Below are positions 1 through 31,798 of a stretch of DNA of 31,798 nucleotides, piece by piece. Position 1 is the first letter of the stretch. Each line of letters opens with the position of its first letter. This DNA comes from an uncultured Anaerolineales bacterium (GTDB taxonomy: Bacteria; Chloroflexota; Anaerolineae; Anaerolineales; Villigracilaceae): contig CALFXA010000191.1 of NCBI GenBank assembly GCA_937928015.1, positions 1 through 31,798 on the forward strand. The letters are read 5' to 3'. The translations under genes were made by a program, and so were the position numbers. Under the pieces are notes generated by a model. It was not told the origin of the DNA. It did no database searches and saw only the letters and a list, made by a program, of their open reading frames with translations.

Positions 1-45
1 CCACCGAGATCTACACTCTTTCCCTACACGACGCTCTTCCGATCT
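1..45 (+). other. Illumina TruSeq P5 adapter (assembly contamination)
   Basis: Bases 1-45 match the 3' 45 bases of the Illumina TruSeq universal (P5) adapter, ending in the diagnostic GCTCTTCCGATCT immediately before genomic sequence at base 46. This is library sequence left on a contig end, not biology. The reading frame of the truncated ATPase gene on the minus strand is good up to base 46 and should not be extended into the adapter. The match is by recall of the published adapter sequence and is essentially unambiguous. Confidence 0.98.
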
Positions 46-145
46 GGCGCAGTTCATACCAGACGTGCAGGTCACGGATGGAGAGCAGGGGAGCGAGTTC
101 GATCTTCATTTCTTTAATCCTGGTTTGTTTGATTTCGGCAACCAT
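46..145 (-). CDS. Peptide ABC transporter ATP-binding protein, second ATPase (3'-truncated)
   Basis: Only the first 33 codons are present, because the contig ends in adapter at base 46. The start ATG (145-143) lies nine bases after the stop of the preceding ATPase gene, with GGAGTG just upstream. After a short N-terminal tail the sequence reads LLSIRDLHVWYELR, the typical first beta-strand of an ABC ATPase of the OppF/DppF type, ending before the Walker A motif. Position after the OppD-like gene, same strand and tiny spacing make it the second nucleotide-binding subunit of the importer. The assignment is mainly from context plus this short stretch. Met13 (MKIELAP) is an alternative start. Confidence 0.75.
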
Positions 146-154
146 GTTCACTCC

Positions 155-1120
155 TCAGACGTGCAGCCAGCATTTGACCTTGCGGTTGCCCTGGGTCACG
201 ACGGGCGGTTCCTCGGAGCATTTTTCCATGCGGAAGGGACAGCGCGCGGCGAAGCGGCAACCTTTGGGCAGGTCGATCAGGCTGGGCGGTTGACCGGTGA
301 TGAACATCGGGTCGGATTCGCTGCGCAGGCGCGGGACGCTGGCCATCAGCATTTGCGAGTAAGGATGCAGCGGCGCGGGGAAGAAATCCTTGGCGCCCCC
401 CACTTCCACGATCTGGCCCGCGTACATGATGGCAACCTCGTCGGCCAGCTCGCTCGAAGTGGCGATGTCGTGCGTGATAAGAATGAAACTGGTGCCCAAC
501 TCATGCTTGATGCGCTTGAGCACGTTCATGATGTTGGCCTGGGTCAGCAGGTCGAGGGCGGAGGTCGGTTCGTCGAGCACGATCAGCGCGGGCGAAGTGA
601 CCAGCGCCATCGCCAGGGCCACGCGCTGACGCATCCCACCGCTCAGCTCGAACGGATAGCGGTTGATGAAATCCTCGGGGACGCCCACGTGCTGGAACAT
701 GCGCTTCGCCAGGTCGAGCGCCTCGGCCTTTTTCACGCCGAGGTGGACCATGGCCGGCTCGGCCACCTGTTCGCCCACGCGCAACACCGGGTTGAGCGCG
801 TTCATGGCAGCCTGCGGCACAAGCGACATCGCCGCCCAGCGCACGTTGTGGCGGAACTCTTCCTCGTTCAGCGCCATCACGTCCACGCCTTGTATAAAGA
901 CCTTACCCGAGTAGCTTTCCACGTTGCGCGGCAGGAGCCTCAACATGGCCTTGGCCAGGGAGCTTTTTCCACAGCCCGACTCACCCAGGATGACCACGGC
1001 GCGATGGGCGTCCAGGTCGAAGTCCACGCCATCCACGGCCTGGACGGTGCCGTGACCGGTCCGAAAGTGCAGCACCAGGTCTTCGACGTGCAGGAGTTGT
1101 TTGGTCGGTGTTGGGTTCAT
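155..1120 (-). CDS. Peptide ABC transporter ATP-binding protein, OppD/DppD type
   Basis: A 321-residue ATPase subunit that would power import of peptides (or another SBP_bac_5-type solute) from the cytoplasmic face. All ABC motifs are visible: Walker A GESGCGKSS (46-54), Q-loop Gln103, signature LSGGMRQ (159-165), Walker B with DEP (about 179-185) and switch His217. The C-terminal oligopeptide-transporter extension has four cysteines (288, 294, 301, 317); in some DppD proteins equivalent cysteines hold a 4Fe-4S cluster, so that is possible here but inferred. The ATG overlaps the upstream permease stop as ATGA and has GAGGG just upstream. The frame stays open upstream into the permease gene, but that extension is out of frame with the permease and has no homology. 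Length is normal for the family. Confidence 0.95.
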   Translation of the reverse strand: MNPTPTKQLLHVEDLVLHFRTGHGTVQAVDGVDFDLDAHRAVVILGESGCGKSSLAKAMLRLLPRNVESYSGKVFIQGVDVMALNEEEFRHNVRWAAMSLVPQAAMNALNPVLRVGEQVAEPAMVHLGVKKAEALDLAKRMFQHVGVPEDFINRYPFELSGGMRQRVALAMALVTSPALIVLDEPTSALDLLTQANIMNVLKRIKHELGTSFILITHDIATSSELADEVAIMYAGQIVEVGGAKDFFPAPLHPYSQMLMASVPRLRSESDPMFITGQPPSLIDLPKGCRFAARCPFRMEKCSEEPPVVTQGNRKVKCWLHV

Positions 1121-2445
1121 ACGTCCCTCAATCTCGGGTTGAATACGCGGTCCAGGGCGAAGCCGAGCATGGCAAAGCCCAGCCCGGTGATCATCAGCAG
1201 CACGGCGGGTTCGAGGATCCAGTAATAGTAGCCGCGATACAGCGCGCCGTTGGCCTGCGCGTCCTGAATGATCTTGCCCCAGGTGGGCAGGACGGGGTCG
1301 CCCAGTCCCAACACGGCCAGGGAGGCTTCCAGAAAGACGAAGGCAGGCACCGAGGAAACCAGCCCGGGGATGAGTAGCGGAATCATGCGCGGGATCAGAT
1401 AAAAGAAGATGATGCGCGGACTGCTGGCGCCGTACGCCTGGGCCGCCTCGATGTACATCGACTCTTTGACCTGCATGAAGATGGAACGATAGCCCTTGAT
1501 GGCACCCGTGAAGATGCTCAGCAGGATGGTCGCACCCAGGATGACCCAGATGCTGCGCGAGTAGAATGTGCCGATCATGATCAGGATCGAGAGGAAGGGC
1601 AGCACCAGGTTGACCTCGGTGATGCGCTGGATCAACTCGTCGAGCCAACCGCCGTACCAGGTGCCGATTGCTGCGATGACCATCGTCAGCACCAGGGTGC
1701 CGAGCGAGGCGATCAGGCCGAAGGCCAGGGCCACGGGCGCGCCCCACAACAGCGGCACGACCAGGTCGCGACGGGACTGATCCGTGCCTGCCAGGCCGTA
1801 GACCTGTCCGTGGAAGACGAACTCCACGTCGATATCGGAGTCAGGCTCGAAGGTGGTCCCGCTGATCTGAAGCTGGTACTGACCCTTGAGCGGCTGCCCG
1901 GTCTTGGGGTCCGAGAACAGGGCGGGGAAGACATCCTCGGTGCGCAGGCGCGTCATCAGCTTTTGATCCTGCGAGAAGCGATAGGTCAACTTCTCGCCCA
2001 AACTGGCGTTGGTGATGCGGATCTTGCGCCCGTCCGGAGTCAGCAATTCGGCGGAGAGGAACGGCTGCTTGGTCTGATACTTTGACGTGACGTACAGGAT
2101 CATCTCCTGCGGATAATAGTCATATTGGAAGTCGAGCGGATAGTTGATGCTGATCGAAGCCGTGCCTTCCTTGCCGGGCGTGACGGTCTTCTCCAGGCTG
2201 CCGTCGGTGGTGCGCACCGAGAAGGACTCGGCATATTTCTTGCTCGAAAAATTATTGATCCAGGCAGGTGGGGCGAATTTGGGGTTCTGGTACCACACGT
2301 CCTCGCCGCCGCGCCACAAGCGGATCGCCTCGGCATAGGGAATCTTGATCATGGCGAAGATCGCAGTGGCTACCAGCAGCAGGACCACCAGCATCCCCAG
2401 CACCGCCGAGGGATACTTCAATAAATTTTGCAATGAGGATTTCAT
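1117..2445 (-). CDS. Peptide ABC transporter permease, OppC/DppC type, with large extracytoplasmic insertion
   Basis: A 442-residue inner-membrane permease. One membrane segment (about 14-34) is followed by roughly 180 residues of soluble, beta-rich, extracytoplasmic sequence (35-215). Then comes the DppC landmark GTDQSRRDL (220-228) and the five-helix BPD_transp_1 core with the EAA loop (EAAQAYGASSPRIIFFYLIP), which docks on the ATPase. Canonical DppC proteins are about 300 residues with a much shorter TM1-to-GTD region, so the insertion is unusual. The start ATG lies one base after the stop of the upstream permease, with GGGGAGAA as ribosome site, so the two are probably translationally coupled. 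The stop overlaps the ATPase start. Confidence 0.93.
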   Translation of the reverse strand: MKSSLQNLLKYPSAVLGMLVVLLLVATAIFAMIKIPYAEAIRLWRGGEDVWYQNPKFAPPAWINNFSSKKYAESFSVRTTDGSLEKTVTPGKEGTASISINYPLDFQYDYYPQEMILYVTSKYQTKQPFLSAELLTPDGRKIRITNASLGEKLTYRFSQDQKLMTRLRTEDVFPALFSDPKTGQPLKGQYQLQISGTTFEPDSDIDVEFVFHGQVYGLAGTDQSRRDLVVPLLWGAPVALAFGLIASLGTLVLTMVIAAIGTWYGGWLDELIQRITEVNLVLPFLSILIMIGTFYSRSIWVILGATILLSIFTGAIKGYRSIFMQVKESMYIEAAQAYGASSPRIIFFYLIPRMIPLLIPGLVSSVPAFVFLEASLAVLGLGDPVLPTWGKIIQDAQANGALYRGYYYWILEPAVLLMITGLGFAMLGFALDRVFNPRLRDV

Positions 2446-2446
2446 A

Positions 2447-3571
2447 TCAGTTCTCCCCGATCTTGACGCGTGGGTCGACCAGCGCGTACACAAAATCGAG
2501 CAGGAAGACGGTCATGGCCAACAGGTAGGCGTAGATGATGGTCGAGCCGACGATGATCGGGATGTCGTACAGGCCGATGGCGCGATAAAGCGTGCGCCCC
2601 AGCCCGGGCCACAGGAAGACTGTCTCGGTGATGGTTGCGCCTGTCCACAGGGTAATGATCAGCAGGGCAAAGTTGGTGATGATGTTGGGCAGGGTCGGGC
2701 GCAGGATGTAGCGGCTCTCGATGTCGCGTGCGGGCAGGCCCTTGGCCTTGGCCATTTCCACATAGTCTTCGCTGGAGTAGATCAGGAAGAAGGTGCGGTA
2801 GTTGTAGATGCTCAGGAAGAAGGAACTGATGATTAGCGAAGAAGCGGGCAGGATCAGATGCTTGAGCAGGTTGAGCGAATAAGCCAGGGTGCCGGTCGGC
2901 GGCGGCGAATCGACCATGCCGCCGAAGGGCAGGATCTGAAAGATGGCGGCGAAGATCAGGATCAGGAATATCCCGTAGAACCAGGGAGGCACGGCCGACG
3001 TGGGCGAGAGCGCCACGACCAGCTTGTCCCAGAAGTTACCGTAACGGCGGGAAAGTCCCAGGGCCAGGAAGATGCTGGCGAAGAACAGGAACAATTGCGA
3101 GGAGCCCATCAACAGCAGGGTGGCGGGCAGACGCTCCAGGATGATCAGGCGCACCTGCTTGGACCCCGCGTCGCTGGTCATGTTGATGGCGCGGCCCAGG
3201 TTCAGGGTCAGGGCGTTGCTGAGGTAACGGACATTCCGCACGACCAGGGGCACGTTCAGCCCGAGGCGTTTTTCCTCCTGGGCAATCGTGTCTTCGATCA
3301 ATTGCTTGCGCACGGCCGGATCGAGCTTTTGCATGGCGGGATTCAGCGCGATCCGCTGGGTGATCGTATCGCGGACCTCGTTCCGCATGATCTGATCCAC
3401 GTAGCCGCCCATGTTGGCGATCATGATGGTCAGGTACACGCCGACCACCACCGTGACGAACAGGGTCAACAGGCGCACGACCACGTAGCGCGAGACGCGC
3501 AGGAAGGTGCTGTTGCGAAGGGAGGTTTTCGCTCCCGAGGCTTGGGATGGGGTTTGGGCAACAACTGCCAT
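2447..3571 (-). CDS. Peptide ABC transporter permease, OppB/DppB type
   Basis: A 374-residue permease with an N-terminal membrane segment (about 30-52) and a BPD_transp_1 core containing the EAA loop (EMAKAKGLPARD, about 272-283). It forms the channel heterodimer with the DppC-like protein. The start is set at the ATG at 3571 because GAGG lies seven bases upstream; an upstream in-frame start at 3613 would sit inside the intercistronic hairpin. Between TM1 and TM2 there is a charged segment (about 56-106) that makes the extracytoplasmic part longer than in classical DppB. It is the second gene of the operon, after the binding protein. Confidence 0.93.
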   Translation of the reverse strand: MAVVAQTPSQASGAKTSLRNSTFLRVSRYVVVRLLTLFVTVVVGVYLTIMIANMGGYVDQIMRNEVRDTITQRIALNPAMQKLDPAVRKQLIEDTIAQEEKRLGLNVPLVVRNVRYLSNALTLNLGRAINMTSDAGSKQVRLIILERLPATLLLMGSSQLFLFFASIFLALGLSRRYGNFWDKLVVALSPTSAVPPWFYGIFLILIFAAIFQILPFGGMVDSPPPTGTLAYSLNLLKHLILPASSLIISSFFLSIYNYRTFFLIYSSEDYVEMAKAKGLPARDIESRYILRPTLPNIITNFALLIITLWTGATITETVFLWPGLGRTLYRAIGLYDIPIIVGSTIIYAYLLAMTVFLLDFVYALVDPRVKIGEN

Positions 3572-3594
3572 AAAACACCTCGCAGGTAAGGATA

Positions 3595-3628
3595 CAGGCA
3601 GGGGTAAGGTCATCCTTACCCCTGCCTG
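3595..3628 (-). repeat. Perfect 15-bp inverted repeat between binding-protein and permease genes
   Basis: Arms 3595-3609 and 3614-3628 are perfectly complementary around a 4-base loop. In the minus-strand transcript this GC-rich stem sits 21 bases after the binding-protein stop and before the permease ribosome site. No U-run follows, so it is probably not a complete intrinsic terminator. Stems in this position in ABC importer operons commonly stabilise the upstream mRNA and lower downstream expression (family knowledge); that role here is inferred. Confidence 0.85.
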
Positions 3629-3649
3629 ATCTATGGAACAAACGTTAGG

Positions 3650-6235
3650 TTATGGGACGACGACGAAGTCGATGGAGGTGAAGGCAGGGATGGCCACGGG
3701 GATCGGGACCACTGCCACTTCGAGACGGGCGGAGCCGGTCGGCATCTGCGCCAGGGTGGCCGCGTCCAGGGTCACCTGGTACTGGCCGTCGGCGACGAAG
3801 CTGGCTTCACCGACCTTGACCACGGCACCGCTGGCATCGTACAGAATGTACTTGACCTGCTTGATGTCGGCCTGAGCGTAGGGCTGGTCGTTGAAGGACA
3901 CCATCACGTCGAAGGCGGATTCAGCGCTGCCGCTCACCTGGGCGGGACCGTCGAGCTGGATGCTGGCCAGTTTGGGTTCGCTAAAGACGGCCCATTCATC
4001 CGACGGATCGGAGGAGTCGGCGAACTGCTTGAGGACGAGCGACTTCTCGGTGGTGTAGACCTTGTCGAGGTAGTAGGGGCCCGTGCCGATCCAGAAATGA
4101 CCGTGCGCCTCATACCACTTCTTCAGGCTGGCGTAGCGCTGGGCGGCTTCCTCTTTGGTGAGGTACTGGCCCAGGGTCGGCTCGAACGGGATGTAGGTCT
4201 CGCTCTCGGCCTGGTCGAGGTACTTGGCCAGGATTTCGAGGCTGGGTCCGCCCACCCAGGAGGTTTGTTCAATCTGTTCGGTGTCGGCTTTGTTGGAGGT
4301 GTAGGCCAGTTCGCCGTTTTCTTCCGCCAGGTTCGAGATGGCGAAGACCTGCCAACTGTTCTCACCGGAGAGGCCGTTGGGGGAGCTGGGCCACAGCGGG
4401 AGGATGTTCAGTTCGGCGTCGGCGTTGTAGGCATCCGAGTAGGACTCGATCACCAGCGGGTCGGTGGAGACGACGCGGTAACCTTTGAAGGAAGCCAGGA
4501 AGGCTTCGAAGCTCGACACATAGGATTCGTCGTAAATGACGCTATCGGGCTTGGCGCGGTCGAAGGTCTCGATCATCGCCATGACGAAATCAGCGGCGGA
4601 AATGGGGCTGCCATCGTGCCACTTGACGGTGGTGTACAGGTTAGCGGGGAAGGTCACCACACTCTTGACATTGGCGGTGGTGCCATCGGGATATTTCTCG
4701 GCTGCGGTGATGAACTTCTGGGTCTTGGCATCCCAGTCCACCCACGTATCACCCGGGACCTCGATGCTGTCGGCGGTCTTCATGGTAAACCAGTCGAGAT
4801 TCTTCGTGATTGGCAGACCAGCCTTGACTGTTAACTCAGCGCTTTCGATGCGTTGCGGCCAAGACAGGCCAGTGTAAGGATCACCCATCAGACCGCCGCT
4901 GCCGGTTATATTGTCAACACCGGTGGAGGTGGCGCGCATGATATTGGAATCCCACACCCAGTTGCTGCCGGAGATGGTGTTCCACGGCTCGGTGAACAGG
5001 TCGACGGTGCCGACCTTCATCGTGCCGCCTTCCTGACCGACGAAGCGCAGGTTGTACGGGCCAGCGTACGCGCCTTCCACGCCCGCGGCCAGGTCATAGG
5101 TCACCTGGACGTTGCTGTTGTAGGGCGAGTACTGCACCTGCTCGATCACAAACACCTGGAGCGAATCTTCCAACGAGAGTTCGAGCGCGCGCGCCATCAT
5201 CTGGTCGCGCTGCTCCTTCGAGGAGAAGGTACCCTGGGCCAGGTCGTCACCCAGTTTCTGGAACTCGGGATCGGACACGTTCGAGATGAAGGGATCCACT
5301 GCCTGGACGCTGCTGTTCAGGTACATCTGCTGGATCTGGGAGCGCTCGTCGCGCGTCAGGCCGGAGGGCAGCCAGCCGGCGGTGTACAGATTCCACAGGC
5401 CTTCCGAGGCCTTGGAGCCGCGCCAGATGGGGGCCGCTTCGGAGGAGGTCTTGTAGGCGCGTTCCACCGTGAAGCCGACGGCCTCAAGCTGGTTGGCCAC
5501 GTAATCGCCCATCGGTTTGCGGGTGCCGTCACCGTCCGAGCGGATCAGGAAGGTCAGGCTGACCGGCTTGCCGTTGTATTGCCATTTGCCATCGGCACCC
5601 TGGGTGGCGCCCATGCCTGTCATCTCATCGGCGATGACCTGCTTGGCCTTGTCCAGGTTATAGGCGTACTTGGCTTCGAGGGCGCGGGCCGTGTCGATCA
5701 GATTGGTGTATTCCACCAGTTGGGTGGTGATGGCGAAGAATTTGGGGAGGGAACCGCCCGCGTAGATCTCCTGGTTGACGTAGTTGCGGTCGATCATCCA
5801 GTTGACCGCTTCGCGGATCTTGCGGTTGGAGAACGGGTTCAGGACGGTCTGGTCGTCGAACGTGGCCGGGTTGAACATGATGGAGTAGCTGCCGCCGTAC
5901 GACTGTGAATACTTCAAGCCGGCTTCCTTGATGGCCGGGTAAATATCCGAGGCCAGGCCGTAGGAATACAGGTCGATATCTCCAGCCTTGAGCTGGGAAA
6001 TGGCGGAATCGCCGGCGATCACAGACACGTCGATCTCATCCAGCCAGCCGCCGTGGCGGTCGGTCTTCGGCGCCTGTGTGGCGGCTTCTGTTGCGGCCTC
6101 CGTGGCGGACGGGGCCTCTGTCATGGCGGGCTCTTCGGTGGGGGCGGCGGTCTGCGTCGCGGGCTGGCATGCGGAAAGGATCATGCTTACGATCATCAGC
6201 AGACCGAGGGTGGCGTACAGGACTTTCGATCTCAT
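3650..6235 (-). CDS. SBP_bac_5-family extracellular solute-binding lipoprotein, apparently circularly permuted
   Basis: An 861-residue lipoprotein that captures the solute outside the membrane for the downstream permeases. It starts with a lipoprotein signal peptide (LSAC, Cys23) and an Ala/Thr/Glu/Pro linker (24-57). Unlike the usual order, the lobe normally found late in the family comes first: the LDEIDV/GDIDLYSYGL stretch (65-94) and NPFSNRKIREAVNWMIDR (133-150). The usual N-terminal start GGTMKVGTVDLF is at 403, VKWHDGSPISAADF at 537-550 and GTGPYYL at 717. An Ig-like tail follows (about 760-861). Family members are normally 500-600 residues. The ATG has AAGGAG upstream. It is first in the importer operon. 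The ligand is not deducible; peptide is the default. Confidence 0.9.
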   Translation of the reverse strand: MRSKVLYATLGLLMIVSMILSACQPATQTAAPTEEPAMTEAPSATEAATEAATQAPKTDRHGGWLDEIDVSVIAGDSAISQLKAGDIDLYSYGLASDIYPAIKEAGLKYSQSYGGSYSIMFNPATFDDQTVLNPFSNRKIREAVNWMIDRNYVNQEIYAGGSLPKFFAITTQLVEYTNLIDTARALEAKYAYNLDKAKQVIADEMTGMGATQGADGKWQYNGKPVSLTFLIRSDGDGTRKPMGDYVANQLEAVGFTVERAYKTSSEAAPIWRGSKASEGLWNLYTAGWLPSGLTRDERSQIQQMYLNSSVQAVDPFISNVSDPEFQKLGDDLAQGTFSSKEQRDQMMARALELSLEDSLQVFVIEQVQYSPYNSNVQVTYDLAAGVEGAYAGPYNLRFVGQEGGTMKVGTVDLFTEPWNTISGSNWVWDSNIMRATSTGVDNITGSGGLMGDPYTGLSWPQRIESAELTVKAGLPITKNLDWFTMKTADSIEVPGDTWVDWDAKTQKFITAAEKYPDGTTANVKSVVTFPANLYTTVKWHDGSPISAADFVMAMIETFDRAKPDSVIYDESYVSSFEAFLASFKGYRVVSTDPLVIESYSDAYNADAELNILPLWPSSPNGLSGENSWQVFAISNLAEENGELAYTSNKADTEQIEQTSWVGGPSLEILAKYLDQAESETYIPFEPTLGQYLTKEEAAQRYASLKKWYEAHGHFWIGTGPYYLDKVYTTEKSLVLKQFADSSDPSDEWAVFSEPKLASIQLDGPAQVSGSAESAFDVMVSFNDQPYAQADIKQVKYILYDASGAVVKVGEASFVADGQYQVTLDAATLAQMPTGSARLEVAVVPIPVAIPAFTSIDFVVVP

Positions 6236-6369
6236 ATCTCTTTCTCCTTGTTGGTAGGTTGGGATCACGGACGAACTCGAAACGGATACGCGCTGTCAAC
6301 CTCCTTTCGCCATGGGAGGGTGGCGGCTCAAAGGGGCGGCCCGGAACGGGCTGGAAAAGGCTGCGGGCG

Positions 6370-6409
6370 GGACGCCAGCACGGGTTCGTCGACACCCGTG
6401 CTGGCGTCC
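6370..6409. repeat. Perfect 16-bp inverted repeat with 8-base centre
   Basis: Arms 6370-6385 and 6394-6409 are exact reverse complements separated by eight bases. It lies about 135 bases upstream of the binding-protein start. It could be a regulator binding site, a leader-RNA stem for the importer operon or a dispersed palindromic repeat; the sequence alone does not decide. Confidence 0.8.
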
Positions 6410-6651
6410 GCTCCGCTGGTCCCACCGGGCTGGTCCGCTCGTCGTTCGGTAGCCCTGTGGGGGGACATTCCAGGCCGTTTCCTGAGGAGAATGTGAGGAG
6501 AAGAAACTGCTCCGGGAGGCCTGTTTGAGTCGCACCCAGGTACGCTCGATGCTGGAATCATAAGAACATTGTCCGCGCCTGACATGCGCCTGCGTGCCCA
6601 TTTCAGCCCCCCCAACGGGACGGTTTGCCTGCACCCATGTCTGCCTATCAG

Positions 6652-6672
6652 TCCCCCTCTTGAGGAGGGGGA
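6652..6672. repeat. Short C-run/G-run hairpin
   Basis: Eight base pairs (6652-6659 with 6665-6672) plus one wobble pair enclose a three-base loop. This resembles the C-rich/G-rich hairpins scattered between genes of many bacteria. There is no T-run, so I do not call it a terminator. Confidence 0.5.
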
Positions 6673-6784
6673 AGCCCGCCTGTAAAGACCCTTCCCGGGG
6701 AGGGGAGGAATCCCAAAACACTGCCCAGTCCGTACGAGGGGAAGTGCAATATACTTGGGGTGCCTCCTCCTGCCGCCCTGGATA

Positions 6785-6790
6785 TATAAT
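6785..6790 (+). promoter_or_regulatory. -10 box TATAAT, probable leaderless start of the sensor gene
   Basis: A perfect TATAAT ends eight bases before the sensor ATG (6799), predicting transcription to begin about two bases before the start codon. No Shine-Dalgarno is present upstream, consistent with leaderless translation. No clear -35 is visible at 16-18 bases. Confidence 0.55.
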
Positions 6791-6798
6791 TGGTCTGA

Positions 6799-9700
6799 AT
6801 GAAAGCCCGCCCGCTCCCCCTCCTGTTCCTGTTCCTGGCCACGACCCTGGTCCTGGTCTCGTGCGGCGGTCCGACTCCCACCCCCAGTCCCATTCCCAGC
6901 CCAACGGCCATACCGCAGGCGGGGGCGGCTTCCTCCATTATTCGCAGCAGCCGCTACAATCCCTCGATCCGCTTCGAGCGGATCGGTATCGAAGAGGGGC
7001 TCTCGCAGAACTCTGTCGATGTCATCTTGCAGGACTCGCAGGGTTTCCTGTGGTTTGGGACGCAGGATGGGCTGAACCGCTACGATGGCTACACCTTCAC
7101 CGTCTACCGCCCCGATGTGGATAATCCCTATGCCATCAGTGACCGTTGGGTGACGGCCCTGGCCGAAGATAGCGACGGCGATCTATGGGTGGGTACCCGC
7201 CAGGGCGGACTCAATCGTTTTGATCCGCATCTGAATCAATTCACCACCTATCGCCGCGACCCCAATCAATCCTCCAGCCTGAGTGACAATCGTGTCACGT
7301 CCCTGTTGTTCGACAGTCGCGGCGCGCTATGGGTCGGCACTCAAAGCGGACTGAACCGATTCAATCCCGCCGACGAGACCTTCTCCCGATACGGTGTGGC
7401 CGACGGCTTGAGCGGCGACCGTATCACCGCCTTATATGAAGACTTCAACGGCGCGGTGTGGGTCGGCGCCACTGATGGCCTTACCCGCTACGATCCCGAG
7501 AACGGCAGCATGCGGATCTTCAAGCACGATTCGAATGACCCCGCCACGCTCGGCAGCAGCCGCATCACCGCACTGGCCGAGGACGCGGACGGCAACCTGT
7601 GGGTGGGAACCAGCAGCGGGCTGGCTCGTGTCGACCGCGTGACGGGCACCATCAAACGCTACCAGCACGACCCTGCCGTCACCTACAGCCTGGCCGATGA
7701 CATGGTCCTTAACATCTACCGCGACCATAATGGCGGCATGTGGGTGGGCACCAACGAAGGGCTGGATTTTTACAACATTCGCAATGATCGCTTTGTGCAT
7801 TATCGTAACCAACCCGCCAATACGAACAGTCTGAGCAACGATTCCGTCCTGTGCATCTTCGAGGATAACAGCGGGGTGTTGTGGGTTGGCACTTACGGCG
7901 GCGGCCTGAACAAGTACAACCGTCAGCAGGATCGTTTCACTTATTTCCGCTATGACCCCAATGATTCTGGCAGCCTGGGCGCCAACATGATCTTCCCCAT
8001 CCATGTGGACCCGCGCGGCATGGTCTGGATTGGAACCTACGGCGCCGGCCTTGATCGTTTCAACCCCATCACCGGACGATTTATTCATTACCGTCACAGC
8101 GCGCAAAACTCATACAGCCTCAGCAGCGACGAGGTCTATTCGGTCTTCACGGATACGGACGGCCTCGTATGGGTGGGGACTTCCCGTTCCCTCGACCGCC
8201 TTGACCCGTCCACGAACAAGTTCAAGCATTTCTTCCCCTCCACCAAAGACGATGACTTCAGCCTCTCAGGACTGCCGGTCTACGTCATTTATGAAGATAG
8301 CAACGGCGTCCTGTGGGTGGGCACCAGCCGCGGCCTGGATCAGTTCGAACCGCAGACCGAGACCTTCATCCACTTCCAGCCGAATCCCGCCAACGAGGAC
8401 AACCAGGTGGTGTCCATCCTGGAAGATGCGAGCCATCACCTATGGATTGGAACCTTTGGCGGAGGCCTGCACCGATTCAACAGCCACGGCGAGGGCTTCA
8501 TCAGCTATTACAACGATCCCAGGGACTCATCCAGCCTGAGCAACAATACCGTCTTCTCCCTCTTGCAGGATCGAGAGGGCATCCTATGGGTCGGCACGGG
8601 CGGCGGCGGCCTGGACCGTTATGTGCCCGAGACGGATAGCTTCACGCACTACACGGAGAAGAATGGTCTGCCCAGTAATGTCATTTACGGCATTCTTGAG
8701 GACGACACCGGCGACTTGTGGATGAGTACCAACAATGGCCTGGCCCGCTTCGACCGCAAGACTGAGACCTTCCGCACCTTCACCTCCAGTGACGGCTTGC
8801 AGAGCAACGAGTTCAACATGAGCGCCTACGCTCTCAGCCCGCGCGGCGAGATGTACTTTGGCGGTATCAATGGTGTCAACTCCTTCCGCCCGTTGCAGAT
8901 CTCCGACAGCGTGTACGTCCCCTCGGTGACGCTGACCTCGATCACCCAGGATGGTCAACCCTTGCGAACCGACCAGCAGATTCAATATACGCGAGCCATC
9001 ACCCTCACCTGGCCGCAGAACGGATTCGAGTTCGAATTTGCCGCCCTGGCTTATGGTCAGCCCAATCGGAACCAGTATGCCTACATGCTCGAAAACTTCG
9101 ATACGAGCTGGAACTTCATTGGCACTAGCCGCAACGGACGTTATACCAACCTGCCGGGCGGCACGTATACCTTGCTGTTGAATGGCTCGAACAGCGACGG
9201 CATCTGGAGCGACTCGCCCCTGCGCGTCCAGGTTACGGTCGTGCCGCCCTTCTGGCAGACGAACTGGTTCCGTGTGCTGGCCGTGCTCGTGCTGGCCGTA
9301 GCCATCGCGGGCGGATACCGATTCAGGATGGAGACCGTCCAGCGCCGCAACCGCGAACTGGCCGATCTGGTCCGTTCGCGTACCCGCGACCTCGAAAAGC
9401 GCACGCTCGAAATCGAGACGCTTTACGAGGCGGACGAGCGCATCCTGCGCACGGTCAGCTTCAACCAGGTCTTCCGCACGCTGGTGGATGTGGCCGCCGA
9501 CAGCCTGCGTGCCGACCGCGCCGTCGTCTTTGTTTGGGACGAGGAAAAGTCCCTGGCGGTGCCGCGGGTCAGCCGCGGGTTCAGCGAGAGGACCCTGGCG
9601 GTGATGCGCTACGCGCGCGGTGAAGGGATGGTCGGAAAGGTGTTCGAGACGGGCGAAACGGCCATCGTGCCCGAAATCCAACTCGAGGATATGCGTCCCG

Positions 9701-10545
9701 ACATCCGCGAGGCCATCTTGGCGGAAGGAATTCAATCCTTCGTACACCTGCCCATCAAGGTGGATGCGCACACGATTGGTGTGTTCAACGTCGGATTCAT
9801 CCGCGCGGGTGTCATCAATGACGACATCGTGCGTCTGTTCACAGCCCTGGTGCAGCGTGCTTCATTATCTGTGGCGAACATGCAGCTTTTCGAGCAGACC
9901 AAGGACCTGGCGGTGATGGAAGAGCGCAACCGCCTGGCACGCGACCTGCATGACAGTGCCAAGCAGAAGGCCTTTGCTGCCTTGGCGCAACTCGGCACTG
10001 CCAACGGCATCCTCAGCCAGCTCAACCCGGTCAACATCCGCTTGCATTTGAACGAAGCTGAGAACCTGGTCTATGAAGTCATTCAGGAGTTGACCTTCCT
10101 CATCCAGGAGATCTATCCCATTGCCTTGCAGGAGAAGGGCCTGCCCACCACCCTACGTGAATATATTTTCGAATGGGAGAACCGCAACGACATTCCGGTC
10201 AACCTCACCATTCGCAACGAGCGCCCGCTCGAATTGGACAGAGAGCAGGCGATCTATCGTATCATTCAGGAAACGCTGGCGAACATTGCCCGTCATAGCG
10301 GCGCGACGCGCGTGGACATCTCGCTGATCTACCGACCGATCCTGCTGGAGGTGGCGGTGGAGGATAACGGCCGCGGCTTCGACGTCAACCAGAAGATTCG
10401 CGGCATGGGGCTGCGGTCCATCCGCGAACGGGCGGCCAGCATCCGCGGCAGCGTACAGATTCAAAGCGAACCCGGCCAGGGGACGCGGGTTCTGATTCAG
10501 GTCCCGATCAAGATCCCCGAGATGGCAGAGATGGAGAACATGTAA
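6799..10545 (+). CDS. Propeller sensor histidine kinase (Reg_prop x14, Y_Y_Y, TM, GAF, HisKA_3, HATPase)
   Basis: A 1248-residue membrane sensor kinase. The N-terminus looks like a lipoprotein signal (LVSC) plus a Thr/Pro/Ser linker. About 14 repeats of the form LWVGT..GLnRfdp..F follow, enough for two seven-bladed propellers, then a Y_Y_Y domain, a membrane segment (about 824-842), a short coiled coil, a GAF domain (about 875-1030), and an NarL-type transmitter: ARDLHD with phospho-acceptor His1051 and an HATPase ending in DNGRGFD and GMGLRSI. Ligand sensing is presumably extracytoplasmic; related hybrid systems sense glycans, but the ligand here is unknown. The response regulator gene starts one base after the stop. 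The start codon has no ribosome site and sits just after a -10 box. Confidence 0.95.
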   Translation: MKARPLPLLFLFLATTLVLVSCGGPTPTPSPIPSPTAIPQAGAASSIIRSSRYNPSIRFERIGIEEGLSQNSVDVILQDSQGFLWFGTQDGLNRYDGYTFTVYRPDVDNPYAISDRWVTALAEDSDGDLWVGTRQGGLNRFDPHLNQFTTYRRDPNQSSSLSDNRVTSLLFDSRGALWVGTQSGLNRFNPADETFSRYGVADGLSGDRITALYEDFNGAVWVGATDGLTRYDPENGSMRIFKHDSNDPATLGSSRITALAEDADGNLWVGTSSGLARVDRVTGTIKRYQHDPAVTYSLADDMVLNIYRDHNGGMWVGTNEGLDFYNIRNDRFVHYRNQPANTNSLSNDSVLCIFEDNSGVLWVGTYGGGLNKYNRQQDRFTYFRYDPNDSGSLGANMIFPIHVDPRGMVWIGTYGAGLDRFNPITGRFIHYRHSAQNSYSLSSDEVYSVFTDTDGLVWVGTSRSLDRLDPSTNKFKHFFPSTKDDDFSLSGLPVYVIYEDSNGVLWVGTSRGLDQFEPQTETFIHFQPNPANEDNQVVSILEDASHHLWIGTFGGGLHRFNSHGEGFISYYNDPRDSSSLSNNTVFSLLQDREGILWVGTGGGGLDRYVPETDSFTHYTEKNGLPSNVIYGILEDDTGDLWMSTNNGLARFDRKTETFRTFTSSDGLQSNEFNMSAYALSPRGEMYFGGINGVNSFRPLQISDSVYVPSVTLTSITQDGQPLRTDQQIQYTRAITLTWPQNGFEFEFAALAYGQPNRNQYAYMLENFDTSWNFIGTSRNGRYTNLPGGTYTLLLNGSNSDGIWSDSPLRVQVTVVPPFWQTNWFRVLAVLVLAVAIAGGYRFRMETVQRRNRELADLVRSRTRDLEKRTLEIETLYEADERILRTVSFNQVFRTLVDVAADSLRADRAVVFVWDEEKSLAVPRVSRGFSERTLAVMRYARGEGMVGKVFETGETAIVPEIQLEDMRPDIREAILAEGIQSFVHLPIKVDAHTIGVFNVGFIRAGVINDDIVRLFTALVQRASLSVANMQLFEQTKDLAVMEERNRLARDLHDSAKQKAFAALAQLGTANGILSQLNPVNIRLHLNEAENLVYEVIQELTFLIQEIYPIALQEKGLPTTLREYIFEWENRNDIPVNLTIRNERPLELDREQAIYRIIQETLANIARHSGATRVDISLIYRPILLEVAVEDNGRGFDVNQKIRGMGLRSIRERAASIRGSVQIQSEPGQGTRVLIQVPIKIPEMAEMENM

Positions 10546-10546
10546 C

Positions 10547-11224
10547 ATGACCAATCCAATGATACCCCCCATGAGCATCCTGATCGTGGACGACCACGAA
10601 GTGGTCCGCAACGGCATCCGCGCCTACCTCGGTACCCTGCCCGAATTCCATGTGGTGGGCGAGGCTGTCTCGGGCGAGGAGGCCATCAGCATGGTGACCG
10701 AGTTGATCCCCGATATCGTCCTGCTCGACCTGATTATGCCCGGCATGGACGGGGTGGAGGCCACCCGCCGTATCAAGCAGATCAGTCCGCGCACTCAGGT
10801 GGTGGTGCTGACTTCCTATCACGAGGATGTGCATATCTTCCCCGCACTCAAGGCAGGCGCCATTGCCTACATCCTGAAAGATATGAAGATGGATAAACTG
10901 GTCGAGGTGCTACACCGTGCCCTGCAAGGGGAGGTGACTTTGCATCCGCGTGTGGCGGCGCGCGTCCTGGAAAACATCCGCGGCGAGAACACCGAGGAGC
11001 AGCCGCTCTTCACCGAGTTGACCGACCGCGAATTGGACGTGCTCAAATTGATCGCCAACGGCATGACCAACAGTCAGATCGCCGAGAAACTTGTCATCAG
11101 CGAGAACACCGTCAAGGGCCACGTCAGTAATATCCTCAGTAAATTGCACCTGGCCGACCGCACGCAAGTGGCGGTCTACGCCTGGCAAAGCGGCATTGTC
11201 CAGCGCGAACCGCGCGGCAAATGA
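10547..11224 (+). CDS. NarL/FixJ-type response regulator
   Basis: A 225-residue DNA-binding regulator. The receiver domain shows the acidic pair Asp15-Asp16, phospho-acceptor Asp61 (VLLDLIMPGMDG), Thr89 and Lys111. The LuxR-type helix-turn-helix (about 155-215) is clear in LTDRELDVLKLIANGMTNSQIAEKL and SENTVKGHVSNILSKL. It is almost certainly phosphorylated by the HisKA_3 kinase encoded one base upstream. Met9 (MSILIVDD) is an alternative start that would remove an N-terminal tail not typical of the family; the first ATG is kept because GGAG lies about ten bases before it. Targets are not deducible; the adjacent importer is one candidate. Confidence 0.96.
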   Translation: MTNPMIPPMSILIVDDHEVVRNGIRAYLGTLPEFHVVGEAVSGEEAISMVTELIPDIVLLDLIMPGMDGVEATRRIKQISPRTQVVVLTSYHEDVHIFPALKAGAIAYILKDMKMDKLVEVLHRALQGEVTLHPRVAARVLENIRGENTEEQPLFTELTDRELDVLKLIANGMTNSQIAEKLVISENTVKGHVSNILSKLHLADRTQVAVYAWQSGIVQREPRGK

Positions 11225-11231
11225 TACAGGG

Positions 11232-11256
11232 TCAACCTCCGAGAACCGGAGGTTGA
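11232..11256 (+). terminator. Stem-loop after the response regulator
   Basis: A perfect 10-bp stem (11232-11241 with 11247-11256) with a 5-base loop begins seven bases after the stop codon. The following sequence is only moderately T-rich, so termination may be partial. Confidence 0.6.
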
Positions 11257-11296
11257 TTGCTTAAATGGGGGTTTTCGTGTAAAAAACTAGATAATC

Positions 11297-11325
11297 TTGC
11301 CCAATATGGTTCTTTGTGCTAGACT
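11297..11325 (+). promoter_or_regulatory. Candidate promoter of the REC-CpaE/sirtuin/kinase operon
   Basis: TTGCCC (11297-11302), 17-base spacer, TAGACT (11320-11325), with an extended TGC just before the -10. Each hexamer matches four of six consensus bases. GAGG lies ahead of the ATG at 11347, so unlike several neighbours this gene has a leader. Confidence 0.5.
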
Positions 11326-11346
11326 TTATTAAAGGAATGAGGCGAC

Positions 11347-12510
11347 ATGGCTGAAAAAATTTTAATCGTTGATGATGATTTGGACACCCTGCGACTGGTG
11401 GGGCTGATGTTACAACGCCAGGGCTACAACATCGTGGCTGCGACCAATGGGGAACAAGGCCTGGCCAAAGCATTCGAAGAAAAACCTGACCTGATTCTGC
11501 TCGACGTGATGATGCCCGACCTGGATGGCTATGAGGTCACACGCCGGCTGCGCAAGAATCCCATCACCGCCACCACTCCCATCCTGATGTTTACCGCCAA
11601 GACCCAGCTCGACGACAAGGTGACGGGCTTCGAGGTCGGCGCGGATGATTACCTCACCAAGCCCACCCATCCCTCTGAACTACAGGCGCATGTCCGCGCT
11701 TTGTTGTCTCGCTCCGAGAAGAAGGATGAAAACGGGGATGTCGCGGCCAATAAGGATCACCGCGGATTTGTGATCGGTGTGCTGGCTGCGCGCGGCGGAC
11801 TGGGAGTCTCGTCGGTGGCGGCCAACCTGGCGGCAGCGCTGTCCAGCCGCGCCCAGGCCGACGTGATCCTGGCCGAAATGACGCCCGGTCACGGCACCCT
11901 GGGCCTTGACCTGGGCTTGAACGACGGCAATCGCCTGAACGAGCTCCTTTCGGGCGCCACCGTGGAGGTCACGCGCGAGAAGGTGCAGGCGGCGCTCGTT
12001 CCGCATGTTTCGGGCATAAACCTGCTGGCGGCGTCTGATAATCCGCGCGACGTGCACCTTACTTCGCAGGTGGCGCATTACGAGGCGTTGGTCTCGCGCC
12101 TCTCGACGCTGGCCCGCTTCATCGTCCTGGACCTGGGGGTGGGATTGCCGCTCTTCGTGCAGAGAATCCTACCGATGTGCGCGGAGCGCATCCTGGTGGT
12201 GGAGGGTGTGCCTAATTCCATCCATAATTCAAAGATTCTGATCGACGAGATCGCTGCCATCGGCATCGACCGCAAGGCCATCACCGCCGTGTTGAACAAC
12301 CGCGTCCGCTCCGAGTCGCAGATGCCGTGGACGCAGGTGCAGGAAAAACTGGCCCATTCCATTTCCACTACCTTCACGCCCGCCCCTGAACTCTTCTTCC
12401 AGGCGGCCCGCATGTTGACGCCCGCCGTGGTATGCCAGCCCACGAACGTCACCGCCCAGCAGTTCTTCAAGCTGGCCGACCAGGTCATGGAGCACGAGCA
12501 GGCGCGATGA
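11347..12510 (+). CDS. Receiver domain fused to CpaE/TadZ-like deviant Walker ATPase
   Basis: A 387-residue fusion. Residues 1-125 form a CheY-like receiver with Asp10/Asp11, phospho-acceptor Asp53 (LLDVMMPDLDG), Thr83 and Lys105. A charged linker leads to a ParA/MinD-superfamily domain (about 138-385) whose P-loop reads ARGGLGVSS (148-156). Both lysines of the classical deviant Walker A are missing, as in CpaE/TadZ proteins, which place Tad pili at the pole. No Tad pilus genes are in view, so the role may be positioning of some other complex. The ATG has GAGG upstream and the stop overlaps the sirtuin start. ATP hydrolysis should not be assumed. Confidence 0.9.
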   Translation: MAEKILIVDDDLDTLRLVGLMLQRQGYNIVAATNGEQGLAKAFEEKPDLILLDVMMPDLDGYEVTRRLRKNPITATTPILMFTAKTQLDDKVTGFEVGADDYLTKPTHPSELQAHVRALLSRSEKKDENGDVAANKDHRGFVIGVLAARGGLGVSSVAANLAAALSSRAQADVILAEMTPGHGTLGLDLGLNDGNRLNELLSGATVEVTREKVQAALVPHVSGINLLAASDNPRDVHLTSQVAHYEALVSRLSTLARFIVLDLGVGLPLFVQRILPMCAERILVVEGVPNSIHNSKILIDEIAAIGIDRKAITAVLNNRVRSESQMPWTQVQEKLAHSISTTFTPAPELFFQAARMLTPAVVCQPTNVTAQQFFKLADQVMEHEQAR

Positions 12511-13286
12511 CCGTTGCCTTCTCCGGTCAGGCCCAATCTGCGATCGAGTTTGCAGCCGACCTGTTTCGCGGCGCAAAACGTGCGGTGGTACTGACCGGGG
12601 CGGGGTTATCCACGCCTTCGGGCATCCCCGACTTCCGCTCGGAGGGCAAGGGGTTATGGTCACGAGATGAGCCGCTGGAGGTGGCTTCCCTCAGCACCTT
12701 TCGCATCGCGCCCGAGCGTTTCTTTCAATGGTTCCGCCCGCTGGCTTATCAAATCTTCAACGCCCAGCCTAATCCTGCTCACCGGGCGCTGGCTGAACTC
12801 GAAGCGGCGGGACGCGTGCAGGCGATCATCACCCAGAACATCGATGTCCTGCACCAGAAGGCTGGTTCGAAGCGCGTGATCGAAATGCACGGTTCCATGC
12901 GGACCCTGTCCTGCACACAATGTTTTCAGCAGGTCGAGTCCGCGCCGTATTTAAAACCCTTTACCGAGACGGGCGCCATCCCGCACTGTCCGCAATGCGG
13001 CGCAGTGCTCAAGCCCGATGTGATCCTGTTCGGCGAGCAATTGCCGCAGACAGCCTGGTACGAGGCCCAGCGCGAAGCCCGTCAGTGTGACCTGATGGTG
13101 GTGGCGGGGTCCTCGCTGGAAGTCCTGCCGGTGGCGGGGCTGCCCATCCAGGCCCTGGACCGCGGCGCGCACCTGATCATCATCAACAACACGCCCACTT
13201 ATTTGAATGTGCGCGCGGATGTCAACATCCTCGAAGATGTGGCCAGCATCCTGCCCGCCATCGCGGAGAGAACCCTTCATGGCTGA
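12507..13286 (+). CDS. Sir2-family NAD-dependent protein deacylase
   Basis: A 259-residue sirtuin, normal length for bacteria, that would remove acyl groups from protein lysines using NAD+ and release nicotinamide and O-acyl-ADP-ribose. Visible motifs: GAGLSTPSGIPDFRS (31-45), TQNIDVLHQKAG (109-120), catalytic His128 in EMHGS, a zinc ribbon with Cys136, 139, 161 and 164, and GSSLEVLPVAGLP. The sequence resembles the Thermotoga-type (class U) enzyme rather than the SIRT5-like class. The ATG overlaps the CpaE-like stop as ATGA. The frame is open further upstream, but that part is a shadow of the preceding gene. Being inside a signalling operon suggests a regulatory substrate (inference). Confidence 0.95.
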   Translation: MTVAFSGQAQSAIEFAADLFRGAKRAVVLTGAGLSTPSGIPDFRSEGKGLWSRDEPLEVASLSTFRIAPERFFQWFRPLAYQIFNAQPNPAHRALAELEAAGRVQAIITQNIDVLHQKAGSKRVIEMHGSMRTLSCTQCFQQVESAPYLKPFTETGAIPHCPQCGAVLKPDVILFGEQLPQTAWYEAQREARQCDLMVVAGSSLEVLPVAGLPIQALDRGAHLIIINNTPTYLNVRADVNILEDVASILPAIAERTLHG

Positions 13287-14499
13287 GATCAAAACCGAAC
13301 GGCTCGACGGATACCGCCGCCTGATCGACATTTCACGCGACCTGGCCTCGACCCTTGATTTGGACATCCTGCTCTCGCGCATCGTCCACGCTGCGGCGGA
13401 GGTGAGCGGAGCCGAGGCCGCCTCGATCCTGCTCTACGACGATGCGGCCCGGCGGCTGTACTTTCAGGTGGCGACCAACATCGACGAACCGACCCGTCGC
13501 GGGCTGGTGGTGCCCATTGATAAAAGCATCGCCGGCTGGATCGTCGCCAACCGCAAGCCGGTGCGCATCACCAATGTGCACGAGGATCCGCGTTTCTTCG
13601 GCGACGTGGAGCAGACCACGGGCTTTCCCACCGAGTCGATCCTGGGTGTGCCGCTCATCACCAAGAACAAGATCGTCGGCGTGCTGGAGGCGCTCAACAA
13701 GCACGGCGGGAAGTTCACCGACCAGGACGAGTCTATGCTGCTGGTGTTGGGCGCTCAGGCCGCCGTCGCCATCGAGAACGCCCGCCTCTTCCAGCAATCG
13801 GACCTGATCTCGGAGTTCGTCCATGAATTGCGCACGCCGCTGGCCTCGCTCAGCACGGCGACCTATCTGTTATTACGCCCGGAGATGTCGCAAGAGCAGC
13901 GCGATCAGATTGTCAACAGCATCCATGCCGAGACTCTGCGGCTGAACGCGCTGGCCTCCTCCTTCCTCGACCTGGCCCGCCTCGAGTCGGGACGGGTGCA
14001 GTTCCGAAAGACAGCCTTCAGCCTGGCGGACCTGTTGTACGAGTGCAAGGATGTGATGTCCTCCAAGGCGGACGAGGAGCGCATCCAGGTGCGGGTCGAG
14101 TCGCCCGAAGGATTGCCCGTCCTCGAAGCGGATCGTGACAAGATCAAGCAGGTGTTGCTGAACCTGTTGAGCAACGCCATCAAATACAACCGCGCGAACG
14201 GTTCGGTTATCCTGCGCGCCGAGAGCACCGACACCGAGATTTTCATCTCCGTGCAGGACACGGGCGTGGGCATCCCCGAGCAGGCATTGCCGCACCTCTT
14301 CGAAAAGTTCTACCGCGTGCGCGAACACGAGAACAAGGCTTCGGGCACCGGGTTGGGACTCTCGATCTGCAAGCAGATCATTCAGGGACACGGCGGGCGC
14401 ATCGAGGTCAAGAGCAAGATGGGCATCGGGACCATGTTCATGATCCACCTGCCGCGTGGAAGTCACAAGACTCAGCCGCACACCCGCTCGAAAGCTTGA
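13279..14499 (+). CDS. GAF-domain sensor histidine kinase
   Basis: A 406-residue cytoplasmic kinase without membrane segments. The GAF domain (about 20-165) is followed directly by HisKA with phospho-acceptor His182 in SEFVHELRTPLASLS and by an HATPase with the N box (LLNLLSNAIKYN), G1 box (VQDTGVGIPE), F box (LFEKFYRV) and G2 box (GTGLGLSICKQII). The start at 13279 is chosen from GGAGAG upstream and an 8-base overlap with the sirtuin stop; the open frame begins earlier at 13207 without support. Its likely partner is the receiver domain of the REC-CpaE protein two genes upstream, because no other regulator is in the operon. Confidence 0.95.
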   Translation: MAEIKTERLDGYRRLIDISRDLASTLDLDILLSRIVHAAAEVSGAEAASILLYDDAARRLYFQVATNIDEPTRRGLVVPIDKSIAGWIVANRKPVRITNVHEDPRFFGDVEQTTGFPTESILGVPLITKNKIVGVLEALNKHGGKFTDQDESMLLVLGAQAAVAIENARLFQQSDLISEFVHELRTPLASLSTATYLLLRPEMSQEQRDQIVNSIHAETLRLNALASSFLDLARLESGRVQFRKTAFSLADLLYECKDVMSSKADEERIQVRVESPEGLPVLEADRDKIKQVLLNLLSNAIKYNRANGSVILRAESTDTEIFISVQDTGVGIPEQALPHLFEKFYRVREHENKASGTGLGLSICKQIIQGHGGRIEVKSKMGIGTMFMIHLPRGSHKTQPHTRSKA

Positions 14500-14522
14500 A
14501 GCGAAACGTCCGAGAAATCAAG

Positions 14523-14556
14523 CGCGCCATCCATTTGGATGGCGCGTTGTCTTTTT
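14523..14556 (+). terminator. Intrinsic terminator after the GAF kinase
   Basis: A perfect 10-bp stem (14523-14532 with 14537-14546) with an ATTT loop is followed by a T-rich tract (14547-14556). It separates the convergent kinase and diguanylate cyclase genes and may act in both directions, although the minus-strand tail is less U-rich. Confidence 0.85.
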
Positions 14557-15534
14557 CTAGGCGGCGGCCCAACGATCTCGACCGGCCGCCTTGGCGTCGT
14601 ACAGGGCTGAGTCGGCGCGGGCCAGCAATCGCTGCCAATCCTCCTGCTCGATTTGGTACTGCGCCACCCCCACGCTGATGGTGACGTGGATACCCTGGTC
14701 GCCGTTGGGGATGGACGTCTCACGGAGGTTCTTGCACAGACGTTCGGCCTGCTCGATGGCCGACTCGAGCGTGGTCTGGGGCAACACCACCAGGAATTCC
14801 TCGCCGCCGTAGCGCCCGATCAGGTCTGGGTTGCGGACATTGTCACGCAGGTAACTGGCTACCTGCCGCAGAACCTGGTCACCCACGGTATGACCGTAGG
14901 TGTCGTTGATGGCCTTGAAGTGGTCCACATCCAGCATAGAGATAGACAGCGGTGTGCGGTAGCGGTTGGAGGCCATGACCGCGCGCTGCAATTCGCCGAG
15001 AATCTGCCGACGGTTGGGCAGGAAGGTGAGCGAGTCGGTGTTGGCCACTTCATGGGCCTGAGTGACCACCAGGTCGATCTCCATCTGTTTTTGCAGGAGG
15101 GTTTGTTTGGAATATTCGTAGTCCAGTTTTAACTGGGCGGCGCGGCGGCTCACGCGTTGATAGCGCTCGGCCAGCACGGGATCGAGCGAGACCAGTTCGG
15201 CGAAGAAAAGGATGCGCCCGTCGCTGGTGGGGATGAAGGTGCAGTCGTATTCGGTCTCGCCGCTGCCACGGTTGGGGAGCAGGACCAGCTCGCCGTGGGA
15301 GGGAGTCTGCTTTTCGATGGCGAGGCCCGCCAAACGGTCGAAGAAGGAGCGGCTTTCAAGGGTCAGGAGCGCCTGGATCGTATCCGCCGGTGAGTCCGAT
15401 TTAGTCAACGCCTCGCAGGAGGGATTACATTCGAGGATGCGGCCCTCGGCATCCAACAGGGCGATCAGGGCATGACTGTATTTCAAGATGGCAGGCAAGC
15501 CCTGCGATCCCAATAGTTCGGATAATTCCTGCAT
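14557..15534 (-). CDS. Diguanylate cyclase (PAS-like + GGDEF)
   Basis: A 325-residue enzyme predicted to make cyclic di-GMP from two GTP. Residues 1-115 look PAS-like (LLDAEGRILECNPSCEAL), then a helical/coiled-coil connector (about 120-165) leads into a complete GGDEF domain with active-site GGEEF (243-247) and DVDHFKAINDTYGH (202-215). The product-inhibition site RNPD (234-237) sits exactly five residues before GGEEF, so feedback inhibition is expected. No membrane segment. The start ATG follows the mutL stop by one base; GGGAGG lies about 16 bases upstream, so initiation probably depends on coupling. A TTG at 15558 is in frame but overlaps that ribosome-site-like sequence. Confidence 0.95.
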   Translation of the reverse strand: MQELSELLGSQGLPAILKYSHALIALLDAEGRILECNPSCEALTKSDSPADTIQALLTLESRSFFDRLAGLAIEKQTPSHGELVLLPNRGSGETEYDCTFIPTSDGRILFFAELVSLDPVLAERYQRVSRRAAQLKLDYEYSKQTLLQKQMEIDLVVTQAHEVANTDSLTFLPNRRQILGELQRAVMASNRYRTPLSISMLDVDHFKAINDTYGHTVGDQVLRQVASYLRDNVRNPDLIGRYGGEEFLVVLPQTTLESAIEQAERLCKNLRETSIPNGDQGIHVTISVGVAQYQIEQEDWQRLLARADSALYDAKAAGRDRWAAA

Positions 15535-15535
15535 A

Positions 15536-17284
15536 TCAACGCGGCCCTTTCCTCCCAAATTGTCGTTCGAGCATGTCCACCGAAAGATGGATCATGGTCG
15601 GCCTGCCGTGCGGACAGGTGCGCGGGGACTCGCAAGTTTCGAGGTCGCTCAACAACGCACGCTGCTCTTCGGGCGTGAGGGTCTGCCCCGCCTTGACGGC
15701 CAGCCGCTTGCACACGCGTCCCGCCAGTTTGGCCTCGACCTCGGCTTGCAACGGTGCCTCGTCCTCTTCGAAATCCTCGACCAAAGCCCGCAGCGCCAGC
15801 GACGGGTCGCTGCCGCGGAAGAGGGTCGGCATGGCCCGCACCTGGAAGGTGTTCGCGCCGAAGGCCTCCACCTCGAAGCCGAAATGATTCAACACATCGA
15901 GTTGACCTTCGAGCAGCTTGGCCTGTGCGGGCGGCAGGTGTACCACAGCGGGAGTCAGCAAGGCCTGCGAAGGGATGCTCTCCATCCCATGCTGGGCCAT
16001 GAGTTTCTCGAATAACACGCGCTCATGCGCGGCGTGCTGGTCGATCAGGTATAACCCGTCGGGACCTTCAGCCACCAGATAGGCCGAGCCGATCTGGCCG
16101 ATCAGGCGCAGGAGCGGAAGGTTGAAGGCGGGTCTGGTTTCGGGTTGCTGCGTTGGGGATGAAGCCTCGGGCGGTTGACCAGGCACGGCGAAGGGTGAGT
16201 CTACTGCCTCATGCGCCATCGTCCAATCCAGCCCAGGCTCGCGCGGCTCCGACGGGCGTCCGCTCCACAACGTGGTCGGGGCGACGGACGGCACGGGCGT
16301 GTAGGCCAGCAGGGCCCGTCGCACCGCGCGCTGCACGAAGCTGAAGACGCGGTCTTGATTCTTGAAACGCACCTCGGCCTTGGCAGGATGCACGTTCACG
16401 TCCACGTCTTCGGGGAGCATGTCGAGGAAGAGCGCCGTCAGTGGGTAGCGTCCCACCATCAGCAGGGTGTGATAGGCTTGGATGACGGCCGTGTTGAGCG
16501 CCACTTCCTGCACCCAGCGGCCGTTGACGAAGAAGGTAATCTCCTTGCGGTTCGAGCGAGTCAGCGAGGTGGGGCTGATGAAACCCGTCAGACGCAGGCC
16601 ATCCTCCTCGGCGATCACTTCGAGCATCTGCCTGGCCACGTCCACGCCGTAGAGCGCCGCCAGGATGGCCCGTCGGTCGCCGTCGCCCGCGGTTTGCAGC
16701 GAGACGTTCTTGCCTTCACTTAACTTGAAGCGCACATGGGGATACGCCAGCGCATAGCGCGTCACCAGATTGTCGATGGCGCGGCGCTCGGTCACGTCGG
16801 CTTTGAGGAATTTCAGGCGGGCGGGGACGTTGTAGAACAGGTCCTCGACACGCACCACGGTACCGACCGGTGCGCCGACCGACTCGACCTTGGAGCTGAT
16901 TCCGCCTTCGACGCGTAGCCGCGCCCCCGCAGCGGATTCCGCCACCCGCGAGGTGACGGTCATGCGCGAGACCGATCCGATGGAGGCCAGCGCCTCGCCG
17001 CGGAATCCCAGCGTCGAGATGTGGAACAGGTCCTCGGGCTGGACCAGCTTCGAGGTCGCATGGCGCTCGACGGCCAGCGCCAACTCCGAAGCCGGGATGC
17101 CGCTTCCGTCGTCGGCCACCTCAACCAGCGCGCGTCCCGCCTCCGCAATGGAGATGGTCAACGCGTGCGCGCCTGCGTCCAGTGCATTTTCGGCCAGTTC
17201 TTTCACCACCGAGGCGGGGCGTTCGATGACTTCTCCCGCGGCGATTTGCGAGGCAACTTCTGAGGAAAGCAGGCGAATGGGCAT
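15536..17284 (-). CDS. mutL: DNA mismatch repair protein MutL (endonuclease type)
   Basis: A 582-residue mismatch-repair protein that couples MutS recognition to strand incision. The GHKL ATPase is complete: catalytic Glu29 and Asn33 (ELAENALDAGA), DDGSGI (58-63), TLGFRGEAL (about 92-100). The C-terminal domain carries the latent endonuclease metal motif DQHAAHERVLFE and the zinc-side motif CPHGRP, as in organisms lacking MutH. The start ATG at 17284 gives the family-standard MPIRLL N-terminus; the frame is open to 17449 but that part has no homology. TATAAT lies six bases before the ATG and no Shine-Dalgarno is present, suggesting a leaderless mRNA. It is co-transcribed with the diguanylate cyclase gene. 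Confidence 0.97.
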   Translation of the reverse strand: MPIRLLSSEVASQIAAGEVIERPASVVKELAENALDAGAHALTISIAEAGRALVEVADDGSGIPASELALAVERHATSKLVQPEDLFHISTLGFRGEALASIGSVSRMTVTSRVAESAAGARLRVEGGISSKVESVGAPVGTVVRVEDLFYNVPARLKFLKADVTERRAIDNLVTRYALAYPHVRFKLSEGKNVSLQTAGDGDRRAILAALYGVDVARQMLEVIAEEDGLRLTGFISPTSLTRSNRKEITFFVNGRWVQEVALNTAVIQAYHTLLMVGRYPLTALFLDMLPEDVDVNVHPAKAEVRFKNQDRVFSFVQRAVRRALLAYTPVPSVAPTTLWSGRPSEPREPGLDWTMAHEAVDSPFAVPGQPPEASSPTQQPETRPAFNLPLLRLIGQIGSAYLVAEGPDGLYLIDQHAAHERVLFEKLMAQHGMESIPSQALLTPAVVHLPPAQAKLLEGQLDVLNHFGFEVEAFGANTFQVRAMPTLFRGSDPSLALRALVEDFEEDEAPLQAEVEAKLAGRVCKRLAVKAGQTLTPEEQRALLSDLETCESPRTCPHGRPTMIHLSVDMLERQFGRKGPR

Positions 17285-17286
17285 GC

Positions 17287-17361
17287 GCCGATTATATAAT
17301 ACCCGCGTGTAAAATAGCACCTTCTTTTGGATAGATGCTGTAAAGCATGGGTATAATCGGC
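17287..17361. promoter_or_regulatory. Mirrored divergent leaderless promoters of mutL and the HAD gene
   Basis: A minus-strand TATAAT (17296-17291) and a plus-strand TATAAT (17352-17357) each stand six bases before a start codon. The 10-base blocks 17287-17296 and 17352-17361 are exact inverted copies. A 5-bp-arm palindrome (17335-17348) lies in the plus-strand promoter spacer. No clear -35 elements at standard spacing. Confidence 0.65.
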
Positions 17362-17363
17362 AG

Positions 17364-17993
17364 ATGCGTTTTACCACCCTGCTGTTCGACCTCGACGACA
17401 CGTTGTATCCCGCCTCGACCGGCCTGTGGACTCTGCTCAAGCGACGCATGAGCGATTATATGCGTGAGCGCCTGGGCATCCCCGAGGACCAGATCCAGAC
17501 CTTGCGCGAGCGATACTTCCAGCAATTCGGCACCACCCTGCGCGGACTGCAAGCCCATCATCAGGTGGATACGCAGGAGTTTCTGGCCTACGTCCACGAT
17601 GCGCCCCTGGCCGAGTACTTGACCCCGAACCCGATCCAGCGCGAGGTAATCGTTTCACTGCCGGGCCGCAAGCTAATCTTCACCAACGCGGACGTTCCGC
17701 ATGCCCGCCGCGTGTTATCCGCGCTGCAACTGGACGGTCTGTTCGACAGCATCGTGGACGTGAACGCCGTCGCGCCGTATTGCAAGCCGATGCCCGAGTC
17801 CTTTGAGATCGCATTGAAGGCCGCTGGCGAGGCCGACCCCGCGCGCTGCGTGATGATCGACGATCTGCCGCGTACCACGCGCGCCGCCATGAACGCCGGC
17901 TTGTACGGAATCCTGTACGGACAGCCCGGGCCGCATCTTGACGCCGACGCCTGTTTCGACGACTGGACCAAACTCCCCGCCTTGTTGATGTGA
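17364..17993 (+). CDS. HAD-superfamily hydrolase, pyrimidine 5'-nucleotidase-like
   Basis: A 209-residue phosphatase. HAD motif I is FDLDDTLYP with nucleophile Asp9 and acid/base Asp11, motif II TNAD, the conserved lysine is in CKPMPES, and the final acidic motif is MIDDLPRTT. The FDLDDTLYP start and the small helical cap after it resemble the pyrimidine 5'-nucleotidase subfamily (Sdt1-like), which dephosphorylates UMP/CMP or related metabolites; the exact substrate is inferred. The ATG is preceded at six bases by TATAAT and has no Shine-Dalgarno. A small membrane-protein gene follows seven bases after the stop. Confidence 0.9.
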   Translation: MRFTTLLFDLDDTLYPASTGLWTLLKRRMSDYMRERLGIPEDQIQTLRERYFQQFGTTLRGLQAHHQVDTQEFLAYVHDAPLAEYLTPNPIQREVIVSLPGRKLIFTNADVPHARRVLSALQLDGLFDSIVDVNAVAPYCKPMPESFEIALKAAGEADPARCVMIDDLPRTTRAAMNAGLYGILYGQPGPHLDADACFDDWTKLPALLM

Positions 17994-18000
17994 GGTAGCC

Positions 18001-18210
18001 ATGGAAACGAAAGCGATGATTGCCCTGGCGTTGATGATCCTGGGCATCGTGGTCATCAACTTTGCCCTGTACGCCGCCGCGCGCGGCATGTCCGATTGGT
18101 TCTCGTCGATGGGCAAGGGCATGCAGACTCCGTTGACGAAGGACCGCGCTCCCTACGATGAGCTGCGCCAGAAAATGCGTGAACTCTCGGACGAGAAAAA
18201 GGAAGATTGA
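18001..18210 (+). CDS. Small single-pass membrane protein, unknown function
   Basis: A 69-residue protein with one hydrophobic segment (about 6-27) and a charged tail rich in Lys/Glu/Asp. GAGG before the ATG and the seven-base gap after the HAD stop support real translation in the same transcript. I do not recognise a family. Confidence 0.7.
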   Translation: METKAMIALALMILGIVVINFALYAAARGMSDWFSSMGKGMQTPLTKDRAPYDELRQKMRELSDEKKED

Positions 18211-18225
18211 CCGAAAGCGGTTTTT
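18210..18225 (+). terminator. Possible weak terminator after the small membrane protein
   Basis: A short 4-bp stem with an AAAG loop (18210-18221) runs into five Ts. The stem is too short for confidence. The rest of the gap up to 18400 shows no certain promoter and no gene. Confidence 0.3.
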
Positions 18226-18400
18226 ACAAAACGCATATATCGAATTCATGCCGCTTTAATCCCGCCATGATAAAACCGACCCTGACTTACTGCTTTTTGC
18301 ATCAACATTTAACTTGTACATGCCGGAAGTCGGGCAGAATCAAAATCCCAGTTGAGCTCTTTATGCAGTACGCTGTAACGGCATTTTGCCTGGAGGAATC

Positions 18401-19747
18401 ATGAACGAACCTGTACACGTAACCCCGCCCGCCCCCCAACCGACGGCCAAGTCGCCCAACAAGGCCTTGATCACCGTCCTGGTTATCGTGGCTATGCTCT
18501 TTATCGGCACACTCTCCTTCGCGGGCGGATTCGTCACGGGACATTTTGTCCCCGCCCTGAACGAACCTTCCGGGCAGACTTTCCTGCCCGTGGCCCCCAC
18601 GCCCTCTACTGACCAAAACTCGGCCACCCCGCAGGATTTGCAGACCCTGTTCTCCCCGTTCTGGGAGGCATGGAATCTGGTTCACCAGCAATACGTGGAC
18701 CAGCCTGTGGATGACGTCAAGCTGATGCAGGGCGCGATCCGTGGCATGATGGAATCTCTGGGTGACAAGCACACCTCCTACATGGACCCGGTCAATTTCC
18801 AGCAGGCCAACCAGAGTCTGGCGGGTGAGTACGAAGGCATCGGCGCCTACGTCGATACCGGTGGCGACTTCCTGACCATTACCAGCCCGATCCCCGGCTC
18901 GCCGGCCGAGAAGGCGGGCCTGCGCCCGGGCGACATCATCGTCAAGATCGACGGCAAGGACATGACTGGCGTGGACCCCGAAGTGGCCCGCCAGCAGGTG
19001 CTTGGACCGGCCGGTTCGACGGTCCACCTGACCGTGGCGCGCAAGGACGAGAAGAACCTGCTTGAGTTCGACGTTACCCGCGACAAGATCGTCATCAAGA
19101 GCGCCACGGGCAAGATGCTCGATAACGGTGTCGCCTACATCCAGGTCACCACCTTTGGCGACAAGACCTCCGAAGAATTGATCCAGGCCCTGAACGATGT
19201 GCTGGCTCAGAATCCAAAGGGCATCGTCCTCGACCTGCGCAACAACGGCGGCGGCTACGTGCAGACCGCGGTCGAAGTGGCTTCGCAATTCATCGATAAG
19301 GGCGTGGTGCTCTACGAGCAGTTCGGCGACGGCAAGAAAAACACCTACGAGGTTCAGCCTGGCGGCCTGGCCACCGATATTCCCATGGTGGTGCTGATCA
19401 ACGAAGGTTCGGCGTCCGCGTCCGAGATCGTGGCGGGCGCGCTGCAAGATTATGGCCGCGCCAAGTTGGTGGGCGTCACCTCCTATGGCAAGGGCTCGGT
19501 GCAGAACTGGATTCCGCTCTCGGGCGACCAGGGCGCGGTGCGCGTGACCGTCGCCAAGTGGCTGACCCCCAACGGCCGCACCATCCATCAGAAGGGCCTG
19601 ACTCCCGACGTCTTCGTCCAGATGACCGAAGAGGATTACAAGAACAACTTGGACCCGCAGTTGGACGCCGCTGTGCAGACTCTGCTGGCCATCATCGGCG
19701 GGCAGCCGATCCCCACCTCGGTGCCGACAGCCACTCCCGCCCCGTAA
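18401..19747 (+). CDS. S41-family C-terminal processing protease (CtpA-like)
   Basis: A 448-residue membrane-anchored serine protease acting outside the cytoplasmic membrane. It has one N-terminal membrane anchor (about 22-45), a Pro/Thr/Ser linker, an N-terminal helical region, a PDZ domain (about 140-225, YEGIGAYVD and AGLRPGDIIVKI) that selects substrate C-termini, and the S41 core. The catalytic pair is Ser339 in GSASASE and Lys364 in SYGKGS, 25 residues apart as in the family. The C-terminus is a Thr/Pro/Ala tail. GGAGG before the ATG at 18401 fixes the start. The membrane zinc peptidase gene follows 15 bases downstream, so they may form an envelope proteolysis pair. Confidence 0.96.
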   Translation: MNEPVHVTPPAPQPTAKSPNKALITVLVIVAMLFIGTLSFAGGFVTGHFVPALNEPSGQTFLPVAPTPSTDQNSATPQDLQTLFSPFWEAWNLVHQQYVDQPVDDVKLMQGAIRGMMESLGDKHTSYMDPVNFQQANQSLAGEYEGIGAYVDTGGDFLTITSPIPGSPAEKAGLRPGDIIVKIDGKDMTGVDPEVARQQVLGPAGSTVHLTVARKDEKNLLEFDVTRDKIVIKSATGKMLDNGVAYIQVTTFGDKTSEELIQALNDVLAQNPKGIVLDLRNNGGGYVQTAVEVASQFIDKGVVLYEQFGDGKKNTYEVQPGGLATDIPMVVLINEGSASASEIVAGALQDYGRAKLVGVTSYGKGSVQNWIPLSGDQGAVRVTVAKWLTPNGRTIHQKGLTPDVFVQMTEEDYKNNLDPQLDAAVQTLLAIIGGQPIPTSVPTATPAP

Positions 19748-19762
19748 CTTGTGAGGTGAACG

Positions 19763-20455
19763 ATGTTTTATGATCCGACCTATCTATGCTTCATGCTGCC
19801 CGGCATGCTGTTGGTGATGCTGGCCTCGTGGTACGTCAACTCGGCGTACCGCAAGTGGAGCCAGGTCCGCACCCGCAGCGGTTTGACCGGGGCCGAGGCC
19901 GCCCAGCGGCTGATCTATAACGGCGGCCTGTCCGGGGTCCAGATTCAGGGCATCGGCGGGCAGTTGACCGATAACTACGATCCGCGCTCCAAGGTCCTCA
20001 ACCTGTCGCAGGGTGTGGCTAACAGCCCGTCGGTGGCGGCGGTCGCCATTGCTGCTCACGAGTTGGGACACGCCATGCAGGACAACGAAGGTTACTTCCC
20101 GCTGCGCTTCCGCGCCGCACTCGTCCCGATGGTCAACATCGGCTCGTGGCTCGGCTGGATCATGATCCTGGCAGGCTTGTTCCTGCGTATTACCAACCTG
20201 GCTTGGCTGGGTGTGCTGTTCTTCTCTGGCGGTGCAGTCTTTGCGCTGGCCACCCTGCCCGTGGAATTCAACGCCTCGGCGCGCGCCAAGCGCCTGCTGG
20301 CCGAGACCGGCATCATCAGCGGCGAGGACGAGCAGGCGGGCGTCAACAACGTGCTGAACGCCGCGGCCATGACCTATGTGGCCGGGCTGGCTGCCGCCAT
20401 CCTGCAATTGCTGTACTTCGTCTCCCTGGTGGGCGGCGGACGTCGACGCAGTTAG
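19763..20455 (+). CDS. Membrane zinc metallopeptidase, YugP family
   Basis: A 230-residue integral membrane peptidase. It has an N-terminal membrane helix (about 5-22), the zinc-binding HELGH preceded by AIAA and followed by AMQD, then hydrophobic helices (about 128-175) and a C-terminal helix. This arrangement matches the putative neutral zinc metallopeptidase (YugP) family; its natural substrate is not established. GAGG lies before the ATG. The gene is downstream of and probably co-transcribed with the S41 protease, and ends at a strong terminator. Confidence 0.92.
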   Translation: MFYDPTYLCFMLPGMLLVMLASWYVNSAYRKWSQVRTRSGLTGAEAAQRLIYNGGLSGVQIQGIGGQLTDNYDPRSKVLNLSQGVANSPSVAAVAIAAHELGHAMQDNEGYFPLRFRAALVPMVNIGSWLGWIMILAGLFLRITNLAWLGVLFFSGGAVFALATLPVEFNASARAKRLLAETGIISGEDEQAGVNNVLNAAAMTYVAGLAAAILQLLYFVSLVGGGRRRS

Positions 20456-20477
20456 TCGGCAAATGTATGACCAACGG

Positions 20478-20510
20478 CTCCCGCGAGCTTCGGCTTGCGG
20501 GAGTTTTTTT
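20478..20510 (+). terminator. Strong intrinsic terminator with UUCG tetraloop
   Basis: An 11-bp stem (20478-20488 with 20493-20503, one wobble) closes on a TTCG tetraloop and is followed by seven Ts (20504-20510). The next promoter's -10 box begins six bases later. Confidence 0.95.
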
Positions 20511-20515
20511 GTGTG

Positions 20516-20521
20516 TATAAT
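20516..20521 (+). promoter_or_regulatory. -10 box TATAAT before the LPG-synthase-type gene
   Basis: A perfect TATAAT ends eight bases before the ATG at 20530, immediately downstream of the terminator T-run. No Shine-Dalgarno follows it, so the mRNA is probably leaderless or nearly so. Confidence 0.6.
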
Positions 20522-20529
20522 CCGCAACG

Positions 20530-21546
20530 ATGAATAAATTCGTTTTTGTGGTGATTCTGTTTTTGGGCGTGGCGCTGGTCATCCTGAGTTTCGGGGAGTT
20601 GGAGACCATTCTCAAAACCTTGGATAGCGGGAATCACTGGTATCTCCTACTGGCGTTGATCATTCAAATGGCCTGGTTCGTGGTGGTGGGGCAGATGTAT
20701 CACTCCATCTACCGCCTGCTCGGCATGGACGACTCCACCCTGAACCTGAGCGTCGTCGCCGCGGCGGCGACCTTCGTCAACGTGGTCATGCCCACGGGCG
20801 GAATGGGCGGGATCGCCCTCTTCGCGGCGGAGGCTCGTCGGCGCGGACATCCCAGCGGAAAGGCTACCGTCGCCGCGGCACTCTTCCTGCTCTTCGACCA
20901 GGCCGCCTTCCTGGTGATCCTGGCGATGGGATTGTTGGTGTTGCTGCGGCGCGGGAATCTCTCGGCGGGCGAGATCACGGCTTCGCTCCTGCTGCTGGCC
21001 CTGGCACTGGTTATTGCTTTTCTTCTATATCTCGGATATCGGTCTGCAGTCACGCTCGGCAACGTGTTGGCCAGGGGCTCGCACGTCATCAACCGTCTGA
21101 CCCGCTTCGTGATCCACCGCGATTACCTGAGCGAGGACCGCGCCCACGCCTTTGCGCACGAGATCGCTGAGGGGCTCTCGGGTTTGACCGAGCAGCCGAA
21201 TGTCATGGTCCGCCCGGTGTTGTGGGGCCTGCTGAACAAGGTGATGCTGATGGCCATCCTGGCGGCGGCCTTTCTTGCCTTCGACGTGCCCTTTTCCGCG
21301 GGAACCATCGTCGGCGGATTCTCCATCGGGTATCTGTTCCTGATCGTATCGCCCACGCCTTCGGGCATCGGCGTGGTGGAAGGGCTCATGCCGCTGGCGC
21401 TATCGTCGTTGCGCGTGGCCTGGAGTCAGGGCGTCATCGTCACGCTGGCGTATCGCGCCATTACTTTTTGGGTCCCGCTTGGGGTGGGAGCGTTGGCCTT
21501 CCGCAAGTTGCATGTTACTGGAAATGGAGTCAGGCAGGATGGATAA
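20530..21546 (+). CDS. Lysylphosphatidylglycerol synthase TM-region / UPF0104-type membrane protein
   Basis: A 338-residue polytopic membrane protein with about eight hydrophobic segments. Landmarks of the family are NVVMPTGGMGGIALFAAEARRRG (about 80-100) and PTPSGIGVVEGLMP (about 276-290). Proteins of this fold flip or transfer lipid-linked groups, as in the MprF flippase domain and AglD; no catalytic synthase domain is attached here, so a flippase-like role is the better guess, without substrate. It begins just after a -10 box without ribosome site and overlaps the next gene by eight bases. Confidence 0.88.
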   Translation: MNKFVFVVILFLGVALVILSFGELETILKTLDSGNHWYLLLALIIQMAWFVVVGQMYHSIYRLLGMDDSTLNLSVVAAAATFVNVVMPTGGMGGIALFAAEARRRGHPSGKATVAAALFLLFDQAAFLVILAMGLLVLLRRGNLSAGEITASLLLLALALVIAFLLYLGYRSAVTLGNVLARGSHVINRLTRFVIHRDYLSEDRAHAFAHEIAEGLSGLTEQPNVMVRPVLWGLLNKVMLMAILAAAFLAFDVPFSAGTIVGGFSIGYLFLIVSPTPSGIGVVEGLMPLALSSLRVAWSQGVIVTLAYRAITFWVPLGVGALAFRKLHVTGNGVRQDG

Positions 21547-22138
21547 ACGTTTCGAAGAACTTTTGCAACGCTATATCGAACAGGAAGATCACAAGCGGCG
21601 CAAGCCTATCGAAGAACAACTCTGGCGTGAATTTGGCGCGACCAAGGCCGTGCTGGTGATGGACCTCTCGCGCTTTTCGATGTTGACCCAGAAATACGGC
21701 ATCGTCTACAACCTGGCGATGGTCTATCGCATGCAATTCATCTCGCGGCCGATCATCGAACATGAGGGCGGGCAGGTCATCAAATACGAGGCCGACAACT
21801 GCTTTGCCGTGTTCGACGATGTGTACCCCGCCGTGCGTGCCGCGCTGTCCATCAACCGCGCCTTTGCCGAACTCAACGCCAATACCGACGAGAAATTCGA
21901 TATCCTGGTCGGCACGGGCATCGATTATGGCGAGGTGCTGCTCGTCAATGACCCTGATTATTTCGGCATGGCCGTCAACCGTGCCAGCAAGCTCGGCGAA
22001 GACATCGCCAGCGGCGGCGAGATCCTCATCACCAAGACCGCCTTCGAACGCATGCCAGCCGACCCGCACATCCACGCGGAGGCGCTTGAGTTGACCATCT
22101 CCGGCCTGAAGCTCGATGCATTGGCCCTCAAGTACTGA
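21539..22138 (+). CDS. Class III adenylate/guanylate cyclase homologue
   Basis: A 199-residue cytoplasmic protein with a single class III cyclase domain. Metal-binding aspartates appear as Asp42 (VMDLSRFS) and Asp86 (YEADNCFAVF), and Lys82 (GGQVIKYEAD) is at the purine-selecting position of adenylate cyclases. The transition-state motif reads VNRASKL, with Asn147 present but Lys151 where Arg is usual, so activity may be reduced. A basic/acidic N-terminus (about 1-30) could be helical. The start at 21539 has GGAG nine bases upstream and overlaps the previous gene; earlier in-frame ATGs lie inside that gene. The helicase gene starts five bases after the stop. Confidence 0.88.
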   Translation: MDKRFEELLQRYIEQEDHKRRKPIEEQLWREFGATKAVLVMDLSRFSMLTQKYGIVYNLAMVYRMQFISRPIIEHEGGQVIKYEADNCFAVFDDVYPAVRAALSINRAFAELNANTDEKFDILVGTGIDYGEVLLVNDPDYFGMAVNRASKLGEDIASGGEILITKTAFERMPADPHIHAEALELTISGLKLDALALKY

Positions 22139-22143
22139 CCCTC

Positions 22144-24699
22144 ATGTCGCTCGCTGCGCTACTGGATTTGTGGAAGCGTGATCCGCTGACGGCGGATCAT
22201 TTTGCCACCTGGCGGACTCTGCCCCCGCGTCCCGCATCCATCGTCTCCCTGCCGACCGATCTGCCTGCTCCCGTCAAACAGGCCTTGATCGCCTCTGGCA
22301 TCCATTCCCTTTACTCGCATCAATCCCAGGCCTGGACCCACGTCCGCAGCGGCGGGAATGTCATCCTCGCCACCGGCACGGCCAGCGGCAAGACCCTGGC
22401 CTACAATCTGCCTGTCCTATCCGCGCTGACGGAAAATTCGCAGGCGCGCGCGCTGTATCTCTTCCCCACCAAGGCTCTGGCCCAGGACCAGCTCAACACG
22501 CTGGAACGATTCGGACTTTCGATTGCCCAACCTGCGGACCTGTCCGCCGCCATTTACGACGGTGACACGCCGCAGAAGGATCGTCCCGCCATCCGCAGGC
22601 AGGCGCGTGTCGTGTTGACCAACCCCGACATGCTGCACACCGGCATCCTGCCGCATCACACCAACTGGGCCGAGTTTTTCACGAACCTGAAATTCATCGT
22701 CGTGGATGAGGCCCATACCTATCGCGGCGTGTTCGGTTCGCACGTGGCCAACGTGCTGCGGCGTATCCAGCGCGTGGCGAAATTCTACGGCGCCAGGCCG
22801 CAGTTCATCCTCGCTTCGGCGACGATTGGAAATCCGCGCGAACTGGCCGAGCGGCTGATCGAAGCGCCCGTTCACCTCATCGACGAGGACGGTTCGGCGC
22901 GCGGGCCGCGTCACTTCCTCATCTATAATCCGCCCGTGGTGGACGAGGCGCTGGGGTTGCGCAAGAGTTCCCTGCTCGAAGCCGTGCGCCTCACGCAGGA
23001 CTTGATCGCGCAGAATGTGCAAAGCGTGGTGTTTGCGCGTTCGCGCCGTAGCGTGGAATTGATTCTCACTTATCTGCAAAGCGGCGGACAGAATCCGATA
23101 TTCGACATTCGAGATTCGAGCGGCGAGTTCCGCGTCTCGAATACCGCGGACCGCATCCGTGGCTACCGCTCGGGCTATCTTCCGTCCCAGCGCCGCGAGA
23201 TCGAGCAGGGATTGCGCGACGGCTCGGTCCAGGCGGTGGTGGCGACCAACGCCCTCGAACTGGGAATCGACATCGGCGGGCTGGGCGCGGCGGTCCTCGT
23301 CGGTTACCCGGGCAGCATCTCGTCAGCGTGGCAGCAGGCGGGTCGCGCCGGGCGTGGACTCGAATCCGCGGCAGCGGTGCTGGTCGCGTCGGCCAATCCC
23401 ATCGACCAGTTTCTGGCGCATCATCCCGAGTATTTCTTCGGCCGCTCGCCCGAGCAGGCATTGGTCAACCCTGACCATCTTTTGATCCTGCTGGAACATT
23501 TGCGTTGTGCCATGTTCGAGCTGCCCTTTCAGACGAATGAAGGCTTCGGTCATCTGAGCGCTGAGCAGGTCGGCGACTTTTTGCAATTTTTGGTCAGTAA
23601 TCACGAGGCGCATCTCTCGAACGACAAGTATTTCTGGATGGCCGACCAGTATCCCGCGGCGGACATCTCGCTGCGGTCTGCCTCGCCGCAAGGGGTGGTC
23701 TTGCAGACCATGACCGAGGATGGCCCGCGCACCGTCGGCACGGTGGATGGCGAGAGCGCGGCCTGGATGGTCCACCCGGGTGCGGTCTATCTGCACGAGG
23801 CGCAATCCTATTTCGTCGAGAGCCTCGACCTCGAACAGCATGTCGCACACCTGCGTTCCGCCACCATGGATTATTACACCGAGCCGATGCGCGGCACGAC
23901 CATCAAAGTCCTCGCGTTGAGCGGAGAAGAACACAGCCAGAGCGCGGATAAGAACTGGGGCGAGTTACAGGTCACCACGCAAGTGACGGGCTTCCAGAAA
24001 CGCCGCTGGTACACGCACGAGAACCTCGGCCAGGAGCCGCTCGACCTGCCGCCTTCCGAATTGCAGACGACGGGATACTGGCTGACCCTCTCCGAGGAAA
24101 TGGTCGAGCGGCTGCGAGAAGCGGGTGCCTGGACCAATGACCCAAACGACTACGGCCCGGGCTGGGCGAAGCTCCGTGAGCGAGTCCGCGCCCGAGACGG
24201 ATTCAAATGTCAGGTGTGCGGCGCGCCCGAGAACGGGCGTCAGCACGACGTGCATCACAAGGTCCCGTTCAAGGCATTCATCTCGCGCGAAGAAGCCAAT
24301 CGCCTCGAAAACCTGACCACGCTGTGCTCCTCCTGCCACCGCAAGGTGGAGGCCAACGTCCGCATGAGAAGCGGATTGGCGGGCTTGAGTTACGTGCTCG
24401 GGAACCTGGCTCCGCTCTTCCTGATGTGCGACAGCGGTGACCTGGGCACGCACATCGAGCCCGCACCGACCGAGGATTTTCCCAATCCCTCGGTGGTGCT
24501 GTACGACCTCGTCCCCGCGGGCATCGGATTCAGCCAGCGTCTGTTCGAGATTCACGATGACCTGATGCGCCGCGCGCTGGAACTCGTCAGCCAATGTGAA
24601 TGCGCCGACGGTTGTCCCTCGTGCGTCGGTCCGGGGGGCGAGAACGGCTACGGCGGTAAGCAGGAAACCATTTCAATCCTAAAGGAACTTACCCAATGA
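22144..24699 (+). CDS. MrfA/YprA-like DEAD/DEAH helicase with embedded HNH nuclease domain
   Basis: An 851-residue superfamily 2 helicase. RecA1 contains Gln60, Walker A TGTASGKT (77-84), DEAH (188-191) and SAT (225-227); RecA2 contains NALELGID and QQAGRAGR (397-404). The C-terminal DUF1998/MZB zinc site is Cys818, 820, 824 and 827. MrfA relatives act in DNA repair (mitomycin lesions in Bacillus). Unusually, a complete HNH module (about 684-740: Cys689/692, His704-His705, Asn723, Cys728/731, His732) interrupts the MZB region just before GLAGLSYVLGNLAPLFLMCD. A short insert at about 318-335 sits in RecA2. There is no good ribosome site; translation probably couples to the cyclase gene. Confidence 0.95.
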   Translation: MSLAALLDLWKRDPLTADHFATWRTLPPRPASIVSLPTDLPAPVKQALIASGIHSLYSHQSQAWTHVRSGGNVILATGTASGKTLAYNLPVLSALTENSQARALYLFPTKALAQDQLNTLERFGLSIAQPADLSAAIYDGDTPQKDRPAIRRQARVVLTNPDMLHTGILPHHTNWAEFFTNLKFIVVDEAHTYRGVFGSHVANVLRRIQRVAKFYGARPQFILASATIGNPRELAERLIEAPVHLIDEDGSARGPRHFLIYNPPVVDEALGLRKSSLLEAVRLTQDLIAQNVQSVVFARSRRSVELILTYLQSGGQNPIFDIRDSSGEFRVSNTADRIRGYRSGYLPSQRREIEQGLRDGSVQAVVATNALELGIDIGGLGAAVLVGYPGSISSAWQQAGRAGRGLESAAAVLVASANPIDQFLAHHPEYFFGRSPEQALVNPDHLLILLEHLRCAMFELPFQTNEGFGHLSAEQVGDFLQFLVSNHEAHLSNDKYFWMADQYPAADISLRSASPQGVVLQTMTEDGPRTVGTVDGESAAWMVHPGAVYLHEAQSYFVESLDLEQHVAHLRSATMDYYTEPMRGTTIKVLALSGEEHSQSADKNWGELQVTTQVTGFQKRRWYTHENLGQEPLDLPPSELQTTGYWLTLSEEMVERLREAGAWTNDPNDYGPGWAKLRERVRARDGFKCQVCGAPENGRQHDVHHKVPFKAFISREEANRLENLTTLCSSCHRKVEANVRMRSGLAGLSYVLGNLAPLFLMCDSGDLGTHIEPAPTEDFPNPSVVLYDLVPAGIGFSQRLFEIHDDLMRRALELVSQCECADGCPSCVGPGGENGYGGKQETISILKELTQ

Positions 24700-25466
24700 A
24701 ACAGACTCTCTCCAGGATGCCATTCATCCTTCTCGTCGCAGCCATGGTCCTGACTGCCTGTTCGCCTTCCAGACAGTCCTCTGCCAGCGGAAGTCCATCC
24801 GCGCCATACGGCAGCAAACAGCAAACTGTGACCCCCATGCGCTTTGAAGAAAAAGGGGATGGGCCGATCTATAAGCTCACGGCCGATATTCCCACCATCG
24901 TCGGCAGTGAAGATCCACATGCGCAGCTTTTCAACAGTCTCACGTACGCCATCTTCCAGGCCTACGAAAATGAGTTCATCGCTGCCGTGCAGGAAATGCC
25001 TGTCGAACCTGTCAGCAGCGGCAGCACGATGGACATCCAGTACACGCTGGTCTCTCCGCCCGGCGACAGCATCATCAGCATCAACTATCTGGTCACGGGC
25101 TATGCTGATGGCGCAACGGATAAATTCCACAACTCCAGGTCTTTCAACTTCAATATCGAATCAGGGCAGGAAGTGACCCTGGCCCAGCTTTTCCTGTCGG
25201 GGGTCGATTATTTGAATCCCATCGCACAGATCTGCTCGACCGAACTCTCCTCGCGCATCAAGGACTTCGGTGCATTTGCAGGTGGCGTGGAAGCCAATGA
25301 AGAAAATTATCAAGTATGGAACGTAAGCGCGGATGGACTCGTTATTACCTTTGATGAGACCCAGATCTCGACTAACGCGACGGGACCGCAGAAGGTCACC
25401 ATCCCGTACGAGAAGTTGAAAGATATCATCGACCCGCAGGGTCCCATCGGAAAATACATTCGATAA
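24696..25466 (+). CDS. DUF3298 (RsiV/PdaC C-terminal-like) lipoprotein, copy 1
   Basis: A 256-residue lipoprotein: signal peptide ending LTAC (Cys22), Ser-rich linker, a DUF4163-like N-terminal half, and a DUF3298 domain. The latter contains FNFNIESGQEVTLAQLF (about 149-165), WNVSADGLVITFDE and a C-terminal VTIPYEKLKDII. In RsiV this domain binds lysozyme; in PdaC it accompanies a deacetylase. Neither a transmembrane anti-sigma part nor an enzyme domain is present here, so only a surface-binding role can be suggested. The ATG overlaps the helicase stop as ATGA. A paralogue follows 19 bases downstream. Confidence 0.88.
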   Translation: MKQTLSRMPFILLVAAMVLTACSPSRQSSASGSPSAPYGSKQQTVTPMRFEEKGDGPIYKLTADIPTIVGSEDPHAQLFNSLTYAIFQAYENEFIAAVQEMPVEPVSSGSTMDIQYTLVSPPGDSIISINYLVTGYADGATDKFHNSRSFNFNIESGQEVTLAQLFLSGVDYLNPIAQICSTELSSRIKDFGAFAGGVEANEENYQVWNVSADGLVITFDETQISTNATGPQKVTIPYEKLKDIIDPQGPIGKYIR

Positions 25467-25485
25467 CCGTAGAAAGAGAGAGTTT

Positions 25486-26280
25486 ATGATTGCAAAGAGG
25501 AAGGCGATCTCTGCCCTGCTTGCCCTGGCCTTCGGGACTCTGGCTTGCAGCCTCAGCCAACGCGTCCCGCCGACTGCCACTCCAGTGGTCCCGACCGCGA
25601 CGGCTGTACCTATGGAGATTCCGCTTTATGAACGGGTGAGATTCACCACCGTCAGCGCCAGTGAGTTGAGCGACGCGCCCAAATACACCATTACCGCCGA
25701 GACGCCCACTCTGGAAGGCGTGGACGACGGCCGTGTGCTTGAGTTCAATGTCCTCATGCAGATGACCGTGAACGAAATGGTGGATGGTTTCAAGGCTGAC
25801 ATGAAGGACCAGCCTGCCACGCCCATCGTCGCGGGTAGTTCGTTCGACGTGAAATATGAACTGCTCTCGCCGCCAGGTTATATCTACAGCGTCAAGTTCA
25901 ACGTCATGGGCTACACGGACGGCGCCGCCCATCCGTATCATTTCAGCAAGACGGTGAACTTCAATCTGGAAACGGGCAGGGCGATCATGCTCGATGAACT
26001 CTTCCTGCCTGGCTCGAACTACCTTCAGGTTTTCTCTGACATAAGCAAGGCGGACCTGTCCGCCCGGGACATCGGCTTCGATCCGACCTTCTTCGCCGGC
26101 GCGGACCCCACGCCTGAGAATTACAAGAGCTGGAACATCACCGCCGACGGCCTGCTCATCACCTTCGACGAGTATCAGGTCGCGGCCTATGCGGCGGGTC
26201 CACAGACGGTCACGATTCCCTACGGCGCCTTGAAGGACATTATCGATCCGAACGGGCCGCTGGGTAAATATATCCAGTAA
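25486..26280 (+). CDS. DUF3298 lipoprotein, copy 2
   Basis: A 264-residue lipoprotein paralogous to the preceding gene. It has a signal peptide ending LACS (Cys21), a Pro/Thr/Val linker, and the same core order: ELLSPPG, VNFNLETGRAIMLDELFLPG, WNITADGLLITFDE and a C-terminus (VTIPYGALKDIIDPNGPLGKYI) nearly identical to copy 1 (VTIPYEKLKDIIDPQGPIGKYI). AGAGAGAG lies before the ATG. The pair looks like a tandem duplication that has diverged most in the N-terminal half. It is the last gene of the run that begins at 20530. Confidence 0.88.
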   Translation: MIAKRKAISALLALAFGTLACSLSQRVPPTATPVVPTATAVPMEIPLYERVRFTTVSASELSDAPKYTITAETPTLEGVDDGRVLEFNVLMQMTVNEMVDGFKADMKDQPATPIVAGSSFDVKYELLSPPGYIYSVKFNVMGYTDGAAHPYHFSKTVNFNLETGRAIMLDELFLPGSNYLQVFSDISKADLSARDIGFDPTFFAGADPTPENYKSWNITADGLLITFDEYQVAAYAAGPQTVTIPYGALKDIIDPNGPLGKYIQ

Positions 26281-26296
26281 TAAATAGGCGAATAAA

Positions 26297-26328
26297 AAAC
26301 GAGCGCATCCTCAAGGATGCGCTCGTTT
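26297..26328. terminator. Bidirectional intrinsic terminator
   Basis: A perfect 14-bp stem (26297-26310 with 26315-26328) with a TCAA loop lies between the convergent lipoprotein and aminotransferase genes. On the minus strand it is followed by a six-U run, only three bases after the aminotransferase stop; the plus-strand tail TTTAATTT is also T-rich. Confidence 0.95.
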
Positions 26329-26331
26329 AAT

Positions 26332-27249
26332 TTATGCTGCCGTGTTCCAATGCGCGTATTTTGGATTTTTGCCGCGCACAATGTCATCGAACATCGTCCG
26401 CAGTTTCGCGGCGACAGGTCCCATTTCGCCATGCCCCACGGGGCGGTGATCCACTTTCGTGGCGACCACCACTTGAGCGGCGGTGCCCGTCATGAACAAC
26501 TCTTCGGCCAGGAAAATCTCGGTGCGGTCGATGGTGCGTTCCACCACCTGGAGCCCCAGTTCCTTTTGGGCCAGTTCGATGATCGAGCGGCGCGTGATGC
26601 CTTCCAGGATGTTGTCGGTGATTGGCGGCGTGACCAGCACTCCGTCGCGCACCATGAAGATGTTCATGGCCGAGCCTTCCGAGACGTGCCCGTTATGGTC
26701 GAGGACCAGCGCCTCGTCGAAGCCTGCCAGGTTCGCATCCGTCTTGATCAGCGCGGAGTTGGCGTAGGCGCCCGCCACCTTGGCCCGCGCAGGGATGACG
26801 TTGTCGTCGATGCGCCGCCACGAGGAAAAGGTCACATGCGCGTTGCTGTCGTTCTTGACATATTTGTCGAACGGCAGGACGAATATGCTTAAGTCATCGC
26901 GGAGGTCATGTAATCGTACGCCAATGCCGATGTCGGCCTTGTAAATGGTGGGGCGGATGTAAACGTCGCGTTGCCAGTTATCGGTGCGGAGCAGGTCCAG
27001 CAGCAGTTGGGTCAGGCTTTCTTCATCGTAGTCCACCTGCATACGCAACATGCGCGCTGAGTTCAACAGGCGGCGGAAATGGTCGAATGGGCGAAAGACA
27101 AAGAGTTTTTTCTGCTCCTCGTTCCAATAAGCGCGCATGCCGCCGAAAACAGACGTGCCATATAAAAAGGCATGTGACGCGATGCTGACCTTGGCTTCCG
27201 AGAAGGGGACGATCTTCCCTTCGAAGAACGCATGACTCTCTCCTGTCAC
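26332..27249 (-). CDS. ilvE: Branched-chain amino acid aminotransferase
   Basis: A 305-residue PLP enzyme (fold type IV) that interconverts Leu/Ile/Val and their 2-oxo acids with 2-oxoglutarate/glutamate. Visible features: HAFLYGTSVFGGMRAY near the N-terminus, FVFRPFDHFRRLLNSARML, the PLP lysine Lys157 in IPARAKVAGAYANS, and Glu191 in EGSAMNIFMV; the positions agree with E. coli IlvE. I place the start at a GTG (27249) because GGAGG stands exactly six bases upstream and the length then fits the family. The longer frame from 27348 would read through the promoter region. Single gene, closed by a strong terminator. Confidence 0.95.
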   Translation of the reverse strand: MTGESHAFFEGKIVPFSEAKVSIASHAFLYGTSVFGGMRAYWNEEQKKLFVFRPFDHFRRLLNSARMLRMQVDYDEESLTQLLLDLLRTDNWQRDVYIRPTIYKADIGIGVRLHDLRDDLSIFVLPFDKYVKNDSNAHVTFSSWRRIDDNVIPARAKVAGAYANSALIKTDANLAGFDEALVLDHNGHVSEGSAMNIFMVRDGVLVTPPITDNILEGITRRSIIELAQKELGLQVVERTIDRTEIFLAEELFMTGTAAQVVVATKVDHRPVGHGEMGPVAAKLRTMFDDIVRGKNPKYAHWNTAA

Positions 27250-27255
27250 AGGATA

Positions 27256-27260
27256 CCTCC
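27256..27260 (-). promoter_or_regulatory. Shine-Dalgarno deciding the GTG start of ilvE
   Basis: A perfect GGAGG on the minus strand six bases before GTG 27249 decides this start over upstream in-frame ATGs. Confidence 0.85.
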
Positions 27261-27286
27261 GAGTGAATGGATTTTCTTTCGCAGAA

Positions 27287-27292
27287 ATTATA
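27287..27292 (-). promoter_or_regulatory. -10 box TATAAT of ilvE
   Basis: A minus-strand TATAAT about 37 bases before the GTG start, leaving a leader of about 30 bases with the Shine-Dalgarno. No clear -35 is seen. Confidence 0.5.
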
Positions 27293-27341
27293 ACCCCCAT
27301 TCCCAGGCGCGGTTTTGAAAATTCGAGGCCTGATTTGCCCC

Positions 27342-27369
27342 TTGACAACCCTCCGAATCTTGCTAGAAT
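27342..27369 (+). promoter_or_regulatory. Consensus sigma-70-type promoter of the ArsR pair
   Basis: A perfect TTGACA (27342-27347), 16-base spacer and TAGAAT (27364-27369) with an extended TGC. This is the best promoter in the window. The expected start of transcription falls within the adjoining palindrome. Confidence 0.85.
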
Positions 27370-27371
27370 CT

Positions 27372-27391
27372 AATTAGATAATTATCGAATT
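27372..27391 (+). promoter_or_regulatory. 20-bp near-perfect palindrome, candidate ArsR operator
   Basis: The 20 bases are symmetric except for one base pair, with a perfect 10-bp core GATAATTATC (27377-27386). It begins two bases after the -10 box, so a bound dimer would cover the transcription start. AT-rich imperfect palindromes at this place are typical of ArsR/SmtB autoregulation; the link to the downstream genes is inferred. Confidence 0.65.
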
Positions 27392-27410
27392 AAATTTACG
27401 GAAGTGAGAT

Positions 27411-27962
27411 ATGAACGAAAACCCTGGAATGCTCGATTTTGTCAAAGCCATGTCCGACGCCGACCGTCTGCGGATCATCGGCGTGTTGGCTCAACGCTCC
27501 GCACGAGTTGCGGATGTGGCTGCCGAACTCGGTATGCCCGTCCGCGATGCGTTCGATCATCTGGAATTCCTGCACTTCGTGGGCGTCGTCCGCAAGAATG
27601 AGGATGTCTATGAACTGGACGAGAGCGGCATGGAATCGCTGTCCAAACGGCAGTTTGCCAGAGCCGAGCGCGAGAGTTATACGCCCGCACCCGAACTGGA
27701 CGCAAAGTCACGCAAGGTGCTGACCTCGCACCTCAACAAGGACGGCAGCATCAAGCAGATTCCCTCCCAACCCGCCAAGTTGCGCATCCTCCTCGAATAC
27801 CTTGTCGCGGCCTTTACGCCGGGCGTCAACTATACCGAGAAGGAAGTCAACACCATCCTGCGCCGCTTCCACCTTGACACCTCGGGGCTGCGCCGCGACC
27901 TGATCGACTCCAACCTGTTGGCCCGTGAAAACGACGGTTCGCGTTATTGGAGAGTGGCATGA
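27411..27962 (+). CDS. ArsR-like winged-helix regulator with DUF2087, copy 1
   Basis: A 183-residue protein. Residues 1-80 form an ArsR-like winged helix (FVKAMSDADRLRIIGVLAQR). The C-terminal DUF2087 domain (about 95-180) has its characteristic LRILLEYLVAAFTPGVNYTE, EVNTILRRFHLDTSGLRRDLIDSNLLAR and final YWR. No cysteine pair for arsenic or metal sensing is seen, so the signal is unknown. The HTH recognition helix is less canonical than in copy 2. GGAAG precedes the ATG. It overlaps copy 2 by four bases and lies behind a strong promoter and a candidate operator. Confidence 0.9.
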   Translation: MNENPGMLDFVKAMSDADRLRIIGVLAQRSARVADVAAELGMPVRDAFDHLEFLHFVGVVRKNEDVYELDESGMESLSKRQFARAERESYTPAPELDAKSRKVLTSHLNKDGSIKQIPSQPAKLRILLEYLVAAFTPGVNYTEKEVNTILRRFHLDTSGLRRDLIDSNLLARENDGSRYWRVA

Positions 27963-28516
27963 GCGAGGAGATGGTCAATTTCTTCAAGGCCCTGGCTGAC
28001 GCCAACCGCCTCAAGATCGTCGGGTTGCTGGCGCAGCGCCCGTACAGCGTGGAGGAACTGGCCGCCCTGCTCGACCTGAAAGCCTCGACTGTGTCACATC
28101 ACCTGGCGCGCCTGGCCGAAGCGGGACTGGTCAGCGCTCGTACGCAAAGCTATTACAACGTCTATCAACTGGAGAAGGCTGCGCTGGAGAGCAAATCGCG
28201 CAGCCTGTTCTCCAGCGAAGACCTTTCCGCCTCCATTGCTGACGTGGACCTGGACGCCTACGACCAGAAGGTCATCAACGATTACGCGCGCAAGGATGGC
28301 AGCCTCAAGACCATCCCTGCCCAGCGCAAGAAGTTGGAAGCTGTCCTGCGCTATGTGGCCAAGGCCTTCAAGGTGGGAAAACGCTACAGCGAGAAACAGG
28401 TCAATGAGATCCTGAGCGGCTACCACGAAGATACCGCCACCCTGCGGCGGGAACTGGTCGGTTATGGATTGATGAAACGAGAAGGCGGTGGGGGGGACTA
28501 TTGGCGAGAATCGTGA
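27959..28516 (+). CDS. ArsR-family regulator with DUF2087, copy 2
   Basis: A 185-residue paralogue of the upstream gene. The winged helix is canonical ArsR (FFKALADANRLKIVGLLAQRPYSVEELAALLDLKASTVSHHLARL within residues 7-55), followed by DUF2087 (about 100-183) with KRYSEKQVNEIL, DTATLRRELVGYGLMKR and YWR. The ATG overlaps the upstream stop as ATGA with GGAGAG before it. Two different winged helices with matching C-terminal domains could form a heterodimer (inference). No metal-binding cysteines are seen. A palindrome follows the stop by four bases. Confidence 0.93.
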   Translation: MSEEMVNFFKALADANRLKIVGLLAQRPYSVEELAALLDLKASTVSHHLARLAEAGLVSARTQSYYNVYQLEKAALESKSRSLFSSEDLSASIADVDLDAYDQKVINDYARKDGSLKTIPAQRKKLEAVLRYVAKAFKVGKRYSEKQVNEILSGYHEDTATLRRELVGYGLMKREGGGGDYWRES

Positions 28517-28520
28517 ACCT

Positions 28521-28548
28521 GTAGGGGCGAGTGGCCGCTCGCCCCTAC
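28521..28548. repeat. GTAGGGG-type palindromic intergenic repeat
   Basis: Perfect 11-bp arms (28521-28531 and 28538-28548) flank six bases. It sits between the stops of the convergent ArsR copy 2 and DUF711 genes and may serve as a terminator in both directions, although T-runs are weak. GTAG...CTAC palindromes of this kind are dispersed in many bacterial genomes (general knowledge). Confidence 0.8.
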
Positions 28549-28553
28549 GCATA

Positions 28554-29762
28554 TTATTTCTTGCGCGGACTGAGGGGGATCAATGCGCCATTCATCATCG
28601 GCGCAGACAGCGGCTCCGCGTCCAATTTCATCACACGGCTATTGGCAAAGAACCCGAAATCGAAGGTGGTCTCGTCGCCTGCCTGTTTGCCAGGCACGGG
28701 CATCAGGCGCGCGGTCAGCGGCTTGTCGAGGCGCAGGGCCAGGGCAGAGAGGTCCAGCAATAACGGAACCAACTGCTCGGCGCGGGTATCGCCTGGCAGC
28801 GGCACCGTGTCCAGCCCCGTGCCGCATACCGTCGAGTAAAGCAGCGCATCCTTCACGGTCAGCGTGCCGTCGGCGGCGCGGCGGGCCAGCACCGAATCCT
28901 CGAGTACAGGCTGCATGAATCCGCTGAAGCCTGTGTGCGGGAAATCAGCGCGGTCGATGGCCTCGGTCAGCAGCGCGGCGGCCGCCACCGATCCATGCAG
29001 GCCGATCCTCGGGATGCCCATACGTTCGACGGCGCCACCTAGCGAATGCGCGTCATCGGGGAAGGGCGCCAACGAGAAGTCGATTCCGCCAAACGGGACG
29101 TGCCACAAGCGGGTGGCTGCGACTTTGGCGATGGCCTGTCCGTGCCGCTCGATCTCGCGGACCAAAGCCTGGCGGCCGTCTTCGAGGCTGGATGCGCCGC
29201 TGAAAGCGTCCACCGCCAAATCCGCCGACTCGACCGCCACCGCGAACATGGGTTCGTCACCCTCGTGATACGCGGCAGGAAAGAACGGTGCGCCCGCTGA
29301 GACGTTGGCCAGCGCGGTGAAGTTCAGGTTGGCAAAGCCGTTCGGGTCGATGGGCGCACAACGCACGATGATCTCGGCGCAGGCGCGCAGCGCGTCCATG
29401 TGGATGCCGCGTGCGTCGGCCATCACGCCGCTGAAGAAAATATTCTGCGAGGCGGCGATGGCATCGGGAATTAACTCATAACTGCGCGGCGACTCGGGCA
29501 GGGCGGGTCCCAGCGCGGCATAAGCGATATTGAACTCGGGCAGCAGCTTCGAGAGTCCTTCAGCAAACTTCGGCAACTGGTCGATGTGACTGTCCAGCAG
29601 TCGCGGAAACGGCGTGGTTGCCATGCGCGTGGTCTGTACTTCATAGCCTTCAGCACGAAAGGCGGCTGAAGCCTGCATCAAAAAATCCCCCGCCTGTTGC
29701 AGGATTGAGTCGTCCAGCGGAAATTGTGGATTGCAGAAATAGGTAATGGAGCGGATTTTCAT
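28554..29762 (-). CDS. DUF711 (UPF0210-like) family protein
   Basis: A 402-residue cytoplasmic protein. The N-terminal MKIRSITYF, GYEVQTTRMATTPFPRL and the conserved PAAYHEGDEP and GGIDFSLAPFPD stretches fit the DUF711 family, which has a glycyl-radical-like barrel fold but no established reaction. The C-terminal half contains STVCGTGLDTVPLPGDT, with the only prominent conserved-looking cysteine. GAGGAAA stands eight bases before the ATG. It lies 66 bases downstream of the methyltransferase gene on the same strand, with a palindromic repeat in the gap, so it may or may not share that transcript. Confidence 0.87.
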   Translation of the reverse strand: MKIRSITYFCNPQFPLDDSILQQAGDFLMQASAAFRAEGYEVQTTRMATTPFPRLLDSHIDQLPKFAEGLSKLLPEFNIAYAALGPALPESPRSYELIPDAIAASQNIFFSGVMADARGIHMDALRACAEIIVRCAPIDPNGFANLNFTALANVSAGAPFFPAAYHEGDEPMFAVAVESADLAVDAFSGASSLEDGRQALVREIERHGQAIAKVAATRLWHVPFGGIDFSLAPFPDDAHSLGGAVERMGIPRIGLHGSVAAAALLTEAIDRADFPHTGFSGFMQPVLEDSVLARRAADGTLTVKDALLYSTVCGTGLDTVPLPGDTRAEQLVPLLLDLSALALRLDKPLTARLMPVPGKQAGDETTFDFGFFANSRVMKLDAEPLSAPMMNGALIPLSPRKK

Positions 29763-29779
29763 TGGAAGATTTCCTCGTT

Positions 29780-29820
29780 GGTCGAGTAGGCCGAGTGTTC
29801 TAAGAGGCCCTATCGAGACC
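29780..29820. repeat. GGTCGAGTAGG / CTATCGAGACC inverted repeat
   Basis: Imperfect arms (29780-29792 and 29806-29820) lie in the gap between the methyltransferase and DUF711 genes. The wording resembles the dispersed GGTCGAG...CGAGACC palindromes found in several phyla; mobility or function is not evident. Confidence 0.5.
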
Positions 29821-29828
29821 GCCAGTGA

Positions 29829-30605
29829 TCAAATTCTTTGTCTCATCACCTCGAACATCAGCACCGACCCCGCCACGCCCGCATTCAGCGACTCGACCTT
29901 GCCTGACATGGGGATCGAAATCTTCTGCGTCGCCAGTTTGCGTGCGGACTCGCTGGCCCCATCCGCCTCGCTGCCTACGATCAGCATCAACGGTCCGCGC
30001 AGATCCGTCTCCCAGCACGAGATGCCGTCCATATCCGCCAGATACACGTTGACTCGCTGATTCGCTGACTCGCTGAATCGCTTAATCTCCTCCCAACTCA
30101 TCGCGCGGATCGGCAGCCGAAAATGCGCGCCCATCCCCGCGCGGACCACCTTCGGCGCAAAGGCGTCGGTTGTCTCGGGTGGAAGTAGCACGGCCTGCAC
30201 TCCTGCTGCCGCCGCCGAACGGATCAACGTGCCCAGGTTGCCCGGGTCGCGGATCTGGTCTGGGATGAGGATGAAGGTTTGGGAATCGGGAATCGGTAAA
30301 TCGGTAAATGGCAGGACGGCTAAAATGCCCTGTGGAGTTTCGGTCTCGCTGAGAGATTTCATCAACTCGGGCGTGACCGCTTCGCATTCCACGCCGCGCG
30401 ATTGCAGGGTCTTGACCAACGACAATCCACGTTCGCTTAAGGTCGAGTCATACAGCGCAAAGCGAAATTCCCAATGACTGTTTGCCGCTTCTTCCACTAA
30501 CCGCACGCCTTCGGCCACGAACGCCCCCGCCTCGCGGCGTTCTTTGGCGCGTCCAAGCAGTGCGCGGACCAGTTTCAGCTTTGGATTCTGAGCCGAGGTA
30601 ATCAA
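29829..30605 (-). CDS. SpoU/TrmH-family RNA 2'-O-methyltransferase
   Basis: A 258-residue SAM-dependent RNA methyltransferase with a trefoil-knot catalytic domain. The N-terminal L30e-like RNA-binding part contains AFVAEGVRLVEEA. SpoU motif 1 is DQIRDPGNLGTLIRSAAAAG, motif 2 LIVGSEADG and motif 3 IPMSGKVESLNAGVAGSVLMFE. The target is probably rRNA, but position is unknown. I favour the TTG at 30605: it gives the family-typical ITSAQNPKLK N-terminus, overlaps the macrodomain stop as TTGA and has AAGGA nine bases upstream. The alternative ATG at 30614 abuts its ribosome site. Two coding stretches are short tandem repeats (30051-30082 and 30281-30309). Confidence 0.92.
   Translation of the reverse strand: MITSAQNPKLKLVRALLGRAKERREAGAFVAEGVRLVEEAANSHWEFRFALYDSTLSERGLSLVKTLQSRGVECEAVTPELMKSLSETETPQGILAVLPFTDLPIPDSQTFILIPDQIRDPGNLGTLIRSAAAAGVQAVLLPPETTDAFAPKVVRAGMGAHFRLPIRAMSWEEIKRFSESANQRVNVYLADMDGISCWETDLRGPLMLIVGSEADGASESARKLATQKISIPMSGKVESLNAGVAGSVLMFEVMRQRI
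30051..30082. repeat. Four tandem octamers inside the methyltransferase gene
   Basis: Four successive 8-base units of the form GANTCGCT occupy 30051-30082, differing at one base. They encode the interdomain KRFSESANQR segment. Eight is not a multiple of three, so gain or loss of a unit would shift the reading frame. Confidence 0.85.
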
Positions 30606-31165
30606 GCGCCCCATTCCTTCCACACATCCATGAAGGCGTCGATAGTGGCCGAGTCGAACAGTACGATGCGCACCAGACCCACGCCCGACTCGGAATGTTC
30701 ACTGAAATAGTGCGCGATGGCACGAAAAATCACGTTCGCGGCGCGGCCTTTCGGGAAGCCAAAGATGCCGGTCGAGATGGCGGGCATCGCAATGGATGCC
30801 AGGCCCAATTCATCGGCCACGTGCAGAGACCCGCGCACCGCCGCCGAGAGTTTGGCATCCTCGTCGCCATCACCCCAGACGGGCCCAACCGCGTGGATCA
30901 CGTATTTCGCAGGCAGGAGCCCGCCCGAGGTCCAGGCGGGATGGGCGTGGCTGACCAGTCCCTGGGCGCGGATCCATTCATCGCTTTCCTGCTGGATGAC
31001 CTCGCCGCCCTTCCGCACGATGGCCCAGGCCACACCGCCGCCGTGGGCCAGATGTTCGTTGGCCGCGTTGACGATGGCATCTACCTGCTCGGCGGTCAGG
31101 TCGCCTTGCACCAATTGGACGGTCTGGCCTGTGGGTAGGCTGCGTTCGGTCAGGATGGTATTCAT
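30602..31165 (-). CDS. Macrodomain protein, O-acetyl-ADP-ribose deacetylase-like
   Basis: A 187-residue stand-alone macrodomain, which would bind ADP-ribose and hydrolyse O-acetyl-ADP-ribose or ADP-ribose esters. Motifs: GDLT (21-24) with adenine-binding Asp22, IVNAANEHLAHGGGVA (31-46), and the diphosphate loop PAISTGIFGFPKGRAA. Length is standard. The ATG has no Shine-Dalgarno and lies six bases after TAAAAT, so the mRNA is probably leaderless. The stop overlaps the preferred TTG start of the methyltransferase. O-acetyl-ADP-ribose is a sirtuin product and a Sir2 gene lies 17 kb away, but they are not in one operon. Confidence 0.93.
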   Translation of the reverse strand: MNTILTERSLPTGQTVQLVQGDLTAEQVDAIVNAANEHLAHGGGVAWAIVRKGGEVIQQESDEWIRAQGLVSHAHPAWTSGGLLPAKYVIHAVGPVWGDGDEDAKLSAAVRGSLHVADELGLASIAMPAISTGIFGFPKGRAANVIFRAIAHYFSEHSESGVGLVRIVLFDSATIDAFMDVWKEWGA

Positions 31166-31171
31166 GCAAAT

Positions 31172-31177
31172 ATTTTA
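31172..31177 (-). promoter_or_regulatory. -10 box TAAAAT, probable leaderless start of the macrodomain gene
   Basis: Minus-strand TAAAAT ends six bases before the ATG at 31165, and no ribosome site lies between. It sits nine bases beyond the U-run of the rplT terminator, so this is a fresh transcription unit. Confidence 0.55.
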
Positions 31178-31184
31178 CCCCGTT

Positions 31185-31217
31185 AAAAACGTAGAGCGAG
31201 AGTGACTCTCGCTCTAC
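31185..31217 (-). terminator. Terminator of the rpmI-rplT operon
   Basis: Perfect 13-bp complementary arms (31191-31203 and 31205-31217) form a stem 17 bases after the rplT stop, followed on the minus strand by a five-U run (31189-31185). The GTAG...CTAC ends resemble the palindrome at 28521-28548. Confidence 0.88.
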
Positions 31218-31234
31218 AATTCAGTTCTATTTTC

Positions 31235-31579
31235 TTACTTGGCCTGCGCCACGATCTTGGCAAAGGCATTGGGGTCGCGCACGGCGATGTCAGCCAGCAT
31301 CTTGCGATTGAGGATGATGTTCGCCTTCTTGAGCGCAGACACCAAACGGCTGTAGGTGGTGCCGTTTAGGCGGGCCGCGGCATTGATACGCGCGATCCAC
31401 AGCTTGCGAAGATCACGCTTGCGAACGCGGCGGTCGCGGGTGGCGTACCACAGGCTCTTGAGCATGGCCTCGTTGGCGCGTTTGAACAAAAAGTGCTTCG
31501 CGCCGCGCTGGCCCTTGGTGATCTTCAAAACTTTCTTATGACGAAGGTGCCCTTGCGGGCCTCCCTTAACACGTGCCAT
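31235..31579 (-). CDS. rplT: 50S ribosomal protein L20
   Basis: A 114-residue ribosomal protein of standard length that binds 23S rRNA early in large-subunit assembly. The basic N-terminal helix ([23 protein letters not shown] begins the protein) and the globular core with [19 protein letters not shown] and [16 protein letters not shown] are fully typical. GGAGG stands seven bases before the ATG. It follows rpmI by 94 bases on the same strand, the usual infC-rpmI-rplT order, and ends before a strong terminator. In many bacteria L20 represses this operon through its leader; that region is outside the window. Confidence 0.99.
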
Positions 31580-31641
31580 ATCTTAACCTCCTGCGGTCCT
31601 GCGGGCGTCGGCGGGTTGCGCCAGTTGTGTACACCCGAAAG

Positions 31642-31656
31642 CCGCAAATCTTGCGG
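31642..31656 (-). other. Small hairpin in the rpmI-rplT spacer
   Basis: A 6-bp stem with a 3-base loop lies in the 94-base spacer. It may affect mRNA stability; there is no U-run, so it is not a terminator. Confidence 0.4.
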
Positions 31657-31673
31657 ATACGATGCCCGGAAGA

Positions 31674-31798
31674 TTACCCTTCCATGTTGGGGGCAAGGCG
31701 TTTGACGCGCTTGATGATGCTGCGACCCTTGACGGTCTGCATCTCGCTCAATTCGCCCTTGGTGCGCTTTGACGTGTTGCGGCGCAGATGGCTCTTGC
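31674..31798 (-). CDS. rpmI: 50S ribosomal protein L35, 5'-truncated by window end
   Basis: The last 40 codons of a gene that continues past the window edge. The translated end begins KSHLRRNTSKRTKGEL and finishes IIKRVKRLAPNMEG, matching the C-terminal half of L35 (KSHL..., basic, then VKRLLP-like end). Its place immediately upstream of rplT is the canonical one. The NMEG extension after LAP is slightly longer than in the commonest forms. Confidence 0.9.
   Translation of the reverse strand, partial: KSHLRRNTSKRTKGELSEMQTVKGRSIIKRVKRLAPNMEG

Follow-up and report, generated by a model that had tools for sequence, protein, structure and literature searches.

The window that we analysed is a stretch of 31,798 nucleotides from an uncultured Anaerolineales bacterium (contig CALFXA010000191.1) and carries on its minus strand a gene for a binding protein together with genes for a transporter. 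The longest reading frame of the binding protein gene spans 3650–6268 with a GTG start, and the ATG at 6235 gives the frame 3650–6235. Read from this ATG, the product is an 861 amino acid lipoprotein of the SBP_bac_5 (cluster C) binding proteins. Residue numbers are those of the query protein P0001, which equal the numbering of an earlier note on this DNA plus 11. The features are:

6167–6235, minus strand: signal peptide with the lipobox ILSAC, Cys34 of P0001 (from the sequence, ATG start)
6062–6166, minus strand: linker rich in Thr, Glu, Ala and Pro after the lipidated cysteine (from the sequence; its columns are poorly conserved)
5054–6061, minus strand: the half of SBP_bac_5 that is C-terminal in the canonical order, here standing first (residues 70–405), with the motifs LDEI (6032–6043) and IREAVNWMIDR (5786–5818)
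5039–5053, minus strand: junction from the canonical C-terminal end to the canonical N-terminal start (residues 406–410, from HMM boundaries)
3965–5038, minus strand: the half of SBP_bac_5 that is N-terminal in the canonical order, here standing second (residues 411–768; Pfam profile 26–139, 7fi3 107–304), with the motifs GGTMKVG (5009–5029), WHDG (4610–4621) and GTGPY (4073–4087)
3653–3964, minus strand: C-terminal beta-sandwich, Ig-like (residues 769–872; sub-threshold FlgD_ig match, mainly strands in the model)
2447–3613, minus strand: permease, OppB/DppB-like (BPD_transp_1, Pfam E 4.8e-25)
1117–2445, minus strand: permease, OppC/DppC-like (BPD_transp_1, Pfam E 6.6e-17 on the frame 1120–2493; OppC_N below cut-off), start taken as the ATG at 2445
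155–1120, minus strand: ATPase, OppD/DppD-like (ABC_tran and oligo_HPY, Pfam E 2.1e-25 and 3.5e-20), scanned as the piece 158–1078 without its first 14 residues

The operon of the window thus comprises two permeases and one ATPase and then meets the contig end; any second ATPase would lie beyond it. Nucleotides 1–45 are presumably an untrimmed Illumina adapter, which is read as the false peptide HSFPTRRSSDL, and the operon is cut there. Upstream of the gene, at 6799–11224, a divergent pair codes for a sensor of 1248 amino acids (Reg_prop repeats, Y_Y_Y, GAF, HisKA_3/HATPase) and a LuxR-type response regulator; this pair may control the transporter.

For comparison we kept the best 80 of 167 confirmed places in GTDB genomes, which come from about 75 genomes. 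At 63 of these 80 loci four transporter genes come after the gene in the order permease B, permease C, ATPase, ATPase (counting frames of at least 200 amino acids). Among the remaining 17, the downstream sequence is shorter than 5 kb at 13, and four (L003, L011, L067, L069) have a shorter, rearranged or absent set despite enough room. Every one of 22 aligned sequences has Cys34, as does each of the 28 sequences of alignment A2. The lipobox, the operon of the window and the gene sets at the 63 loci are those of a secreted or lipid-anchored binding protein encoded together with its permeases and ATPases. We regard it as very likely that the gene codes for a solute-binding protein that is anchored by a lipid, serves an ABC importer of the Opp/Dpp type and has a permuted cluster C fold. 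Judged from fold and operon, its most likely task is to bind an oligopeptide-like ligand between the lobes and to pass it to the permeases as an ordinary binding protein does. With known cluster C proteins such as DppA, OppA, AppA and NikA it shares the profile, the fold of the first half and the adjoining OppBC-like permeases and ATPases, whereas it differs in its chain order and its extra C-terminal beta-sandwich and is larger than most solved members.

The family assignment is supported by a Pfam score of 103.6 bits for SBP_bac_5 (PF00496), well above the gathering cut-off of 32.4. The collinear canonical order of this family is, however, not found in the protein, as profile positions 148–351 correspond to residues 76–304 and precede positions 26–139. 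When the second half is scanned alone (window 3653–5074), residues 149–353 of the piece correspond to profile 26–139 with an E value of 1.7e-5 and 24.5 bits, which is below the cut-off for the piece taken by itself. All motifs named in the earlier note occur in the order read there, namely LDEI at residue 76, IREAVNWMIDR at 151, GGTMKVG at 414, WHDG at 550 and GTGPYYL at 728. The nearest solved structure, OppA of Thermococcus kodakarensis (7fi3), has the canonical order; query residues 550–750 align to its residues 107–304 and query residues 87–316 to its residues 334–583, and both blocks are above chance and in swapped order.

An AlphaFold model from 95 diverse rows (94 of them permuted relatives) is one compact fold with a pLDDT of 93.6 and a pTM of 0.89, and the blocks around the junction at residues 406–410 have mean pLDDT values of 88–93. 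A first model from 22 close homologues was poor (pLDDT 54) and was set aside. The structural alignments shown for the model cover its residues 1–347, that is the first half, which aligns to known binding proteins; by their names the 50 listed matches look like cluster C proteins. By its sequence the second half is equivalent to the canonical N-terminal half. Thus, from the sequence and, for the first half, from the model comparison, the chain is circularly permuted: the old termini are joined, and the new ones lie in the loop that connects GTGPY with LDEI. The suspicion of the earlier note is borne out in this respect by the swapped Pfam and 7fi3 blocks, by the single high-confidence fold and by the order shared among homologues, and residues 58–400 as a complete canonical binding protein can be rejected for this gene. 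As to the extra Ig-like domain proposed there, a beta-sandwich of mainly strands does follow, but the FlgD_ig match at the C-terminus is weak (E 0.014; it scores 15.8 bits where the cut-off is 27). PF13860 is precomputed for two of the 120 listed homologues (P0101 and P0109), and a profile of the beta-sandwich is found at all of the best 80 loci.

At all of the best 80 of the 167 loci the C-half comes first, then the N-half and then the Ig-like domain. Two of these genes are incomplete, L056 being split over two frames and L045 cut by a contig end. Another metagenome-assembled genome (L001) holds a 96% identical gene of the same order, and the isolate Anaerolinea thermolimosa strain IMO-1 (L026) has it on a contig of 3.44 Mb. 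A misassembly or a chimera of two genes is therefore rejected for this gene, as the order recurs at 80 of 80 best loci from other genomes, one of them an isolate. The best 120 listed proteins cover 92–100% of the query; a motif script applied to these and the query called 111 permuted, ten undecided with one pattern missed and none canonical, and two half-profiles gave the order of the window gene for all 121. In a sample of 400 genomes of the Chloroflexota, with two candidates scored in each, 38 contain a match with an E value of 1e-30 or better. Members named by their source as Bathyarchaeia, Caldiarchaeum, Bipolaricaulota or a Firmicutes genome all have this order as well.

More distant relatives have other orders. 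Three protein searches (best 120, all 78 and best 120), among them one with the distant homologue L146 and one with relatives of canonical order, were sorted with the two half-profiles, and 305 of the 306 listed proteins, the query included, have both halves. We distinguish order A, the canonical one; order B, that of the window gene; order C, with the cut in a beta-hairpin of the C-half; and order D, with the cut in the N-half. Of the 305 listed proteins 238 have order B, 45 order C, 18 order A and three order D, and the remaining one is the truncated P0128; as the lists hold the best matches and are biased towards the query, these shares are not frequencies in nature. P0128 was called order A by the script, but it ends at position 163 of the C-half and is more likely an order C protein without its start; it is in no tree. 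An Ig-like domain is found in 188 of the 238 listed proteins of order B. The annotations given by the source for part of the best 120 (for example peptide/nickel transport system substrate-binding protein) are silent on the order.

Order C is illustrated by the distant homologue L146, which has C-half 167–336, then the whole N-half and then C-half 3–163, so that the cut (cut 2) lies in the hairpin DGKWxYNGKP. The order C proteins P0219 and P0225 are named by their source Anaerolineae and Chloroflexi. Order D comprises three metagenomic proteins known from their protein sequence alone; here cut 3 lies in the N-half near profile position 265/285, and all three start with a lipoprotein signal and end at most three residues from the cut. 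In the model cuts 1 and 2 are in loops or turns and cut 3 is at a helix end with the loop behind it. Two order A relatives (A4) align collinearly to 7fi3 over 33–599 (E 4.8e-29), and P0001 and one of these two, P0159, align in two swapped blocks with 39% and 32% identity. P0127 (D) and P0125 (C) can be aligned as two rotated blocks with identities of 81% and 71%; their first 54 and 52 residues, the signal peptide, are still 49% identical.

Transporter genes accompany some of the other orders too. Both permeases follow the order C gene L146 up to the end of the fetched stretch, and both permeases and two ATPases follow the order C gene L201 and the order A gene L205, the start of which is cut off by a contig end. 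No such neighbours are found within more than 4 kb at L204 (C), L206 and L207 (both B). Counted by a simple rule over entries that include some repeated genes, a lipobox is present in 18 of 18 entries of order A, 43 of 48 of order C and three of three of order D; in order B it is present in 247 of 312 with and 31 of 60 without an Ig match. In a far group of order B only one of ten has a lipobox and six of ten have a C-terminal hydrophobic helix instead. The archaeal members P0257 and P0265, named Bathyarchaeia and Caldiarchaeum, end in such a helix, and their starts as printed lack a lipobox; their anchor thus seems to be at the opposite end of the chain. Fusions also occur in order B: L138 (1483–4707, minus strand) lies behind a matrixin-like peptidase domain and P0194 behind a protein kinase domain.

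The number of order changes was counted on trees that are independent of the order, with the halves placed in common columns. Clustering reduced 456 family entries, some of them the same gene as two or more loci, to 92 representatives; five entries with fewer than 520 filled columns had been dropped beforehand (P0128, P0177, one part of L056, L160 and L165). A careful tree holds 58 of the 92 representatives and an outgroup tree 55 of the 92 plus eight outgroups. The 92-row tree needs seven order changes; A forms a single clade in it and D appears at three separate positions. The 58-row tree again needs seven, and over the 5–95% range of 200 bootstrap trees of this tree D accounts for three label changes and C for six. 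The AU test rejects D as one clade (p 2.8e-40), C as one clade (p 7.7e-13) and B as one side (p 8.1e-10). The N-half tree needs eight changes and the C-half tree seven; both keep A as one clade and put D in three places beside the same relatives (P0255, P0125 and P0131). Only the N-half tree stars the grouping of A with P0215, and the C-half tree leaves 24 of its 55 inner branches open. The trees thus show at least seven changes across four linear orders, and we are highly confident that in the family of the window gene the mature body was rotated repeatedly behind the N-terminal signal. With one binding-protein fold rotated repeatedly and apparently retained, the family is more unusual than the earlier note suspected. 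L153, a separate origin of order C, is cut at the site used in the main C group, and a single cut is common to the three D rows; this may reflect a shared constraint or an unrecognised recombination path.

The direction of these changes depends on the root. In the trees A is nested in C and C in B, so A is probably a return to the canonical order; it is a shallow clade with the C row P0215 as sister (98/96 in the 58-row tree). Eight canonical binding proteins from Chloroflexota, far from the family, served as outgroup and place the root on a B-order branch. The contrary reading, that order A is ancestral and that C and then B derive from it with no return, agrees with the usual order of SBP_bac_5, and the AU test does not reject a tree that keeps every other row on one side and joins A to the outgroup (p 0.39; its lnL is 5.95 lower). 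As the outgroup was thereby indecisive, minimal ancestor deviation (MAD) was added; it gives 0.2506 for the B root branch against 0.3712 for the A branch, which ranks 131 of 181. A plasmid search for relatives of P0159 as a further outgroup found nothing. As the outgroup and MAD both root on the B branch, the path would lead from B through C to A, and D would have arisen on three occasions. Given these two rootings and the shallow position of A beside a C row, we consider an ancestral order A unlikely and a return to the canonical order in this lineage probable. If this is true, a present-day protein of normal appearance has permuted ancestors.

Another question is whether the orders could result from joining different genes, either by fusion of two partial copies, as the earlier note considered, or by an assembly join of neighbouring genes. 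Genomes do hold many SBP_bac_5 genes (A. thermolimosa has 12 PF00496 matches in 11 genes), and tandem copies do occur, two each in L147 and L143 and three in L053, where three permuted genes stand in a row on one strand of a Candidatus Aquidulcis genome. Nevertheless, each half is present only once in the gene and the order is the same across loci, in the 96% identical gene as well as in more distant ones at 79 other loci, which refutes a fusion for order B; the half-trees place the A and D rows alike and the predicted fold is a single one of high confidence. Piecewise identities, too, argue for the most part against chimeras. In most of the A, C and D proteins examined, the best matches of the pieces belong to one group of relatives. 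Each of the four pieces of P0127 (D) is matched best by P0125 or P0124 (both C), at 72–83%; all four pieces of P0146 match B proteins best, and the three A proteins examined match C proteins throughout. In L153 (C) the B gene L147 is the best match of three of four pieces (58–62%) and is not in the best four for the short fourth piece. Less clean are P0154 (D), in which the shortest piece and one other have other best matches by one or two points, and most of all P0191 (B), which is among the three rows that lie behind the C-to-B change. The N-half pieces of P0191 point in part to C and its C-half pieces to B, so that some mixing is possible in these two proteins. Taken over the family, such joining is very improbable. 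Somewhat less remote is a history in which the halves were once separate polypeptides that were rejoined in different orders, fission and fusion being a recognised route to circular permutation according to the relevant part of PMC3320104. Against it, a pair of separate halves was not noticed in passing among the fetched loci, the break of the L056 gene is inside the N-half and away from any cut site, and separate splits would be needed for cuts 2 and 3; we regard it as improbable. The simplest and likely route to repeated rotation would rather be an in-frame tandem duplication of the body behind the signal peptide, after which trimming would leave a rotated body, new ends being tolerated only at certain surface places. 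Besides the tandem copies named above, genomes G401 and G761 have both B and C genes, and G741 has a C gene and partial copies of undecided order. An intermediate with two bodies in tandem was not seen among the relatives.

To our knowledge natural circular permutations are uncommon; in most cases a family shows just one, and it is observed long after it arose. DNA methyltransferases have several linear orders of one fold. They and other families with repeated permutation are treated in PMC3320104, which lists Jeltsch 1999 and Bujnicki 2002 among its references. For families with repeated permutation, permutation by duplication has been invoked and intermediates have been documented, as stated in the section concerned of PMC3320104. 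Those families are enzymes, whereas the present family consists of transport proteins for which no intermediate was found; unlike them, it changes order between relatives that are some 71–81% identical, behind a similar signal peptide. The family is large and changes order at this close distance, and three of its four orders are represented by many intact proteins; with such relatives questions otherwise hard to reach become testable: the route of permutation, which loops accept new ends, the role of the place of the anchor, and the effect of the order on folding or ligand release.

Among natural permuted binding proteins TpMglB-2 (Tp0684) was the sole one recognised in the literature searched; we make no wider claim that cluster C permutation is unpublished. 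It is a binding protein of an ABC transporter for which a Type Ic or cluster Bc has been proposed, and the pertinent part of that report raises anchoring as a possible reason for the permutation (PMC4990184). As described there, it resembles our protein as a naturally permuted, membrane-tethered lipoprotein whose order is common to its homologues (PMC4990184). It differs, on the same partial account, in having a cluster B glucose-binding fold and one permuted topology, whereas the family described here belongs to cluster C and shows several cuts and repeated changes. By analogy, as TpMglB-2 is tethered too, membrane anchoring may matter for permutation.

A second permuted SBP_bac_5 family is found in the Anaerolineae. 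In A. thermolimosa (L221, 1480–3183, minus strand) a lipoprotein of 568 amino acids has profile 210–366 before 2–209 and starts just before the AIDR helix. Among 249 genomes of the class of A. thermolimosa, with five candidates scored each, 14 have matches at E 1e-60 or better. Seven of these share the permuted order (the query and six others, 67–72% identical), and seven are canonical, at 37–47% identity. The second family thus seems to have been permuted independently, at a fourth site, and canonical relatives of it are available. Altogether it is likely that the family of the window gene is topologically fluid, with at least seven rotations behind the lipoprotein signal, reuse of a few permissive cut sites and one lineage back at the canonical order, and that the second family is independent. 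For the construction of biosensors from binding proteins, the four cut sites that nature has accepted in cluster C proteins may also be useful.

The canonical relatives of the second family are long. In L234 (784–3186, minus strand) an SBP_bac_3 domain precedes SBP_bac_5, which makes two binding-protein folds in one chain, and L232, L233 and L235 are of like length.
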